Positions 1 through 64,000 of a DNA stretch of 64,000 bases are shown in pieces; the first letter of the stretch is position 1, and each line of letters begins with the position of its first letter. Origin of the DNA: Clostridium sp. DSM 17811 (GTDB lineage: Bacteria > Bacillota > Clostridia > Clostridiales > Clostridiaceae); NCBI RefSeq assembly GCF_018861905.1, contig NZ_JAHLDU010000006.1, positions 62,001 through 126,000 on the forward strand. The letters run 5' to 3'. The notes under the pieces were generated by a model. That model did no database searches and was not told the origin of the DNA. It saw only the letters and a list, made by a program, of their open reading frames with translations. The position numbers and the translations under genes are program-made.

Positions 1-640
1 TAAGCCCTCTTGCAACTCTCTTCTTATTTATATCGTGATTTGATAAAAATTTATTACTTTTCTTTGTCATAACATCAAATATCTCGCTACCTATCCCTTT
101 CGGCATATAGTCTTTTACCTTTTGTCCTAGTATATCGTGGGGTGGTGTAAGTGTCCATGAGTAAGGCCCCTTGTCCCATATTATTAAATGCCTATAACTA
201 ATCCCTGGATAAAATTTAATAGACTCAGTCTCTAAATACTCACTTAAATCTTTTATTAATACCCTTGCCTCCTCAGTTGTAATCTCATCCGAACTATGAT
301 CAAGCATAATCTTTTCCTCATATGGCTCACCCTCAGACACTGTTACCAAATTACATCTAAATGTAACGTCTGTATCTAACATTGGGATTCCCATACTTGC
401 TGCCTCAAAAGGTGAACGACCACTATAATACACAGCTGTATCATATCCAAAAACAGTCATATTGGCTGTATCACTTCCTGCAGGCATACCATTTGGGACA
501 GTTTTAACTAATCCTTGCAAACCATGCTTTGCCATATAGTCCATAGCAGGCGTCTTTGCATATTGAAGAGGGGTTTTATTATCTAGTTCCTTAACTGGAT
601 AATCTGCCATTCCATCACCGAGTACTACGATATACTTCAT
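1..640 (-). CDS. Cofactor-independent phosphoglycerate mutase-like protein / proposed homoserine kinase (3' end cut by window)
   Basis: About 213 N-terminal residues are visible; the stop lies beyond base 1. The start is MKYIVVLGDGMADYPV, with metal-binding Asp9 in the GDGMAD motif and the alkaline-phosphatase-superfamily nucleophile Ser56 in MPAGSDTAN. This is the ApgM family, part of which has been proposed to act as a homoserine kinase because of its threonine-gene neighbours. The ATG at 640 follows GAGGAGTGTTAAT. The gene lies behind a SAM-I riboswitch and an intrinsic terminator, so it should be expressed when S-adenosylmethionine is low. That regulation, plus hom and lysC at 13-16 kb, fits amino-acid rather than glycolytic use, but the substrate is inference. 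The family call is firm; the homoserine-kinase reading is moderate. Confidence 0.88.
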   Translation of the reverse strand, partial: MKYIVVLGDGMADYPVKELDNKTPLQYAKTPAMDYMAKHGLQGLVKTVPNGMPAGSDTANMTVFGYDTAVYYSGRSPFEAASMGIPMLDTDVTFRCNLVTVSEGEPYEEKIMLDHSSDEITTEEARVLIKDLSEYLETESIKFYPGISYRHLIIWDKGPYSWTLTPPHDILGQKVKDYMPKGIGSEIFDVMTKKSNKFLSNHDINKKRVARGL

Positions 641-721
641 ATTAACACTCCTCTATTGGTTATTGTATAAATCTTTTTAATTATTCAAATTTTCTAATAA
701 TTTTTTTTAATTTAATCCTAT

Positions 722-754
722 AAAAAAACTGCCTTCAAGTAAGAAAGCAGTTTT
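722..754 (-). terminator. Intrinsic terminator of the SAM-I riboswitch expression platform
   Basis: Twelve-base-pair stem (725-736 with 743-754, one G-T pair), followed on the minus strand by a run of T at 728-722. The 5' arm (750-741, CTGCTTTCTT) can instead pair with the 3' strand of riboswitch helix P1 (786-777, AAGAAATCAG). That is the classical S-box switch: SAM-bound aptamer lets the terminator form; free aptamer lets the antiterminator form. Confidence 0.9.
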
Positions 755-779
755 CTGTATTACTATACGTAAAAAACTG

Positions 780-890
780 ATTTCTTATTATTCAGAACTA
801 TGTTCTGCAGGAATTGACACCGTTACATAAAAAAAATGTCGGTTGTCGGGTTTCATAGGGCCAGTCCCTCCACCTCTCTAAATAAGAAAT
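780..890 (-). promoter_or_regulatory. SAM-I (S-box) riboswitch aptamer
   Basis: Read on the minus strand, the element carries the S-box signature: AGAGAGGTGGAGGGACTGG, CCCTATGAAACCCGACAACC, a variable hairpin, then GGTGTCAATTCCTGCAGAA. Helix P1 is a perfect 10 bp pairing of 890-881 with 789-780. Known aptamers of this class bind S-adenosylmethionine and switch genes off. Here it lies between a consensus promoter and the phosphoglycerate-mutase-like gene. It does not read toward metH, which is on the other strand. Confidence 0.97.
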
Positions 891-910
891 TTATTAAATT
901 ATTGTTTTTT

Positions 911-939
911 ATTGTAACTCATACAGATATAAATGTCAA
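911..939 (-). promoter_or_regulatory. Promoter for the SAM riboswitch transcript
   Basis: TTGACA (939-934), 17 bp spacer, TACAAT (916-911) on the minus strand. It is a near-consensus sigma-A promoter placed about 20 bp upstream of the riboswitch. Confidence 0.8.
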
Positions 940-990
940 TGCAAACCTATGCCTATTTAATGTAATTAATAAATATTATATTTGCAATTA

Positions 991-1018
991 TTGTATTTAT
1001 ACCTTATCCTAGTATAAA
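991..1018 (+). promoter_or_regulatory. Possible promoter of the methionine synthase operon
   Basis: TTGTAT (991-996), 16 bp spacer, TATAAA (1013-1018), just ahead of the ribosome site of the first gene. If correct the leader is only a few bases, and no riboswitch is seen on this strand, unlike many clostridial met genes. Confidence 0.4.
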
Positions 1019-1035
1019 ACTAAGTGGAGGCTACT

Positions 1036-1698
1036 ATGGAAATCGATAAAAACGAAGTTTTAAGATATTTAGGTTATAAGAACCAAAAGATAGATAAAAG
1101 CATGACAAATTTAATTGATGAATGCACAAGAGAAATAATTGATATAAGCAAAGCTAGTTCAGTCTATGAAATTTTTGATATTGATAAAAAAAATGATTCG
1201 CTTTTTCTATTAGGTAGCACTTTAGTTTTAAAAGATAAGGATATAAAAGATCTTCTAATAAACTCCGAGAAGTGCGTCGTTATGGCTGCTACTCTCGGAA
1301 TGGCTGTGGATAGCAGACTAGCCTACTACTCAAGATTTGATATAACAAAGGGTGTAATCATGGATGCCTGTGCAAGCACAGCAATAGAGTATGTTTGTGA
1401 TGAACTCCAAGATGAAATCATGAAAAACGCATTAAAAGATAATCTATATATTACAACTAGATATAGTCCAGGTTATGGAGACTTCGCTATTGATAATGGA
1501 GTCGAAATACTAAATGTATTGGATGCATATAAAAAGATAGGACTATCTATTACTGAAAATAGCATAATGCTTCCAAGGAAATCTGTAACTGCACTTATAG
1601 GTCTTAGTGGGGCTAAAAATTTAAAAAAGCGTACTGGATGCGCAAGTTGTAAAAATGTAGGTTGTGAATTCAGAAAGGATGGTGGATGTTGTGAATAA
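1036..1698 (+). CDS. Methionine synthase activation-domain protein (stand-alone MetH reactivation module)
   Basis: A 220-residue soluble protein resembling the C-terminal S-adenosylmethionine-binding reactivation domain of cobalamin-dependent methionine synthase. The domain's R-x-x-x-G-Y signature is seen as RYSPGYGD at about residues 142-149. The tail is cysteine-rich (CASCKNVGC, then GGCCE). I chose ATG 1036, because the in-frame GTG at 1024 forms part of its ribosome site GTGGAGG. The gene overlaps the following MetH core gene by 8 bp, so the two are translationally coupled. The MetH encoded next lacks this domain, so the pair forms a split enzyme, as in Thermotoga. Expected role: reductive methylation of inactive cob(II)alamin. 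The role of the cysteine tail is unknown. Confidence 0.85.
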   Translation: MEIDKNEVLRYLGYKNQKIDKSMTNLIDECTREIIDISKASSVYEIFDIDKKNDSLFLLGSTLVLKDKDIKDLLINSEKCVVMAATLGMAVDSRLAYYSRFDITKGVIMDACASTAIEYVCDELQDEIMKNALKDNLYITTRYSPGYGDFAIDNGVEILNVLDAYKKIGLSITENSIMLPRKSVTALIGLSGAKNLKKRTGCASCKNVGCEFRKDGGCCE

Positions 1699-4060
1699 AA
1701 AAATAAATTTTAATGGTTTTTTATTATTTGATGGTGCTATGGGAACAATGCTCCAAAAATATGGAATTAAAAGGGGTGAATTGCCTGAAAGTTATAACAT
1801 CTTACACCCAGAAATCATAGAAAAAATACATTTAGAATACCTAGGTGTAGGTAGTGATGTCATAACCACCAATACTTTTGGTGCAAATAGATATAAACTT
1901 AAAAACACATTATACAGCGTTGAAGATATTGTTGGAAGTGCTGTAAGGATAGCAAGAGGTGCTGCTAAAGATAAACTTGTTGCACTTGATATTGGGCCCA
2001 TAGGTCAATTGATGGAGCCACTTGGAACATTATCATTTAATGATGCCTATGACACTTTTGCAGAGCAAATTAAAATTGGTGCAAGTGAAGGCGCAGATCT
2101 AATACTTATTGAAACAATGTCAGATATTTATGAGGCTAAAGCGGCTATTCTTGCAGCAAAGGAGAATAGTAACCTGCCAGTTATATGTACAATGTCTTAT
2201 CAGGACAATGGAAGAACATTAACTGGTACAGACCCTCTAACTATGGTTAATGTAATTCAAAGCCTTGGAGTAGACGCTCTTGGGGTAAATTGTTCTCTAG
2301 GGCCAAATGAAATGCTTCCAATAATTACAGAAATACTCAAGTACTCAAGCGTTCCAGTTATAGTTCAACCTAATGCAGGTCTTCCTAAACTTAAAGACGG
2401 AGAAGCATTTTATGATGTTAATGCACATGAATTTGCACAATACGCAAAAATCATGGCAGAAATGGGTGTTACAATATTCGGTGGTTGCTGCGGCACTACA
2501 AGTCAGCACATAAAAGACATATCTGGTATATTAAAAAATTTGAAACCTGTAAAACGTGATGTTAAAAAATTTACAGCGGTTAGTTCACCTTCCTTAACAG
2601 TGGTACTTGGAGAAGACATAAGAGTTATTGGTGAGCGAATAAACCCTACAGGCAAAAAAAAGCTTAAAGAAGCATTAAAAAATAATAATCTGGACTATAT
2701 ACTTAAAGAAGGCATAAATCAAAGAGATGCAGGAGCAGATATACTAGATGTTAATGTAGGACTTCCGGAAATTGACGAACTTGCTGTTATGGTTGAAACT
2801 ATTAAAGAACTACAAAGCATTGTTAATCTTCCACTTCAAATTGATAGTGTACGGCCTGACGTAATTGAAGCAGCAGTTAGAATTTATAATGGAAAACCAC
2901 TAATAAATTCTGTTAATGGTAAAGATGAAATAATGGACTCAATATTTCCAATAGTTAAAAAATATGGTGCTTGTGTAATAGGGCTCACTATTGAAGAGGA
3001 TGGTATTCCATCAACAGCTGAAGGTAGACTTAAAGTAGCACAAAAAATTGTTAATAGAGCAGCAGAATACGGAATAGATAGGTCAGATATTATAATAGAT
3101 TGTCTTGTTTTAACTGCCTCCGCTCAGCAAAGCGAGGTTAAAGAAACTATCCGTGCGGTTCAGCTTGTTAAAAGCACACTAGGGGTTAAGACTACTCTTG
3201 GGGTAAGTAATGTATCCTTTGGTTTGCCGCAAAGGGGAATCCTAAATAGAACCTTCCTTGCTGCTGCCTTAACTGCTGGACTTGATGCTCCAATACTTAA
3301 TCCTCTATCTGAGGATATGATGTCCACAATTAATGCCTTTAACGTTTTATGGAATAATGATATAGCATCAAAAAAATATATAGATGTTTACTCAACCTTT
3401 GAGGGAAAACAGACAAGTAAAGAAATCACTACAAATAAAGATTTAAAGAGCATTATTATTGATGGTATGAAGGAAGAAGCTTCAAAAATAACAAAGGAAC
3501 TCCTAAAAACTATGACTGAAATGGAAGTTGTAAATAACTATTTAATACCATCTCTTGATATCGTGGGTCAAAAATATGAAAGTGGAGAAATATTTCTTCC
3601 CCAATTATTACAATCTGCAGAGACAGTAAAAAAATCTTTCCAGATAATTAAAGAAAGAATGATGGCAAGTACAGAGAAAAAGATTAGTAAAGGTACAATC
3701 GTTCTTGCAACTGTCCGTGGGGACATTCACGATATTGGTAAAAATATAGTTAAAATTCTACTCGAAAATTATGGATTTGATGTAATAGACCTTGGTAAAG
3801 ATGTACACGAAGATATTGTCGTCGAGGCAGTACGTAGTGGTAATATTAAATTAGTTGGTTTAAGTGCACTTATGACCACCACTGTTAGAAGCATGGGTGA
3901 AACAATAAAAGCGCTTCGTGACAATAATTTGGATTGTACTGTTCTTGTTGGAGGTGCAGTTCTAAATGAAGAGTATGCAAAAATGATAGGCGCAGATTAT
4001 TATGCAAAAGATGCAACACAAACTGTTAAATTTGCAAGGAAATTATTCAAATGTGAATGA
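1691..4060 (+). CDS. metH: Cobalamin-dependent methionine synthase, core without reactivation domain
   Basis: Transfers the methyl group of methyltetrahydrofolate to homocysteine via cobalamin. Domains of the 789-residue product are: homocysteine-binding TIM barrel (about 1-290, zinc ligands Cys201, Cys266, Cys267 in GVNCSLGP and GGCCGTT), pterin-binding barrel (about 310-560), and B12 helical cap plus Rossmann domain (about 585-789) with GDIHDIGKN, whose His680 is the expected lower cobalt ligand. The reactivation domain found in E. coli MetH is missing and is supplied by the overlapping upstream gene. I take GTG 1691 as start, because GGTGG lies 5 bases before it and the product then begins like other MetH proteins. 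GTG 1664 and ATG 1679 are alternatives. Confidence 0.93.
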   Translation: MNKKINFNGFLLFDGAMGTMLQKYGIKRGELPESYNILHPEIIEKIHLEYLGVGSDVITTNTFGANRYKLKNTLYSVEDIVGSAVRIARGAAKDKLVALDIGPIGQLMEPLGTLSFNDAYDTFAEQIKIGASEGADLILIETMSDIYEAKAAILAAKENSNLPVICTMSYQDNGRTLTGTDPLTMVNVIQSLGVDALGVNCSLGPNEMLPIITEILKYSSVPVIVQPNAGLPKLKDGEAFYDVNAHEFAQYAKIMAEMGVTIFGGCCGTTSQHIKDISGILKNLKPVKRDVKKFTAVSSPSLTVVLGEDIRVIGERINPTGKKKLKEALKNNNLDYILKEGINQRDAGADILDVNVGLPEIDELAVMVETIKELQSIVNLPLQIDSVRPDVIEAAVRIYNGKPLINSVNGKDEIMDSIFPIVKKYGACVIGLTIEEDGIPSTAEGRLKVAQKIVNRAAEYGIDRSDIIIDCLVLTASAQQSEVKETIRAVQLVKSTLGVKTTLGVSNVSFGLPQRGILNRTFLAAALTAGLDAPILNPLSEDMMSTINAFNVLWNNDIASKKYIDVYSTFEGKQTSKEITTNKDLKSIIIDGMKEEASKITKELLKTMTEMEVVNNYLIPSLDIVGQKYESGEIFLPQLLQSAETVKKSFQIIKERMMASTEKKISKGTIVLATVRGDIHDIGKNIVKILLENYGFDVIDLGKDVHEDIVVEAVRSGNIKLVGLSALMTTTVRSMGETIKALRDNNLDCTVLVGGAVLNEEYAKMIGADYYAKDATQTVKFARKLFKCE

Positions 4061-4095
4061 TGCTGCAACCTTGCATGCTCTCTCTCCGGCGTAAA

Positions 4096-4141
4096 ATAGA
4101 AATAAGCAGAAGGTTTAACACTACCTTCTGCTTATTTCTAT
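4096..4141 (+). terminator. Hairpin terminator after metH
   Basis: Long inverted repeat (4096-4114 with 4122-4141, arms ATAGAAATAAGCAGAAGG and its complement) 36 bp after the metH stop. It lies between two convergent genes and could serve both. The T-run is poor, so confidence is moderate. Confidence 0.65.
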
Positions 4142-4176
4142 ATTACAGTTTTAAAAAATTTTCTACTTCCCTTAAT

Positions 4177-4662
4177 TCAGCTTTGAAGAACACATTTTTG
4201 TACAGTTTCATTTACTTTTGATATCAATTCTTCTTTTATGATAAATTCAAAACTGTAATCAACTTTAAAAAATGTACTGACTTCAAAATGAATAGTAGTT
4301 GGTAATATCCAACTATAACTTTTAACTTTAGACCATTTGTAGAATTTCCCTGATCCATATATTCCATTTTCTCTTATTTCTGAACTATGTGAACCCCTTA
4401 TTATATTATAAATTGAGATTTCAATCCATAATATAGCCAATAAAATATTATTATAAGTGTTATCCATATAGTAAAGATACCCTAATATACACCAGAAGAT
4501 AATTAACACAGTCCAAAAGATAGCACTAATGGTAACCCAACGTCTATTTTTGCTTGTGTTTATAATAAGTTTTCCATGTTGGCTTACTATATATAATTTT
4601 CTAGACATTATAAAAAAAACAATAATATTCATAATAGGAATTGTTTTTGTGATAGTATCCAT
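4177..4662 (-). CDS. DUF5673-like membrane protein
   Basis: A 161-residue protein with hydrophobic segments at about 8-20, 42-64 and 70-88. A C-terminal cytosolic part contains SEIRENGIYGSGKFYKWSKV. That pattern (EIRENGI, then a short strand, then KWSKVKSYSW) resembles the DUF5673/YcxB-like proteins of Firmicutes, which have no known function. ATG 4662 follows a GGGGGGG run that can serve as ribosome site. It stands alone between the metH terminator and the PTS operon. Confidence 0.65.
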   Translation of the reverse strand: MDTITKTIPIMNIIVFFIMSRKLYIVSQHGKLIINTSKNRRWVTISAIFWTVLIIFWCILGYLYYMDNTYNNILLAILWIEISIYNIIRGSHSSEIRENGIYGSGKFYKWSKVKSYSWILPTTIHFEVSTFFKVDYSFEFIIKEELISKVNETVQKCVLQS

Positions 4663-4933
4663 TCATATCGCCCCCCCAAATTAATTTTTTCATCAAAAAA
4701 TACCACTTGTATTATAACATGTTTTTTATATTTTTAAAATACCATTTATTACCATAGTATATATTAGTATTAATACAGTATTATTCATTTTTAAACTTCA
4801 TGTTTATATTTTTAATATTATATAGAAAAAGTTATTCAATAATTAATAAAAAATTAGAACTATTATTAGCATATCAAATAGTACATAATAAATATACTTC
4901 CATAATCTTATGGAGATAAATATAGCATTACCA
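4663..4933. other. AT-rich intergenic stretch without recognised gene
   Basis: Very AT-rich sequence between a DUF5673 gene start and the DUF956 terminator. I see no plausible reading frame with a ribosome site, no RNA signature and no repeat apart from short A/T palindromes. It should contain the promoter of the 4177-4662 gene. Confidence 0.5.
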
Positions 4934-4977
4934 ATAAAAAATAACATGCTAATTATAGTATTAATTAACATGTTATT
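4934..4977 (-). terminator. Terminator after the DUF956 gene
   Basis: Sixteen-base-pair stem with one mismatch (4940-4955 with 4962-4977), followed on the minus strand by TTTTTATTGG. It lies about 70 bp after the DUF956 stop codon. Confidence 0.7.
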
Positions 4978-5047
4978 TAGTATGTTATTTTATCAAAATC
5001 ACCTCAAAACGAACCCGTTACTTGTAGAATCAGGAGACTTTAGTTAA

Positions 5048-5422
5048 TCAACTCTTCTTAAATCTCGATTTGACCGCTCGCTTTACAACATCAAAAAAAC
5101 TTAACGAATTAACCATATTATTTGGGTCAACATATTTTCGAATAGCACGAAGCACTCTTTTGGGATCTTTAGAAGAAAAAATGTAGTTAACATTTTTCTT
5201 ATTTTTAATCGCATATCGTGGAATCCACTTTCCTTTTAGCATTACAGACGCAATAACCTTGTCAACCTCTTCCCAAGGAATTTGAACATTTTTTCGAGAA
5301 TTACGAGAACAGTAAAACTCAAAACCTTTGTCGCCGATCATAATTTTTCCATAATCTGTAGAACCTGTAAGCCATGTTGCATCAATTACTAAATCCACCT
5401 TTGTATTGAGTGATTGAACCAT
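5048..5422 (-). CDS. manO: DUF956 (ManO-type) PTS-associated protein
   Basis: The product (124 residues) begins MVQSLNTKVDLVIDATWLTG and contains GDKGFEFYCSRNSRKNVQIPWEEVDKVIASV. This is the DUF956 family, found almost only beside mannose-class PTS operons; its function is not established. I chose ATG 5422, preceded by AGAGGTAGATCGT, because it gives the family's usual N-terminus. The frame extends to an ATG at 5464 that has no ribosome site. The gene is separated from the IID gene by two hairpins and has its own promoter candidate, so it can be expressed apart from the sigma-54 operon. Confidence 0.82.
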   Translation of the reverse strand: MVQSLNTKVDLVIDATWLTGSTDYGKIMIGDKGFEFYCSRNSRKNVQIPWEEVDKVIASVMLKGKWIPRYAIKNKKNVNYIFSSKDPKRVLRAIRKYVDPNNMVNSLSFFDVVKRAVKSRFKKS

Positions 5423-5526
5423 ACGATCTACCTCTTTTCTATTTATACACAAATCTATTTCCATTATACGTTCTTTATTTATTACTATTAATTAATAACT
5501 CATTGTACTTCTTAACTATAGTATAT

Positions 5527-5555
5527 AATATACCTTCTTAAGATAAAATAATCAA
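5527..5555 (-). promoter_or_regulatory. Candidate promoter of the DUF956 gene
   Basis: TTGATT (5555-5550), 17 bp spacer, TATATT (5532-5527) on the minus strand, about 105 bp upstream of the chosen start and directly after the hairpins that end the IID transcript. Confidence 0.5.
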
Positions 5556-5556
5556 G

Positions 5557-5569
5557 TGCCGTAAGGCAC
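5557..5569 (-). terminator. Second small hairpin after the IID terminator
   Basis: GTGCC-TTA-CGGCAC-type inverted repeat (arms GTGCC/GGCAC) followed by TTGATTATTTT on the minus strand. It may be a weak back-up terminator or a stop to read-through into DUF956. Confidence 0.4.
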
Positions 5570-5581
5570 AACCCTTATAAT

Positions 5582-5611
5582 AAAAAAAACCCAGGCCAAA
5601 AGCCCAGGTTG
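5582..5611 (-). terminator. Terminator of the mannose-class PTS operon
   Basis: Minus-strand RNA can pair AACCTGGGCT with GGCCTGGGTT (10 bp with three G-U pairs) and is followed by eight T. The same arms pair poorly on the plus strand, so it terminates the PTS mRNA. Confidence 0.75.
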
Positions 5612-5620
5612 AATAAAATA

Positions 5621-6532
5621 TTACATTAAGCCGATTAAGTGGAAAACAATACCCACTGCGAACAGCCCAAAAATAATTGCAATTGGAGATACTTTCTTCT
5701 TAAGCAACCACATACAAAGTAATGTCAATCCTAACCCTGCAATTCCAGGAATCAAAGAATCCAAGTTATTTTGTAGTGTAGTAACCTTATCAGGAGTTAA
5801 TGACAAACCGCCTTTTTGTTGCAAAAGTGCTTGTTTAATACCTTCTGCTCCAGCAGGAAGTTTGTCCCAAACAATGAAGGCACCCTTAGCTAACTTAACG
5901 GTTGATACTACAGGTGTAAATATAACGGTTACCCATCTGTTAACTAATGATCCCAAAATGAACATACCAAGGATGGATGCTCCTTTTGTAACATCTTGTA
6001 GTAAATTACCTGATACATCATCAGTAATTTTAGAACCTGCATTGTAACCAAACTCTTGTGTATACCATGTAAATGACATACGAATAGCATTCCAAGCTAA
6101 GAAAAAGATAATTGGTCCAAGTATGTTACCAGCCATAGCAAGAGAACCAGCGAGTGCCCCTAAAATCGGTCTAACAGTAAACCAGAACACTGGATCACCA
6201 ATACCAGCTAAAGGTCCCATCATACCAATTTTAACACCTTGAATAGTTATATCATCGATTGGTAAACCATTTGCACGGTCTTCCTCTAATGCTAATGTTA
6301 CACCAATGATTGGTGAAGCCACATATGGATGAGTGTTAAAGAACTCCAAGTGACGTTTTAGTGCAGCTGCACGATCTTCTTTAGTCTTATATAATTTTTT
6401 GATTGCGGGTATTAATGTATATGCCCAGCCACCGTTTTGCATTCTTTCGTAGTTCCAAGAACCTTGAATGAAAGTTGAACGCCACCAAACAGAAATACGA
6501 TCTTTTTTTGTTAATTTTAATTTATTTACCAT
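5621..6532 (-). CDS. manZ: PTS mannose-class system, membrane component IID
   Basis: A 303-residue EIID protein that forms the sugar channel together with IIC. The N-terminal cytosolic part contains the family pattern STFIQGSWNYERMQNGGWAYTLIPAIKKLY, and later MGPLAGIGDPVFWFTVRPILGALAGSLA. The C-terminal third is hydrophobic (about 180-210 and 255-303). Start ATG 6532 follows GGGGGGGAATACTAAA. It is the last gene of the IIB-IIAB-IIC-IID set, 20 bp after IIC. Expected substrates are mannose, glucose or a related hexose. The exact sugar cannot be read from the sequence. Confidence 0.95.
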   Translation of the reverse strand: MVNKLKLTKKDRISVWWRSTFIQGSWNYERMQNGGWAYTLIPAIKKLYKTKEDRAAALKRHLEFFNTHPYVASPIIGVTLALEEDRANGLPIDDITIQGVKIGMMGPLAGIGDPVFWFTVRPILGALAGSLAMAGNILGPIIFFLAWNAIRMSFTWYTQEFGYNAGSKITDDVSGNLLQDVTKGASILGMFILGSLVNRWVTVIFTPVVSTVKLAKGAFIVWDKLPAGAEGIKQALLQQKGGLSLTPDKVTTLQNNLDSLIPGIAGLGLTLLCMWLLKKKVSPIAIIFGLFAVGIVFHLIGLM

Positions 6533-6552
6533 TTTAGTATTCCCCCCCTTTC

Positions 6553-7359
6553 TTAGTAAGTGTCAATAATATCGCCTAATGGATCACCAGTATTTGAGCT
6601 TCCACCATTACCTGAGCCACTTTGTTTAGTAAGCTTTAAGTAAATAAGAGCCACACATACACCGATTGCCCCTAGTCCGATAAGTGTAATTTGTGAAATA
6701 GTTGCTAATACAAAACCAATTGCAAAGAATGGCCATACTTCTTTTGTAGCCATCATGTTGATTACCATTGCATAACCAACAGCTACGACCATTCCACCAC
6801 CGATTGCGAGTCCACCTGTGAGCCATGTAGGCATAGATTCAAGTACTGAACGAATAGGGCCAGCACCAACTGCTAAAATCAAGGCTGCTGGGATTGCAAT
6901 ACGTACACCCTGCATGCAAATAGCAATAATATGCCACATTTCAACTTTTCTGATATCTCCTTGTGCAGCGGCAGCATCCATAAAATGTACAAACACTGTA
7001 GCAATTGTACGACAAATAATTGTTAATAATAGCCCTAAAACTGCTAGTGGAACAGCAATAGCGATAGCTGAACCAACTCCTGCTGTGCCTTGGCCACCAA
7101 GAACTAGAATAATTGCAGATGCAACAGATGCAAGCGCTGCATCGGGTGCTACGGCAGCACCTATGTTTGCCCAACCTAAAGCAATCATTTGAAGAGTACC
7201 ACCTAAAATTAGGCATGGTAATAAGTTACCTGTAACTAAGCCGATTAACGTACAAGCAATTACTGGTTGATGGAAATCAAATGCATCCAAGATACCTTCC
7301 ATACCAGCTAGAAATGCCACGATAACGACTAATATCATTTGGATTATATTTATATCCAT
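6553..7359 (-). CDS. manY: PTS mannose-class system, membrane component IIC
   Basis: A 268-residue polytopic EIIC protein with the family start MDINIIQMILVVIVAFLAGMEGILDAFDFHQPVIACTLIG and the GGTLQMIALGWANIGAAVAPDAALASVAS segment. The last 20 residues are Ser/Gly-rich and polar. It transports the sugar with IID while IIB phosphorylates it. ATG 7359 follows AGGGGGATTAATAATC. It lies 36 bp after IIAB and 20 bp before IID, in one operon. Confidence 0.95.
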   Translation of the reverse strand: MDINIIQMILVVIVAFLAGMEGILDAFDFHQPVIACTLIGLVTGNLLPCLILGGTLQMIALGWANIGAAVAPDAALASVASAIILVLGGQGTAGVGSAIAIAVPLAVLGLLLTIICRTIATVFVHFMDAAAAQGDIRKVEMWHIIAICMQGVRIAIPAALILAVGAGPIRSVLESMPTWLTGGLAIGGGMVVAVGYAMVINMMATKEVWPFFAIGFVLATISQITLIGLGAIGVCVALIYLKLTKQSGSGNGGSSNTGDPLGDIIDTY

Positions 7360-7395
7360 GATTATTAATCCCCCTTTTTCATTTAAATAGTTAGA

Positions 7396-8373
7396 TTATT
7401 TTAATTTATTTAATTCCGCTTGTGCTTTTTTAAGTATTTCTTCCATATTTCCTTTTGAATCATTTGGAACTTTACGAACATCAAAAGTAAGTCCGGCTTC
7501 TTTAAGCTTCTTGAAGGTATCAATATCATCTTGATTGAAAGCAAGTACTTTGTTTGGTTGAACTTTACCTATAGTGTGAGCCATTGAACCAATATTGATT
7601 GTCTTAAGTGGTACTCCACCTTCTACTGCGCGAAGTACATCTTGTGGATTTTCAAAAAGAAGCAATGCACGTTGTCCGCCAAACTGTTTATCATTTTTTG
7701 CAAGTTTGATCATTTGACTAACTGGAACAACATGAGCTTTAACACCCGGAGGAGCAGCTTGCGTGATCAATTTACTACGAAGTTCATCTTTAGCTACTGC
7801 ATCTGATACTACAATAATTCTTGTAGGTAACACATCTTTTGACCAAGCAGTTGCTATTTGTCCATGAAGTAAACGAGAATCAATACGAGCTAAAACATAT
7901 TCGAATGATCCAGGTGCACCTGCACTCGAAATCCCTGCGTTTGCTTTAGAAGATTTACCATTATCTACTGGTTCTAATTCCTCTGGCTTAACTTTAACTC
8001 CTTCTTTAGCTGGTTTTAAAATATAAGCCGCAATTTCCTGTGCGGATTCCATTGAAGAACGTGAAGCATAAGCCTCAATCACCATTGGTAGATTCATACC
8101 AGCTACGATTGCCCATTTGTCTTTATGTTCTTCAAATAGACTATTCGCTTGATTGAATGGTGTACCACCCCAAAGATCAACTAAGAATAAAACTTCATCT
8201 TGGTTGTCAAAGGATGCTATTGCGTCTTTCATTTTTGCTTTAACATCATCAGGGCCTTCACTAGGCATCAATGTAACCGCTTTTACGTTTTCTTGTTCTC
8301 CGAAAATCATTGCACCAGATTGCAAGATGCCTTTAGCAAATTCTCCGTGACTAGCAAGAATTATTCCAACCAT
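7396..8373 (-). CDS. manX: PTS mannose-class system, fused IIAB component
   Basis: A 325-residue cytosolic phosphocarrier. IIA domain about 1-125, with phosphorylated His9 in IILASHGEF. A charged, Ala/Gly-rich linker spans about 126-152. The IIB domain spans about 157-325, with its active His170 in LARIDSRLLHGQIATAW. It passes phosphate from HPr to the incoming sugar. Start ATG 8373 follows ATAGGAGGTATAAAAG. A second, free IIB is encoded just upstream, which raises the question of which IIB serves transport and which serves signalling to the LevR-type activator. Confidence 0.95.
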   Translation of the reverse strand: MVGIILASHGEFAKGILQSGAMIFGEQENVKAVTLMPSEGPDDVKAKMKDAIASFDNQDEVLFLVDLWGGTPFNQANSLFEEHKDKWAIVAGMNLPMVIEAYASRSSMESAQEIAAYILKPAKEGVKVKPEELEPVDNGKSSKANAGISSAGAPGSFEYVLARIDSRLLHGQIATAWSKDVLPTRIIVVSDAVAKDELRSKLITQAAPPGVKAHVVPVSQMIKLAKNDKQFGGQRALLLFENPQDVLRAVEGGVPLKTINIGSMAHTIGKVQPNKVLAFNQDDIDTFKKLKEAGLTFDVRKVPNDSKGNMEEILKKAQAELNKLK

Positions 8374-8502
8374 CTTTTATACCTCCTATTTTTTATTTGT
8401 TACAGTAAAATTTATATAAAAGTTTTAAAAAAAACCTGTAACCAAAATTATTGTAGCTCATCACAATCAATCGTAACGATTACAACCAAACCCCATTAAA
8501 TC

Positions 8503-8976
8503 TTATAGTTTTGACATTAAATCCACTTTTGAATCTGAATAAATTTTTCTTATTTCTAGTTCAATGCCTTTTTTATTTAATGTTTTGAAAGCTTTAATAT
8601 CTGTATCATCTACTGATACTACACTAGTTATTTGTTTCTTTCCTTGTTTAAATGACATACCACCAATATTTACACTCTTTATGGCTACTCCGCTTTCAAC
8701 CATTCTTACAACATCAGTTGGATTAGTGAATAGAAATAGCACTCTATCATCTTTGTATTTAGGAATATTATAAGCTCTTATTGCCTCATCAATTCCTACA
8801 ACACTTGATTTAATTCCCGGAGGTGCAACTTGCTCCAAAAGTATCTTTCTAATTGGGTCCTTTGTTACATCATCATTACATACAATTATTCTTTGGCATT
8901 TTGTGTGTTTTGACCAAATTGTTGCTACTTGACCATGTATTAATCTGTCATCAATTCTTGCAAGCACTATATTCAT
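8503..8976 (-). CDS. PTS mannose/sorbose-class free IIB component
   Basis: A 157-residue IIB protein, MNIVLARIDDRLIHGQVATIWSK, with phosphorylated His14. It is the first gene after the sigma-54 promoter. Start ATG 8976 follows GAGGAGGATGATTTGCA. Because the next gene already carries a IIB domain, this copy is extra. In related operons the IIB protein phosphorylates LevR-type regulators, so a regulatory role or a second specificity is possible. This is inference. Confidence 0.92.
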   Translation of the reverse strand: MNIVLARIDDRLIHGQVATIWSKHTKCQRIIVCNDDVTKDPIRKILLEQVAPPGIKSSVVGIDEAIRAYNIPKYKDDRVLFLFTNPTDVVRMVESGVAIKSVNIGGMSFKQGKKQITSVVSVDDTDIKAFKTLNKKGIELEIRKIYSDSKVDLMSKL

Positions 8977-9030
8977 TGCAAATCATCCTCCTCATCACAC
9001 TTTCACCTAAGTTGTCTTACTATTACATAT

Positions 9031-9046
9031 AGCAATTATCACGCCA
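9031..9046 (-). promoter_or_regulatory. Sigma-54 (-24/-12) promoter of the PTS operon
   Basis: The minus strand reads TGGCGTGATAATTGCT. It has the invariant GG and GC separated by 10 bases, matching the consensus TGGCAC-N5-TTGCA/T. It lies 55-70 bp upstream of the IIB start and next to a gene for a sigma-54-dependent activator, which supports the call strongly. Confidence 0.9.
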
Positions 9047-9130
9047 AAACAGTGTATTATTTATTATATTTGTGTTAACTCTTCTAAAATAGCCATTTTT
9101 CGTTTCAAATTCTTTTTATTTTTTTTATAT

Positions 9131-9209
9131 TGATACACTTCTTTTATAGTTTTAATACTAACTTTAATTTTTCGCTTATAAAAAAGTGTATCAAAAGAGA
9201 AGTGTATCA
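9131..9209 (-). promoter_or_regulatory. Upstream activator sites for the LevR-type regulator
   Basis: Three exact copies of TGATACACTT/AAGTGTATCA: plus orientation at 9131-9140, and opposite orientation at 9184-9193 and 9200-9209 (16 bp apart). They lie 85-165 bp upstream of the -24 element, the usual distance for enhancer sites of sigma-54 activators. Binding by the adjacent regulator is inferred. Confidence 0.7.
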
Positions 9210-9221
9210 GCATATTACCCT

Positions 9222-12017
9222 CTATTCTATCATTTCTGCTAAAAATAATATTTCATCTTCATTTAAGCTTATGTTTATTGCATCTTTAAATACTTTGTTT
9301 GCCCCTGTAATAATCTCTACCAAGTGTGAATCTATGTTAGCTTTTTCCCTCTTGTACTTTAACCCATCCTTTATTATCATTCTCTCTAGGGCACAACCTA
9401 CATGCACCATTATTCTTATTTTGGTTGAATTGTTAAAGCTTATTTTTGTTTTTTCTTCTAAAAGATTTACGAATTGATACAATAATCCTATTATTTTAGA
9501 AGGGTTTAAATAAGTTAAAAATTGATTTAAACTGTCTTCACATAGATCCTTAACTACTGTATTTTCATGGCCTTTTTCAATTTTAAAGTTTTTTTTCTGT
9601 ATTATACTCATTAAAACATTTTCACCATTACCGCTAATTAGCTCTTCAAGGGAGATAAAAGCCGCTTCAATTTTAGGGTTTATTATACCAACAGAAGCTA
9701 TAATAGTATAGTTATTTTTTATTTTTATTATTTCCTTTTTTATGTCTTTTATGCCTATTGGTAAAATTTCAATTTCTTTTTCATCTGTACTTCTAACAAT
9801 GTTCTCCACAAGTTCTTTTAGTTTAACTGCAGTCCCCTCGCCAGTTGCGCATATTGTTATTATTGCCTTTTTCTTATTTGTATCGTCTTCATTAATACCT
9901 TTCTCTTCTTCCTCAATCTTTGAATATCCTCTAAATTGCTTTAGAGAATTATATAAGGCCTCTAAGTTCATATCTAAAATAGTTGCTTTCCTTATGGCTT
10001 CTAATACTAATGAGGTGGTAACCATATCTAGTGTCTTAACCTTTATATCTGTTTTTTCCATTATTATAGACTCAAAGTTAACAAGTGAACCCATATCCAC
10101 AAGTAATAGGACCCCCTTACCCATGTCTATTTCCCTAACCTTTTCAATAACTTCATCCAACGTTTTAGTAGGACTAACTTCGAGTGGCATATCTATTGCT
10201 TCGATTACACCCTCACCTAGAAGCTGCCTTGCCACATTAACCATACTACTTGCTGTGCTGCTCCCATGTGCTGCTACAATTATTGCCACATGCTGATTTG
10301 TTTGTTCCTCCGTAATAGAACTGATTAACAATGTAAGATATATAACTTCAATCTTTGGAACAACCACATTATATTTTTTTTCAACCATTCCCTTTACGTC
10401 TACTGCAATATTAAATTCTGTACGTTTATCATCTATTATGCCCTCTATATTTTTATACTTAAGATTTTGATGATTACTTAATCTGTTTAAAAATGAACTT
10501 AAATGTAGACTTAATGCATATAAAAATCTATCAGTTAGTGTTTTATCAAGCTTTTTTTCAATCATGTCCATTATTTCTTCTGAGAATTCAAGAATATCTT
10601 CATCTACTATTTTTAATATTTTACTTCTACCATCCTCATCACTTTTAACCTTGTTATAAAAAGATTTAATATGCACATTAATATCAGTTGTAATAAAATT
10701 GTTTATATATTCCTCATCCGCACCTCCTTTTTTAAGTATTGCTGCCTTATCTTCTATTATCTTGTATAAATTAAAAGGTGGATCATAAGGATCTTTTTCA
10801 ATTAATACACTGTGACCTTCTGGAGTAACTATTAACTTGGAATCTAAATATCCAGATATTTCTTCCATTTCTTTGCGTTTGCCACTTAAATAAAATAATC
10901 CACTTTTAATATCTGAAGGCAACGATTTAAAATCTATTTCTATAAAATCCTTATTATTGATACTATTTAAAAAGCCCTTAGCGCAAATAAGTTGGATATT
11001 TGATTTCATCTGACCAATATTTCCATAAGATGTGCTTCCAATAATTGCTTTCACTGCTTCATCCTCAATTTTTATTACTTTATTTACTCTATGTGCCTCA
11101 TTGGCTAATAAAAATTTGATAAAATCAACTTTATCACTGGCTGTCCTTTTATCAAAGTTGGGAATAGTTATAATTATGGGTATTCTTCTTACAAATGTCT
11201 TTAGTAGTGATGAATTGGGATCCTCCGTAGTGGCCCCAATTATTAAAACACAGGATTTTCTGTTTCTCTCTGTCTCACCTAATCTATTAAACATACCTGT
11301 ATCCATAAAATAAAACAACATTTCCTGTCCTTCTGGTGGTAATCTGTGTATTTCATCTAGAAATAGTATACCTGTATCTGCTTTTTCAACAATTCCAGCC
11401 TTTTCGCTATCAGCACCCGTGTATGCTCCTTTAATATGTCCAAACAGATGTGAGATTAAAAGTTGAGGATTGTTATAATAATCAGCACAATTAAATACTA
11501 TAAATGGTGATTTTTCATCCAATTTTTTCGAATACTTTGCTTGTTTGTACATCATATTTGCAAATAAGGTTTTACCAACTCCTGTTTGACCAACAATTAA
11601 TGTGTGCAAACCATTTGGAGGATAAAGTATTGCAGCTTTCGCCTGTTCAATTTGATTTTTAAGACTAGTTTGTGCTCCAATAAGTTTATCAAAAGGACAT
11701 TCTTCCTTACTAGTTTCATTTTTTTCAAGGAATAATTCATTTAAATTTTTTACTTCTAATGGCCCAACTGGTAACTTTTTATTCAAAATTCTTTCTAAAC
11801 AAGCATTATCAACGTATAACACAGGTCTAGATTTTATTTTTATTATTCTATCTTGTCTAAGCAATTCATTTAATTCCATACTTACGTTATTTCTTAAAAT
11901 ATCTAAACTCTGAGATATTTCAGTTGCGCTAAAACCGATTTTCTCCTCTAAGTTTTCACGATTAAATTTTTCTGTTTTTCTAGCAATATACGCATAGATT
12001 TTTTCGCTTCTCTTCAC
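9222..12017 (-). CDS. levR: LevR/ManR-type sigma-54-dependent PTS-controlled activator
   Basis: A 931-residue activator of the neighbouring PTS operon. Order of parts: N-terminal helix-turn-helix (about 1-65); AAA+ sigma-54 interaction domain (about 110-350) with Walker A GQTGVGKT (143-150), GAYTGA loop (197-202) and Walker B GILFLDEIH (216-224); PRD1 (about 420-540); EIIA-mannose-like domain with VAAHGSSTASS (about 570-690); EIIB-like part with ICATGEGTA (about 720-800); C-terminal PRD2. The PTS domains let sugar flux tune activity. GTG 12017 is preceded by GGGAGTGATAAT. The in-frame ATG at 12107 lies inside the promoter and would translate a DNA repeat. Confidence 0.93.
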   Translation of the reverse strand: MKRSEKIYAYIARKTEKFNRENLEEKIGFSATEISQSLDILRNNVSMELNELLRQDRIIKIKSRPVLYVDNACLERILNKKLPVGPLEVKNLNELFLEKNETSKEECPFDKLIGAQTSLKNQIEQAKAAILYPPNGLHTLIVGQTGVGKTLFANMMYKQAKYSKKLDEKSPFIVFNCADYYNNPQLLISHLFGHIKGAYTGADSEKAGIVEKADTGILFLDEIHRLPPEGQEMLFYFMDTGMFNRLGETERNRKSCVLIIGATTEDPNSSLLKTFVRRIPIIITIPNFDKRTASDKVDFIKFLLANEAHRVNKVIKIEDEAVKAIIGSTSYGNIGQMKSNIQLICAKGFLNSINNKDFIEIDFKSLPSDIKSGLFYLSGKRKEMEEISGYLDSKLIVTPEGHSVLIEKDPYDPPFNLYKIIEDKAAILKKGGADEEYINNFITTDINVHIKSFYNKVKSDEDGRSKILKIVDEDILEFSEEIMDMIEKKLDKTLTDRFLYALSLHLSSFLNRLSNHQNLKYKNIEGIIDDKRTEFNIAVDVKGMVEKKYNVVVPKIEVIYLTLLISSITEEQTNQHVAIIVAAHGSSTASSMVNVARQLLGEGVIEAIDMPLEVSPTKTLDEVIEKVREIDMGKGVLLLVDMGSLVNFESIIMEKTDIKVKTLDMVTTSLVLEAIRKATILDMNLEALYNSLKQFRGYSKIEEEEKGINEDDTNKKKAIITICATGEGTAVKLKELVENIVRSTDEKEIEILPIGIKDIKKEIIKIKNNYTIIASVGIINPKIEAAFISLEELISGNGENVLMSIIQKKNFKIEKGHENTVVKDLCEDSLNQFLTYLNPSKIIGLLYQFVNLLEEKTKISFNNSTKIRIMVHVGCALERMIIKDGLKYKREKANIDSHLVEIITGANKVFKDAINISLNEDEILFLAEMIE

Positions 12018-12035
12018 ATTATCACTCCCAAAGAT

Positions 12036-12072
12036 TAATATACTTAATACACTTAATACATTTAATACACTT
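12036..12072 (-). repeat. Four 9-bp tandem repeats in the levR leader
   Basis: On the minus strand AAGTGTATTA, AAATGTATTA, AAGTGTATTA and AAGTATATTA follow each other with a 9 bp period (the last base of one is the first of the next). They differ by one base from the activator sites AAGTGTATCA at 9131-9209. They lie directly after the -10 element and before the ribosome site of levR, where a bound protein would block transcription. Confidence 0.75.
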
Positions 12073-12077
12073 CCCTT

Positions 12078-12107
12078 ATTATAAACTGTATTGAAATGAA
12101 TATTCAA
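12078..12107 (-). promoter_or_regulatory. Promoter of the levR gene
   Basis: TTGAAT (12107-12102), 18 bp spacer, TATAAT (12083-12078) on the minus strand, immediately upstream of the 9-bp repeats. Confidence 0.65.
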
Positions 12108-12114
12108 GTTTTAA

Positions 12115-12166
12115 GTGTAAAAAAAAAGCTTCTTAGCATCAATTTTTTAATTTCAATGCTAAAAAG
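12115..12166 (-). terminator. Terminator after the M20 amidohydrolase gene
   Basis: Minus-strand CTTTTTAGCAT pairs with ATGCTAAGAAG (12166-12156 with 12139-12129) and is followed by a run of nine T. It separates the M20 gene from levR. Confidence 0.75.
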
Positions 12167-12197
12167 TGTCAATTTAAATTATTAAGTATGAATTTGT

Positions 12198-13364
12198 TTA
12201 TAGATTGGTTGTACTCTGAATAAACTCTTCTTTTATCTTTGAAAGCAAATCTCTATTCGTAATAACATCATATCCTGTTAGAGCTAGCGCTGTAGCCCCT
12301 ATAATTAAAGCATTATGTGCCTGCTTTGTTATTGTCGCTTTAGCCATTTCCTTTGTATGTAAACTTAAGTTTGGATTACCTATTCCAAGTAGCGGATGAA
12401 TTGACGGCACAATATAGCTTACATTTCCCATATCTAAAGATCCAATATTTTCTGGTGGGTTAATATCTGTTATACCAAGACTTCTCAAATTATCATTAAA
12501 TGTCTCAGACAGATTTTCATTTGTGTTCATATCATCAAATGGCGATTCATATAAACTAACTTCAAGAGTTGCCCCAGTCATAAGTGCTGCTCCGCTCGCA
12601 ATATTTTTCACCTTTTGAATTACTTCCTTCAAGTAACTTTTCTTAAGAGCCCTTACATAAAATTTTGCAACTGCTCTACCTGGTACTATGTTTGCAGCGA
12701 TGCCACCTTCACTTATAATCCCATGGATCCTTACATCAGACGTTACATGTTGCCTTATAGCATTTACACCATTAAACATTAATATAACAGCATCCAAAGC
12801 ATTAATTCCTTTTTCAGGCGAACTTGATGCATGACTAGACTTCCCAGTAAATTCAAACTGTAGTGCTTCCATTGCAAGTGACGGCCCACTTTTACATGTT
12901 TTACCATACGGATGCATTATCATAGCAACATCAACATTGTCAAATACACCTTGCTTTGCCATGTCACTTTTCGCACCATTTGTTTCCTCAGCAGGAGTTC
13001 CATAAACCTCTATTTTCCCACCTACTTCCCTTAATACCTTACTTAAACCTATCGCCGCACCAATACTAATTGTGCCAATCATATCGTGACCACACCCGTG
13101 TCCTATTTCTGGCAGTGCATCATATTCACATAAAAAAGCAATAGTCGGCCCTTTTTTATTACTGTCATATACTGCTTTAAATGCAGTTTTTCTATTTGCT
13201 ATTCCAGCTTCAACTTTAAACGAATATTCCGATAATAAAGATGTTAATTTGTAAACAGACTTAAATTCTTCATTACCTAATTCAGGATTAAAATAAATGT
13301 AATCATTTATTTCACATAGTTTTTCTTTTATACTATTAACTTGCTTAATAATTTTGTCTTTCAT
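12198..13364 (-). CDS. M20-family amidohydrolase (AbgB/HipO-like)
   Basis: A 388-residue metallopeptidase-fold enzyme expected to cleave N-acyl or aminobenzoyl amino acids in the cytosol. Metal-site motifs are GHGCGHD (Cys91, His93) and PAEETNG (Glu127/128), and the dimerisation domain is inserted in the middle. The motif LHTKEMA near the C-terminus is also typical of the family. The length matches M20D peptidases. ATG 13364 follows AAAAAGGAGTACAAATAA. It lies 70 bp after hom with a hairpin between, so it may be only partly co-transcribed. The substrate is not predictable. Confidence 0.88.
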   Translation of the reverse strand: MKDKIIKQVNSIKEKLCEINDYIYFNPELGNEEFKSVYKLTSLLSEYSFKVEAGIANRKTAFKAVYDSNKKGPTIAFLCEYDALPEIGHGCGHDMIGTISIGAAIGLSKVLREVGGKIEVYGTPAEETNGAKSDMAKQGVFDNVDVAMIMHPYGKTCKSGPSLAMEALQFEFTGKSSHASSSPEKGINALDAVILMFNGVNAIRQHVTSDVRIHGIISEGGIAANIVPGRAVAKFYVRALKKSYLKEVIQKVKNIASGAALMTGATLEVSLYESPFDDMNTNENLSETFNDNLRSLGITDINPPENIGSLDMGNVSYIVPSIHPLLGIGNPNLSLHTKEMAKATITKQAHNALIIGATALALTGYDVITNRDLLSKIKEEFIQSTTNL

Positions 13365-13385
13365 TTATTTGTACTCCTTTTTACA

Positions 13386-13414
13386 AAAACAACTAACAAA
13401 TTGTTAGTTGTTTT
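13386..13414 (-). terminator. Hairpin between hom and the M20 gene
   Basis: Perfect 10 bp stem (13390-13399 with 13401-13410), followed on the minus strand by TTTTTG. It can terminate the lysC-hom mRNA, possibly with read-through. Confidence 0.65.
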
Positions 13415-13434
13415 GTTTTGTTCATCTTATAATA

Positions 13435-14724
13435 TTAATTAAATGATTCTATTCTTATTATGCTTTCTATTTCATTAACATTTTCTAGTTCTTTTATTTT
13501 CTTAAGTGACTCTCTTATATTTCTTTCTGTACTTTTATGTGTAATAAATGCTAGTAATACATACTCTTTATGAACTACATCTTGAGTAAGAGATGTGATG
13601 CTAACATTATTTTTTCCAAATATTTTCGCTGTATCGCCTAAAACTCCGGCCCTATCTTTAACATTAAGCCTTATATAAAATTCTGATTCGTTTTCATCCG
13701 AGTTTTTCACTTCTTTAAAATCTTCCTCACCACTAATAGCCTTTAAATCAGAAGGCTTTACATTATTTCGAAGTATAGATATTATATCGCCTACAACCGC
13801 ACTACCAGTTGGCAAATCTCCTGCTCCTTTTCCGTATAACATTAGTTCTCCAACTGCATTTCCTTTTATTAAGATCGCATTAAACGCATCATTTACATTT
13901 GCCATTGGGTGGTTTGATGGTATTAACGTTGGATGTACTCTAAGCTCTAACTTATTATTTTCTTCCTTAGCTATTGCTAAAAGTTTTATTGTATAACCGA
14001 ACTTTTGCGCATATTCTATATCTACAGCACTTATATTTCTTATACCTTCCCTATAAATACAATCATGATCAACCTTAGTTCCAAATGCTAGCGAAGCCAT
14101 TATAGCAAGCTTATATACAGCATCAAAGCCATCAACATCAGATGTTGGATCGGCCTCAGCATACCCCTTATCTTGAGCCTCTTTTAATGCCTCATCAAAA
14201 CTAATTCCGTCGTTTGTCATTTTACTTAATATATAATTAGTTGTTCCATTTATAATTCCAATTATCTGTTCAATTCTGTTAGCTGTAAGACTCTCATTAA
14301 TTTCTCGTATTATTGGTATTCCACCAGCCACACTTGCCTCATAATAAAACAGGACATTTTCTTCTTCTGCTATTTTAAATAACTCTTCGCCCCAGTTTGC
14401 AACAACTAATTTATTTGCAGTTACGATATGTTTTTTAGCTTTCATAGCTCTTATCATATATTCCTTAGCCTGCCCACGTCCACCAATAAGTTCAACTACA
14501 ATTTTTATACTATCGTCATTAATAATATCATCAATATTATTTGTTAATACACCCTTAGGCAATTCAATTTCTCTCTTCTTACTTATGTCACTGACTAGTA
14601 TTTTAGCTACCTCTATATCATAATTTGACCGTTTCATTATTTCTTTCCGGTTTTCTTGTAATATCTTCCATACGCCTGTTCCAACATTTCCAAAACCTAA
14701 AATTGCTATCTTTACCTTTTCCAT
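13435..14724 (-). CDS. hom: Homoserine dehydrogenase
   Basis: Reduces aspartate semialdehyde to homoserine, the branch point to threonine and methionine. The 429-residue product begins MEKVKIAILGFGNVGTGVW (Rossmann loop GFGNVG, 10-15). It has NGTTNYIL and the catalytic region PTSDVDGFDAVYKL, and ends in an ACT domain for allosteric control (about 345-429). I chose ATG 14724, preceded by AAGGAGGAAATTAAT; the frame extends 12 codons upstream without a better site. It follows lysC by 40 bp in one operon. No classical homoserine kinase gene is nearby; compare the gene at 1-640. Confidence 0.95.
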   Translation of the reverse strand: MEKVKIAILGFGNVGTGVWKILQENRKEIMKRSNYDIEVAKILVSDISKKREIELPKGVLTNNIDDIINDDSIKIVVELIGGRGQAKEYMIRAMKAKKHIVTANKLVVANWGEELFKIAEEENVLFYYEASVAGGIPIIREINESLTANRIEQIIGIINGTTNYILSKMTNDGISFDEALKEAQDKGYAEADPTSDVDGFDAVYKLAIMASLAFGTKVDHDCIYREGIRNISAVDIEYAQKFGYTIKLLAIAKEENNKLELRVHPTLIPSNHPMANVNDAFNAILIKGNAVGELMLYGKGAGDLPTGSAVVGDIISILRNNVKPSDLKAISGEEDFKEVKNSDENESEFYIRLNVKDRAGVLGDTAKIFGKNNVSITSLTQDVVHKEYVLLAFITHKSTERNIRESLKKIKELENVNEIESIIRIESFN

Positions 14725-14764
14725 ATTAATTTCCTCCTTAAATATAACTTCCTCATTCAATGAT

Positions 14765-16078
14765 TTAATTTTCGAATGCCTTATACACTGCCCTTATTGC
14801 CCTTTCGAAATCTTCGTTTTCTACGCCAACAATTATGCTCATCTCACTGGACCCTTGATTTATCATTCTAATATTTATATTATCTTTTTCTAATGAACTA
14901 AATACTCTAGCAGATATCCCCTTGGTCTTTATCATTCCCTCTCCAACAACTGCTATCAATGCCATATTAGGATGTACTATTATTGAATCTGGATTACACT
15001 GTTTTTCAATCTCTTCTAATATTTTATCAATTTTATTTTCCAGTTCAGAATCATCAATTACTAGTGAAATGGAATCTATCCCTGATGGCATATGCTCAAA
15101 TGCTACACAATTACTTTCAAGAACTGTAAGAACCCTTCTACAATATCCTATATCTTTATCCATAAGTGTCTTTTCTATAGCAATTACTGTAAAATCTTTT
15201 TTTCCTGCTATACCTGTAATATTACCAGATTTCACTTCTATTTTATCATTTAAAATAAAGGTTCCCTTTTCTTCTGGTTTGTTAGTGTTTTTTATATTTA
15301 TCGGAATTCCCTCATTCTTAACAGGAAAAACTGCTTCTTCATGAAAAACATGTGCCCCCATATATGATAATTCCCTAAGTTCTTTATATGTTACCTCTTT
15401 AATAGGTTTAGGATTATTAACAATGCTTGGATCTGCCATTAAGAAACCTGACACATCAGTCCAATTTTCATAAACTACTGCCCCTACCCCCTTAGCAATT
15501 ATTGCCCCAGTAATGTCAGAACCACCTCTTGAAAAGGTTCTTATCTTTCCATCACTAGACGCGCCATAAAATCCTGGAATTACCGCTTTCTTAACTTTTG
15601 CTAATCTAATATCTATAGACGCGTATGTTGCTTTTTCATCTAATCGTCCATCTTTTGTAAAAACAATAAGCTCAGCAGCATCAACAAATTCATACCCCAA
15701 ATATTCAGCAAGCATTAATGCATTTAAATATTCTCCCCTACTTGCAACATAGTCTTCTGAAGCACCATCAATTATTTTTTCCTTAAGGATCCTTAAATAT
15801 TCTAACATATTAATGGAAAGATTTAATTCACTACACAAACTAATATATCTTTCTTCAATTAATTTGAACAATTCATCGAATGGCAGAGATTTTTCAACAT
15901 GTTGATGACACAAATACAAAAGATCTGTAATTTTATAATCACTTTTACTTCTCTTACCTGGAGCTGAAGGTACAATATAACACCTCATATCATCTGATAA
16001 AACAATGTTTTTTACTTTTTTAAATTGTCCGCTATCACATAATGAACTCCCACCAAATTTTGAAACTTTAACTTGCAT
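14765..16078 (-). CDS. lysC: Aspartate kinase
   Basis: Phosphorylates aspartate, the first step toward lysine, threonine and methionine. The 437-residue monofunctional enzyme begins MQVKVSKFGGSSLCDSGQFKKV (kinase signature KFGGSS) and contains SRGGSDITGAIIAKGVGA. Two C-terminal ACT domains (about 290-437) give feedback control. ATG 16078 follows AGTAGGGGGTAAAAATT. First gene of the operon with hom. The N-terminal half departs somewhat from the Bacillus LysC pattern, as in clostridial isozymes coupled to hom, so threonine-type feedback is plausible but not shown. Confidence 0.94.
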   Translation of the reverse strand: MQVKVSKFGGSSLCDSGQFKKVKNIVLSDDMRCYIVPSAPGKRSKSDYKITDLLYLCHQHVEKSLPFDELFKLIEERYISLCSELNLSINMLEYLRILKEKIIDGASEDYVASRGEYLNALMLAEYLGYEFVDAAELIVFTKDGRLDEKATYASIDIRLAKVKKAVIPGFYGASSDGKIRTFSRGGSDITGAIIAKGVGAVVYENWTDVSGFLMADPSIVNNPKPIKEVTYKELRELSYMGAHVFHEEAVFPVKNEGIPINIKNTNKPEEKGTFILNDKIEVKSGNITGIAGKKDFTVIAIEKTLMDKDIGYCRRVLTVLESNCVAFEHMPSGIDSISLVIDDSELENKIDKILEEIEKQCNPDSIIVHPNMALIAVVGEGMIKTKGISARVFSSLEKDNINIRMINQGSSEMSIIVGVENEDFERAIRAVYKAFEN

Positions 16079-16225
16079 AATTTTTACCCCCTACTGTCTT
16101 AATTTAAAAAGTTATGAATTACAACTTATAGAAGGCAATCCTATATTACCTTTTATAAAAAAGTCCATTAGCTTATAGCATACTTGAACTTATTTTATAA
16201 CTATATTAACATCATAAATTAGTAT
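16079..16225 (-). other. Untranslated leader of lysC
   Basis: About 150 bases between the predicted transcription start and lysC. It can form small hairpins (for example AAGGTAA with TTGCCTT near 16130-16155, and AAGTT with AACTT nearer the gene), but no lysine riboswitch, T-box or SAM signature is visible. Confidence 0.5.
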
Positions 16226-16232
16226 TGAATTA

Positions 16233-16260
16233 ATTATACTCGTTTTTTCTAAAATGTCAC
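16233..16260 (-). promoter_or_regulatory. Promoter of the lysC-hom operon
   Basis: GTGACA (16260-16255), 16 bp spacer, TATAAT (16238-16233) on the minus strand. Confidence 0.55.
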
Positions 16261-16385
16261 ATAATTTTTACGTCTTTTGGCGAAATATTCTGTTTTTATT
16301 GGTTTTTTTGATTTTAATTTCAAATTAATTATATGAAAAGCTCATATTTGTTAATAATTTAAAATGAAATCACGCTTTACTTTAA

Positions 16386-16421
16386 CAAAAAAAGCTGCAA
16401 AGTAACACTTCACAGCTTTTT
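16386..16421 (-). terminator. Terminator after the flavodoxin-DUF3793 genes
   Basis: Thirteen-base-pair stem with two G-U pairs (16391-16403 with 16407-16419), followed on the minus strand by a T run (TTTTTTTGTT). Confidence 0.85.
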
Positions 16422-16474
16422 CATTTATTTAATTATAACATTATATATATTTACTGGATATGAAATTCACCAAT

Positions 16475-17086
16475 TTATTGTGCTTGTTTTAGTAACTCAG
16501 TTGGTTTCATACCTTTTATCATTAATTTTATAATAGTAGCTTTTATCTCATTATATTTATTAAAGATAATTTCAGCTTTTTCAATATCATGATATACCTT
16601 CCAATAACCAACCATTTTACACTTCTCATTTGGACAGTCAACAAAAGATACTACATCCTCTAACGGATATCCCAAAAAGATTCCAATCTCATGAGGACAC
16701 ATTTTCTGGAATCTTTTCCCTAATAATATTAAACACTGTTTTATATTCATATTTTCAGTGTATCCAAACCTTTTTAGAAATAACATGTTTTTATTATCTT
16801 TTATACTTACCTCCATTTTTTCCTTATTATAAAATAATACAAATGTATTTGTTGTATCTTTTTTTAATTCAAAGTAATCAATATCTAGTTTTTCTTTCAC
16901 TTCATTTTTATATTTTTCCCATATGTTGTTTAAGTTTCTATTACTATTACTAAAATTAATTAAAGAGGATATCTTATGTTTTTTTATAGTTGGTGCCGCA
17001 TTTCGTATTATTACTGAAAACAAATACTCCAAATCATTATACTCATTTACAATAGAGAGTAATCCTTTTAACTCTTCTAATCCCAT
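16475..17086 (-). CDS. DUF3793 family protein
   Basis: A 203-residue cytosolic protein of the clostridial DUF3793 family, recognised from CPHEIGIFLGYPLEDVVSFVDCPNEKCKMVGYWKVYHD near the middle. Conserved Cys and His residues in this stretch could bind metal or heme, but no function is established. I chose ATG 17086, which has GGAGG six bases upstream; the ATG at 17092 abuts the GGAGG. It follows the flavodoxin gene by 33 bp, and the pair sits behind one Fur-like box, suggesting an iron-linked redox role (inference). Confidence 0.8.
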   Translation of the reverse strand: MGLEELKGLLSIVNEYNDLEYLFSVIIRNAAPTIKKHKISSLINFSNSNRNLNNIWEKYKNEVKEKLDIDYFELKKDTTNTFVLFYNKEKMEVSIKDNKNMLFLKRFGYTENMNIKQCLILLGKRFQKMCPHEIGIFLGYPLEDVVSFVDCPNEKCKMVGYWKVYHDIEKAEIIFNKYNEIKATIIKLMIKGMKPTELLKQAQ

Positions 17087-17119
17087 AAACATCCTCCATT
17101 AATTTTATTTTAAATCTTT

Positions 17120-17551
17120 TTATCCTTTTGCTAAAAGTTCACCGATTTCCATGCACTTTTCAATGCCTTCTTTATCAGCATCATTATTAATTATAAGTCC
17201 ATCTGCTATAAGCTTTGCACCATACCCTTCCATTCTTTCTTGCCAATTATCCATCCATTCTCCACTACCCCATCCGTAAGAACCAAATAGTAATGTACTT
17301 TTACCTGCTACAATACTAGCAATCGATTCAATAAATGGTTCCATTTCACCTTCTTCAATTTGCTCTGAACCCATAGATGGGCATCCCAAAGCCACAGCAT
17401 CTGCATTTATTACATCCTCCGCTTTTGCATCAAATACATTAATTAATCTAACATTAACATCTTCAACTTTTTTTGCACCATCTACAATCCCCTCAGCCAT
17501 AACCTCTGTATTCCCTGTTCCACTCCAATAAATAACTACTACATTTTTCAT
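17120..17551 (-). CDS. Flavodoxin
   Basis: A 143-residue FMN electron carrier, MKNVVVIYWSGTGNTEVMAEGI. The phosphate-binding loop is SGTGNT (10-15) and the isoalloxazine-contacting loops are GCPSMGSEQIEE and FGSYGWGSGEWM. The length is that of short-chain flavodoxins. ATG 17551 follows TATGAGGAGGAAAAGAAT. First gene of a two-gene unit with DUF3793. The Fur-like box upstream fits the usual replacement of ferredoxin by flavodoxin under iron limitation. Confidence 0.95.
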   Translation of the reverse strand: MKNVVVIYWSGTGNTEVMAEGIVDGAKKVEDVNVRLINVFDAKAEDVINADAVALGCPSMGSEQIEEGEMEPFIESIASIVAGKSTLLFGSYGWGSGEWMDNWQERMEGYGAKLIADGLIINNDADKEGIEKCMEIGELLAKG

Positions 17552-17618
17552 ATTCTTTTCCTCCTCATATATAATTTTATGTACATTTTTTAAAATTCAT
17601 TTTATATTATTTTGTATT

Positions 17619-17637
17619 GATATTGATTATCGTTCTT
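17619..17637. promoter_or_regulatory. Fur-like box in the divergent flavodoxin/AraC control region
   Basis: GATATTGATTATCGTTCTT matches 14 of 19 positions of the Fur consensus GATAATGATAATCATTATC. It lies between the divergent flavodoxin and AraC-type genes, about 70 bp from each start, so it could control both. Confidence 0.5.
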
Positions 17638-17713
17638 ATTTATATTATAATAGTTTTATATTATATTTATTTAACATTATTACTATGTTTTTTTAAAATA
17701 TTAAGGAGATATT

Positions 17714-18358
17714 ATGAAAAATTTACTCAATCACACAGACCTTGCTTTAAACATCGGAAATGACAACTTAGAAACTTCAATTAACATATACACAAACAAG
17801 ATAAATGTTTTTTTATCTTCATCAAATAACACAAATGAATTAAAAAAATTACTCTATTCAATTAATATCTTTATATACACCTATTTTTGCAATAACCCTT
17901 CAATAAACCTGGAGGATTTATGTTATCAAAATCTTAAGCTTATGGATACTCATCATATGAAAGATGACTTAATTTCCGTAGGAAAACAAATAATTAAAAG
18001 CTATATTGAAATTTTGCATAAGGGTAAACCAATATCTGAGAATAAAATCATAAAACATGCTTTGAGCTACATTCACTCAAATATTGAAAAAAAGATAACT
18101 CTAGAAAAAGTTGCAAACCATGTTCATATCAGTAGCAACTATTTGTGTTATCTTTTTAAAGAGAGTACTGGATTCAAATTTTGCGAGTACATAAATATAT
18201 GTAGAACTAATGCAGCAAAAGATTTCTTAGACAACACTTCTTATCCATTAGAAATGATTTCTTTTAAATCTGGATTTAATAGTCAAAGTCATTTTTGCAC
18301 CACTTTCAAAAAATATCTGGGTGTCTCTCCTAATGGATTTAGAAAAAGGGAACATTAA
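17714..18358 (+). CDS. AraC-family transcriptional regulator (short, no recognised sensor domain)
   Basis: A 214-residue DNA-binding protein. The C-terminal 100 residues form the two-helix-turn-helix AraC domain (HSNIEKKITLEKVANHVHISSNYLCYLFKESTGFKF, then the second motif PLEMISFKSGFNSQSHFCTTFKKYLGVSPNGFRK). The N-terminal 110 residues are helical and do not show a cupin or response-regulator fold. They resemble the short linker region of YesN-type regulators. ATG 17714 follows TTAAGGAGATATT. Divergent from flavodoxin across a Fur-like box. Its target is unknown; the flavodoxin unit is a candidate. Confidence 0.88.
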   Translation: MKNLLNHTDLALNIGNDNLETSINIYTNKINVFLSSSNNTNELKKLLYSINIFIYTYFCNNPSINLEDLCYQNLKLMDTHHMKDDLISVGKQIIKSYIEILHKGKPISENKIIKHALSYIHSNIEKKITLEKVANHVHISSNYLCYLFKESTGFKFCEYINICRTNAAKDFLDNTSYPLEMISFKSGFNSQSHFCTTFKKYLGVSPNGFRKREH

Positions 18359-18373
18359 TTATCCTCTCAATTT

Positions 18374-18408
18374 AAAAAAATGGTGCAGATTTTATTCTAC
18401 ACCATTTT
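18374..18408. terminator. Bidirectional terminator between AraC and CDF genes
   Basis: AAAATGGTGCAGA pairs with TCTACACCATTTT (18377-18387 with 18398-18408). A run of seven A at 18374-18380 supplies the T-tract for the minus-strand transcript. The hairpin overlaps the last codons of the CDF gene. Confidence 0.8.
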
Positions 18409-19285
18409 GATCTGATTTAATTTCAGGTTCTACATGGACCACTGCTTCAGTAATGTCAAGCTCACTTCTCAATTTTCCTTCAATTTCTTCCGTGATATTG
18501 TGGCCTTCAACTACACTTAAGTCTGCACTAACTACTACTATTATATCAAGAAAAACATTGTTTCCATTAATGCGAGCCCTGACATCCTTAACCTTTTTAA
18601 CTCTTGGAACCTCATTTATGCATTCAATTATATTATCTAATTGTTTTTTATCGAAACCATCTGTTAAGTTAAGCGTTGCCTCCCTTAAGATATCCCAACC
18701 AGTCTTTACAATTAATATGCCAACTAGAACTGCAGCTAATGGATCTACCCAAGGCAATCCAAATTGAGAAGCAATAATACCTACAGCTGTACCTATACCA
18801 ACCCAGGCATCTGAAAGATTATCTTTAGCCGCAGCCATAAGCCCTGAACTATTTATTTGAATAGCAATTTTTTTATTATATCGGTAGACAAAATATATTG
18901 CTACAGCACAAACAATACCAACTATAGCTGCCCTTAAGTCTGGAACCTGCGCTTTAAAGAAGATAATAGAATTGGCTGCATTATATAAAACATCCAGACC
19001 TACCACTATCATAATTAAGGAGGCAATAAGTGATGCCATAGTCTCTGCTCTAAAATGACCATATAGATGATCATCATCAGCAGGCTTTCGCGATATTTTT
19101 AATCCAATTAATACAGCTAGTGAAGAAACTATATCCGTTGTATTATTTAGTCCATCTGCCGTTAGACCCTTTGAACTAGATAAATATCCAATTCCTAGCT
19201 TTAATGCAGAAAGTACTATGTACGCAAGAATGCTTATACGAGCGCCTCTTTCTGCAATTTTTAAATTATTATATTTTTCTTCCAT
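18392..19285 (-). CDS. Cation diffusion facilitator exporter, manganese-type signature
   Basis: A 297-residue metal exporter with six predicted membrane helices and a cytosolic C-terminal domain (about 205-290). The metal-site pairs are N-x-x-x-D in helix 2 (ADGLNNTTD) and D-x-x-x-D in helix 5 (AAKDNLSDAW). Manganese CDFs such as MntE carry these in place of the zinc-type H/D pairs. DDDHLYGHFRAETMASL is also typical. I chose ATG 19285, eight bases after AGGAG; GTG 19294 is too close to it. It lies downstream of a manganese riboswitch and the dioxygenase gene, so Mn2+ export is the likely role. Confidence 0.88.
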   Translation of the reverse strand: MEEKYNNLKIAERGARISILAYIVLSALKLGIGYLSSSKGLTADGLNNTTDIVSSLAVLIGLKISRKPADDDHLYGHFRAETMASLIASLIMIVVGLDVLYNAANSIIFFKAQVPDLRAAIVGIVCAVAIYFVYRYNKKIAIQINSSGLMAAAKDNLSDAWVGIGTAVGIIASQFGLPWVDPLAAVLVGILIVKTGWDILREATLNLTDGFDKKQLDNIIECINEVPRVKKVKDVRARINGNNVFLDIIVVVSADLSVVEGHNITEEIEGKLRSELDITEAVVHVEPEIKSDQNGVE

Positions 19286-19373
19286 GTTTTCCACTCCTAG
19301 ATTTATATACTATTTTACAAAATGATATTATTGTCTATTTCAACGTATTTTCCCACTTATTCCACTCTTGTTT

Positions 19374-20150
19374 TCATCCTATTTTTATGCTTGTCATAGA
19401 CATAGAACTATGTTGTATACCCTTATATATAAAATTAACTTCATCTTCTTCATCCTGTATTCCAGCTATATAGAGTAATGGTAAATAGTGTTCCTTTGTA
19501 GGTACAGATAACTTGGCACTTTTCCCTGTTTTTTGATAATTTATAATATTATCATGCTTTCTATTTACAATAGCATCACAAATATAATTATCAAATTCAG
19601 ACGCCCATTCAAATGGAGTTGCATTCATATCATAGTCCATTATTCCTAAATTATGTACAATATCTCCACTTCCTATTATTAAAATTCCTTTTTCACGAAG
19701 TTTCGAAAGTTTTCTACCAAGATCATAGTGATACTGTTCATCCCCTAATTTATTCAGACTCATTTGAAATACTGGTATATCAGCCTTAGGATATAAATGC
19801 GATAGTACAGCCCACGCACCATGGTCCAGTCCCCATTTTTCTGTTAGTATTACATGAGAATCCTTAAGTTCCTCAGCTACAATCTGTGCATATTTTTTAG
19901 ATCCAGTAGGCTTATATTTAAGATTATACAGTTCATCTGGAAAACCATAAAAATCATAAATCTGCTCAGGCTCATCTGATGATGTAATAAATGTACCCTC
20001 AGTCTCCCAATGGGCCGAGATTACTAAAATAGCTTCTGGCTTTGGTATATTTTGAGTTGATTGACGTATAGCCTCTGTATATTCATTATTTAATACTGCA
20101 TTCATAGGACTACCGTGACCAATAAATAATACTGGCATTTTTTTATTCAT
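19374..20150 (-). CDS. ygiD: DODA-type extradiol aromatic ring-opening dioxygenase (YgiD-like)
   Basis: A 258-residue member of the LigB/DODA superfamily (class III extradiol dioxygenases), MNKKMPVLFIGHGSPMNAVLNNEYT. Candidate metal ligands are the His in GHGSPMNA, the His in VISAHWETEGTF and the His in LPLLYIAG-proximal EHYLPLL. GSGDIVHNLG is also conserved. Family members open catecholic rings such as DOPA in vitro; the physiological substrate in clostridia is unknown, and the enzyme class normally needs oxygen. ATG 20150 follows ATAGGGGGTAATTTATA. It is the first gene after a manganese riboswitch and is followed by the CDF exporter. Confidence 0.88.
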   Translation of the reverse strand: MNKKMPVLFIGHGSPMNAVLNNEYTEAIRQSTQNIPKPEAILVISAHWETEGTFITSSDEPEQIYDFYGFPDELYNLKYKPTGSKKYAQIVAEELKDSHVILTEKWGLDHGAWAVLSHLYPKADIPVFQMSLNKLGDEQYHYDLGRKLSKLREKGILIIGSGDIVHNLGIMDYDMNATPFEWASEFDNYICDAIVNRKHDNIINYQKTGKSAKLSVPTKEHYLPLLYIAGIQDEEDEVNFIYKGIQHSSMSMTSIKIG

Positions 20151-20176
20151 TATAAATTACCCCCTATTTGTATACT

Positions 20177-20228
20177 AAAAAACGAGACCCTTAACATAAT
20201 TCAAAAGAATTATGTTAAAAGTCTCGTT
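20177..20228 (-). terminator. Intrinsic terminator of the manganese riboswitch
   Basis: Long stem on the minus strand: AACGAGACTTTTAACATAATT pairs back on itself through a TTTT-centred loop to AATTATGTTAAGGGTCTCGTT and ends in six T. Its 5' arm reuses the AACGAGACTTTT segment of aptamer helix P1, so aptamer folding prevents termination. Confidence 0.88.
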
Positions 20229-20300
20229 ACCCTTAAGGTCATAAAGCCAGGTGTTATATACACCAGTATGTTGACTTTATTGTTATAACTACTCCCTTTT
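20217..20300 (-). promoter_or_regulatory. yybP-ykoY manganese riboswitch aptamer
   Basis: On the minus strand the element begins AAAAGGGAGTAG and ends AACGAGACTTTT, pairing as P1. Its long arm is ATAAAGTC-AACATACT-GGTG against CACC-TGGCTTTAT. The two conserved metal-binding loops of the class (GGGAGTAG and the ACGAGA-containing strand) and the paired AAAGTC/GGCTTT helix all match. Known members sense Mn2+ and turn genes on. The platform here is an ON switch by mutual exclusion with a terminator. Downstream lie the dioxygenase and a Mn-type CDF exporter. Confidence 0.85.
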
Positions 20301-20309
20301 AACAATTCA

Positions 20310-20337
20310 ATTATATAAAAATATTTACGCTTGTCAG
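20310..20337 (-). promoter_or_regulatory. Promoter of the manganese riboswitch transcript
   Basis: CTGACA (20337-20332), 16 bp spacer, TATAAT (20315-20310) on the minus strand, about 10 bp before the aptamer. Confidence 0.65.
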
Positions 20338-20363
20338 TAAAACCCTTTTTATGGAACTCAATA

Positions 20364-21116
20364 TTACTCTTTGTTTCTGATATATTTAAGACTTATACTT
20401 GGATTACTAGTTTTCGTTGACCTAATCTCAAAAATATTTAGAGATGCAACAAACGGTGTAAGTTTTGTATAACCATAATTTCTAGTATCAAAGTCTGGAT
20501 ACCTTTTATTAAGAGTACTACCTAATTCTCCTAAAAATGCCCAACCATCTTCATCTGAAATCTCAGTTATAATGGTTTTAATAGCCTCTACTAATTTAAT
20601 AGAACTTATCATACCACCCTTTAAATCTTCTTGAGCTTGTGTTCCCTTAGTACTAGGTACCTCAGTATGTTTTGGTGCCATAGATGCTAATACTTCAAGA
20701 TACTTAAACTTCTCACAAGCAGAGATGAAAGGCGTAGGAGTCTTCTTTTCTCCCATACCAATAACATACATACCAGCTTCCCGAAGCCTAGCTGCCAGTT
20801 TAGTAAAATCGCTATCACTAGATACTATACAAAATCCATCAACGTTATTTGAATAGAGTATATCCATAGCATCTATTATAAGTGCTGCATCTGTTGAATT
20901 TTTCCCTGTTGTATAGCTATATTGTTGTATTGGACTTATAGAATAATTAAGCAAAACATTTTTCCATGAAGCTAGTTGAGGCTTAGTCCAATCTCCATAA
21001 ATCCTTTTATACGTAGGTGTCCCATGATTCGAAATTTCATCAATGATATACTTTATATATTTATCAGATACATTATCAGCATCAATCAAAACTGCAATTT
21101 TCTTATCTTTCTCCAT
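20364..21116 (-). CDS. NYN-domain putative ribonuclease with C-terminal OST-HTH (LOTUS) domain
   Basis: A 250-residue protein. The N-terminal NYN/LabA PIN-like nuclease domain (about 5-140) has acidic motifs VLIDADNV (Asp12, Asp14), STDAALIIDAMD (74-85) and SSDSDF (99-104). The C-terminal OST-HTH domain (about 165-250) has GWAFLGELGSTLNKRYPDFDTRNYGYTKLTPFV, thought to bind RNA. The architecture is widespread in bacteria; an RNA-processing role is likely, but targets are unknown. I chose ATG 21116, six bases after AAGGAG; GTG 21131 overlaps that site. It stands upstream of the manganese riboswitch without a clear terminator between. Confidence 0.87.
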   Translation of the reverse strand: MEKDKKIAVLIDADNVSDKYIKYIIDEISNHGTPTYKRIYGDWTKPQLASWKNVLLNYSISPIQQYSYTTGKNSTDAALIIDAMDILYSNNVDGFCIVSSDSDFTKLAARLREAGMYVIGMGEKKTPTPFISACEKFKYLEVLASMAPKHTEVPSTKGTQAQEDLKGGMISSIKLVEAIKTIITEISDEDGWAFLGELGSTLNKRYPDFDTRNYGYTKLTPFVASLNIFEIRSTKTSNPSISLKYIRNKE

Positions 21117-21249
21117 TTTTTTCTCCTTCACATTAATCTCTTTAACTTCTTATAGTGCAACTCTGTTAATTAACACTTTATAATATTAGATTCTACAAGA
21201 TTCTAAATATTCCTTCTTTATTTCTAAAATAGACATATGTATCTTGTAT

Positions 21250-22416
21250 CTACTTACCTTCCACGTTTCCAACTTCTGAATGCCTTGTTATAATCTTCAT
21301 TATAAATAACTTTATTATGCCAGCAATAGGTACGGATAAAAGCATTCCCATTATACCTGCTATTGAACCCCCTATTGTTATTGCCATAATTACGAATATT
21401 GGATGAAGTCCCATACTGTCTCCTACAACTTTTGGTGATATAACAGCACTATCAAGTTGCTGAACTGCAAGTAGTAATAGAACTGCCCAAACAGCCATAA
21501 TTGGATTTGGACTAAGAAGACCAATAATAATTGCTGGAATACAACCAATTAGTGGACCAACATAAGGTATAATATTAGCAATACCTGCAGTTAACCCTAT
21601 AAGAAAAGCAAAATCAAGTCCTATAACTGATAGTCCAATACTGCTAATTAAGCCTACTATTAACCCATCCAGTAATTGCCCTCTTATAAAGCTAGATATA
21701 ATATCATTAATTTCAAATATAGTTTTATTAAAACTGTTAAACTTTCTTTCCCTCATTATAAGTCCCACAGAATTTATATAAAGCTTCTTAAAAAAATCAT
21801 GGTCCTTTAACAAATAAAAAGAAATAAATAAGCCAATAAAACTATTCACAAGAATATTGCCTATACCTGTAAATAGCATAATAATGCTATTTATAGAGAC
21901 CGATAAATAGGAATATACTTGCGTTATAGCTTTAGATAAATAACCTTTTAGATCAAGTGAAAGACCACTCTGCGTAATCTTTCTGTTAATATAATCAAAA
22001 AATTCATTATATCGTTTTATATAATCAGTTATAGTTGCAAACATAACAGATAAGGTTTGATTGCTACTAATTTGTCCACCAATCATTGCATACATACTAT
22101 AAATAAGTACAACAACTAATAAAATCACTACTAAATATGTTAGCAGAATACTTATCAAATGTGGCTTATATTTGAGTTTTAATGACTTAACTAAAAAAGT
22201 ATTTATAATCTTTGATAACGGATATAATAGATAAGCAATTATACAACCAACAATAAGTGGCGATATAATTGAAGCTATAGCATTTATTATACCAATGGTA
22301 GTTGTAAATAATACTTTGAAATTAAAGACTATATTATAACTTATAAATATTAGGGTTGCCCCTAGCACAACATATAATACGCATTCAAGATACTTTTTAT
22401 CCAACTTGTCTTTCAA
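21250..22416 (-). CDS. AI-2E family transporter (UPF0118)
   Basis: A 388-residue polytopic protein with about eight membrane segments. The family's conserved C-terminal half includes GLTAGIANIIPYVGPLIGCIPAIIIG and VVGDSMGLHPIFVIMAITIGGSIAGIMGMLLSVPIAGI. The family contains autoinducer-2 exporters, Na+/H+ antiporters and proteins of unknown cargo, so the substrate is open. Start is TTG 22416 after TGAGGAGAATATAAAT. It lies 53 bp after the four-histidine membrane protein gene. Confidence 0.9.
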   Translation of the reverse strand: MKDKLDKKYLECVLYVVLGATLIFISYNIVFNFKVLFTTTIGIINAIASIISPLIVGCIIAYLLYPLSKIINTFLVKSLKLKYKPHLISILLTYLVVILLVVVLIYSMYAMIGGQISSNQTLSVMFATITDYIKRYNEFFDYINRKITQSGLSLDLKGYLSKAITQVYSYLSVSINSIIMLFTGIGNILVNSFIGLFISFYLLKDHDFFKKLYINSVGLIMRERKFNSFNKTIFEINDIISSFIRGQLLDGLIVGLISSIGLSVIGLDFAFLIGLTAGIANIIPYVGPLIGCIPAIIIGLLSPNPIMAVWAVLLLLAVQQLDSAVISPKVVGDSMGLHPIFVIMAITIGGSIAGIMGMLLSVPIAGIIKLFIMKIITRHSEVGNVEGK

Positions 22417-22469
22417 ATTTATATTCTCCTCAGTAATTATTTTTTAAATTTATGTTATTTGAGTAATAT

Positions 22470-22880
22470 TTATATAATATGAATAACTATAGCTAATAAT
22501 AATATAAATGCCATAGTGCGGTGAACTTTAAGCCACATACCTTTTCGATTTTTATTTATAAAAGTACCATAAACACCTAGCAAGAATATGATGACCATAA
22601 ATGATGCTGCAACTATTCCAGTTATACTAATGCGACCTGCAGAGAAAGCAATGATAAAATGAGTAAGTACAGTAAATATTGCTATTGTACCTGCTAGCTT
22701 ATGATATTTAATAATTATTTTCATTAACTTTCTATATAGATCTACTATTGGCTTTTTTTCTTTTCCAAGTTTACCAATATATTTTTTATTAATAAATTTC
22801 ACGAAATAATTTGAAATTGCTATACCAAAACATATAACTGTTACCCAACCTAAAAATCCAAATAGAGCTCTTGTTTGCAT
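22470..22880 (-). CDS. Four-helix membrane protein with paired HX13H motifs (putative b-type cytochrome)
   Basis: A 136-residue integral membrane protein with about four hydrophobic segments (6-28, 57-80, 84-105, 117-136). His60 and His74 lie in one helix and His120 and His134 in another, each pair 14 residues apart. Two HX13H helices are the arrangement that holds two b hemes in ferric-reductase and cytochrome b-type membrane proteins. I recognise no named family. ATG 22880 follows ACGAGGGGAAAATTATATT. No partner reductase domain is nearby, so a small di-heme electron carrier is an inference. Confidence 0.6.
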   Translation of the reverse strand: MQTRALFGFLGWVTVICFGIAISNYFVKFINKKYIGKLGKEKKPIVDLYRKLMKIIIKYHKLAGTIAIFTVLTHFIIAFSAGRISITGIVAASFMVIIFLLGVYGTFINKNRKGMWLKVHRTMAFILLLAIVIHII

Positions 22881-22935
22881 AATATAATTTTCCCCTCGTA
22901 AATCTCATAAATATTAACATTTATTTAATAATAGT

Positions 22936-23655
22936 TTAAACTCCAAACACATTTGTAAAATCCATTTTAATATCCTCAATATCTTCATAGACTTTCTCAA
23001 GTCCTAATAATTTTTTTAAAAACAACTTTTGCTTATTTGTTAGATTTAATTCCTTATACCATGGTAACTTTTTATGTTTTTCTTTTGTTTCAAATGAAGA
23101 GTAAAGCAAATATAGTAAAAACTCACCTAAATAAGAAAAGTCTAAATCATATGGATATCTATTGTTATCTACCCATCTTGCCAAACCAAAGTCAATAAGA
23201 TATAGTTCTCCATTATCTATCAAAACATTTGGTATCCTTATATCCCTATGAACTACACCATTTTCATGAATATATTTTATAAGTTTAATCAGCTTAAACC
23301 CTATATCAAAAAATTCTTTATTAGTAAATTTGTACTTATATTTAAAAAGAAGATCCTCTACAGTTAATCCATTTTTAAATTCCAAAACAAACGCATAAAA
23401 GCCTTTTTGATTTATAACTCCTAAAAACTCTGGGATTCCATTATCTCTAAGGTTTGATAATATAACCGCTTCATACACATTCCTATCTATCTTTCTTTTA
23501 AAAATGCTCTTTTTAAATTTTTTAATAACGACCTTATCGTAAGTATCTGTTTTTGCGAGAAAACACACTCCATATTTACCTTCACCAATTGGTTTCTCAA
23601 TGATATATTTTCCAACCTGTTTCCCAAAATATTTTTTGCGACTGAGTGACCACAT
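22936..23655 (-). CDS. Small eukaryotic-like Ser/Thr protein kinase
   Basis: A 239-residue soluble kinase. Gly-rich loop IGEGKYGVCF (about 23-32), ATP-site Lys in VVIKKF (about 42-47), catalytic loop VVHRDIRIPNVLI (about 141-153) and metal motif LIDFGLAR (about 159-166). The activation segment is very short, no APE motif follows, and the C-lobe is reduced, so it resembles minimal kinases of the RIO/Bud32 style rather than PrkC. No PASTA or membrane segment. It starts four bases after the stop of the zinc-ribbon gene, so the two are coupled. Substrates are unknown. Confidence 0.85.
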   Translation of the reverse strand: MWSLSRKKYFGKQVGKYIIEKPIGEGKYGVCFLAKTDTYDKVVIKKFKKSIFKRKIDRNVYEAVILSNLRDNGIPEFLGVINQKGFYAFVLEFKNGLTVEDLLFKYKYKFTNKEFFDIGFKLIKLIKYIHENGVVHRDIRIPNVLIDNGELYLIDFGLARWVDNNRYPYDLDFSYLGEFLLYLLYSSFETKEKHKKLPWYKELNLTNKQKLFLKKLLGLEKVYEDIEDIKMDFTNVFGV

Positions 23656-23659
23656 ACTT

Positions 23660-24028
23660 CTACTCGTTTATTCCTTTTCCACATTTAAGGCAAAACTTCG
23701 CATTTGAAGGTAGTTTCTCCCCACACTCCTTGCAAAACAATACATTATTAACCTTTTCTCCACATTCTAAACAAAATTTTGAACCAGTTGGTATTTGAGC
23801 ATTACACTTCCTACAAACTATACCATTTTGATTTTCCATAGGTTGATTATTAATAGGTAAATTGTTATTTTCATAATTATTGTTATTATTATAGTTGCGA
23901 TTAGATCCACTTCTCGAACCACTCATGTTAAATAAGTTTCCTAAAAAGCCTTTTTTCTGATAGTGATTGCTTCCATTATTTCCTCTTCTATAACGATTGC
24001 CGTTAGATGAACTTGATGAAGAACTCAT
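23660..24028 (-). CDS. Double zinc-ribbon protein with low-complexity N-terminus
   Basis: A 122-residue protein. Residues 1-65 are low complexity (Ser, then Asn/Gly/Arg with YNNNNNYENNN). Two zinc ribbons follow: C-x2-C...C-x2-C in VCRKCNAQIPTGSKFCLECG and FCKECGEKLPSNAKFCLKCG (about 71-118). Such double ribbons often accompany kinases or membrane proteins as adaptors. The ribosome site AAAAGGGGTATGAAAAT begins inside the tail of the P-type ATPase remnant, so this gene now directly follows the NiCo riboswitch leader. It is coupled to the kinase gene. Confidence 0.8.
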   Translation of the reverse strand: MSSSSSSSNGNRYRRGNNGSNHYQKKGFLGNLFNMSGSRSGSNRNYNNNNNYENNNLPINNQPMENQNGIVCRKCNAQIPTGSKFCLECGEKVNNVLFCKECGEKLPSNAKFCLKCGKGINE

Positions 24029-24032
24029 ATTT

Positions 24033-24179
24033 TCATACCCCTTTTCTTATATTATCATAAATTTGTCTACCATCTTTTATTGTATCTACAATAGTTGAAA
24101 AATTATCATCAAGAAGGATTATATATGCAGCTTCCTTTGAAACCCTGAATCGCTTGTAACTCTTTTGCATTGCAATCTT
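24033..24179 (-). pseudogene. Remnant of a P-type metal ATPase (end of P domain only)
   Basis: About 47 codons remain. They read [11 protein letters not shown], then [19 protein letters not shown], then [15 protein letters not shown], and a stop. This matches the end of the P-domain of P-type cation ATPases (IAMG...VSKEAADMILLDDNFATIV...EGRRIYDNIRK). Everything before GDGVNDAPAL and all later membrane helices are gone. The frame stays open for about 30 codons further upstream only because it translates the NiCo riboswitch and terminator. The riboswitch is known to precede metal-efflux ATPases, so this is the residue of its original target. Confidence 0.8.
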
Positions 24180-24203
24180 CAGATATGTTCTAGAAATGGG
24201 TAT

Positions 24204-24236
24204 AAAAAAACCGTAGAACAATAAACTGTCCCACAG
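24204..24236 (-). terminator. Intrinsic terminator of the NiCo riboswitch
   Basis: Minus-strand CTGTGGGAC pairs with GTTCTACGG (24236-24228 with 24219-24211) and is followed by seven T. The 5' arm is the 3' part of the aptamer (CTGTGGGACAG), so metal binding would block the terminator and turn expression on. Confidence 0.85.
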
Positions 24237-24309
24237 GTATATAACCATCCTGTTGCCTTTTAGGCCCAGCCCCACGAACTTTTTTTAAAGTTCATCGCCT
24301 GCTCAGTTT
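24223..24309 (-). promoter_or_regulatory. NiCo (czcD) riboswitch aptamer
   Basis: Minus-strand signature: AAACTGAGCAGGCGATGAAC, an AAA-rich hairpin loop, then GTTCGTGGGGCTGGGCC, AAAAGGCAACAGGATG, and CCTGTGGGACAGTTT. The conserved blocks GAGCAGGC, GGCAACAG and GTGGGACAG, and closing helix AAACTG/CAGTTT, match known NiCo riboswitches, which bind Ni2+ or Co2+ and induce efflux genes. Promoter, aptamer and terminator all look intact, although the ATPase behind it is deleted. Confidence 0.9.
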
Positions 24310-24348
24310 GTACTGTAGATTTGTATGCAGTGCAAAGAGATTTTTTTA

Positions 24349-24377
24349 AGAATACCATATATATTTTTTCGTGTCAA
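24349..24377 (-). promoter_or_regulatory. Promoter of the NiCo riboswitch transcript
   Basis: TTGACA (24377-24372), 17 bp spacer, TATTCT (24354-24349) on the minus strand. Leader of about 40 bases before the aptamer. Confidence 0.75.
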
Positions 24378-24405
24378 TATATATCATTTGCTTTACCAAA
24401 GATTC

Positions 24406-25512
24406 TTATATAAAAACCTTTGGGATGCTAGGATTTTCAGTTAAATACATCATTGGTGGGTAATACATTAAAAAGCCAAGTATATCTCCTAATTTAGGTT
24501 CTATATCACAATCTTCAATGTCTACAATTAAGTGATCAGAACTGCTTCCTATAATTTTAACACCTTGTTTTTGTGGAATTAGCTTATCATGTAATCCAAA
24601 ATCCTGTTTTCCCACTGCAAGTAGGGCTCTTTTCCTTATACCATTATCCTCATAAGTTGGTTTAGTCCCAAAAGCATCAATAAATACTTCTCCAATAGGA
24701 TGTGTTGGTTTATTTTTTATTTCAACAATCTGTGCCTTTAATACAAAGGTATCCTTATGCATATGCTTCATATCATATCCCCAAAATTTCTCTAAATCCT
24801 CTGCTAATAATATTCCTTCTCCTACTCTTAAATTATTTATTCTCTTAGGCATTTTACCATCTATTATTAACGGTAGCGAACTTGTAGCACCTCCAGAAAT
24901 TATATCAAGTCTTCTTTTTATTTTACTTTCAATTATTTCAGCAATACTGCAAAGCCTTCCTAAATTCTCAATTGTTGGAACTATAGAACCATAACAACCT
25001 AGATTTGTTCCAATCCCATATAATTCAACATTTTTAAGATGTTTTTCTACGTGAGTTGCTAAGTTAATAATTTCATCTTGGTCATATACACCTTCTCTTA
25101 AATCTCCAAGGTCAAGCATTAAAATTACCTTATGCTTTTTTCCTTGCAATTCACATTCCTTTTGGATCATATTAAGTGTTTCCATCTCAGAATTTAAACT
25201 AACCTGTGCAAATTCAACTAGTTTTTTTATTTCACTAAACATCGGAATTCTAAGCATCATAAAGGGTTTATTTAACCCATATTCCTTTAGTTTAATTATT
25301 TGATCCATTCTTGAACTTGCTATATATGTGCATCCTGCATTTACGAATTGCATAGATACCTCAGGTATTGCATTAAACCCCTTAACTACTCCAGCAATAC
25401 TTATACCTTGGGTGTTACATAACTCTACCATGCTTTTCACATTTTCATATACTTTTTTTAGGTTTATTTCAAGTATTGGATATTTAATATCTGAATAAGC
25501 TTTTTTATTCAT
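24406..25512 (-). CDS. orr: Ornithine racemase (alanine racemase-fold, PLP-dependent)
   Basis: A 368-residue PLP enzyme of the alanine racemase N-terminal barrel fold, ILEINLKKVYENVK, with the PLP-binding Lys44 in GVVKGFNA and conserved SSRMDQI, LMLDLGDLREG and SGGATSSLP. In clostridia this subfamily interconverts L- and D-ornithine for the oxidative ornithine pathway; related YhfX-like proteins act on other amino acids. No ornithine aminomutase genes are in the window, so the substrate is provisional. ATG 25512 follows TTAAGGGAGAGCAGGT. It is transcribed away from the FetAB genes. Confidence 0.82.
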   Translation of the reverse strand: MNKKAYSDIKYPILEINLKKVYENVKSMVELCNTQGISIAGVVKGFNAIPEVSMQFVNAGCTYIASSRMDQIIKLKEYGLNKPFMMLRIPMFSEIKKLVEFAQVSLNSEMETLNMIQKECELQGKKHKVILMLDLGDLREGVYDQDEIINLATHVEKHLKNVELYGIGTNLGCYGSIVPTIENLGRLCSIAEIIESKIKRRLDIISGGATSSLPLIIDGKMPKRINNLRVGEGILLAEDLEKFWGYDMKHMHKDTFVLKAQIVEIKNKPTHPIGEVFIDAFGTKPTYEDNGIRKRALLAVGKQDFGLHDKLIPQKQGVKIIGSSSDHLIVDIEDCDIEPKLGDILGFLMYYPPMMYLTENPSIPKVFI

Positions 25513-25762
25513 ACCTGCTCTCCCTTAAAAGATCTTTCTTTCCTTAACAGTATAACCTATAATAAAAATTATTTAAATAATCTTATAAAATTAACCTTTT
25601 ATTGCATTTTAATAATCTAATATCACTATATATTTAATTTCATCAATTGTTACTATAATATAAAAAAACCCGAGACTATTATGTATTAATTTATAAGCTA
25701 TTCATTAAATGTTATAATAGACTTAAATAAAAAAAACAAATACGAATAAAGAAGGAATTATA

Positions 25763-26392
25763 ATGAATGAACTATTATTTGAGGCAAGTAACCTTATATA
25801 CAATACCAATCTAACTTACAATAATATAAAAATAAAAAAAGGCAAAATTAATTTTATTGTTGGAGAAAGCGGATCTGGGAAAAGCACATTTTTAAAGTTA
25901 TTAAACCAATCTATTAATGGAGATTCTGGTGAATTATTATATAAAGGGCTTTCAATTGACACATATGAACCCATTAATTTACGCCGCGAAGTAAGCCTAG
26001 TTTCTCAAGAACCTTTTCTTTTTAACGAGAGCATAATAGACAATTTCAAAACTTTTTATTCATTAAGACAAAAAACTATGCCAAGCAGTGATTACATAGA
26101 TTACATAACTCAGCTCTGTTGCGTAAATGTTTCTCTTAACCAACCTGCATATACCCTTTCTGGTGGAGAACGTCAACGAGTTTATATATCAATTTTTTTA
26201 TCATTATGTCCAAAAGTTATATTACTAGATGAGCCAACATCAGCTTTAGATGAAATAACTGGGCATAGGGTAATGAAAAATATAATAGATTTCTGCAAGA
26301 CTAAAAATATTGAAATTGTAATTGTAAGCCACAATAAAACTATAGTTGAAGAATTTTGCGAAAATAAAATTGAAATAATTAAGGAGGTGTAA
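25763..26392 (+). CDS. fetA: Iron-export type ABC transporter ATP-binding protein (FetA-like)
   Basis: A 209-residue ATPase: Walker A GESGSGKST (34-42), Q-loop SQEPFLFNES, signature LSGGERQRV (132-140), Walker B VILLDEP (152-158), and H-loop VSHNKT. Together with the next gene it resembles E. coli FetAB (YbbL/YbbM), linked to iron efflux and peroxide resistance. ATG 25763 follows AAGAAGGAATTATA. The two genes are 2 bp apart. The lineage's actual substrate is inferred from homology. Confidence 0.87.
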   Translation: MNELLFEASNLIYNTNLTYNNIKIKKGKINFIVGESGSGKSTFLKLLNQSINGDSGELLYKGLSIDTYEPINLRREVSLVSQEPFLFNESIIDNFKTFYSLRQKTMPSSDYIDYITQLCCVNVSLNQPAYTLSGGERQRVYISIFLSLCPKVILLDEPTSALDEITGHRVMKNIIDFCKTKNIEIVIVSHNKTIVEEFCENKIEIIKEV

Positions 26393-26394
26393 TT

Positions 26395-27171
26395 ATGGAA
26401 GGTATTGTAAAACTAAGTATTTCCCACTTTCTACTTATTTATCTACTATTAATTATAGTACTTTTAATTATGAAAAAGTCAAAAGTTACTCAAACAAAAC
26501 TTCTTTTAGTTGCTAGTTTAAGAATGACAATTCAGCTTATAATTGTTGGTTACATACTTCAATATGTCTTTAGTAATCCAAATCCCTTATTTACTGTTAT
26601 TTTTTTAATAATTATGATAATATTTTCTATACATCGAGTAATTACAAGCAGAAAAGACTTAAACAATAATTTTAAAATTGCAATTGGGATTTCTTTAACA
26701 TTTTCTGGGCTTTTTGTTTTACTCTTCTTTGTCACAGTAGTTGTTGGTAAATCTATATTTAACCCCCAATACACTATACCACTCGCTGGTATGATTATTG
26801 GTAACGCTATGACTGGAGTAAACATTGCAATAAAGACCTTCATGGATGATATAAGCAAAGAGAAGAATAAAATTAATACTTTGCTAAATTTAGGTGTTGA
26901 ACCAAAAAATATATTGAAGCCATTTGCTAATAATGCTTTCGAAACAGCATTAATTCCTACAATAAACTCAATGCTTGGAATGGGTATAATCTTTTTACCG
27001 GGAATGATGACAGGTCAAATGCTCTCTGGTACATTACCAACTACAGCAATTATGTACCAAATAGCCATTATGATTGCAATTTGTTGTTCTGTTTGTACAA
27101 CCGTTTTTCTATCATTAAACTTAGGTTATAAATCTTTATACAATAATAAAAAACAATTTTTAGAAATTTGA
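26395..27171 (+). CDS. fetB: Iron-export type ABC transporter permease (FetB-like)
   Basis: A 258-residue membrane protein with about seven hydrophobic segments. It carries the family patterns SLRMTIQLIIVGYILQYVF and PLAGMIIGNAMTGVNIAIKTF, plus LIPTINSMLGMGIIFLPGMMTGQMLSG near the end. It belongs to the UPF0014/FetB family. Ribosome site AAGGAGGTGTAATT overlaps the end of fetA, indicating coupling. Last gene of the unit before the terminator. Confidence 0.9.
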   Translation: MEGIVKLSISHFLLIYLLLIIVLLIMKKSKVTQTKLLLVASLRMTIQLIIVGYILQYVFSNPNPLFTVIFLIIMIIFSIHRVITSRKDLNNNFKIAIGISLTFSGLFVLLFFVTVVVGKSIFNPQYTIPLAGMIIGNAMTGVNIAIKTFMDDISKEKNKINTLLNLGVEPKNILKPFANNAFETALIPTINSMLGMGIIFLPGMMTGQMLSGTLPTTAIMYQIAIMIAICCSVCTTVFLSLNLGYKSLYNNKKQFLEI

Positions 27172-27197
27172 TATACTATTTACTATTATTTGAATTA

Positions 27198-27229
27198 CAA
27201 AAGCTGCGAAATCAATTTCACAGCTTTTA
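27198..27229. terminator. Terminator after fetAB, probably bidirectional
   Basis: Stem AAAAGCTG-C-GAAAT / ATTTC-A-CAGCTTTT with a two-base loop, flanked by T on the plus side and by TTTTGT on the minus side. It lies between convergent fetB and gnd. Confidence 0.75.
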
Positions 27230-27309
27230 TAATTTATTAGTCTAAGCTTTTTTGACCACAGCTCTTCTCACAAGTATATAAATAAAACACATTGTTATTA
27301 TGAATTTTA

Positions 27310-28728
27310 CTATTTCTTTGTTTCGCTTACCCATTCATGATGGAATATTCCTTCCTTATCTACCCTTTCAAATGTATGAGCTCCAAAATAATCTCTCTGC
27401 GCCTGAAGCAAATTTGCGGGAAGATTTGCACTTCTATAACTGTCATAGTATGTTAAGGCACTTGAAAATGATGGTACTGGTACTCCCAAATTTACTGCTG
27501 TTGATATTACATATCGTAAGTCCTTTTGATAACTATTAATGATATTCTTAAAATATGAATCTAACATTAAGTTGTTAAGATTTTCATCATTTTCATATGC
27601 TTCATTTATTTTGTTAAGGAATTGTGCACGTATTATACAACCCCCTCTAAATATTTTAGCTATTTTCCCATATTTAAGATTCCAATTATACTCTTTTGAT
27701 GCAGCCCTCATAAGTGCAAATCCTTGCGCATATGAACATATTTTGCTTGTATAAAGGGCCCTTCTTACTGCTTCTATAAAATCTTTTTTATCCCCTTTAA
27801 ATTTAACATCCGGTCCTTTTAAAAGACTACTTGCATAAATTCTTTCATCCTTTAATGATGACATGCAGCGTGCAAAAACTGCCTCTGTGATTGAAGGTAT
27901 AGGAACTGCAAGATCCAAAGCACTTTGACTAGTCCATTTTCCTGTTCCCTTCTGCCCTGCTTTATCAAGAATAATATCAACCATATACTCCCCAGTCTCA
28001 TTATCCTTTTGGACAAATATTTCACTAGTTATTTCTATTAGATAACTATTAAGTTCCCCTTTGTTCCACTGCTCAAAAACGTCATGAATTTCATCGTTTG
28101 TAAGCCCTGCTACCCCTTTTAGGAGTGCATAAGCCTCACAAATGAGTTGCATATCCCCATACTCTATACCATTGTGGACCATTTTCACATAATGTCCTGC
28201 CCCATTTGCTCCAATATAAGTGCAGCAAGCTTCTCCATCTACCTTTGCAGATATAGCCGTTAAGATAGGTTCAACTATTTTATAAGCATCAATTTCTCCC
28301 CCAGGCATAATTGCTGGTCCTTTTAAAGCTCCTTCCTCTCCACCTGAAACTCCGGTTCCTATAAATTTAAACCCTAACTCTTCAAGTTTTTTGCTCCTAC
28401 GTATTGTATCCATAAAATACGAATTACCGCCATCAATTAATATATCACCCTTTGATATATAAGGTATTAATTTATCTATAGTTTCATCAACAGGTAATCC
28501 TGCTTTAATCATAATTAATATTTTTCTTGGAGTTTCTAAAGAATTTACGAATTCCTCAATAGAATATGCACCCTTTATATTTTTCCCTTTTGCCTCTATT
28601 AAAAATTCATCTATGGTATTTCTATTCCTTGAATATACACAAACAGATATTCCTCTGCTCTCAACATTTAATGCCAGGTTTTTGCCCATGACAGCTATAC
28701 CTAAAACTCCAAATTGTTGTTTTTTCAT
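27310..28728 (-). CDS. gnd: 6-phosphogluconate dehydrogenase (decarboxylating)
   Basis: Oxidises 6-phosphogluconate to ribulose 5-phosphate and CO2. The 472-residue length is that of the full-length (GndA) type. Rossmann motif [20 protein letters not shown] (8-27; cofactor loop GIAVMG), substrate-site [19 protein letters not shown] and [13 protein letters not shown] with the catalytic Lys, and the C-terminal [17 protein letters not shown] 28728 follows TAAGGAGGAGTTTTAA. It is monocistronic with an operator-like palindrome over its promoter. In this clostridial setting it may feed pentoses. Confidence 0.96.
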
Positions 28729-28766
28729 TTAAAACTCCTCCTTATTAAAAATTCCTCTGTTCGAAT

Positions 28767-28787
28767 CATAGTATATATTATACTATG
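28767..28787. promoter_or_regulatory. Palindromic operator candidate at the gnd promoter
   Basis: CATAGTATA-TAT-TATACTATG, a perfect palindrome 40 bp upstream of gnd that includes a TATAAT -10 hexamer on the minus strand. It is flanked upstream by three near-direct copies of ATATGCC/ATATGTC (28789-28810). The regulator is unknown. Confidence 0.45.
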
Positions 28788-28851
28788 ATATGCCATATGC
28801 CATATGTCATTCATCTTCTATTATAATATAATATACTATATAATAAACTAT

Positions 28852-28890
28852 AAACAAAAACACATCATACCTTTTAAGTACAATGCGTTT
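28852..28890 (-). terminator. Terminator after the HAD phosphatase gene
   Basis: Minus-strand AAACGCATTGTACTT pairs with AGGTATGATGTGTTT (several G-U pairs), followed by TTGTTTAT. Confidence 0.6.
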
Positions 28891-28916
28891 ATTTTAGTTA
28901 CTATTATTATCTTAAT

Positions 28917-29744
28917 TTATTCTTTTAATATGTAATTGTTTATGGCATAAGCTATTCCAGACTCATTATTAGATTTAGTTATGTATTTTGCCGCAAGTTT
29001 TACATCCTCTACTGCATTTTCCATAGCTATAGGCATTCCTGCACATTTAAACATTTCTATATCATTGTAATTATCTCCAAAAACCATAATTTCATCTAAG
29101 CTTACATTTGATTTTTTCGACAATATTTCTAAAGCTTTACCCTTAGAGATATCTGATGCCATAATATCTAAAAGCCCTGTTGCAGAACTTACTACTGTAA
29201 GATTATCATATTTTGAAAAGTGCTTTTGTAGTAATATAATGTCCTCATGTTTTTCACAAACTAACAAAACTTTAAAAGCATCTATATCATTAATATTTGC
29301 CATCACTTTATCATCTATATATTTTATAGGTATCTGTTCATCTTGTAATAAAATTTTATTACGGTCCGCATATCTTTTGCCTACCCGATTGTTTTTAGTA
29401 GAATACACCAAATCAGCAGTGTATATAATAAACTCTATTTCACTGTTATTACAGTAAGTTGTAACCTCTTTTACAGCAATTTTATCCATTACCTTGGAAT
29501 AGAGAACTTCACCTGTTTCAATATTCCTAACTAGTCCACCATTACAAGATATGACAGGTCCTTTTAAATTTAACTGCTTTATATAAGTCTTTACCATAAG
29601 ATCCAGTCTTCCAGATGCAATAATTACTTCTACCCCCATCTTCTGGAGTTTTTTTAGTGCTACTTCATTATCCTTTGAAATAACATTATCTGAATTTAAT
29701 AATGTTCCATCCATATCGCATACACACCATTTGTATTTAATCAT
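28917..29744 (-). CDS. Cof-type HAD-IIB phosphatase
   Basis: A 275-residue HAD hydrolase. Motif I is CDMDGTLLNSDN (nucleophile Asp10), motif II is IIASGR, motif III Lys lies in SKGKAL, and motif IV is VFGDNYNDIEMF. The cap is of the C2B (Cof) type. These enzymes dephosphorylate sugar phosphates or flavin and pyridoxal phosphates, and the substrate cannot be told from sequence. ATG 29744 follows CTAAAGGAGAAAGTATAT. Located between gnd and the biotin genes, without an evident functional link. Confidence 0.9.
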   Translation of the reverse strand: MIKYKWCVCDMDGTLLNSDNVISKDNEVALKKLQKMGVEVIIASGRLDLMVKTYIKQLNLKGPVISCNGGLVRNIETGEVLYSKVMDKIAVKEVTTYCNNSEIEFIIYTADLVYSTKNNRVGKRYADRNKILLQDEQIPIKYIDDKVMANINDIDAFKVLLVCEKHEDIILLQKHFSKYDNLTVVSSATGLLDIMASDISKGKALEILSKKSNVSLDEIMVFGDNYNDIEMFKCAGMPIAMENAVEDVKLAAKYITKSNNESGIAYAINNYILKE

Positions 29745-29894
29745 ATATACTTTCTCCTTTAGTACTTGCTAATATTTAAATGATATAAAAAATCATATTA
29801 TATCTAATTATCTACCTTTATAGGTTTAATTTCAACATTAACTTTTTAATATTCATAAATTCCATACCCTTTAAGTTTATTTTAATCCTCCTTA

Positions 29895-31250
29895 TCATTC
29901 TTTATTGAGATCAAAATATTTGGCTATACTTTCAAAACAAGTGTTCACCATAAATTCTATCTCTTCTTTATTTATAATATACGGTGGAATAAAATAAAGT
30001 ACATTTCCTATTGGTCTTAGTACTAATCCCTTTTTAAGAGCGATCTTGTAAATCTCATATCCTACTCTCATTCCCAATGGATAACTTTCTTTTGTCTCCC
30101 TATTTTTTACTATTTCAATAGCTGTTATCATCCCTATACTTCTTACCTCACCTACATGCTTTAAACTTTCTGCCTTTTCTAGCGTAAGTTTTTTTATAAG
30201 CTCACCTTTTTTTACGTTATTTTTTATAATATTGTCTTCCTCAAATATCTTTAAGTTCTCGAGCGCTATTGCACACCCCATGGCATTTCCTGAATAAGTA
30301 TGACTATGTATAAATGTTTTTCGCTCTTTATAATCTCCATAAAAACAATCATAAATATCATCTGTAGTCATAACTACTGACATAGGCATATATCCAGCCG
30401 AAATCCCTTTTGAGAGACACATAAAGTCTGGACTTATGTCAGCATGGTTACAAGCAAACATTTTTCCAGTTCTACCAAAGCCCATTGCAATTTCGTCTGC
30501 AATAATGTGTATATCATATATATCACAAAAGTATCGGAGCTTCTTTAAATAAATTGGTGAATAAATCTTCATACCCGCAGCACCTTGAACCATAGGTTCA
30601 ACTATTACTGCACTTATATCAATATGATTTTGAGTTAAGCACTTTTCCATATCCTCAAAACACTCTGCATTACAACTCTCCCTATTAAAACCATATTTAC
30701 ACCTATAACAATCTGGTCCTTGTACTCTAAATGTATCTAAAAGTAGAGGCTTGTATACTTCATTAAACTCATCAATATCACAAACAGACAACGCGCCTAA
30801 TGTCTCTCCATGATATGCATCGCTTAGTGCTACGAACCTTTTCTTTTTAGCATTTCCCTTTTGCATGTTATAGTGAAAACTCATCTTCAAAGCTATTTCT
30901 ACCGCTGAGGATCCATTATCAGAAAAGAACACTTTTTTAAGTTTGTCTGGTGTTATATCAACAAGCTTTTCCGCAAGTTCTATAGCCGGCTTGTTTGAGA
31001 AATTTGCAAATATAACATGTTCAATGTTATCTATCTGCTTTTTTATAGCCTCGTTAATTCTCTTATTGCTATGTCCTAGAGTGTTTGTCCACCAAGATGA
31101 TATACAATCTAAATATCTTTTTCCATCAATATCATAAAGCCAAACCCCTTCGCCTTTTTCAATAACTATTGGATTAAGTTCCTCATAATCCTTCATTTGT
31201 GAACATGGATGCCATATATATTTCAAATCCTTTTCTACATAACTATTCAT
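29895..31250 (-). CDS. bioA: Adenosylmethionine-8-amino-7-oxononanoate aminotransferase
   Basis: Converts KAPA to DAPA in biotin synthesis, using S-adenosylmethionine as amino donor. The 451-residue class III aminotransferase has substrate residues in ISSWWTNTLGH, PLP-phosphate loop SDNGSSAVEIALKMS, Asp in IIADEIAMGFGRTG and the PLP Lys in CLSKGISAGYMPMSV. ATG 31250 follows AAGGGTGAGGTAAATAA. It follows bioD by 21 bp. A good ribosome-type site AAGGAGG lies just after its stop, but no bio gene follows. Confidence 0.95.
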   Translation of the reverse strand: MNSYVEKDLKYIWHPCSQMKDYEELNPIVIEKGEGVWLYDIDGKRYLDCISSWWTNTLGHSNKRINEAIKKQIDNIEHVIFANFSNKPAIELAEKLVDITPDKLKKVFFSDNGSSAVEIALKMSFHYNMQKGNAKKKRFVALSDAYHGETLGALSVCDIDEFNEVYKPLLLDTFRVQGPDCYRCKYGFNRESCNAECFEDMEKCLTQNHIDISAVIVEPMVQGAAGMKIYSPIYLKKLRYFCDIYDIHIIADEIAMGFGRTGKMFACNHADISPDFMCLSKGISAGYMPMSVVMTTDDIYDCFYGDYKERKTFIHSHTYSGNAMGCAIALENLKIFEEDNIIKNNVKKGELIKKLTLEKAESLKHVGEVRSIGMITAIEIVKNRETKESYPLGMRVGYEIYKIALKKGLVLRPIGNVLYFIPPYIINKEEIEFMVNTCFESIAKYFDLNKE

Positions 31251-31271
31251 TTATTTACCTCACCCTTCACT

Positions 31272-31997
31272 TTATAATTGATCCATACATCCTTCTAAAG
31301 TCTTAATACTAAAAGCCTTTTCTGCATTAATTCTTATAGCTCGCATCATGTTCTCATTTAGGTTTACAATATGTTTAAGCTTGCCTATAACAGGCACTTT
31401 AGTAAGCTTTTCTATCATTTGAATATTGTCATTACAGATAAGATTATCTATATAATTATTTATTATAATCCCTTTGATATTAATCCCTAATGATTTTATA
31501 TATTCTACTGTAATTACCGTATGGTTAATTGTTCCCACACCAGCTCTTGCCACAATAACAACACTCATATTTAAATCCTTTATAAGATTTTCAAGAGTAT
31601 ATATTCCTCTTTCATCATCTATTAATGGACATACTATTCCTCCACTACCTTCTGCAATAACATAATCATATTTACCCTTTAAATAATTGTATTTTTGCCT
31701 TATTAAGTCTATTTGAATAGGCTTATTCTCGATTTTAGCTGCAAGATGAGGGGATACTGCATTCTTATAAACATAAGGCGTTATATTTTCATAAACTTCT
31801 TCCAAATTACTCACATCACAAGCAAGCTTAGTATCACCAGGAATAAATTCATTGCCTACTTCAATAGCCCCACTAAGTGCTGCCTTAAAATAAGTAGCAT
31901 TATATCCATTACTTCGCAGAACATGCATAATTCCAGCAGTTACAATAGTTTTTCCAACATCAGTATCTGTTCCAACTATAAATACTCCCTTAGACAT
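31272..31997 (-). CDS. bioD: Dethiobiotin synthetase
   Basis: ATP-dependent ring closure of DAPA to dethiobiotin. The 241-residue P-loop enzyme begins MSKGVFIVGTDTDVGKTIVTAGIM, with P-loop GTDTDVGKT and VIAEGSGGIVCPL as the second conserved block. ATG 31997 overlaps the end of a 24-codon reading frame, suggesting translational coupling. First enzyme gene after the BirA-like operator; bioB and bioF are not in the window. Confidence 0.95.
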   Translation of the reverse strand: MSKGVFIVGTDTDVGKTIVTAGIMHVLRSNGYNATYFKAALSGAIEVGNEFIPGDTKLACDVSNLEEVYENITPYVYKNAVSPHLAAKIENKPIQIDLIRQKYNYLKGKYDYVIAEGSGGIVCPLIDDERGIYTLENLIKDLNMSVVIVARAGVGTINHTVITVEYIKSLGINIKGIIINNYIDNLICNDNIQMIEKLTKVPVIGKLKHIVNLNENMMRAIRINAEKAFSIKTLEGCMDQL

Positions 31998-32061
31998 TTT
32001 TTCTAACCTCCAAATTTAACTCGTTTACCTTTTTCTCCATACTCTTAATAAATACTCTCAT
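31990..32061 (-). CDS. Short leader reading frame overlapping bioD
   Basis: A 23-residue frame, MRVFIKSMEKKVNELNLEV and four more residues. It starts at ATG 32061 behind AGAGAGGGGTATTGT and ends eight bases inside bioD. It has no recognisable homology. A separate ribosome site for bioD (TTGGAGG) lies inside it, so translation of the leader could open or couple to bioD. It could be a leader peptide, a gene remnant or chance. Confidence 0.4.
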   Translation of the reverse strand: MRVFIKSMEKKVNELNLEVRKNV

Positions 32062-32154
32062 ACAATACCCCTCTCTTGTAATTATTTTATCCGAGATATA
32101 AATTATAACTAATGTATAGATATATTCCTCATCAATACAATTGGTATATACTAT

Positions 32155-32183
32155 ATAATAAAGCAATAGCTCTCAATTGTAAA
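32155..32183 (-). promoter_or_regulatory. bioD promoter overlapping the BirA-like operator
   Basis: TTTACA (32183-32178), 17 bp spacer, TATTAT (32160-32155) on the minus strand. The -35 hexamer is part of the palindrome at 32168-32217. Confidence 0.6.
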
Positions 32184-32217
32184 CTAATTTTATTAGTTTA
32201 GTTTACAATTGAGAGCT
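32168..32217. promoter_or_regulatory. BirA-like biotin operator in a 50-bp palindrome
   Basis: Two perfect 20 bp arms (32168-32187 and 32198-32217) around a 10-base centre. Inside is TTGTAAAC-N16-GTTTACAA, like the known biotin repressor sites (TTGTAAACC-spacer-GGTTTACAA). It overlaps the -35 element ahead of bioD-bioA. The outer extension AGCTCTCA/TGAGAGCT goes beyond a normal BirA site, so a transcript hairpin is also possible. Confidence 0.7.
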
Positions 32218-32226
32218 GTTTTAAGT

Positions 32227-32274
32227 ATAAAAAATTCCTCAATCTTCATTTTTAATGTTTTCTAAAGATTGAGG
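32227..32274 (-). terminator. Terminator after clpB
   Basis: CCTCAATCTT pairs with AAGATTGAGG (32274-32265 with 32246-32237), followed on the minus strand by AATTTTTT. Confidence 0.85.
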
Positions 32275-32312
32275 CTTTCTATCTGATTTATAATTATATA
32301 GTTATCAAGATA

Positions 32313-34925
32313 TTATTTTATTGAGTTACTTATTTTTTCTATAACAATTTGATCATCTTTGGCATCTACACCAATGACAGAACCATCATTTATGTCTCCC
32401 TTAATAATCTTTTTGGAAATAGATGTTTCCAAGACATTTTCAATGTATCTCTTTAGTGGTCGTGCTCCATAGACTGGATCATACCCTTCATCTGCCATTA
32501 GCTTTTTAGCAGCCGTAGTTACTTTCATAGTTATATTTTTATCTTTGAGCCTATTTTGAATATCTGCAAGGAATATATCAACTATTCCTTCTATTTCCTT
32601 TGTTTCTAAAGGTTTAAATAATATAATATCATCCAACCTATTTAGAAATTCTGGTTTAAATTTAGACTTGAGCTCACTCATAACCCTATCACGAATGCTT
32701 TTCTCAATTCCGCCACTTTCTTTATTTTCTAAGAGATAGTCGCTTCCAATATTTGAAGTCATGATAATTATACAGTTTTTAAAATTAACTATCTTTCCCT
32801 GATTATCGGTTAATCTTCCATCGTCTAATATCTGAAGAAATATATTAAACACATCTTCGTGAGCTTTTTCTATTTCATCAAATAATACTACACTATAAGG
32901 TTTACGCCTAACAGCCTCAGTAAGCTGACCGCCCTCCTCGTAACCTACATAACCTGGTGGAGCTCCTATAAGTCTTGACACAGAATATTTCTCCATATAC
33001 TCTGACATATCTATTCTTATTATATTCTCACTACTTTCAAATAGAATTTCGGCTAGTGTTTTAGCAAGCTGAGTTTTTCCGACACCAGTAGGTCCAAGAA
33101 ATATGAATGAACCAATAGGTCTTTTAGGATCTTTCATGCCAGCTCTTGCCCTTATTACTGCATTTGAAACAGCAGTTACAGCTTCCTTTTGACCAATTAC
33201 TCTCTTTGTTAAATCATCTTCAAGTCTTAGGAGTTTTTCTCTTTCCCCTTCCTCGAGATTTGTTACAGGTATACCCGTCCACTTTGATACTATCTGTGCT
33301 ATTTCCTTTTCTGTTACCTCTTCTTTAAGCATAGCAGTTTCATTATTTTGATGAATATCTGCTTCTTTCTCTTTTATCTGGGCTTCTAACTTTGGAATTA
33401 CTCCATATTTAAGTTCTGCTACCTTATTTAGGTCATACTCTCTTTCGGATTTTTCTATATCGCCTCTAGAAACATCTAACTCTGCTTTTAAATTTCTAAT
33501 TTCAACTATTTTAGATTTTTCTTTTTCATATTTTGCTGTCATTTCATTGTCTTTATCTTTTAAATTGCTTAACTCTTTCTCAAGTGTTATAAGTCTTTTC
33601 TTTGATGCATCATCCTTTTCTTTAGATAATGCCTTTTTCTCAATTTCTAATTGAAATACCTTACGCTTAATCATATCCATTTCAGTTGGCATGCTATCAA
33701 TATCAGTTCTTATCATTGCACAAGCTTCATCTATAAGATCAATTGCCTTATCTGGTAGAAATCTTGCTGTTATATATCTATCTGATAATTTTGCTGCTGC
33801 AACAATCGCAGAATCATGAATCCTTATGCCATGGTATATTTCAAATTTCTCTTTAAGACCTCTAAGTATCGATACAGAATCTTCAACCGTAGGCTCTTCT
33901 ATTGTTACTGGTTGAAATCTTCTCTCTAGAGCCTTATCTTTTTCTAGATACTTTCTGTATTCATCAAAAGTAGTAGCTCCAATACAATGAAGACTTCCTC
34001 TTGCAAGTAATGGTTTTATCATATTTCCAGCATCCATAGAGCCCTCTGATTTACCTGCTCCAACAATGTTGTGAATTTCATCTATAAATAAAATTATTTT
34101 CCCTTCACTAGTTTCTACTTCTTTAAGAACTGCTTTGAGTCTTTCTTCAAATTCACCTTTAAATTTAGCACCAGCAATAAGAGCTCCCATGTCTAAAGAA
34201 AATATTATCTTATTCTTAAGACCTTCTGGTACATCTCCCTTTACAATTCTTTGAGCAAGTCCCTCAACTATAGCAGTTTTACCAACTCCGGGTTCTCCTA
34301 TAAGCACTGGATTATTTTTAGTTCTTCTAGAAAGTATTCTTATAACCCTCCTAATTTCCTCATCACGTCCGATTACTGGATCCAATTTATGCTTTTTAGC
34401 TTGCTCTACAAGATTTGATCCATATTTCACTAATGCCTCATAAGTACCTTCTGGGTCAACATTATCTACTCTTTGATTTCCACGAACGCTAGAGAGCACA
34501 CTTAAAAAAGCATCTTTAGATATATTAAATTTTTTTAATATATCTACTATCTCTTTAGTTTTTACATCCATAAGTCCAAGCATCACATGCTCAACACTTA
34601 TAAATGAATCTTTAAATTTTTTAGCTTCGTCTTCAGCGCGGACAAAAACCTCATCAAGTCTTCGCGTAGCGTACACAGAGCCACTATCAGCACCACTCCC
34701 TGTAACTTTGGGCATTATGCCAAGTTCATTTTTAATCTCATTATTTAAACTAGTTATATCCACTCCCATTTTACTAAATATATTAGGAATGAGTCCATCC
34801 TCTTGAGCTATGAGTGCTGCAAATAAATGAATCGTATCTACCTGTTGGTGGTTATTTTTTACAGCCAATGATTGAGCCTCATTTAATGATTGTTGAACCT
34901 TTACCGTTAATTTTTCTACATCCAT
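32313..34925 (-). CDS. clpB: ATP-dependent protein disaggregase ClpB
   Basis: Hsp104-type disaggregase acting with DnaK. The 870 residues comprise: Clp N-domain repeats (about 1-145); AAA+ module 1 with Walker [11 protein letters not shown] and Walker [11 protein letters not shown]; coiled-coil middle domain (about 400-530); AAA+ module 2 with [13 protein letters not shown] and [16 protein letters not shown]; and a C-terminal D2-small domain with [14 protein letters not shown] 34925 follows AAAGGGAGGATTATATAC. It is monocistronic. I see no CIRCE or CtsR box upstream; instead there is a 21-bp tandem repeat at 35019-35060. Confidence 0.97.
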
Positions 34926-35002
34926 GTATATAATCCTCCCTTTTTCATTAAACTATTACCATATTATAGAATTTTTTTGTTATATTTTAAGGTATAAATT
35001 AA

Positions 35003-35078
35003 TCACCATAGTAACTTAATCATCTCCTTGGTCGATGTTATCATCTCCTGGGTCGATGCTTCAATTTACTATAGTGAC
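35003..35078. repeat. 21-bp tandem repeat inside an inverted repeat, clpB leader side
   Basis: ATCATCTCCTTGGTCGATGTT (35019-35039) and a second copy differing at 2 of 21 positions (35040-35060). They are flanked by AATCACCATAGTAA and its near-complement TTACTATAGTGACC. A third related copy, ATCATCTCCTGTGTCGCTGAA, lies at 45565-45585 before the LacI gene. Confidence 0.7.
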
Positions 35079-35143
35079 CATATCTTAGTCTATTTTAAGA
35101 ATTATCTGTTATATTTTTAATGTTTCATAGATATTCTTTTATA

Positions 35144-35446
35144 TTATTTAAGAACTGCTTGTGTTATCTTAATAAGTTGCTCTTTACTTAGTGCTTCAAG
35201 ATATCTTTGACGTTCCAAAAATGTGCACTCTTCTAGAAGTTTTCTTTCTCTGCGAGTTTCTATGTAAATACCTGAAACCATAAGATCTTTACTATTCGAA
35301 TCCATATAATGTCTTCTCCATATATTATAATATTTAATTGAGGTACTCTCACTATAGCCCTTATTTATTAATTTCATAATACCTGTTTTTCTATCTTGTT
35401 TTTCAAAACATTCACAAAGTTTATATATTTTCTGAAGCATTATCAT
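35144..35446 (-). CDS. Small protein of unknown function
   Basis: A 100-residue, highly charged, probably all-helical protein. It contains INKGYSESTSIKYYNIWRRHYM in the middle and ends EALSKEQLIKITQAVLK. The central part could be a helix-turn-helix, but I do not recognise a family. ATG 35446 follows AAGGAAAATAAAG. It is isolated between clpB and the OYE-family gene. Codon use resembles its neighbours, so it is likely a real gene. Confidence 0.6.
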   Translation of the reverse strand: MIMLQKIYKLCECFEKQDRKTGIMKLINKGYSESTSIKYYNIWRRHYMDSNSKDLMVSGIYIETRRERKLLEECTFLERQRYLEALSKEQLIKITQAVLK

Positions 35447-35611
35447 CTTTATTTTCCTTCCTTCTTAAGCATCCAGGAAACATACAAATAAAAGTTTCTC
35501 GTTTATTTTATCCATACATGCACGATTTCTATTCACCTTATATTATACCATAATTTAGCTTAAATAACCGTTATTTATATACGAGAGACTAATTTGTTTG
35601 TTTTAAAAATT

Positions 35612-36604
35612 CTATTTAAAGCTTTCTATGGCCTTTTGGGCCCACTTAGAATCTTTATATATAGCCCTAGCTACACCAATAAGATCAGCCTTCCTCGAAG
35701 ACAAAAGACTTTCTGCAGCTTCTACCTTTGTAATTCCACCAGTAAGTAGAACTGGAATAGCTACAACTTCCTTTATAGATTGCGATAACGGTGAAAAATA
35801 CCCTTGACTAGTATTACCTGGAATAATAAATCTACAAAAGCCTCCAGAAATATCAAGAATATCTACACCTGCCTTTTCAAAAGCTACCGCAGCGATTTTG
35901 CTATCTTCAATTGTAATACCGCCCTCCATATTATCACTAGCACCGAGTCTTAGAAGAATTGGGAAATCATCCCCAACAACATCACGTACTGCTTTAATAA
36001 TATCTAAATGAATTTTAATTCTACCTAGTAAATCTCCACCATATTCGTCATTTCTCTTGTTAGTTAAAGGAGAGAAAAATTGGTTTAGAAGATATCCATG
36101 TGCAGAATGAATCTCTACACCATCAAATCCAGATTCCTTAACACGCCTTGCAGCATTTTTAAATTCTAAGATTATATTTTTAATTTCCTTTATTGAAAGC
36201 TCATCTGGTACAATACTTGAATTCGGATTTATAATAGCTGATGGGCCTACTGGATTAAGCCCTGTAATTTCTTTATTTGTTGAACTTCCAGCATGATTAA
36301 TTTGCATTACTGTTTTAGATCCATTTCTATGAATAATGTTAGATAATTCCTTTAGACTTTCAATTGTACTATCCTCTGCAATAGAAAGTTGTCTTTCGCT
36401 AGCCTTTCCTGCGAGTGTTATAAAACTATGTTCAATAATAATAAGAGAGATATATCCACCTCTAGATTTTTCATCATAATAATCTAATATATCTTTACTT
36501 ACCTTTCCATTCTGATCTGATTTCGACGTAGCCATTGGTGGCATAACCAATCTATTGTTTAATGTTAACTTACAATTTTCTAAAGACTTAAGCAAATATG
36601 ACAT
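35612..36604 (-). CDS. Old yellow enzyme-family NADH:flavin oxidoreductase
   Basis: A 330-residue FMN barrel. N-terminal NNRLVMPPMATSKSDQNGKV, flavin/substrate residues QINHAGSS, GVEIHSAHGYLLNQFFSPLTNKRNDEYGG, and the phosphate-binding end LLTGGITKVEAA...ADLIGVARA. It lacks the C-terminal FeS/FAD domains of enoate reductases, so it is the short type. Likely reduces activated C=C bonds. ATG 36604 follows ATAGGAGGTTATTAA. It lies downstream of the TRAP genes, separated by a strong hairpin. Confidence 0.9.
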   Translation of the reverse strand: MSYLLKSLENCKLTLNNRLVMPPMATSKSDQNGKVSKDILDYYDEKSRGGYISLIIIEHSFITLAGKASERQLSIAEDSTIESLKELSNIIHRNGSKTVMQINHAGSSTNKEITGLNPVGPSAIINPNSSIVPDELSIKEIKNIILEFKNAARRVKESGFDGVEIHSAHGYLLNQFFSPLTNKRNDEYGGDLLGRIKIHLDIIKAVRDVVGDDFPILLRLGASDNMEGGITIEDSKIAAVAFEKAGVDILDISGGFCRFIIPGNTSQGYFSPLSQSIKEVVAIPVLLTGGITKVEAAESLLSSRKADLIGVARAIYKDSKWAQKAIESFK

Positions 36605-36759
36605 TTAATAACCTCCATATAGTTTATTATTTTTGTATTTTTTATTAATCTATATCATTTTACTATAATCCTTATCAATCTTAAATTCTATGCGATTTTA
36701 TAAAGTTACTAATTTATTCACATATTTATAAATTATTATGGTCATACTCCAAAACATAT

Positions 36760-36799
36760 AATCCCTATAGTTACTTAAACTTAAGTAACTATAGGGATT
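36760..36799 (-). terminator. Hairpin after the TRAP transporter genes
   Basis: Perfect 19 bp stem (36760-36778 with 36781-36799) with a two-base loop. Position fits termination of the dctPQM mRNA, although the T-run is weak. Confidence 0.6.
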
Positions 36800-36855
36800 T
36801 AGTTTTAATTTATATTTTATTTATCATTTTTTCCTTCTGATAAAAGCCATTAAAC

Positions 36856-38148
36856 TTAACTAAACATATGAGGAAGCATTAATGACAATCCTGGAACAAA
36901 AGTTAATACTAATAGTACAGCAATCATTACACCATAGAATGGAAATAATGCTTTTGTAACTTTTTCTATAGATATATTTCCTATAGAACAACCTACGAAT
37001 AATGTTGAACCAACTGGTGGTGTAAGTAACCCTATACCAAGATTTAACATTAAAACAATTCCAAACTGAATAGGATCCATACCAAACTTCACTACTACTG
37101 GTAATAATATTGGTGTAGCAATAAGAATTAATGGAGCCATATCCATTATCATACCTAGTCCAAGTAATATGAGATTTATAAGTAAAAATATTACTACCCT
37201 GTTGTCTGATACTGCTATTAATGCATTTGTTACAAGTTCTGGTAATTGAACCATTGCAATCATCCAACCAAAAGCTGCTGATGCTGCTATAAGTCCCATA
37301 ACCATTGATATAGTTTTTAATGATTTTCTAAGTATGGATCCCATTCTAGATAATGGGACATCTTTATATACAAAGAATGTAATAATAAAGGCATAAACTG
37401 TTGCAAGAGCTGCTGATTCTGTAGCAGTACAAATACCCGTCATAATACCACCCATAATAATTACTGCTGTGAACAGTCCAAGAATACCATCCTTTAACAT
37501 ATAAAGTTTTTGCTTAAAAGGTATTTTTTCACTTACTGGATATTTTCTTTTCAAAGCCATAAAATAACTAAATACCATTACTGATAATCCAAGGAAAATC
37601 CCTGGCACAATACCAGCTAAGAATAGACTGCTTATTGATACTCCTCCAGCTGCTAGTGAAAAAAGAATTAGATTATGACTAGGAGGCACAAGTACTCCTT
37701 GCGTTGCTGATGCTACTGTTACACAAACTGCAAAGTCTTTATCATAACCTTCTTTTTCCATCATAGGAATCATAATAGATCCAATCGATGTTGTATCTGC
37801 TACTGATGAACCAGAAAGCCCTCCAAAGAATAAACAAGCAAGAACATCTACCATTGCTAGTCCACCTCTTATTCTTCCGACTATTACTCTTGAAAAATTA
37901 ACAAGCCGAGTCGATATACCTCCTTGCCCCATAATCTCTCCTGCAAGTATAAAGAAAGGAATAGTAATTAATGAGAAGGAGCTAATTCCTTTTGCTATTT
38001 GCTGCACAATCGACATTAATGGAATTTGCAAAAATATAGCCGTTGTAACCGCTGACAATCCTAATGAGAAAGTGATTGGTACTTTTACTAGAAGTAATCC
38101 AAAGAATACTCCAAGTAAAATAATAATCGCTATTGTATTAGTATCCAT
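36856..38148 (-). CDS. dctM: TRAP transporter large permease (DctM-like)
   Basis: A 430-residue polytopic permease with about 12 membrane segments. It carries the DctM patterns PFFILAGEIMGQGGIS, FGGLSGSSVADTTSIGSIMIPMM, MDMAPLILIATPILLPVV and NLGIGLLTPPVGSTLFVG. It moves an organic acid driven by an ion gradient with DctQ and DctP. ATG 38148 follows TTTGGAGGTAGATT and lies 15 bp after dctQ. The context (KdgF, YesMN, KduI) suggests a uronate or unsaturated uronate as substrate; this is inference. Confidence 0.94.
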   Translation of the reverse strand: MDTNTIAIIILLGVFFGLLLVKVPITFSLGLSAVTTAIFLQIPLMSIVQQIAKGISSFSLITIPFFILAGEIMGQGGISTRLVNFSRVIVGRIRGGLAMVDVLACLFFGGLSGSSVADTTSIGSIMIPMMEKEGYDKDFAVCVTVASATQGVLVPPSHNLILFSLAAGGVSISSLFLAGIVPGIFLGLSVMVFSYFMALKRKYPVSEKIPFKQKLYMLKDGILGLFTAVIIMGGIMTGICTATESAALATVYAFIITFFVYKDVPLSRMGSILRKSLKTISMVMGLIAASAAFGWMIAMVQLPELVTNALIAVSDNRVVIFLLINLILLGLGMIMDMAPLILIATPILLPVVVKFGMDPIQFGIVLMLNLGIGLLTPPVGSTLFVGCSIGNISIEKVTKALFPFYGVMIAVLLVLTFVPGLSLMLPHMFS

Positions 38149-38163
38149 AATCTACCTCCAAAT

Positions 38164-38643
38164 CTAATTTTGTTTATCTGTTATTAAATTTAAAATTCTT
38201 ATTATTGTATAAAAAACTATCATAATTCCTGCAACAGGTAACACTGCATATAAAACACCTGAAGGAAGTTGTGTTGCTGGAAGTGTAGAACCCATCGTAC
38301 TCATAGTTAAGTCCTTACCATAAATAAATAGAATTATTCCAAAAATCATTACTGCTAATTCATCAAAATAAAATATTACCTTCTGTGCTATTTTAGGAAA
38401 TAAGTTAACTAAAGCACTAATGCTCAAATGTGTGCCTTCCTTCACTCCAATTGCAGTCGTAATAAATCCTAACCATATCATTAATATTACAGCCGTTTCC
38501 TCGGACCAACGAGGGGTAAATCCAAGTATATATCTTGTAAATACTTGATAGAAAACTATACAAACTAAAATTACTAATGTTGCCATACATATATATTCTA
38601 TAGCCTTGTCTATTTTATTTAATATCTTTTTAAATATACTCAA
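38164..38643 (-). CDS. dctQ: TRAP transporter small permease (DctQ-like)
   Basis: A 159-residue protein with four membrane helices. FYQVFTRYILGFTPRWSEETAVILMIWLGFITTAIGVKEGTHLSI is the DctQ signature. It stabilises and works with the large permease. Start is TTG 38643 after AAAGGAGTGAAATAGAA. A long hairpin lies between it and dctP, probably adjusting the ratio of binding protein to permease. Confidence 0.92.
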   Translation of the reverse strand: MSIFKKILNKIDKAIEYICMATLVILVCIVFYQVFTRYILGFTPRWSEETAVILMIWLGFITTAIGVKEGTHLSISALVNLFPKIAQKVIFYFDELAVMIFGIILFIYGKDLTMSTMGSTLPATQLPSGVLYAVLPVAGIMIVFYTIIRILNLITDKQN

Positions 38644-38676
38644 TTCTATTTCACTCCTTTATTTTTATAAAGTGAA

Positions 38677-38720
38677 GGAACCTGCTTTATCTATATAAAA
38701 TATTTCATAAAGCAGATTCC
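38677..38720 (-). repeat. Intercistronic hairpin between dctP and dctQ
   Basis: GGAATCTGCTTTAT pairs with ATAAAGCAGGTTCC on the minus-strand RNA. There is no T-run, so it more likely stabilises the dctP message or attenuates partly than terminates. Confidence 0.65.
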
Positions 38721-38736
38721 TATTATTAAATCTTAA

Positions 38737-39768
38737 TTATTTTGTTGCAAGTATTGCATCAATTGTTTCTTTCCATTCTGGATGTGCAGCATACATAGGT
38801 TTAACTGCTTTTTGGAATAATACCTGTTCATCAGAAGTTAGTTTAGTAATTGTAACTCCACCCTTTTTAACTATTGTAGCTTGAGCTGCATCAGACTGTT
38901 TAAGCCATTCAACTCGTTCTACATTTGCACCAACTATAGCTGCTGCTTTTACTATTTTTTGATCATCTGCTGATATTTTGTCCCATGATATTTTACTAAA
39001 TGCTATCATTTCTGGAACTCTTGTATGTTCATCAATAGTGATATGTTTTGCTACTTGATAATGATTAGATGATAAATAACTTGGCCAATTGTTTTCTGCT
39101 CCATCAACTACACCAGTTTGTAATGCACTATATACATCACCATAAGCCATTGGAGTAGAAGATGCGCCTAATGCCTTAACCATATCCATCATAGGTTTAC
39201 TTTCTTGTACTCTAATCTTTAAACCTTTTAAGTCAGCTGGAGTTTTTATATCTTTCTTTGTGTTATAAAAATTTCTTGCTCCAGAATCTACCCAACTAAG
39301 TCCTACAATTTTGCTATCTGCTGATAAACTAGCAAACATTTTCTCTCCTACTGGTCCTTCTAAAACTCTAAACATTTGATCTTTATCCTTATAAAGATAA
39401 GGAAGAATTAAAGCGCCTATTTGTTTATTAAACTCAGCTAGTGGTGCAGCTCCTATACGTATCGCATCAATACCACCGAATTGAAGTTGTTCTATAGTAC
39501 TTTTTTCATCTCCAAGTTGTGAACCTAAAAATACTTTTATTTTTATTCTGCCATTTGTTTTAGCTTCTACTTCTTTAGCAAATGCTTGATCTCCTATTAT
39601 TGTTGGATATCCTGCAGGTTGATTATCTGATAATCTTAAAGTAACTGATTTAGTTGCTGTTTTGCCAGCATCCTTTGTAGCAGTTGGTGTTTTAGTTCCA
39701 CAACCAGCTAGTACACCTACAGTTAGTACAAGACATGAAAATATTGCGATAAATTTCTTTTTATTCAT
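38737..39768 (-). CDS. dctP: TRAP transporter solute-binding lipoprotein (DctP-like)
   Basis: A 343-residue extracellular lipoprotein. Signal peptide MNKKKFIAIFSCLVLTVGV ends at a lipobox LAGC (Cys23). DctP fold features follow: LRLSDNQPAGYPTIIGDQAFAKEV, GARNFYNTKKDIKTPADLKGLKIRV with the acid-binding Arg, and DGAENNWPSY. Captures the substrate and delivers it to DctQM. ATG 39768 follows TAGGGGGGCAAAAATA. First gene of the TRAP operon. Confidence 0.94.
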   Translation of the reverse strand: MNKKKFIAIFSCLVLTVGVLAGCGTKTPTATKDAGKTATKSVTLRLSDNQPAGYPTIIGDQAFAKEVEAKTNGRIKIKVFLGSQLGDEKSTIEQLQFGGIDAIRIGAAPLAEFNKQIGALILPYLYKDKDQMFRVLEGPVGEKMFASLSADSKIVGLSWVDSGARNFYNTKKDIKTPADLKGLKIRVQESKPMMDMVKALGASSTPMAYGDVYSALQTGVVDGAENNWPSYLSSNHYQVAKHITIDEHTRVPEMIAFSKISWDKISADDQKIVKAAAIVGANVERVEWLKQSDAAQATIVKKGGVTITKLTSDEQVLFQKAVKPMYAAHPEWKETIDAILATK

Positions 39769-39875
39769 TATTTTTGCCCCCCTAAGAATCTTTCTTGTTT
39801 ATATTTCTATAATACTATTTAATGAAAACCTTTACTAGAAGAATAACTTGCGATTGTATGTAATCGATTGTCATA

Positions 39876-39925
39876 TTAAAAAAATTCCCTCATCATCATG
39901 TTAAAATACATGACGATGAGGGAAT
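39876..39925 (-). terminator. Terminator after kdgF
   Basis: Perfect-looking stem ATTCCCTCATCGTCATG with CATGATGATGAGGGAAT (one G-T pair; 39925-39909 with 39900-39884), followed by seven T on the minus strand. The TRAP operon therefore needs its own promoter. Confidence 0.92.
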
Positions 39926-39939
39926 ATATTATATTCTAC

Positions 39940-40263
39940 TTATTTTAGAAAATCTTCTCTACGAGGTGTAAAAACATCTAATATAGTTGCATCCTCTAAT
40001 GCTAAAACACCATGTAAAGCATTTGGCTTAATATAATAAGTATCACCAGTTTTTACTATTTCCTTTTTACCATCGATGTTTAACTCAAAGCTTCCTTTTA
40101 AAATATAACTAATTTGTTCATGTACGTGTGAATGAATTTCTCCAATTGAACCTTTTGTAAAATTCACCTCAACCATCATTATATTGCTTACTTGTGCTAG
40201 TATCTTGCGAGATACACCCTTACCTAAATCCTCAAGTTTAACATCATCATTTCTTACTATCAT
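39940..40263 (-). CDS. kdgF: Cupin, KdgF-like unsaturated uronate ring-opening protein
   Basis: A 107-residue single cupin. Metal-site residues sit in GEIHSHVHEQISYILKGSFELNI and NALHGVLALED; the ending DVFTPRREDFL is typical of KdgF. KdgF converts 4,5-unsaturated uronates released by pectin or alginate lyases to the open-chain ketone used by KduI. I chose ATG 40263, eight bases after AAGGAGG; TTG 40269 is too close. It is monocistronic, between the TRAP operon and the YesMN system. Confidence 0.85.
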   Translation of the reverse strand: MIVRNDDVKLEDLGKGVSRKILAQVSNIMMVEVNFTKGSIGEIHSHVHEQISYILKGSFELNIDGKKEIVKTGDTYYIKPNALHGVLALEDATILDVFTPRREDFLK

Positions 40264-40298
40264 ATTCAATTCCTCCTTATTATTATTTTGGGAATATA

Positions 40299-40315
40299 AC
40301 GATTGTTAATCGTTA
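40299..40315. promoter_or_regulatory. Operator-like inverted repeat upstream of kdgF
   Basis: AACGATTGTTAATCGTT, seven-base arms around GTT, about 35 bp before kdgF. A related CGATT-N6-AATCG occurs upstream of dctP (39851-39866). The regulator is not known. Confidence 0.4.
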
Positions 40316-40440
40316 CCATTATCTATTTAAATTATTGTACTTACTTGTGATTATCTTAACTTATTTATTTAAGTTATGCAATTTAATATTTGAGATTTTT
40401 AACTTTAAATTTACAAATGTATACTTTTATATTTTCTATG

Positions 40441-42000
40441 TTATAAATTGCAGTACTCCTTAGGCGATATATTAGTATATTTCTTAAACGCTTTACTAAA
40501 ATAATTTTGATCTAAATATCCAACCTCAAATGAAATTTGTTTTACTGATTTTTTTCCTTCTATTAGCATACTCTTTGCCTTTTCCATTCTAATTTTAATT
40601 ATATATTCCTTAATATTTGTGCCTTCCACCTTAGAAAAGATTCTACTTAAATAAAAGCTACTCATAGATATATAGTGAGCTAAATTATCTAAACTAACAT
40701 CATTCATATAATTGTTTTCTATATATTCTTTAACTTTTTCAACCACGTCAATATTTTTACTTCTTTTGTAGCTCGATATGTAAGTTATAAGATCCTTTAG
40801 TACTAGACTTACACAATTCTTTAATTCTGAAATTTTTTTCAAGTTAATAAGTTCTTCAAGGACTTTATCCTTACTAAAATCTTTGAAGTCTTTTCCCGTG
40901 AATTTATTTATATCCTCAATAACACTATCTATAATATGTAAAAGCATTTTTTTTAAAACCACAAGATTAGAGCTACCATCTATGCTCAATAAATCGCTTA
41001 AAATGGTGTCCAATTCAGTTATTACTCCATTTAAATCTTCCTTTATTACTTTTCCACTTAGAATATTATTAACTTCATTTACATTGCCTACTGTGCTAAT
41101 ATTGGTTTGCAATTCACTACCAAGTCGTGTATCTAACCCTACATTTTCAGAACATCTCTTAGCTTCTTTATAAGCGAGATATAATTGATTAAGGCCATCA
41201 TTAACAGCAGAAGTACCTATAGATACCGTTATATCATAGTTTAATTTAAACTCCACACGCAAATCATTTAACAAATTTTTAAATTCTCTACTTAGGACTT
41301 TACTCCCAACAGATTCATCAAAAACAAATAATATAATATCATTTAAACATAACCCCCCTACAATACTTGGAAATAATATGTTTAATCTATTTTTTATTAC
41401 AACAATGATACTCTCATCAAACAATTTTTTTTCATTTAAATTAAATATTAAACAACAAAACCTTGCACTATCAATTTCAAAAATATTCCTATATTCATTA
41501 AATTGATCCTCAGTTAATGTCACCCCATAAGCTATATTTTCAATCATTTGCTTTTCAACATAAGGAGAAATTTTCTCATAAGTTTCCTTTAATTGATTGT
41601 TTTTATTTTCCATTAAATTTTTAGTGTTAATTTTACTAATTACCTTGTTTAGCGAGTTTACAAATTCATCATTAGAAAAAGGCTTTAATAAGTAATCGCT
41701 TACTCCAATATGTATTGCCTTCTTCGCATAATCAAAATAATTAAAAGCGGTAAGTATTATAAATTCAGTTTGCGAATAATTCTCTTTAATAATGCTACAG
41801 GCTTCGAGCCCCTCCATTATTGGCATATGAATATCCATTAATATAATATGAGGTTTTAGTAAAAGTGCAATATCCACCGCATCTCTCCCATTATTTGCCT
41901 CACCAACAACCTCAATACTTTGTGAAAAATATTTTTTTAGCAGAAATCGAAGAGCCTTTCTTTCTAAAGCCTCATCTTCAGCAATTAAAAGTTTTATCAA
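40441..42000 (-). CDS. yesN: YesN-type response regulator with AraC DNA-binding domain
   Basis: A 519-residue regulator. Receiver domain (about 1-120) with acidic pair EDE, phosphorylated Asp in HIILMDIHMP and Lys in YLLKPFS. The central region is about 120-400. The AraC-type double HTH at the end is VKEYIENNYMNDVSLDNLAHYISMSSFYLSRIF and KQISFEVGYLDQNYFSKAFKKYTNISPKEY. TTG 42000 is chosen: GGGGGTG lies upstream and the product then begins MIKLLIAEDE, as in homologues. It overlaps the kinase gene by 23 bp. Probably activates the TRAP or kdgF genes. Confidence 0.9.
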   Translation of the reverse strand: MIKLLIAEDEALERKALRFLLKKYFSQSIEVVGEANNGRDAVDIALLLKPHIILMDIHMPIMEGLEACSIIKENYSQTEFIILTAFNYFDYAKKAIHIGVSDYLLKPFSNDEFVNSLNKVISKINTKNLMENKNNQLKETYEKISPYVEKQMIENIAYGVTLTEDQFNEYRNIFEIDSARFCCLIFNLNEKKLFDESIIVVIKNRLNILFPSIVGGLCLNDIILFVFDESVGSKVLSREFKNLLNDLRVEFKLNYDITVSIGTSAVNDGLNQLYLAYKEAKRCSENVGLDTRLGSELQTNISTVGNVNEVNNILSGKVIKEDLNGVITELDTILSDLLSIDGSSNLVVLKKMLLHIIDSVIEDINKFTGKDFKDFSKDKVLEELINLKKISELKNCVSLVLKDLITYISSYKRSKNIDVVEKVKEYIENNYMNDVSLDNLAHYISMSSFYLSRIFSKVEGTNIKEYIIKIRMEKAKSMLIEGKKSVKQISFEVGYLDQNYFSKAFKKYTNISPKEYCNL

Positions 42001-43489
42001 TATCTTCACCCCCATCAATAGGAATAGAAATCATTACCCTTGTCCCTTCTCCTCTTTCACTTTCTATCTTAAATAAATCACTCCTATTAAAATAGAGTTC
42101 TAACCTTTTTTTTACATTAAAAACTCCGAGTCCAGTTGATTTATTTTTTATATCACTTAGTATTATATCAATTTTTTCATTATCCATCCCAACACCATTA
42201 TCCTTAATACTTATAGAAATAAAATTATTTTTATCTTTTACTACCGTAATATATATTATTCCGCCCTTATCTTTTTCTCTTAATCCATGGATTATTGCAT
42301 TTTCAACAATAGGTTGTATAAGCATCGGTGGTACTTTAACAGTATCCAAAGTCTCATCGATATTAAATATAAAACTCATTTGATCTTGAAACCTAGTTTC
42401 TTGTATAATAACATAGGCTTTAACCATACGAATTTCTTCCTTTAATTCTACCATCTTATCCTTACAATCCAAATTGTATCTCAATATTTTTGAAGTAGCT
42501 TCTATTAGTTTAACAGTTTGATCTGCATCCTCAAACATTGCTACTCTACCAATAGTATTTAAAGTGTTGAATAAAAAATGTGGATCCATCTGTGATTGCA
42601 ATGCTGACAATTGTGTTTCTTTAATTAATTTGTCCTTCTGCGTATTTTTAAGTTTCTCCGCATGGTAACTATTTTCAATTTCAGCTTTTTCATTTAACTC
42701 CTTAATAAATTCGCGAATACTGTATTTCATCTTATCAAAAGCCCTAGCGAGACTATTTAGCTCTTCATATTTTTGATCTTTAAGATCTGGTATCCCCCAT
42801 TTTGCCTCCGTTAAAAGTTCCGCATAGGACCTAAGTTTACCTATCGTATTGTTCAAATCTCGGCTTACCATCATAGTGAAAGCAAAACTAACTAATATAA
42901 TAAATATTAATGCAGTATAAATTCCCCTCTCTGTATTATTGTACTTTTGCACGGAAGTAGAATACTCATTATTACTATAATGCATATATGACACTAGTAA
43001 TGACTCAGAATGTTTAGTTATATAAGTAAACAAAGTCTTTATTTCAGTTAATTTATCATAACTTCTTGGATCCAACCTTTCTAAATTTATAACCTTACTC
43101 ATTAAATGATAAGACTCAGTCTTATAAATATCATACATATTATTTAAATTTCTTAAATAAATGCTGCTGTTTTCATCTTTTTCAATGTAGGGTTGAATTT
43201 CAATCAATAAATTCTTTATTTTATTATTCGAGTCAGTATATTTTCGAATATTGCTATCATCCTTTGTTTTTATAAACATATCAAAATAACCCCAACTATT
43301 ACTAAATTCTAGTGAAAGTGTGCTTAATTTAATATTTATATTTGTATAATCATCGTAATTCTTAGAAGTTATTTTTTTTTCATACAAAGAAAAAACAAAA
43401 CCAATACTCATTAGTAATATAATAAGTATAAAATTATTAAAAACTTTTCCTCCTATTGACCTTTCACTAGTTACCTTATTTAATTTCAT
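41978..43489 (-). CDS. yesM: YesM-type sensor histidine kinase
   Basis: A 503-residue membrane kinase: helix 1 about 18-33, extracellular helical sensor about 34-185, helix 2 about 188-208, HAMP-like region about 210-265. The His_kinase domain has LSALQSQMDPHFLFNTLNTIG (phospho-acceptor His), then a HATPase end with PIVENAIIHGLREKDKGG and IKDNGVGMD. Gene pairs of this type sense sugars or oligosaccharides outside the cell, often with a binding protein. ATG 43489 follows AAAGGAGCTTAAA. Overlaps yesN. Confidence 0.93.
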   Translation of the reverse strand: MKLNKVTSERSIGGKVFNNFILIILLMSIGFVFSLYEKKITSKNYDDYTNINIKLSTLSLEFSNSWGYFDMFIKTKDDSNIRKYTDSNNKIKNLLIEIQPYIEKDENSSIYLRNLNNMYDIYKTESYHLMSKVINLERLDPRSYDKLTEIKTLFTYITKHSESLLVSYMHYSNNEYSTSVQKYNNTERGIYTALIFIILVSFAFTMMVSRDLNNTIGKLRSYAELLTEAKWGIPDLKDQKYEELNSLARAFDKMKYSIREFIKELNEKAEIENSYHAEKLKNTQKDKLIKETQLSALQSQMDPHFLFNTLNTIGRVAMFEDADQTVKLIEATSKILRYNLDCKDKMVELKEEIRMVKAYVIIQETRFQDQMSFIFNIDETLDTVKVPPMLIQPIVENAIIHGLREKDKGGIIYITVVKDKNNFISISIKDNGVGMDNEKIDIILSDIKNKSTGLGVFNVKKRLELYFNRSDLFKIESERGEGTRVMISIPIDGGEDIDKTFNC

Positions 43490-43600
43490 TTTAAGCTCCT
43501 TTAAAACAACTAATAATTTTTATGTATAAGGTATAAAATGTAACATCATCATGCTTTATTATACTATCTAATTCTTATACAGTCTAATAATTCTCATAAT

Positions 43601-43644
43601 AAAAAAAGCGATACATATGAATTTAAATTCAATGTATCACTTTT
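43601..43644 (-). terminator. Terminator after kduI
   Basis: AAAAGTGATACAT pairs with ATGTATCGCTTTT on the minus-strand RNA (one G-T pair) and ends in a T-run. Confidence 0.85.
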
Positions 43645-43660
43645 AATATTTATTGTTAAA

Positions 43661-44491
43661 TTATTTTATATCTTTAGTTAAAACTGCATCCATATCTGTA
43701 AATTCCTGATTTTCTCCAACCATACCCCAAATGAAAGTATAATTTTTTGTTCCAACACCTGAGTGTATAGACCAGCTTGGAGATATAACGGCTTGTTCAT
43801 TTTTCATAACAATATGTCTAGTCTCTTGTGGAGTTCCCATGAGATGGAACACAACATTATCTGCATCCATATCGAAATATAAATATACTTCCATACGTCT
43901 ATCATGAGTATGACAAGGCATCGTATTCCATACACTACCTGGATTAAGTATTGTCATTCCCATAACTAATTGACAGCTTTTGCAAACTGCTGGATGAACA
44001 TATTGATTTATTACTCTTTTATTACATTCTTCATCACTGCCAGCTTGGACCTTATTAGCCTTTTCTAAACTAATTTCTACTGTAGGATAGTTTTTATGTG
44101 CTGTGGCACTATTCATATAAAATTTAGCTGGATTTTTAGCGTCGACACTTGTAAAACTAATTTCTTTAATTCCTAGACCAACATAAAGTCCGTCTCTAGC
44201 TCCTAGTTCATGTTTTTCACCATCTAAAGTAACTGTTCCAGCTCCACCGATATTAATTACTCCAAGTTCACGTCTTTGAAGAAAATAATCACAACCTAAA
44301 GCTTTACTTCCTTCTAAAACAAGAGCCTTATTTGTTGGCACTATACCCGCTACTATTATTCTATCTATATGGCTATAAACCATCTTTATTTCACCCGGCA
44401 CAAATAAATCCTCGATTAAAAAATGTTTCCTTAATTGTGTAGTATCATAACTTTTTGCATCTTCATCATGACTTGCATATCTAATTTCCAT
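43661..44491 (-). CDS. kduI: 5-keto-4-deoxyuronate isomerase
   Basis: Isomerises 5-keto-4-deoxyuronate (DKI) to 2,5-diketo-3-deoxygluconate in pectin catabolism. 276 residues, the usual family length. Zinc-site residues occur in [20 protein letters not shown], and N-terminal [30 protein letters not shown] is typical. ATG 44491 follows TAGGAGGAATTGTA. It follows the LacI regulator by 66 bp and may share its operon. The next enzyme, KduD, is not found in the window. Confidence 0.95.
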
Positions 44492-44557
44492 TACAATTCC
44501 TCCTAATATTAATTTTATATTTTTATTACTTAGACTACCAATTTAATTATTTCTAGT

Positions 44558-45544
44558 TTATTCATTACACGATTTTCTTATAACAAGCTCAGGTTGTAAT
44601 ATAATTGTTTGTTTTAGAGTCTTATGATTATTAATTTCTTCGATTAAAATTTTTGCTGCGATTTGGCCAAGTTCAAACTTTTTTTGATGAACTGTTGTTA
44701 GCGGAACCGTTAACATTGACGCTTGTTCAATATCGTCATACCCTGCGATACCAATATCTTTTGGTATTAGAATATTATTCATGTGAGCATACTTCATAAC
44801 TCCCATTGCTACAGAATCATTTATAGTAAAAATAGCATCCACCTTTTTATTTATAAGGATTTGCGCTAGTCTAAACCCATCTTCAAAATTTGCACTACTG
44901 TTTAATAAAATATCATTATTAACTTCTATATTATTCTCAGTTAATATATCTTTATAGCCTTTTAATCTCTCGTTACTTGCAGTAGATGATTCATCACCAA
45001 GTATTACTCCAATCTTTCTATACCCTTGACTTAACATATGAGAAACTATTTTTCTAGCACCAACATAATTATCATTACCCACATAACTTACTTCTAAATC
45101 CCTTACATAATTATCTGCCATTACTAAAGGAACATTTGCTATAATTTTTTTATAATCACTTGCTTTGGGCTTTACAGGAATAAGTATTATCCCATCAACT
45201 CTTTTCTGTGCTAAAAAATCAATATACCTATTTTCATTGTCTTTATTCCTATCACTATTGCAGAGCACAAGTCCATAACCTATTTTTTCTAAATATGAAC
45301 TAACCCCTTTACTCACATATGCATAATATTGATTAGTTATATCTGGTATTAAAAGTCCAATCATATTAGTCTTATTTAGAATAAGACTTCTAGCCGTTGA
45401 ATTAGGTATGTATCCCTTTTCTTCACAAGTCTTTAGTATAAGCTCCCTTGTTTTTTTAGATATCTCTTTGCTATTATTTAATGCCCTGGATACGGTAGTT
45501 GCAGAAACATTACATTCTATTGCTATATCCTTTATGCCTACCAT
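44558..45544 (-). CDS. LacI-family transcriptional regulator (uronate genes)
   Basis: A 328-residue repressor. N-terminal HTH VGIKDIAIECNVSATTVSRALNNSKEISKKTRELI with the hinge helix NSTARSLILNKTNMIGLLIPD, then a periplasmic-binding-protein-like effector domain. ATG 45544 follows GGTTAGGAGGAAAAT. Its promoter carries a perfect CCGTTAACGTTAACGG palindrome, indicating autoregulation. Similar sites precede the GPH transporter and uxaC, making it the likely repressor of the uronate regulon; the second LacI gene at 56.3 kb is the alternative. Confidence 0.93.
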   Translation of the reverse strand: MVGIKDIAIECNVSATTVSRALNNSKEISKKTRELILKTCEEKGYIPNSTARSLILNKTNMIGLLIPDITNQYYAYVSKGVSSYLEKIGYGLVLCNSDRNKDNENRYIDFLAQKRVDGIILIPVKPKASDYKKIIANVPLVMADNYVRDLEVSYVGNDNYVGARKIVSHMLSQGYRKIGVILGDESSTASNERLKGYKDILTENNIEVNNDILLNSSANFEDGFRLAQILINKKVDAIFTINDSVAMGVMKYAHMNNILIPKDIGIAGYDDIEQASMLTVPLTTVHQKKFELGQIAAKILIEEINNHKTLKQTIILQPELVIRKSCNE

Positions 45545-45606
45545 ATTTTCCTCCTAACCATTAAATCATCTCCTGTGTCGCTGAAATGTCGTTAAATTAT
45601 CATTTA

Positions 45607-45622
45607 CCGTTAACGTTAACGG
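45607..45622. promoter_or_regulatory. LacI-type operator before its own gene
   Basis: CCGTTAACGTTAACGG, a perfect 16-bp palindrome with the central CG typical of LacI-family operators, just downstream of the -10 element of the LacI gene. Confidence 0.8.
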
Positions 45623-45631
45623 CTTATTAAC

Positions 45632-45660
45632 ACTATACCATTAGTTAATATGTATTACAA
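45632..45660 (-). promoter_or_regulatory. Promoter of the LacI-kduI unit
   Basis: TTGTAA (45660-45655), 17 bp spacer, TATAGT (45637-45632) on the minus strand. Confidence 0.7.
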
Positions 45661-45671
45661 CATTTAAGCTC

Positions 45672-45700
45672 AAAAAAAACAGACCCCAATAGGCCTGTCC
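45672..45700 (-). terminator. Terminator after the HIT protein gene
   Basis: ACAGGCC-TATTG-GGGTCTGT type hairpin (45698-45692 with 45685-45679), followed by eight T on the minus strand. Confidence 0.8.
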
Positions 45701-45735
45701 TTTCTAAATAAAGTTTTCTATTTATATACTGTAAT

Positions 45736-46161
45736 CTATAAATTTTCTTTGATTTTGTTTATTAATAAATTATATTCTTCATCTTTAAGAAGCACTTTGT
45801 CACTCGGTGACATTTCAAATGTTCCTCCAAAAGAAGGTCCACCTTTATATTTAGGAACTATATGGAAATGAAGATGCGTCATGGTATCAGCATAAGCACC
45901 ATAGTTAATTTTATCAGGTGAAAATGCTTTGTTTAAAGCTCCGGCCACTCTTGACACATCACCCATGAATTTTGAGCGTTCCTCGTCAGTTAGATTGAAG
46001 ATTTCACTTTTATGACCATTATATGCTACAACACATCTCCCCTTATAAGTCTGTTCTTTAAATAAATATAATGTTGAAGCCTCAAGCTTACATACCTCAA
46101 TCATTAAATTTGTAAGTCTCGCATCCTTAACACAATAAAAACAATCATTATCAAAGTTCAT
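45736..46161 (-). CDS. HIT-family nucleotide-binding protein
   Basis: A 141-residue histidine-triad protein. N-terminal CFYCVKDARLTNLMIEV gives a possible zinc site (C-x2-C). The triad is HLHFHIVPKYK at about 98-108. HIT proteins hydrolyse or transfer nucleotides (AMP-lysine, Ap4A, nucleotidylated sugars). Unusual member of a uronate locus; ATG 46161 follows AAAGGGGAGATTTAAT. It lies 83 bp after the GPH transporter and could be co-transcribed with it. Confidence 0.9.
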   Translation of the reverse strand: MNFDNDCFYCVKDARLTNLMIEVCKLEASTLYLFKEQTYKGRCVVAYNGHKSEIFNLTDEERSKFMGDVSRVAGALNKAFSPDKINYGAYADTMTHLHFHIVPKYKGGPSFGGTFEMSPSDKVLLKDEEYNLLINKIKENL

Positions 46162-46244
46162 ATTAAATCTCCCCTTTTTTTTAACATCTTAATATAATTG
46201 TAACATTAAATTCATACTTTGTAATAGTTTTCATCCATTTATTT

Positions 46245-47585
46245 CTATGAGTTTCTTTTCCTAAGGTCACTTGCTATTTCAAGATATTTTTTATCTGTTA
46301 AATTATATAATGTACTGATTACAAGTATTGCAATTCCAAGAGCAAAAGCTGGATACAATAGAAGTAATCCCTTTATACCAAATAATGCACCTGCTGTTTG
46401 TGCTACCTTTGGTATATATCCTGTTAATGATAAACCAATTCCAGCGGCAAATCCAGCTACTGACTGAGCTATTTTTCTTGAAAAATTAAATACGGAATAA
46501 GTTATAGCTCCTCTTTTTTCTCCAGTTTTCCATTCACCATAATCAATAGCATCAGAAACTAATGCCCAAGTCATTCCATTAGGAATACTTAGTCCGAAAT
46601 ATGCAATACTTTGAAGTATTATAAATGTAACTAAATGTAGTGGAATCATAAAGTTTATTAAATCAGCAATAATACTTATTGCGAACCCGATTATAACTGT
46701 ATTTTTCTTGCCAAATCTCTTTGATAATATGGGCATAGCCACAACCCCTAGCAATGAACAACCTATAGCAACAAATCCTACATAAGCCATTAATCCCTTG
46801 TTACCAAGATTATACTGGCAAAAATATAATAACATTGCTGATCTAAGGTTAAAGGCTGAAATTGAGAATATTGTCATTAAAATTAGTACAAGTAGTGGTC
46901 TGTTTGTAAATATTGTTTTTACTATATCTTTAAAATCTATTTTTTGAGTTTCTACTTTAGCTACTGGTATATTTTCTCTACAGTTTCTAAATGTTACATA
47001 AAATGCACCTATACCAAACAGTGCCATAATACCAATGGCAACTGGCCATCCTAAGTTTGGATTATTAAATTTTGCAACAAGAGGTACTACGACTACCGTT
47101 GATATTAACAAAGCCATAGTACTACCTAATTGCCTAAAAGATGCAAGTGATGTTCTTTCTTGAGGATCTTGGGTCATAGTAGCCGCAAGTGTTCCATAAG
47201 GAATATTTGTAAATGAGTATGCAACACCCCAAGCCATATATGATCCATATGCGTATATTATTTTACCTTCAAGTGAAAAATTAGGTGCTAAAAACACAAA
47301 TACGGATATAATTGCAAGGATTATACTGGCTAAAAGCATGATCTGTCTATACTTTCCTGCACCAGGTTTTCCTTTTCTTGAATCAATAAAAGTTCCAGCT
47401 AATGGATCAACTATTGCATCAAATAATTTTGTAAATAAAAAGACGCCTCCTGCAACAGCTGCTGGAATTCCTGCAATATCTGTAAAAAACTTAAGTAGAT
47501 ACAATTGACCCATGTCAAACATAAATCCATTTCCCATATCACCAAATCCATATGAAATTTTTTCTTTTAAAGTTAATTTTTTCAT
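46245..47585 (-). CDS. GPH-family (glycoside-pentoside-hexuronide) sugar:cation symporter
   Basis: A 446-residue MFS-type transporter with 12 membrane segments. N-terminal LTLKEKISYGFGDMGNGFMFDMGQLYLLKFFTD and FDAIVDPLAGTFIDSRKGKPGAGKYRQIM are GPH signatures. Probably imports hexuronates or their oligomers. ATG 47585 follows AGAAGGAGCATAAA. It has a leader of nearly 290 bases and a promoter flanked by two LacI-type operators, so it should be strongly repressed without inducer. Confidence 0.92.
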   Translation of the reverse strand: MKKLTLKEKISYGFGDMGNGFMFDMGQLYLLKFFTDIAGIPAAVAGGVFLFTKLFDAIVDPLAGTFIDSRKGKPGAGKYRQIMLLASIILAIISVFVFLAPNFSLEGKIIYAYGSYMAWGVAYSFTNIPYGTLAATMTQDPQERTSLASFRQLGSTMALLISTVVVVPLVAKFNNPNLGWPVAIGIMALFGIGAFYVTFRNCRENIPVAKVETQKIDFKDIVKTIFTNRPLLVLILMTIFSISAFNLRSAMLLYFCQYNLGNKGLMAYVGFVAIGCSLLGVVAMPILSKRFGKKNTVIIGFAISIIADLINFMIPLHLVTFIILQSIAYFGLSIPNGMTWALVSDAIDYGEWKTGEKRGAITYSVFNFSRKIAQSVAGFAAGIGLSLTGYIPKVAQTAGALFGIKGLLLLYPAFALGIAILVISTLYNLTDKKYLEIASDLRKRNS

Positions 47586-47705
47586 TTTATGCTCCTTCTG
47601 TTAATTAAAATTATATTCTTCGAAAAGTTCATTTCAATTATTATTTCTTTAGTTATGATTTATATTCACAAAATAAAACAATAAATGCTATTCTTAAATT
47701 ACTTT

Positions 47706-47719
47706 TGCACACGTTAACA
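47706..47719. promoter_or_regulatory. Half-conserved operator in the GPH leader
   Basis: TGCACACGTTAACA keeps the right half (CGTTAACA) of the TGTTAACGTTAACA motif, 150 bp inside the transcript. Confidence 0.35.
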
Positions 47720-47851
47720 TCTTTTTACATAAGTCCATACATAAACCATTTTTTTATATTTATTACAATATTAGTAGCAGTGATGTATAGACTTAATCAA
47801 TTACAATAAGTTCTATATTTTACCTCCATTCCCAAGATTAAATGTACTTTG

Positions 47852-47865
47852 TGTTAACGTTAACA
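47852..47865. promoter_or_regulatory. LacI-type operator, GPH promoter (downstream site)
   Basis: TGTTAACGTTAACA, a perfect palindrome directly after the -10 element. Confidence 0.8.
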
Positions 47866-47879
47866 ATTACCTATTTTTA

Positions 47880-47908
47880 ATTATAACCTTATTTTTTTTA
47901 AAAATCAA
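47880..47908 (-). promoter_or_regulatory. Promoter of the GPH transporter gene
   Basis: TTGATT (47908-47903), 17 bp spacer, TATAAT (47885-47880) on the minus strand, between two operators whose centres are 64 bp apart. Confidence 0.75.
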
Positions 47909-47915
47909 TAAAAAT

Positions 47916-47929
47916 TGTTATCGTTAACA
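47916..47929. promoter_or_regulatory. LacI-type operator, GPH promoter (upstream site)
   Basis: TGTTATCGTTAACA, one mismatch to the perfect palindrome, upstream of the -35 element. With the downstream site it could support repression by DNA looping. Confidence 0.7.
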
Positions 47930-47991
47930 TAATTATTTTTAAATTGTAGTTTTTTTAACAATCAAACCTAATATTCTAGATTTCATTTAAT

Positions 47992-48038
47992 AAATATTAC
48001 AAATATCATAGTGCCTCCTATTGATATTTGCAATATTT
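47992..48038 (-). repeat. 17-bp hairpin with ribosome-site loop after the YhcH-like gene
   Basis: AAATATTGCAAATATCA pairs with TGATATTTGTAATATTT around a loop containing AGGAGGCACT. It lies 10 bp after the YhcH-like stop, so it probably ends or stabilises that mRNA. The loop could also initiate an eight-codon frame (48009-47983). Confidence 0.55.
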
Positions 48039-48047
48039 AACTAAAAT

Positions 48048-48497
48048 CTACACTAAAATCTTTACAACTACCTTTTTAACATGATTTCTATTTCCAGCAT
48101 TAATAGTTGGCATATGGACATCTTCTGGTGCAAATATAGCAAATGTACCTTCATTCACCAATAACATATCTCCTTCACCTTTAAGGAAAATAACATCTTT
48201 TTCTTCATTATATTCGCTACTTACTTCCATTTCATTAATATAAGCATATCCTATTTTTTCTTTTCCTGAAACTACAAATTGTATGTCAATATGTTTTTTG
48301 TGTGCTTCCCATTTGCCCTTCTCAATGTCTTTTGTTTCATATTCAGAAACTACTGCAATAATATTTTTTCCATCAATTTCATATTTACCTATCTCAAGAT
48401 TTGCTAAATCTGTATCTTTAAGATATTTTAATCCCTTTTCAATTCTTTGTGATATACCATAATATTGCTCTGCATTACTTAATTTATTAATTATCAT
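48048..48497 (-). CDS. YhcH/YjgK/YiaL family protein (DUF386)
   Basis: A 149-residue cupin-like protein of the YhcH/YiaL/TabA family. Conserved residues occur in KWEAHKKHIDIQFVVSGKEKIGYA and FAIFAPEDVHMPTINAG (His and Glu/Asp residues for a metal site). Members accompany sialate, uronate and pentose operons and may act as sugar anomerases or isomerases; the reaction is not settled. ATG 48497 follows TTGGAGGAGTAATAA. It is placed after uxaA with a terminator between. Confidence 0.87.
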   Translation of the reverse strand: MIINKLSNAEQYYGISQRIEKGLKYLKDTDLANLEIGKYEIDGKNIIAVVSEYETKDIEKGKWEAHKKHIDIQFVVSGKEKIGYAYINEMEVSSEYNEEKDVIFLKGEGDMLLVNEGTFAIFAPEDVHMPTINAGNRNHVKKVVVKILV

Positions 48498-48554
48498 TTA
48501 TTACTCCTCCAAATTTATTTTTTTAAAATTACTTATATCCATTAACATTAATAA

Positions 48555-48604
48555 CAAAAAACTAATCCCGTTATTATCGTCATAATATCAGGCGACAATA
48601 ACGG
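48555..48604 (-). terminator. Terminator after uxaA
   Basis: CCGTTATTGTCGC pairs with GACGATAATAACGG on the minus-strand RNA (one G-U pair) and is followed by GATTAGTTTTTT. Confidence 0.75.
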
Positions 48605-48617
48605 CAATTATGGAGAC

Positions 48618-50105
48618 TTATAATGTAACTCCACTCTTAAAAATAGCAAGTTCTCTAAAATTATTCTTTTCATTATTTACAAGTTCTCCACTAGCTACTT
48701 TAATTATATATACTATAAATTCTTCATTCAAATCATCTAAAGTCTTATCTTGAGTTAGACTTCCAGCATTAAAATCAATCCAGTGAGGTTTTAATTCAAA
48801 TATTTGAGTGTTTGTTGAAATCTTCATTGTAGGTACAAAACTTCCAAAGGGAGTTCCTCTACCTGTTGTGAAAAGAACCATTTGACAACCAGCTGATGCT
48901 AGTGCAGAAGCAGCCACTAAATCATTACCAGGAGCACTTAATAAGTTAAGTCCTTTTTCTTTTAATGTTTCTCCATATTTAAGCACATCTACCACAGTAG
49001 CAGTACCTGCTTTTTGTGTACAACCTAAAGACTTATCTTCAAGGGTAGTTATTCCCCCCGCTTTATTTCCTGGTGAAGGATTTTCATATACCGGTTGATC
49101 ATACTTCATAAAATATTCTTTAAAATCATTAATTAAATGAACAGTTTTATTAAATACCTCTTCATTTTTCGCTCTAGCCATTAGAAGGGTTTCTGCTCCA
49201 AACATTTCAGGCACTTCTGTAAGAACTGTAGTTCCACCTTGAGCTACAAGGAAATCCGAAAATCTTCCTACAAGAGGGTTACCAGTTATACCTGAAAATC
49301 CATCAGAACCTCCACATTTCAAACCTATTTTAAGTTCAGATAAACTACAGACTTCGCGCTTATCTGTCATCATATTTTTATAAAGTTCTACAAGCAGATT
49401 AGCTCCTTCTTGTATTTCATCAGAAACTTCTTGAGAAATCAGAAACTTTACTCTTTTTTCATTAAACTTACCCAAAGATTTTTTAAAATCTACCATAGTA
49501 TTATTTTCGCATCCAAGTCCTAATACTAAAACTCCACCATTATTGGGGTGCTTAACTGCATCACCAAGTATTGTCCTTGTACTTATATGATCCTCACCAA
49601 GTTGTGAGCAACCATAATTATGTTTTAATACTAAAACGTTATCTATAGATAAATTACCTACCATTTCTTTAAACCTATCGATAATTCTATCAGCTATACC
49701 ATTTACACAACCAACAGTCGGAACTATCCAAAGCTCATTTCTAATGCCTACATTCCCATTTTCTCTTTTATAACCATTAAAAGTCAAATTTCTATTTTTA
49801 TAACTATTTTCTATAAGCTTTTGGTTAAAGGTATATTCCTTTATTCCATCTAGGTTTGTTTTTATATTATGAGTATGAACCCATTCTCCCTTAAACACAT
49901 CAACAATTGAATGCCCTATAGGAAATCCATATTTTATAATATTTCCACCCAAACTAATATCCTGGGTAGCTATCTTATGTCCTCTTTTAACATCTTCTTT
50001 TAACGTTACTTCTTTATTGCCTATGGATATAACTTCACCCTTTGATAAATCTTTTAGCACAACTACTATATTATCATTTTCATTTATCTGTATTACATTT
50101 TTCAT
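48618..50105 (-). CDS. uxaA: Altronate dehydratase
   Basis: Dehydrates D-altronate to 2-keto-3-deoxygluconate. The 495-residue product has an N-terminal SAF domain (about 1-85; IQINENDNIVVVLKDLSKGE) followed by the UxaA core with VGIRNELWIVPTVGCVNGIADRI, HNYGCSQLGEDH, LGLGCENN and KCGGSDGFSGITGNPLVG, whose Cys residues bind iron. I chose ATG 50105 after GTGAGGAAATGCTT; the frame continues 10 codons upstream. It follows uxaB by about 118 bp, with a G/C-rich intercistronic hairpin. Confidence 0.94.
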   Translation of the reverse strand: MKNVIQINENDNIVVVLKDLSKGEVISIGNKEVTLKEDVKRGHKIATQDISLGGNIIKYGFPIGHSIVDVFKGEWVHTHNIKTNLDGIKEYTFNQKLIENSYKNRNLTFNGYKRENGNVGIRNELWIVPTVGCVNGIADRIIDRFKEMVGNLSIDNVLVLKHNYGCSQLGEDHISTRTILGDAVKHPNNGGVLVLGLGCENNTMVDFKKSLGKFNEKRVKFLISQEVSDEIQEGANLLVELYKNMMTDKREVCSLSELKIGLKCGGSDGFSGITGNPLVGRFSDFLVAQGGTTVLTEVPEMFGAETLLMARAKNEEVFNKTVHLINDFKEYFMKYDQPVYENPSPGNKAGGITTLEDKSLGCTQKAGTATVVDVLKYGETLKEKGLNLLSAPGNDLVAASALASAGCQMVLFTTGRGTPFGSFVPTMKISTNTQIFELKPHWIDFNAGSLTQDKTLDDLNEEFIVYIIKVASGELVNNEKNNFRELAIFKSGVTL

Positions 50106-50180
50106 AAGCATTTCCTCACTTTCATAAGATATCATCTTCGTAGCTGTAATATTAACGACTTTAGATGGAGATAGTATTTA

Positions 50181-50205
50181 TCCCCCACTAATTAAAGTAG
50201 GGGAC
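50181..50205 (-). repeat. Intercistronic hairpin between uxaB and uxaA
   Basis: TCCCCTACT pairs with AGTGGGGGA (one A-C/G wobble break) on the minus-strand RNA without a T-run. Likely an mRNA stability element or partial attenuator. Confidence 0.5.
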
Positions 50206-50223
50206 TTTATTTTCTAAATGTTA

Positions 50224-51672
50224 TTAAAGAACTTCCTTAATAGCTTCTTTAATTCCAATTTTTTCAATGTTTAATAAATTATGTGTTACTGCTTCTGTTA
50301 AGCCTTTAACTTCATTTAAGTCCATTTTCCAAACTTTCTTGTATGCAAGTATTGTAGTTACAAGCTTTCTTAACGCTACTTCACTTCCATCACATTTATC
50401 CCACTGAGTTTTATAAAGTTCTAAAACATCAACATCATCAGATAATTTGATTATTTCTTCTCCTCTTTTGCCTTTATAAAATTCCATAAGTGCAGCTAAA
50501 GAAAATACTAATCTTTTTGGTAATTCATTCTTTACTTTTACAAATTGTAATAATGAAGGTAAATCTCTTGTTTCATATTTAGACATTGAATTTAAAGAGA
50601 TACTCATTAAATAATGTTTAACAAAAGGGTTCATAAATCTTTCAAGAACAACCTTTGCATAATATGATAACTCTTCTTTAGGAAGATCTAATGTTGGAAT
50701 TATTTCTTCATAAATTGTATCGCGAATAAATTTACCAATTACTTCATGGTCAACAGATTCTGCAACAGTATTTAAACCGTAAAGATATGATACTGGTACA
50801 AGTGATGTATGTGATCCATTGAGTATTCTTACTTTTCTTGTTCTATATGGAGCCATTGCTTCAACGAACATAACATTAAGGCCTGCTTTACTTGCTGGAA
50901 ATTCATTTTCAATCCATTTTGGTCCTTCTATAATGAAAAGGTGAAAATGCTCTCCAACAACAACTAAATTATCCACGTATCCAAGTTCCTCTGTTATCTC
51001 TTTTATAGTATCTCTTGGGTAACCTGGAACTATTCTATCAACAAGTGTTGAACAAAAAGTGTTAGCTTCATTTATCCAAAGAGCAAACTCTCCTTCTAAA
51101 TTCCAAAGTTTAGCATACTTAAGAATTATTTCTTTAAGTTTATCACCATTTCTGTCAATTAGTTCACAAGGAATCATTATTAATCCCTTATCCTTTTGTC
51201 CATTAAAAAATTTAAATCTATTATATAAAAGTGCTGTTAATTTTCCTGGGAAACTTTTTTGAGGAATGTCTTCTAGCTTATCATTTTCATCATATGCAAT
51301 TCCTGCTTCTGTTGTATTTGAGAATACAAATCTTAAATCTTTGTTTTCAGCAATCTTCATATATTCTGCATGCTGTGTATAAGGATTTACACCACGGCTT
51401 ATGCTATTAATTACTGAATGCTCTGCAATCGCTTTACCGTCGTTCATGCCTTGTAAGTATAAAGTATATAGACCATCTTGATCGTTTAATTTATCTACTA
51501 AACCATTTTCAATAGGTTGAACTACTACTACACTACCATTAAATCCTGCTTCTTTATTCATTTTATCAATTTGCCAATCAACAAAAGCTCTTAAAAAATT
51601 TCCTTCTCCAAATTGAAGCACTCTTTCAGGATACTGTTTATATTCCTTATATGACTCTTTATTTAAATTCAT
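50224..51672 (-). CDS. uxaB: Tagaturonate reductase (altronate oxidoreductase)
   Basis: Reduces tagaturonate to altronate with NADH. A 482-residue member of the mannitol dehydrogenase family: Rossmann part with [22 protein letters not shown] (about 18-39), NTTEAGIAY, and catalytic [21 protein letters not shown] with the Lys-x4-Asn-x2-His pattern. ATG 51672 follows GATAGGGAGGAATAAAA. It is 12 bp after the first KDG kinase gene. The length equals E. coli UxaB, which separates it from the longer UxuB at 54.6 kb. Confidence 0.93.
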
Positions 51673-51684
51673 TTTTATTCCTCC

Positions 51685-52632
51685 CTATCTTTCGATTGTT
51701 TTAGTCTTCCCAATAAATGCCATCAGTTGTTCATTATTTGGATAACCTTCCATGTCTCCCTTTACGAGGACCGCCATGGCTCCAACTCCATTTGCATATT
51801 CTGCGCATCCTCTTAAATCTAATTTGTTTAACATCCCTGAAAGAAAACCTGCTGCAAACCCATCCCCAGCACCAACAGTATCCTGTGGATTTTCACATAT
51901 ATATGAATTTACATATAGTTGATTTACTGAATCGGTTACATAACAGCCTTCTTTTCCAAGTTTTACAGCTACAATATTACATCCCATATTCATAAAACCT
52001 TGTGCAATATCTTCAGGTTTTGTAAGACCAAGAAGCATTTCCCCTTCATCAATGCCAGGGAAGATTATATCTGACTGTTTTGCAATTTCAAGTAAAACTG
52101 GGACTGCCTCTTCCTGGTTCCATAATTTAAGTCTAATATTAGGGTCAAAAGACACCATAACATTATTACTTTTTGCAATTTCTATAGCCTTAAATAAAGT
52201 TTTTTTGCAACTCTCTGAAAGTGCAGGTGTTATACCCGTAATGTGAAGTATTTTTGTGTTTTTAATATATGCTGCATCTAATTCCTCTGGCCTCAATGTA
52301 CTTGCCGCCGACCCTTTTCTATAATAATATACATTAGGATTAGAATGCATAAATCTTTCCTTAAATAATATGCCTGTGCTTTTACCAGGCTCAAAAATTA
52401 CTCTGGATACATCTACGCCTTCTCCTCTTATTGTAGTTTGAATGTACCTTCCGAATTCGTCGTCTCCAAGTTTTGAAAACCAACCAACCTGATGTCCAAG
52501 TTTTGCAAGTGCTATTGCAACATTTGACTCAGCACCTGCTATAGATTTATTAAAATTCTGAACATATCTTAATGGCCCCGAAGAATCTGGACCAAATAAG
52601 ACCATAGACTCTCCAAAAGTAACTACATCCAT
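51685..52632 (-). CDS. PfkB-family sugar kinase, Bacillus-type KDG kinase
   Basis: A 315-residue ribokinase-fold kinase. N-terminal VTFGESMVLFGPD, substrate loop AGAESNVAIALAKLG, ATP/anion-hole motif DTVGAGDGFAAGFLSGML with catalytic Asp. It aligns best from memory with Bacillus KdgK (AASTLRPEELD, HITGITPALSES, FPGIDEGEMLLG). Expected to phosphorylate 2-keto-3-deoxygluconate. ATG 52632 follows GGAAGGGTGCAAAGATAAAT and is only 2 bp from the preceding kinase gene. With that gene, two different KDG-kinase-like enzymes sit side by side. Confidence 0.88.
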   Translation of the reverse strand: MDVVTFGESMVLFGPDSSGPLRYVQNFNKSIAGAESNVAIALAKLGHQVGWFSKLGDDEFGRYIQTTIRGEGVDVSRVIFEPGKSTGILFKERFMHSNPNVYYYRKGSAASTLRPEELDAAYIKNTKILHITGITPALSESCKKTLFKAIEIAKSNNVMVSFDPNIRLKLWNQEEAVPVLLEIAKQSDIIFPGIDEGEMLLGLTKPEDIAQGFMNMGCNIVAVKLGKEGCYVTDSVNQLYVNSYICENPQDTVGAGDGFAAGFLSGMLNKLDLRGCAEYANGVGAMAVLVKGDMEGYPNNEQLMAFIGKTKTIER

Positions 52633-52634
52633 AT

Positions 52635-53657
52635 TTATCTTTGCACCCTTCCAGAAGCATCACCGTTCATAAGTGTCTCTACTTCATCTTTTGATACAAG
52701 ATTGAAATCTCCTTCTACAGTGTGCTTAAGACAAGAAGCCGCAACTGCATATTCAAGAGCATCTTGATTTGTTAAACCTGATGTTAAACCATATATAAGA
52801 CCAGCACCAAATGAATCTCCACCGCCAACTCTGTCCACTATATGCATTCTATATTTCTTTGAACTATAAAAATCTTTTCCGTTATATAACATTGCAGACC
52901 AACCATTATCTGAAGCAGAAAAACTTTCACGAAGAGTAATTGCAACATACTTTAAGTTAAATCTATCTGTAAGTTTTCTTGCAACTTCTTTATAACCTTC
53001 ACCGTTTATTGTTCCACCAGTAATGTCTGTTCCTGCTGCACTAATTCCAAAGACTTTTTCTGCATCTTCTTCATTTGCTATAACTACATCACAATACTTA
53101 ACTATTTCTCCCATTACTTTACCAGCTTTTTCACTGCTCCAAAGTTTTTTTCTAAAATTCAAATCACAACTTACCATAACTCCAGCTTCTTTTGCTGCCT
53201 TTACTGCATCTAGTGTTATAGCTGCACATTCATCAGATAAAGCAGGTGTTATTCCTGTAAAATGGAACCACTGCGCATCATTAAATATTTCTTTCCAATT
53301 AAAATCTTCTCTTTTTGCTTCTGCAATAGCTGAATAAGCTCTATCATAAATTACTTTAGAAGGTCTTTGTGATGCTCCTTTTTCACAATAATAAATACCT
53401 ACTCTATCCCCACCTCGTACAATCATACTAGAACTTACGCCATATTTTCTAAGTTCATTTACTGCTGCTTGACCTATTTCATGTTTTGGTAATTTTGTTA
53501 CAAAGTATGCATCCTTACCGTAGTTTGCAAGTGAAACAGCAACATTTGCTTCTCCACCACCATAAACTGCTCCAAATTCTTTTGCTTGTGCAAATCTTTC
53601 AAAACCAGCTGGTGCAAGTCTAAGCATTATTTCCCCGAATGTTATAAATTTTCCCAT
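52635..53657 (-). CDS. kdgK: 2-keto-3-deoxygluconate kinase (PfkB family)
   Basis: A 340-residue ribokinase-fold enzyme. FGEIMLRLAP at the start, GGGEANVAVSLANYGKDAYFVTKLP, HFTGITPALSDE, NEEDAEKVFG, and the catalytic DRVGGGDSFGAGLIYGL (GGGD in place of the commoner GAGD). Phosphorylates KDG to KDPG for the aldolase gene just upstream. ATG 53657 follows TTATAGGAGGCAATAAC. A 25-bp palindrome stands just before its ribosome site. Confidence 0.92.
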   Translation of the reverse strand: MGKFITFGEIMLRLAPAGFERFAQAKEFGAVYGGGEANVAVSLANYGKDAYFVTKLPKHEIGQAAVNELRKYGVSSSMIVRGGDRVGIYYCEKGASQRPSKVIYDRAYSAIAEAKREDFNWKEIFNDAQWFHFTGITPALSDECAAITLDAVKAAKEAGVMVSCDLNFRKKLWSSEKAGKVMGEIVKYCDVVIANEEDAEKVFGISAAGTDITGGTINGEGYKEVARKLTDRFNLKYVAITLRESFSASDNGWSAMLYNGKDFYSSKKYRMHIVDRVGGGDSFGAGLIYGLTSGLTNQDALEYAVAASCLKHTVEGDFNLVSKDEVETLMNGDASGRVQR

Positions 53658-53677
53658 GTTATTGCCTCCTATAAATT

Positions 53678-53702
53678 CATGGCATACCCTAGGTATGCCA
53701 TG
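53678..53702 (-). repeat. Perfect hairpin in the kdgA-kdgK junction
   Basis: CATGGCATACC-CTA-GGTATGCCATG; 11 bp arms, no T-run, 15 bases before the kdgK ribosome site. Likely to set the relative amounts of aldolase and kinase by RNA processing or stability. Confidence 0.65.
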
Positions 53703-53764
53703 TAGTTAATATCATATTTATTTACTATCTATATTTTGTTTATTCATATGTAACCTAATTATTT

Positions 53765-54409
53765 CTACGCTCTTGCTTTTTTAACTGCTTCAACAAATTT
53801 AACAGCAGTTTCAGTTACTAATTTGTAATCTCCTGTTTTAGCTCCACGAGTTAAATCTCCACCAGTTCCTACTGCTACTGCGCCTGCTTTTATCCAATCT
53901 TTAACATTATCAAGTGATACTCCACCTGTTGGCATAAAGTTAGCTTGTGGTAATGGTCCCTTTAAAGAACTTATTATTTGTGGTCCAAAAACATTTCCTG
54001 GGAATACTTTTACTATTTCAACTCCAAGTTCTAGTGCTTCGATAGCTTCTTTTACTGTCATAATTCCTGGCATAACAGCAACTCTATATCTATTACACAA
54101 TTTTATAGTTTCTGGATTTAAGCTTGGGCTTACTATATATTTTGCTCCAGCTAAAATACATGCTCTTGCAGTTTCAGGATCTAGTACTGTTCCTGCTCCA
54201 ATAAGTACTTCTGCATTATCTTTATATATTTCAGTTAATTCTTTTATTACGTCTATTGCACCTGGTACTGTCATTGTAACTTCAATTGCATTAATTCCGC
54301 CTTTTGTAACAGCATCTACAATTTTTACGCCTTCTTCTTTAGAGTTTGCTCTAATAACTGCTACTATTCCATATTCTGTTAATTTTTGTACTATTTTTAT
54401 TCTTTCCAT
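53765..54409 (-). CDS. kdgA: KDPG / 4-hydroxy-2-oxoglutarate aldolase
   Basis: Splits 2-keto-3-deoxy-6-phosphogluconate into pyruvate and glyceraldehyde 3-phosphate. A 214-residue class I aldolase barrel: Glu in AIEVTMTVPGAIDVI, LIGAGTVLDPE, Schiff-base Lys in GAKYIVSPSLNPE, phosphate site in MPTGGVSLDNVKDWIKAGAVAVGTGG. ATG 54409 follows AATAAGAGGTGTAAATT. It begins the kdgA-kdgK-kinase-uxaB-uxaA run. Confidence 0.96.
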   Translation of the reverse strand: MERIKIVQKLTEYGIVAVIRANSKEEGVKIVDAVTKGGINAIEVTMTVPGAIDVIKELTEIYKDNAEVLIGAGTVLDPETARACILAGAKYIVSPSLNPETIKLCNRYRVAVMPGIMTVKEAIEALELGVEIVKVFPGNVFGPQIISSLKGPLPQANFMPTGGVSLDNVKDWIKAGAVAVGTGGDLTRGAKTGDYKLVTETAVKFVEAVKKARA

Positions 54410-54597
54410 AATTTACACCTCTTATTTTATATTTTGAATATACTATCTCACCATATTATAACACACCTCAAGCAATTTTTCTTAAAAATTCTAATATTCT
54501 TTAATTAAATCTATCTTATGCAGTATCTCAACAGATTTATTTCAGCTCACTTTCGAGCTTTCCATTTTTAAACCAACTATAACTCATACTTAATATT

Positions 54598-56214
54598 CTA
54601 TATTTTGGAGTTACAATATTTTTTTAATGTAAGGCGAACAGCACCTTTACCACTACTCAATTCTTTAAAGTAATCTTCAATTTTTGCTCCTAGTCCTACT
54701 TCATATAAATTAACACCAAAAATTGATTCATTAGATAAAATCAATGGTAGGTACTCATGAACATTTTTAGTTTCACTCATTTTAATGTTTTTTATTATAT
54801 TTGTTAATGATTTTAGCATAGGATCAGGACTTAATTCAAAACTATTTCCTGCGTCATCTATAGCCATTAAATAACGACACCATCCTGCTATAGCAAGTGG
54901 TATAAATGTTAGATTTTTAGCATCTAAATCAGGATTATTAATATAAGCCTTAATGGTCTCACCAAAACGTATACCTAATTTTTGAGAAGTATCACAAACA
55001 ATTCTTTGTGGTGTATCTGGCATAAATGGATTTGGAAGCCGTACCTTCATCACCTCATCTATAAAGTCTTTAGGAGACATAATACCTGGGTCCACAACAA
55101 CTGGCAATCCTTCCACGTATCCTATATTCTCTATTAATGTTACAAGTTCATTATCTTTCATCTCATCTGATATTTTATTATAAGATAATAAACATCCATA
55201 AATAGCAAGCGCCGTATGAAGAGGATTTAAGCAAGTACAAACTTTCATTTTTTCTACTTTATCAACAGTTTCTTTATCTGCATAGATAACGCCAGCTTTA
55301 TCAAGTGGAAGACGACCATTTTTAAAATTATCTTCGATAACTAAATACTGTGGCTGCTCTGCATTAACAAATGGCGCTATATATGTATTTTTCGAAGTCA
55401 TAATTACTTCTGTATCCTCAATCCCAATCTCACTCAGCATTTTTATAACTGACTCTGCAGGTCTTGGGGTTATTTTATCTATCATGCTCCACGGATAAGA
55501 TAAATTCTGTGTTACATAAGTTAAAAATCCAGATTCCACAATCTTGTTTTCTGTCCATTTTTTTGCAAATGTAATTATAGCATTTTCAAGTTTTGTACCA
55601 TTATGCGAACAATTATCCATGCTTGCTAATGTCAATGGCAACCTTCCATTCTTAAATCTTTCGTAACATAATGCTGTAAGCTTTCCAATATAGCTCGTAG
55701 CTTTTGTGGGTTCATTTTCAAAATCGTTATCAACATCTTTTAAAAATTCTCCATTACCATTTTTTAAGCTATATCCTTTTTCTGTAATTGTAAATGAAAC
55801 CATTTTTAAGGTCTTAGCTTTAAATATTTCTTTTAATCTATTAAAATCGTGTAAATTGTTTCTATCTACACATAATGATTCTGCAATACTTCCAATTACT
55901 TTTTTTTCTAATGTTCCATCGGCTTTTAAAGTTACTAAGATACTTAAATTCTCGAATTTTTTATAACTTTTTTCAATTATTTCATAATCATATCCTTCAG
56001 CAACTATTATACCGGTATTTAATATACCTTTATTCAATAATTCTTGACAAATGACAGCCGGGAAAGCACGAAATATATTTCCTGCTCCAAAATGTAACCA
56101 TTCAGGCTTTTCTTTAGTATGTTTTATCATCTTACCTATGTCGTACTTAGGTAATTCAAAATCATTTTCTTCCCAAAACTCAAAATTCTTTAATTCATTT
56201 TGCTCAAGTTTCAA
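54598..56214 (-). CDS. uxuB: Fructuronate reductase (mannonate oxidoreductase), mannitol dehydrogenase family
   Basis: A 538-residue NAD-dependent polyol dehydrogenase expected to reduce fructuronate to mannonate. Rossmann segment WLHFGAGNIFRAFPAVICQELL (about 40-61), SMDNCSHNG, and catalytic KMKVCTCLNPLHTALAIYGCLL with the family Lys-x4-Asn-x2-His pattern. Longer than E. coli UxuB (486). Start is TTG 56214 after ATGAGGAGGTAACAAA. Mannonate dehydratase UxuA, the next step, is not in the window. Confidence 0.88.
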   Translation of the reverse strand: MKLEQNELKNFEFWEENDFELPKYDIGKMIKHTKEKPEWLHFGAGNIFRAFPAVICQELLNKGILNTGIIVAEGYDYEIIEKSYKKFENLSILVTLKADGTLEKKVIGSIAESLCVDRNNLHDFNRLKEIFKAKTLKMVSFTITEKGYSLKNGNGEFLKDVDNDFENEPTKATSYIGKLTALCYERFKNGRLPLTLASMDNCSHNGTKLENAIITFAKKWTENKIVESGFLTYVTQNLSYPWSMIDKITPRPAESVIKMLSEIGIEDTEVIMTSKNTYIAPFVNAEQPQYLVIEDNFKNGRLPLDKAGVIYADKETVDKVEKMKVCTCLNPLHTALAIYGCLLSYNKISDEMKDNELVTLIENIGYVEGLPVVVDPGIMSPKDFIDEVMKVRLPNPFMPDTPQRIVCDTSQKLGIRFGETIKAYINNPDLDAKNLTFIPLAIAGWCRYLMAIDDAGNSFELSPDPMLKSLTNIIKNIKMSETKNVHEYLPLILSNESIFGVNLYEVGLGAKIEDYFKELSSGKGAVRLTLKKYCNSKI

Positions 56215-56311
56215 TTTGTTACCTCCTCATATCTACTAAGTCATTTTAGAGTAACATTTGTTTATGATAGCTAGCAACATATATTAAATTCAATTGCAGC
56301 TTAAAGGAGTA

Positions 56312-57313
56312 CTATGTTAATTTAGCAACAGAATCCCTTTTAATAAGCTCTGTACTAATGTATATTTTTTCACCATCGTCAGTATTATTTTCTATAATAG
56401 ATAAAAGTTTTTCTGCACCTCTCTTACTTATTTCAATAATAGGTCTTCTAACAGTAGTTAACGCTGGTGTTAAATAATCACCTAGCTGCATTCCATCAAA
56501 CCCCATAATTGAAATATCATTTGGAACATTAAGGCCCGCTTCAGCTGTAGCCTTCATTGCCCCAATTGCCATTTCATCATTTGAGCAAAATACCGCTGTT
56601 GGAATTTCACTTAAACAGAGTAACTTTTTCATGGCCGTATATCCACTTCCAATAGTATAATTTCCTTCAACTATATATTTGCTATTTATTTGTATTTTAT
56701 TTTCAATTAATGCATCTAAAAATCCATTTTTTCTTTCTGTAGTAGAATTAAATCCCTTTTTACCTTCAATTATAGCTATATCTTTATGTCCATTTTGTAT
56801 TAGATAGTTTACAGCTTCATATACACCTTTTTTGTCTGATGATAATATATTCACTATAGAACTTTCATCTATATACCTGTTAAGCACTACTAATGGTATT
56901 TTTTTCTCCATTAAATAGTATATAAAAGAATTATCGCTATTACTTTGACTCATAAGTATTATACCGTCAAATCTTTTGCCGTTAACAGAAGTGAAATCTT
57001 TATAATCATCAATTCCTCTAACGACTAGATTATAACTTTCTTTTATAGCACTATTAACACCACTTATAGTTTCATAAAAAAACCTTGATGAAGTTGCTTC
57101 ACTAATGGTTGTAAAAATAAGTCCTATATTATAGGATCTATTTAAAACCAAACTTTTAGCACTATAATTGGGTACATAATTAAGTTCTTTTGCTATTGTC
57201 ATTATTTTAGCCTTAGTCAGATCACTTATAAACGGACTGTTATTTAACGCTCTTGAAACAGTAGTATGTGAAACATTGGCAATTTTAGCTATGTCTTTTA
57301 TTGTAACTTCCAT
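56312..57313 (-). CDS. LacI-family transcriptional regulator (second)
   Basis: A 333-residue repressor: HTH VTIKDIAKIANVSHTTVSRALNNSPFISDLTKAKIM, hinge NYSAKSLVLNRSYNIGLIF, effector domain with FCSNDEMAIGAMKA and GFDGMQLGDYLTPALTTVRRP. I chose ATG 57313, six bases after AGGGGTG; the frame starts three codons earlier at GTG. It lies between uxaC and uxuB and may control uxuB. Two sites GGAARCGWT in its leader, unlike the TGTTAACGTTAACA motif, may be its own operators. Confidence 0.92.
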   Translation of the reverse strand: MEVTIKDIAKIANVSHTTVSRALNNSPFISDLTKAKIMTIAKELNYVPNYSAKSLVLNRSYNIGLIFTTISEATSSRFFYETISGVNSAIKESYNLVVRGIDDYKDFTSVNGKRFDGIILMSQSNSDNSFIYYLMEKKIPLVVLNRYIDESSIVNILSSDKKGVYEAVNYLIQNGHKDIAIIEGKKGFNSTTERKNGFLDALIENKIQINSKYIVEGNYTIGSGYTAMKKLLCLSEIPTAVFCSNDEMAIGAMKATAEAGLNVPNDISIMGFDGMQLGDYLTPALTTVRRPIIEISKRGAEKLLSIIENNTDDGEKIYISTELIKRDSVAKLT

Positions 57314-57359
57314 TATTAACACCCCTATGCACCTATATATACTTATTAAAAAGAATATA

Positions 57360-57412
57360 GGAAACGATTTAACTCAACATTTATTATTTACTTAATTGTT
57401 TATAACGCTTCC
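57360..57412. promoter_or_regulatory. Possible operator pair for the second LacI regulator
   Basis: GGAAACGATTTAAC at 57360-57373 (plus) and GGAAGCGTTATAAAC at 57412-57398 (minus). They share GGAARCG and are inverted relative to each other, just downstream of the promoter. Confidence 0.4.
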
Positions 57413-57421
57413 CATATTCAA

Positions 57422-57451
57422 AGTATATAAGTTGCACTAACCTTATGTCAA
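57422..57451 (-). promoter_or_regulatory. Promoter of the second LacI gene
   Basis: TTGACA (57451-57446), 18 bp spacer, TATACT (57427-57422) on the minus strand. Confidence 0.7.
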
Positions 57452-57510
57452 ATACCCCTGTAGTCTTTTTGTTTAAAAAATAGCTAACAGAGAACAATGT
57501 TATATTTGAA

Positions 57511-58917
57511 TTAACAATCTATTCCAAAGTATTGTTTTGCATTGTTATAACATATTCCTTGAACAATATTTCCTAAAAGTTCTCTATCATCTGGGAATTC
57601 TCCATTTTCAACCCATTCACCAATTAAATTACATAATATTCTTCTAAAGTATTCATGTCTTGTATAAGATAAGAAACTTCTTGAATCAGTTAACATTCCT
57701 ACAAAACGGCTTAATAATCCAGTATTAGCAAGCACTTTCATTTGTTCTATCATGCCCTCTTTATTATCTAAGAACCACCAAGCTGCGCCAAATTGTATTT
57801 TTCCTGGAACTTCAGTTCCTTGGAAATTTCCAAGCATTGTACTTAAAACATAATTGTCTTTAGGATTTAAGGTATATAGTATTGTCTTAGGCAATGAGTT
57901 ACTGCTTTCTAATGAATCTAATAATCTTGATAAAGGATAAGCAACTTGCTCATCGTTAATAGAATCAAATCCAGTATCTGGTCCTAGCTGTTTAAGCATT
58001 TTTGTATTATTATTTCTTTGCGCTGCAAGATGAAGCTGCATTGTCCATTTAAGCTGCGAATATAATTTACCTAAAAATTGTAGAGTAAATGTTCTGTATT
58101 TACTTTCTTCATCAGGACTTGCAGTCTCACCCTTTAATATTTTCGCAAATATATCAGATACTTCTTCTTTTGAAGCTTCCATATATGTTATGCTATCCAT
58201 TGCATGATCTGATATTCTACATCCGACTTCATTAAAAAATCTCACTCTTGATTCTAGAGCTTTTAAGAATTCACCATAATTTTTAATGTTTATTTTAGAT
58301 ACTTCTTCAAGTTTTTTTACCCATGGAAGGAAGGCATCTTTATTTATTTGAAGTCCCTTATCAGGTCTAAATGCTGGTAAAACCTTTACAGTAAATTTTG
58401 TATCCTCTTTAAGTTTTATATGATACTCTAGTGAATCTATTGGATCATCAGTTGTACATAAAGCTTTAACATTTGACTTTTCGATCAAATCTCTTGCGCC
58501 AAATCCTTCTCCATTAAGTAATATATTTACCTTTTCCCAAATAGCTGGAGCTGTTTTTTCGTTTAGGACCTCATGTATTCCAAAATATCTTTGAAGTTCT
58601 AAGTGTGTCCAGTGGTAAAGGGGATTACCTATAGCCATTGGTAATGTTTGAGCCCATGCCATAAATTTTTCAAGATCGCTACCATTTCCAGTAATGTATT
58701 TTTCATCTATACCATTACTTCTCATAGCTCTCCATTTATAATGATCTCCGTATAGCCAAGCTTCAGTTATATTTTTAAATCTTTTGTTATCATATATTTC
58801 TTTTGGACTTAGATGACAATGGTAATCAATAATAGGCATATCTTTTGCATAATCATTATACAAACTTATCGCTGTGTCATTAGATAATAAAAAGTTTTCA
58901 TCCATAAATTTTTTCAT
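57511..58917 (-). CDS. uxaC: Glucuronate/galacturonate isomerase
   Basis: Isomerises D-glucuronate to fructuronate and D-galacturonate to tagaturonate; the entry step for both branches here. The 468-residue amidohydrolase-fold enzyme has MKKFMDENFLLSNDTAISLYNDYAKDMPIIDYHCHLSPKEI with HCH metal-site pattern, and conserved DHAMDSI, WTMQLHLAAQRNNN, GMLTDSRSFLSYTRHEYFRRI. ATG 58917 is chosen (AAAGGTG six bases upstream); GTG 58926 is possible. A consensus promoter and a LacI-type operator precede it. Confidence 0.95.
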   Translation of the reverse strand: MKKFMDENFLLSNDTAISLYNDYAKDMPIIDYHCHLSPKEIYDNKRFKNITEAWLYGDHYKWRAMRSNGIDEKYITGNGSDLEKFMAWAQTLPMAIGNPLYHWTHLELQRYFGIHEVLNEKTAPAIWEKVNILLNGEGFGARDLIEKSNVKALCTTDDPIDSLEYHIKLKEDTKFTVKVLPAFRPDKGLQINKDAFLPWVKKLEEVSKINIKNYGEFLKALESRVRFFNEVGCRISDHAMDSITYMEASKEEVSDIFAKILKGETASPDEESKYRTFTLQFLGKLYSQLKWTMQLHLAAQRNNNTKMLKQLGPDTGFDSINDEQVAYPLSRLLDSLESSNSLPKTILYTLNPKDNYVLSTMLGNFQGTEVPGKIQFGAAWWFLDNKEGMIEQMKVLANTGLLSRFVGMLTDSRSFLSYTRHEYFRRILCNLIGEWVENGEFPDDRELLGNIVQGICYNNAKQYFGIDC

Positions 58918-58952
58918 ATACTTCACCTTTTCCTCAATTAAATTTTATTTTT

Positions 58953-58966
58953 TGTTCACGTTAACA
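58953..58966. promoter_or_regulatory. LacI-type operator before uxaC
   Basis: TGTTCACGTTAACA, one mismatch to the TGTTAACGTTAACA motif, about 20 bp downstream of the -10 element. Confidence 0.7.
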
Positions 58967-58986
58967 ATAACGAACCTTCTGACTTT

Positions 58987-59015
58987 ATTATAATCTAATT
59001 TTTTTCATAATGCAA
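58987..59015 (-). promoter_or_regulatory. Promoter of uxaC
   Basis: TTGCAT (59015-59010), 17 bp spacer, TATAAT (58992-58987) on the minus strand. Confidence 0.8.
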
Positions 59016-59130
59016 TAGTGAAATCGTTATCTTTTTTTTAATAACTCTTTATTATAATTTAATCTTTAGCATTTTTTTAATATGATATTGTACCTTTATG
59101 TGCTCTAATTAAATTCTTTCCATAAAACAG

Positions 59131-59168
59131 CATTAGATATTATCTATAATTATAGATAATATCTAATG
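59131..59168. terminator. 38-bp perfect palindrome after the rhomboid gene
   Basis: CATTAGATATTATCTATAA joined directly to its reverse complement (59131-59149 and 59150-59168). It lies 21 bp after the rhomboid stop; on the minus strand CTGTTTTATGG follows. It probably terminates the adenosine deaminase-rhomboid mRNA. Confidence 0.6.
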
Positions 59169-59189
59169 AACTATATTATTTCCTTTATT

Positions 59190-59765
59190 TTATACTTGTT
59201 TTTTATGCTCAATTTTAAATGCAAATAGTGCTCCACATATTCCACCTATAATATGTGCAAATTGAGATATATTATCCTGAGAAAAAGCTCCTGCAAAAAT
59301 CTCTCTACCGATGAATACAAAAAACACAATAATTAAAGTTAATGGAATTTTCCCCTTCTGTGCATTGGTAAATGAACTTAAAATAATAAACATATAAACA
59401 ATACCACTCGCCCCCAGAAGTGCATCATTTGAGAAAATCGTATTTATTAAACCTGTAACTAAAGCTGTTACGAGTATTAACTGCACCAAAACTTTTGAAC
59501 CATACTTTTCTTCGAGCATTGGTCCTATTATTAGGATTATTATAAAATTACCAGAAAAGTGATCCCAATTAGCATGACCCAATATATAGGAAAACAGTCT
59601 TATATATTGCATTGGATCCAAAAAAGAAGTTCTGTAGTTTGAAAATATTATTTTATTAAGCATTCCATTTGTTAAATAACTTAATAAATAGCTTATAAGC
59701 GCTAACCCCGTAAACGTTAGTATGACTGGCGAATTATACTGTATTTTCTTTAGTTTCGCAAGCAT
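59190..59765 (-). CDS. Rhomboid-family intramembrane serine protease
   Basis: A 191-residue six-helix membrane protein. The HANWDHFSGN motif (His64, His69, Asn73) is in helix 2. The catalytic GASG has Ser120, and the partner His171 lies in FAHIIGGICGALFA. These complete the rhomboid active site, so it should be proteolytically active on membrane substrates. ATG 59765 follows AAAATGGAGGATAAAAA. It lies 23 bp after the adenosine deaminase gene. Confidence 0.9.
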   Translation of the reverse strand: MLAKLKKIQYNSPVILTFTGLALISYLLSYLTNGMLNKIIFSNYRTSFLDPMQYIRLFSYILGHANWDHFSGNFIIILIIGPMLEEKYGSKVLVQLILVTALVTGLINTIFSNDALLGASGIVYMFIILSSFTNAQKGKIPLTLIIVFFVFIGREIFAGAFSQDNISQFAHIIGGICGALFAFKIEHKKQV

Positions 59766-59788
59766 TTTTTATCCTCCATTTTTCATAC

Positions 59789-60781
59789 TTAAATATAACT
59801 TCTTAAGACTTCCTTTGTTTCTAAGTCAACAAAAGCTGCATTTACACTATTAAGGTATATTTGTTTATAATCATTAAAAGTAATGTTAAATTCAGTAAAT
59901 AAAACTTTGCATTCCTTAGTCATATTTGTGTTTGATACAGTCCTATTGTCAGTGTTTATTGTGATTTTTATTCCATCATTATAAAAATTATAAATTGGGT
60001 GGTTACATACTTCCTCAACAGCCTTAGTTTGAATATTACTTGTTAGACACATTTCAAGAGTTATTTTTTTGTCTTTTACAATATTATAAGCCTCAATACA
60101 ATCTTTAATAAATACTCCATGACCAATTCTTTCTGCTCCCAAAAGTTCCACTGCTTCAAGCACATTTTTACCTATTCCTGTTTCACCCGCATGAATAGTT
60201 ATTCTATACCCATATTTTCTAGCGAGTCTTATAGGCTCTATGAATTTTTTGCAAAATTCATAATCTTCAGCTCCACACAAATCTATAGCAACTACACCTT
60301 TGGATATATATTTTGCACCAGCCTCCACAACTTCAACTGCTTTGTCTGCAGACATAAATCTCATGCAACAAAGTATTACATTTCCCTTTATATCATATCT
60401 CTCTTCTGCGTCTTTAATTCCAGATATTACACTCTCTATTACATCACTTATAGTTAATCCCTTATTTACATGAAGTAATGGTGCAAACCTAACTTCAATA
60501 TATTTTACATTTTCTTTAACACAATCCTCAAGAAGTTCAAATGTAATTCTTCTCAGGCTTTCTTTTGATTGCATTACTAAATTAGGAATTACAAACCTTT
60601 TTAAATATTCATCGAGGGACTTGCATTCCTCTGGAGCAGTCAATTCTTTTGTGATATTATAAACATCATAATACGGAATTTTTATATCCTCTCTTCTTGC
60701 TATGTCAATTATCGTTTCCGGCCTAACACTGCCATCTAAATGACAATGCAAATCAATTTTTGGTAAATCTTTATATTTCAT
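59789..60781 (-). CDS. add: Adenosine deaminase
   Basis: Deaminates adenosine to inosine. The 330-residue amidohydrolase barrel has zinc ligands His12 and His14 in DLHCHLDGS, His in TIHAGETG with the catalytic Glu, ERIGHG, and Asp in ITINTDNRTVS. I chose ATG 60781, preceded by AAGAAAGGGGATAAT; the frame runs back to an ATG abutting the CPBP stop. It is tightly packed with the CPBP gene upstream and the rhomboid gene downstream. Confidence 0.95.
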   Translation of the reverse strand: MKYKDLPKIDLHCHLDGSVRPETIIDIARREDIKIPYYDVYNITKELTAPEECKSLDEYLKRFVIPNLVMQSKESLRRITFELLEDCVKENVKYIEVRFAPLLHVNKGLTISDVIESVISGIKDAEERYDIKGNVILCCMRFMSADKAVEVVEAGAKYISKGVVAIDLCGAEDYEFCKKFIEPIRLARKYGYRITIHAGETGIGKNVLEAVELLGAERIGHGVFIKDCIEAYNIVKDKKITLEMCLTSNIQTKAVEEVCNHPIYNFYNDGIKITINTDNRTVSNTNMTKECKVLFTEFNITFNDYKQIYLNSVNAAFVDLETKEVLRSYI

Positions 60782-60802
60782 ATTATCCCCTTTCTTAATC
60801 AT

Positions 60803-61813
60803 CTAATATTTATTTACAACAAGCACAACCATAGAAACAAAGTATATGGCTAGTGGTATATATTTTGTTAAATTTGAGGCTTTCCCATCTCTTATTTCTC
60901 CATCTGTTACCATGTAATTTCCATCTCTTACTACGTATTTTAAAGTATCATTATTTTCTTCTTGCTCTACGCTTCTAACTCTACTATCAGTATCTTTATA
61001 CTCTTTAAGTTTTCTTAGGTTTGTATATATTATAGCGCCACCCATCAAAAATAATATTGAGGCTTGAAGTAACACTGAAGCGATGCTAACATTAGCTTCC
61101 TGTGCTGATTTTAACGCACTACTCTCAATCCCATTGTTCATATAATTCATTAATACCTTACTTAAAATAAATGATATTGCGTTATTCGCTGCATGAAGTG
61201 TCATACTACCAACTATTGATCCTGTATACTCCCTAACCATTAATAAAATAAATCCTAAAAACATCACGTAAATAATTTGCATTACATTACCATGGAAAGC
61301 TGCAAATATTGATGTTATTATAAAATATTTTATTTTTTTATTTACTCCATCATAAGCATCTAAAAAAATCCCTCGAAAGAATATTTCCTCAAAAAATGCT
61401 GGAAGTAAAACTACAACTAATAATCCGAGTAACATTGTACTTCCACTTAATAAATTTGATATTTGCGTACCATCCTTTATTGCAAATGGAAATAACTTGA
61501 AACTTATAGAATTAATACCCATAGCAAAAATGTAAGTACCAAACGCTACAAATATAGTTAGATAGATCTGCTTTATAGATATTTTCTTTATTACCATTAC
61601 ATTTTTAAACTTTCTTTTAGTAATTATACAGTATAATAAAGCAATTCCTCCAAAAACTATAACACTAGCACTACCTGAAAGAAGTAATGAAACATTTTCG
61701 CTTATAGGACGAACTAATCCAAATAATTTACTAACCCAAAATGGCACTAGAATAAATAACAATAATGCTAATACTAATAAGCAATTAGCTAAAAATATTT
61801 TTTTGTTTTTCAT
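60803..61813 (-). CDS. CPBP-family intramembrane glutamic protease (Abi-type)
   Basis: A 336-residue membrane protein with about eight helices. The active-site motifs are EEIFFRGIF (Glu-Glu and Arg, about 143-151), FAAFHGN (His, about 171-177) and HAANNAISF (His/Asn, about 207-215). These are the CAAX-protease/bacteriocin-processing motifs of the Rce1 family. The C-terminal tail is polar with a final membrane helix. Substrate unknown. ATG 61813 follows GCTAAGGAGAATCTT. Confidence 0.9.
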   Translation of the reverse strand: MKNKKIFLANCLLVLALLLFILVPFWVSKLFGLVRPISENVSLLLSGSASVIVFGGIALLYCIITKRKFKNVMVIKKISIKQIYLTIFVAFGTYIFAMGINSISFKLFPFAIKDGTQISNLLSGSTMLLGLLVVVLLPAFFEEIFFRGIFLDAYDGVNKKIKYFIITSIFAAFHGNVMQIIYVMFLGFILLMVREYTGSIVGSMTLHAANNAISFILSKVLMNYMNNGIESSALKSAQEANVSIASVLLQASILFLMGGAIIYTNLRKLKEYKDTDSRVRSVEQEENNDTLKYVVRDGNYMVTDGEIRDGKASNLTKYIPLAIYFVSMVVLVVNKY

Positions 61814-61969
61814 AAGATTCTCCTTAGCTCTATAATTTTCTTAATATTAATACCCTTATCTATAATTTTATTACTCCAATATATATGATATGCCAATCAC
61901 CAATAATAATCAAATTATAACTAACAAAAATTTCTATCCCCATATTAAAATGTAATCTATGAGTTATAT

Positions 61970-61998
61970 AAAAAAAACCGTACTTTTTACAGTACAGT
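61970..61998 (-). terminator. Terminator after spoVR
   Basis: ACTGTACT pairs with AGTACGGT (61998-61991 with 61984-61977, one G-U pair), followed by eight T on the minus strand. Confidence 0.85.
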
Positions 61999-62011
61999 CT
62001 ATAATTTTAAT

Positions 62012-63382
62012 CTATACTATTTTTATAACTACTTTCTCGTCATCACATATAAGTTTAATTTGATTTCCTACGCGTGTTGTTTTTAATGTTACAGTGTGCC
62101 CCCACAACTCATATATATACCTTAGAGTAGCCTCTGCATAAGTGCTGTTTAATTCTCTACCATCATAAACATGCTCGAGTATTAGCGTTTTGTCCTTTTG
62201 AGACATTTCCGTTACTCTAATAATAGGGATCCCACCTGCTCCACAAGAACTAGCTAAAGTATTTCTAATACTTTTAAAGCCATTATCGTCAGCAACTTCT
62301 TTAACTACATAATTTCCATTGGTAGCCGCATATTCAAATAGATTAAGTTCTTCACATAATTCCTTTGTTAAATACTTTCTTAAAAAGGATTCATCTCTCT
62401 CTATTTCTCTAACTTCAAATATTTTATCCATTCCATATCTTTTTAAAATATCTTCAAATATTTTAAAACCTATGAAATATGGATTTATAGTTCCTTGCCC
62501 AGGAGCTATAACATCATTCTGACGTTTAATAAATTCTAAATGAAGTCCCTCTGTTAATTTAAGCTGCTTCACTAAATTATAATGCCAAAAACTAGCCCAT
62601 CCTTCATTCATTATTTTTGTTTCTATTTGAGGAATAAAATACGCAGTTTCTTGCCTTACAATTTCGAGTAAACTTTTTTCCCATTCCTCTATATCACCAT
62701 ATTTTATTATAAAATATAAAAGATCTTCCTCAGGTTCTAATGGTATTTTATTTATCTCGGGAAATTCTAATTTTGCATATTTATCTAAATTATCATGAAC
62801 TTTATTGTTCCTTTTATAATCATCCAAAATTCTTTGCTTTAAAACTTCATCAGTTATTCTCTTTGCCCCAACAACTCTATTCGTCTGAAACTTTATGGCA
62901 TGGGCTGCATCTAGTATTCTCTCTACCTTTTCATATCCTATACTTGGGTCATTTATAAAACTTCTTACCTTATCCGCATGAAACTTAAACATTTCAACAG
63001 TAGATGCAGCTCTGGTTCCCTCCTTAAAAAGCCTATTGTTTTTAAAGAAATCATTATGCCCATAAACATGAGCTATAGTTAATATCTGTAATAAAAGCGT
63101 ATTTTCCTTCATTAAGTATGCAATGCAAGGATCAGAATTTATTACCATCTCATATGGTAATCCACTTAAATTATATTTATATGTTGTACTATTTTTTTCA
63201 TATGATTTACCAAAACTCCAATGTGGATAACTTGAAGGCATCCCAAAATAAGATTCGTAAGCTAACATATCTTTATATCCAATAATTTCGAATTCTTGAG
63301 GATAGTAATTAAGCCTTGTTTGTTTTACTATATCCTCAATTTTTTTATTCCAATCTTCTAAATCTTTTAAGGTATAGTACAA
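62012..63382 (-). CDS. spoVR: SpoVR family protein
   Basis: A 456-residue cytosolic protein of the SpoVR/YcgB family: VYGHNDFFKNNRLF, MNEGWASFWHYNLVKQL, NPYFIGFKIFEDILKRYG, TLEHVYDGRELN-like LILEHVYDGRELNSTYAEATLRYIYELWG. It is linked to spore cortex formation in Bacillus and to the YeaG-YeaH stress kinase system in E. coli. Biochemical role unknown. Start TTG 63382 follows GGGGTGAGGTAAGT and lies 2 bp after the yhbH stop, so the pair is coupled. Confidence 0.94.
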   Translation of the reverse strand: MYYTLKDLEDWNKKIEDIVKQTRLNYYPQEFEIIGYKDMLAYESYFGMPSSYPHWSFGKSYEKNSTTYKYNLSGLPYEMVINSDPCIAYLMKENTLLLQILTIAHVYGHNDFFKNNRLFKEGTRAASTVEMFKFHADKVRSFINDPSIGYEKVERILDAAHAIKFQTNRVVGAKRITDEVLKQRILDDYKRNNKVHDNLDKYAKLEFPEINKIPLEPEEDLLYFIIKYGDIEEWEKSLLEIVRQETAYFIPQIETKIMNEGWASFWHYNLVKQLKLTEGLHLEFIKRQNDVIAPGQGTINPYFIGFKIFEDILKRYGMDKIFEVREIERDESFLRKYLTKELCEELNLFEYAATNGNYVVKEVADDNGFKSIRNTLASSCGAGGIPIIRVTEMSQKDKTLILEHVYDGRELNSTYAEATLRYIYELWGHTVTLKTTRVGNQIKLICDDEKVVIKIV

Positions 63383-63384
63383 AC

Positions 63385-64000
63385 TTACCTCACCCCATCC
63401 TTTTTCAACATATATTTAAGACCTTCCCATAAATCTTGTTTTTGCTTTATTTCGATTGAAAGAAAATTTTCATTAGTTACCGCCTTCGAAAACACATCTT
63501 TCATAGAAGCAGAATAATAACTATTCATAAGCTCCGCATAACCAAATAAATTACTTACGTCACAAATGTTTTTTGCAGCCTTTATAGCTTTTTCATTGTC
63601 TTCTTCCCAATTATCTCCATCACTTACGTAAAAAACATACACATTCCAATTATCAGGATTATATCTTTTATCAATTATTTCTAAAGCTTTATTTAGTCCA
63701 CTAGAAATATACGTACCTCCTGATTCAACTTTATGAAAAAAATCAACTTCATTTACTTCCTTTGCAACAGTTGTATGTGCAATAAAACTAACCTCTACAT
63801 TTGAGTATTTTGATTGAATAAATTGAGATAAAATAAAAAAGAATGAACGTGCTAAATATTTTTTTGTTGTATCCATTGATCCCGATACATCCATTACACA
63901 TAGAATAACTGCATTTGATTCTCTCTTCAAAACTTTTTCAACTCTATGATATCTTAAATCATCATTTTTGAAGGGCAATCTTTCAATTTTATTGCCCTTA
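63385..64000 (-). CDS. yhbH: DUF444/YhbH (YeaH-like) von Willebrand-type protein, 5' end beyond window
   Basis: The last 205 residues are visible; the frame is open to base 64000 without a start. It contains a VWA-like fold with MIDAS pattern [59 protein letters not shown] and [12 protein letters not shown]. This matches the C-terminal half of Bacillus YhbH (about 390 residues), involved in sporulation. It is followed at 2 bp by spoVR. The PrkA/YeaG kinase gene would be expected just outside the window. Confidence 0.92.

Follow-up and report, generated by a model that had tools for sequence, protein, structure and literature searches.

Did the deletion of a metal pump bring its riboswitch to a protein kinase for the first time, or did it leave behind a kinase that the switch had governed all along? 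The question arises at a locus on the minus strand of a 64,000-nucleotide stretch of Clostridium sp. DSM 17811 (contig NZ_JAHLDU010000006.1, positions 62,001 to 126,000), which we call the window. Here a nickel/cobalt (NiCo) riboswitch is followed by a fragment of a P-type ATPase, a small zinc-ribbon protein and a kinase. The original prediction, made from the letters alone, read this arrangement as the capture of the switch for a new signalling pair.

Architecture of the locus

On the minus strand, an alanine-racemase-like gene is followed by a promoter, a NiCo aptamer, a terminator, a leader, the ATPase remnant, a gene for a small double zinc-ribbon protein (hereafter ZR) and the kinase gene; ZR and the kinase together are called the pair. 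The ZR gene (23660..24028) encodes 122 residues, with a Ser/Arg/Tyr-rich N-terminus ahead of the double zinc ribbon, and the kinase gene (22936..23655) encodes 239 residues with intact catalytic motifs. Past the kinase, the same strand carries genes for a cytochrome b561-like membrane protein (22470..22880, a Pfam match below cut-off), an AI-2E family transporter (21250..22416, Pfam 168.9 bits) and an NYN protein. An AI-2E-like gene, named by eye, follows the kinase in locus L119, and the window holds a SAM riboswitch at 782..888 (minus strand, 93.2 bits).

The aptamer (24224..24316, minus strand), delimited by covariance search and consensus alignment, matches the NiCo model RF02683 over positions 1-96 of 96 with 73.3 bits (E 4.1e-15 in the window), far above the gathering score of 37. 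A terminator (24204..24236), located by scanning and folding, has a stem at 24236..24211 that overlaps the aptamer 3' end and leads into a T run. The 40-base fold reaches -12 kcal/mol (z -3.56), and 0 of 200 shuffles were as good. The window locus therefore has the expression platform typical of RF02683, in which the terminator overlaps the 3' strand of the aptamer. The promoter, read 24377..24349, consists of TTGACA, a 17-base spacer and TATTCT, with the TG of an extended -10 element ahead of the second hexamer. The background of the promoter scan was high, with 23 promoter-like sites over 2.3 kb against 16.3 expected, so the NiCo promoter is credible only by its position and context. With that reservation, the intact promoter, aptamer and overlapping terminator that had been predicted are all present. 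A scan of the minus strand found no terminator-like site from the NiCo terminator to the cytochrome-b-like gene.

A terminator mechanism is described for NiCo riboswitches in two papers (PMC7689651, PMC7917058). The ligand is debated, being either Ni2+/Co2+ or, by later work, Fe2+, and a review on C. difficile terms the element an Fe2+ riboswitch (PMC11477304).

An intact copy of the operon

The same genome carries a second NiCo riboswitch on another contig (L015, G000:C2; 73.9 bits). Behind it lie an intact 855-residue ATPase, a ZR gene and a kinase gene, in that order, and both the ZR and the kinase are 71% identical to those of the window. The ATPase has E1-E2, C-terminal and N-terminal cation ATPase domains (Pfam). 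The metal exporter usually found behind a NiCo switch is thus in place in this paralogue and has been deleted from the window copy.

The order NiCo, ATPase, ZR, kinase is also found at four loci outside the genus (L062, L065, L107 and L134), two of which have an extra gene between the ATPase and ZR: a VTT-domain protein in L062 and a 98-residue open reading frame in L134. At a further locus, L135, the order is NiCo, a 122-residue protein, a 91-residue protein, a cation-diffusion-facilitator (CDF) exporter, ZR and kinase. The intact order in L015, L062, L065, L107 and L134 indicates that ZR and the kinase already belonged to the NiCo operon before the deletion.

The reading that we prefer, with a probability of roughly 0.8, is that the locus descends from an old NiCo efflux operon of the order NiCo, ATPase, ZR, kinase, that three sister species inherited the loss of its exporter from their ancestor, and that the switch and the pair have been conserved since. 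That the pair tunes the metal response is a less certain part of this reading.

A deletion series at one site

We surveyed 17 genomes of the genus, including that of the window, and found NiCo riboswitches in nine, at 11 loci in total. This comparison located the full ATPase in relatives: it is intact behind NiCo at five loci (G005, G007, G008, G000:C2 and G016:C18), the first three of which adjoin the cytochrome-b-like gene that is also present in the window, the other two lying elsewhere. At G016:C18 (L018), only kinase debris was found behind the intact ATPase, at about 9100-9162, a loss opposite to that in the window. Five other loci have no ATPase behind NiCo (window, G004, G001, G016:C7 and G015), and the switch in G014 is followed by a cation-diffusion-type protein (named by eye).

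In a tree of the NYN gene, the window groups with G004 and G001 (96/95), the three loci that have a left deletion junction in common, within a larger group that includes Clostridium frigoris DSM 14204 (G003; 100/99). C. frigoris, which belongs with C. estertheticum to a group of cold-adapted species, is the nearest named relative in the comparison. The deletions around this site differ from species to species. G001 has lost the pair: what follows its remnant is just the final 39 residues of the kinase, interrupted by a stop. G016:C7 has NiCo directly before the cytochrome-b-like gene, and G015 has a weaker aptamer (63.7 bits) directly before the AI-2E gene. In G016:C7 (L022), the start position of the cytochrome-b-like gene at about 6725 reads ATA where relatives have ATG; this gene may be broken or may start elsewhere.

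C. frigoris shows the converse loss. This species has no NiCo match, and its locus retains the promoter's -35 side, a stretch of the ATPase (codons about 607-652) and an intact ZR and kinase. Because this ATPase piece extends past the right junction of the window, neither state can be derived from the other, barring recombination. With the same proviso, the common ancestor of the two states would have had NiCo and more of the ATPase. By this comparison, C. frigoris lost the switch through a separate deletion and kept the pair, so NiCo control is not needed for the pair to be kept. The pair is itself dispensable, being lost in G001, reduced to debris in G016:C18 and absent from G005, G007 and G008. 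A search for a close ATPase elsewhere in G004, G001, G003 and G015 found none (best identity 38%, or 49% in G015). The sister species thus form a deletion series, with states in which switch and pair stand together, the switch has lost the pair or the pair has lost the switch. It allows the value of each part to be compared.

Some of these relatives point to the downstream membrane genes as the reason why the switch is kept. The next whole gene behind it is the cytochrome-b-like gene in G001 and G016:C7 and the AI-2E gene in G015, and in G005, G007 and G008 the cytochrome-b-like gene stands directly behind the ATPase at a distance of 117-128 bases. Since G001 keeps the switch without the kinase, conservation of the switch may serve either of these genes. 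We consider it fairly unlikely that NiCo is kept for them rather than for ZR and the kinase, which are the nearest genes to the switch in the window and G004 and are under purifying selection (see below). In addition, a protein search for relatives of the cytochrome-b-like or AI-2E proteins in L015 and L062-L065 returned none.

Constraint on the switch and the pair after loss of the pump

We compared substitutions in the RNA element with those at synonymous sites, whose numbers are approximate, being back-calculated from dS over five genes for G004 (ZR and kinase included) and four for G001. Between the window and G004, the aptamer and terminator tail differ at 0 of 112 positions (with one loop gap), against 110 of about 851 synonymous sites (Fisher p 5e-7). 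The corresponding figures for G001 are 2 of 113 and 100 of about 733 (p 3e-5). Synonymous change is thus about 13% for a switch that has hardly changed, and 24223..24204 is identical in all three species. The 29 promoter sites show one substitution relative to G004 and two relative to G001.

The remnant itself changed at 4 of 84 positions relative to G004, which is below the synonymous rate (p 0.015), and at 6 of 73 relative to G001, which is not clearly below it (p 0.13); the latter alignment has 29 gap columns, part of which stem from the cut G001 stretch and are no real gap. The difference between aptamer and remnant is only marginal (p 0.03 for G004, 0.04 for G001).

The coding sequences are constrained as well. 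Between the window and G004, dN/dS is 0.08 for ZR and 0.21 for the kinase, and the values for the window and C. frigoris are 0.15 and 0.23. For genes nearby, the same two comparisons yield 0.01-0.19, so the kinase is constrained, slightly less than its neighbours. These ratios indicate that ZR and the kinase are under purifying selection since the pump was lost.

The same data bear on whether the locus is a decaying relic, in which the exporter is gone and what it left behind (the switch, ZR and the kinase) is being lost too, with no present function under the switch. The relatives can be arranged as later or other stages of such decay: the broken kinase tail of G001, the switch placed directly before the cytochrome-b-like gene in G016:C7 or, with its weaker score, before the AI-2E gene in G015, and the missing switch of C. 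frigoris. Set against this are the near absence of change in the aptamer and terminator tail, and the low dN/dS of both genes between the window and G004, which have the deletion in common. G004 moreover keeps both switch and pair though its genome has no other close ATPase. On balance we judge decay to be an unlikely account of the window copy, and an old operon whose switch and pair outlived the pump remains our preferred one.

The ATPase remnant and the ends of the deletion

The remnant (24143..24042) corresponds to 34 codons of the ATPase P-domain, about residues 601-634 of 855, and is 83-87% identical at the DNA level to the five intact ATPases of the genus over 101-107 bases. Alignment to these loci confirms that the rest of the gene has been deleted from the window copy. 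The remnant had been put at about 47 codons; the additional upstream codons belong to the riboswitch and leader, which the intact loci have too. The open frame that contains it is 80 codons long and starts inside the aptamer, with riboswitch and leader making up its first half. The leader (24157..24203), which once ran from the terminator to the start of the lost ATPase, is recognized by homology with the leaders of intact loci. This homology stops at about 24157 in most alignments, placing the left junction between about 24157 and 24143. An assembly artefact was considered and rejected, as the junction is common to G004 and G001 and C. frigoris retains another piece of the ATPase.

The right end can be placed from the ribosome-binding site of the ZR gene (AAGGGG, 24038..24043). 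This site, AAGAAAAGGGGTAT in the window, matches AAGAAAAGAGGTAT ahead of the paralogous ZR behind the intact ATPase, and AAGAAAAGGGGTATGAAAATATG in the window is the counterpart of AAGAAAAGAGGTATAAAAATATG before the zinc-ribbon gene of L015. The match indicates that the ribosome site is ancestral and that the deletion ended just before it. The idea that the site had formed within the tail of the remnant is therefore refuted.

It is very improbable that the deletion joined the switch to a pair not previously under it. A deletion did occur and ZR does now come first behind the switch, as this account requires, but the ribosome site predates the deletion and the intact operon occurs in L015, L062, L065, L107 and L134. 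Judged by gene order and alignment, the original observation is real and its explanation is reversed: the locus is an old partnership minus its pump, and not a new capture.

The 34-codon remnant is probably untranslated. The remnant aligns in one frame across the window, G004 and G001, yet we give almost no credence to its being a conserved small P-domain protein, a finding named beforehand as fatal to the prediction and not seen in relatives: the leader ATG ahead of it is AGG in G004, 18 of its bases are absent from G004 and G001, and the piece kept by C. frigoris is a different, overlapping one.

The kinase and its small partner

ZR and the kinase were predicted as a double zinc-ribbon protein followed 4 bp later by a small kinase, and the profile searches agree: both frames are intact with 4 bp between them, and both match Pfam above cut-off. 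ZR scores 43.7 bits with DZR (PF12773; cut-off 27.3), and its cysteines 72, 75, 86, 89, 99, 102, 113 and 116 are invariant across eight aligned sequences. The kinase scores 94.3 bits with Pkinase (PF00069; cut-off 31.7), the match covering profile positions 2-152 of 263. The glycine loop, Lys45, Glu62, the HRDIRIPN loop and the DFG motif are all present, and Lys45, Glu62, His136-Arg137-Asp138, Asn143 and Asp155-Phe156-Gly157 are invariant in eight aligned sequences. The stretch after DFG is short, and the APE motif is absent from the eight-sequence alignment. A search of solved structures with the kinase retrieved general kinases, with alignments that end by profile position 172 among the matches listed. 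An AlphaFold model from a six-row alignment, which bears on the C-lobe, was poor (pLDDT 61.8). Assignment as Bud32, PknB/PASTA or MAD6 was rejected, with scores of at most 54.1 bits against NCBIfam cut-offs of 125 to 460, and the kinase fell under the cut-off of each of the 20 NCBIfam models listed.

A small partner is a regular feature of these kinases. By a loose motif, 30 of 32 loci have such a protein ending at most 40 bases from the start of the kinase, the two exceptions being L059 and L139; this set leaves out L112, L118 and L125 (unusual or fused frames) and L198 and L199, and does not count L061 and L108, which duplicate L058 and L062. Partners in the looser kinase family lack zinc ribbons; most of them retain the pattern SRSS..HY..GS.YYK..G in their N-terminal part, and 12 of 19 such loci checked have an SWS end. 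In one protein (P0005; L125, 7224-8108, minus strand), a Ser/Arg/Tyr-rich tail is naturally fused to the kinase N-terminus in a single frame. The encoding of a Ser/Arg/Tyr-rich partner beside the kinase suggests that the partner is the substrate of the kinase.

A further kinase branch comprises L114, L115 (kinase at 7322-8032, minus strand), L116, L117 and L059. Very Ser/Arg/Tyr-rich small proteins precede the kinase in L114, L115 (with repeated SR dipeptides) and L116. A protein of 187-213 residues follows the kinase in all five loci, the one in L059 being without a Pfam match.

Distribution of the kinase family and its association with NiCo

A kinase profile built from eight sequences was run on 391 genomes of the class, 206 of the family and 398 of the phylum, with thresholds of 1e-35 (class and family) and 1e-60 (phylum). 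NiCo searches of more than 40 genomes used stricter filters, at which weak matches are lost. The window kinase falls in a 13-row clade with support of 100/100, and ZR lies directly before the kinase in every row (one partly masked). NiCo is upstream in eight rows (window, G004, L015, L062, L065, L107, L134 and L135), seven of which have an ATPase or its remnant and the eighth, L135, its CDF exporter. Upstream NiCo was not found in the other five (C. frigoris, L063, L064, L106 and L133). Ahead of the pair in L064 lie a CDF-SPFH fusion, another SPFH protein and one more open reading frame, and in L106 a NiCo lies about 4.1 kb downstream of the kinase. On a 23-row kinase tree, the presence of upstream NiCo requires seven changes, against a mean of 7.7 for shuffled labels, with 204 of 500 shuffles needing no more than the real labels. 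The link between switch and kinase therefore came or went often.

Outside the genus, a kinase of this type occurs together with an above-cut-off NiCo in 21 genomes. In 10 of these, the two share a strand and are no more than about 4.1 kb apart; NiCo is upstream of the kinase in six and downstream in four. The proportion becomes 9 of 20 if G452 and G505, in which the first 70 residues of each shared listed protein are the same, are counted once. By our own estimate, chance co-location is about 0.3% per genome, a figure that takes about 1.1 NiCo per 3.5 Mb and a zone of 10 kb and ignores kinship. Among NiCo genomes, the kinase is a rare, minority partner: it occurs within 4 kb in 4 of 71 in the phylum survey (own genome excluded) and near NiCo in 1 of 47 in the class survey, or 2 of 47 including the 4.1-kb case.

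Members of the looser family show other arrangements. In L137 and L139, NiCo is followed by a protein of 125 or 139 residues and then by the kinase, with no transporter seen between. A protein of 122-139 residues is the first gene behind NiCo in L137 (6817-7194), L139 (6348-6767) and L135 (10210-10578, minus strand); by eye it has a hydrophobic stretch near its start, and it has no Pfam match in L137 or L135. L121, L198 (4048-8860) and L199 (4056-8868), from other genera of the family, have the order CDF (named by eye), small SRSS..GSxYYK protein, kinase, NiCo and ATPase, with NiCo at most about 150 bases behind the kinase.

A possible role for the pair

Metal riboswitches are known for turning on pumps. 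By gene order, this one would in addition induce a kinase together with the protein that is its likely substrate. The ancestral operon would have run from NiCo through the P-type ATPase to ZR and the kinase (and on to the cytochrome b-like and AI-2E transporter genes). Metal on the aptamer, Ni2+/Co2+ or Fe2+, would prevent the terminator from forming and let transcription continue, so that pump, ZR and kinase would be made together. In the window copy, the messenger would now begin with ZR and the kinase and proceed into the downstream membrane genes. The kinase might then phosphorylate the Ser/Arg/Tyr-rich tail of its partner, and the pair might tune the response to excess metal, acting on the exporter still encoded at L015 or on some other target. 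Since the genome of the window keeps this pump, the window pair may contribute to the response there; in G004 no such pump accompanies the pair, which, if it works, must have another target.

More broadly, and as a tentative proposal that we think possible but would not bet on, the minimal kinase and a Ser/Arg/Tyr-rich protein dedicated to it, whether or not that protein carries zinc ribbons, could form an undescribed metal-response module that is induced by NiCo or encoded beside it, controls transition-metal efflux or its consequences by phosphorylation and is useful even after the exporter is lost. With the pair as the first genes left behind the switch in two sister species (that of the window and G004), the locus is a natural case for asking whether excess Ni, Co or Fe is answered by protein phosphorylation, and which metal NiCo reports. 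The partnership of switch and pair is the part worth following.

Comparison with known systems

Control of a kinase by a NiCo riboswitch had been put forward as new. This may hold for the literature, as none was described among the open-literature matches listed for NiCo, czcD, kinase, iron-riboswitch and gene-loss topics; the arrangement itself recurs and is no accident of this locus. A Ser/Arg/Tyr-rich protein and kinase that recur as a pair beside NiCo, ATPase and CDF exporters in Bacillota seem to be undescribed in the literature searched.

The window element has the aptamer consensus and overlapping terminator of the NiCo (czcD) riboswitch, and its paralogue is followed by a P-type ATPase; it differs from the usual case in that no exporter stands behind it and its first genes are ZR and the kinase. 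The paralogue ATPase resembles P2-type (Ca-like) cation ATPases in its E1-E2, C-terminal and N-terminal domains. It scores above the general P-type model of NCBIfam and below the cut-offs for PMR1, SERCA and PMCA calcium pumps and for P1B heavy-metal pumps. The kinase shares the glycine loop, Lys45, Glu62, HRDIRIPN and DFG with Hanks-type kinases (PF00069), but it is unlike them in having only 239 residues, a short stretch after DFG and no APE motif.

Kinases that act on Ser/Arg-rich substrates are known from SRPK and the SR proteins, and from the adjacent CotH and CotG of spore coats. The pair may be analogous to these, in that a small Ser/Arg/Tyr-rich protein is encoded directly before the kinase and in one case fused to it. 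This likeness comes from gene arrangement, and the partner at the window locus differs from those substrates in having zinc ribbons and in sitting with metal exporters.
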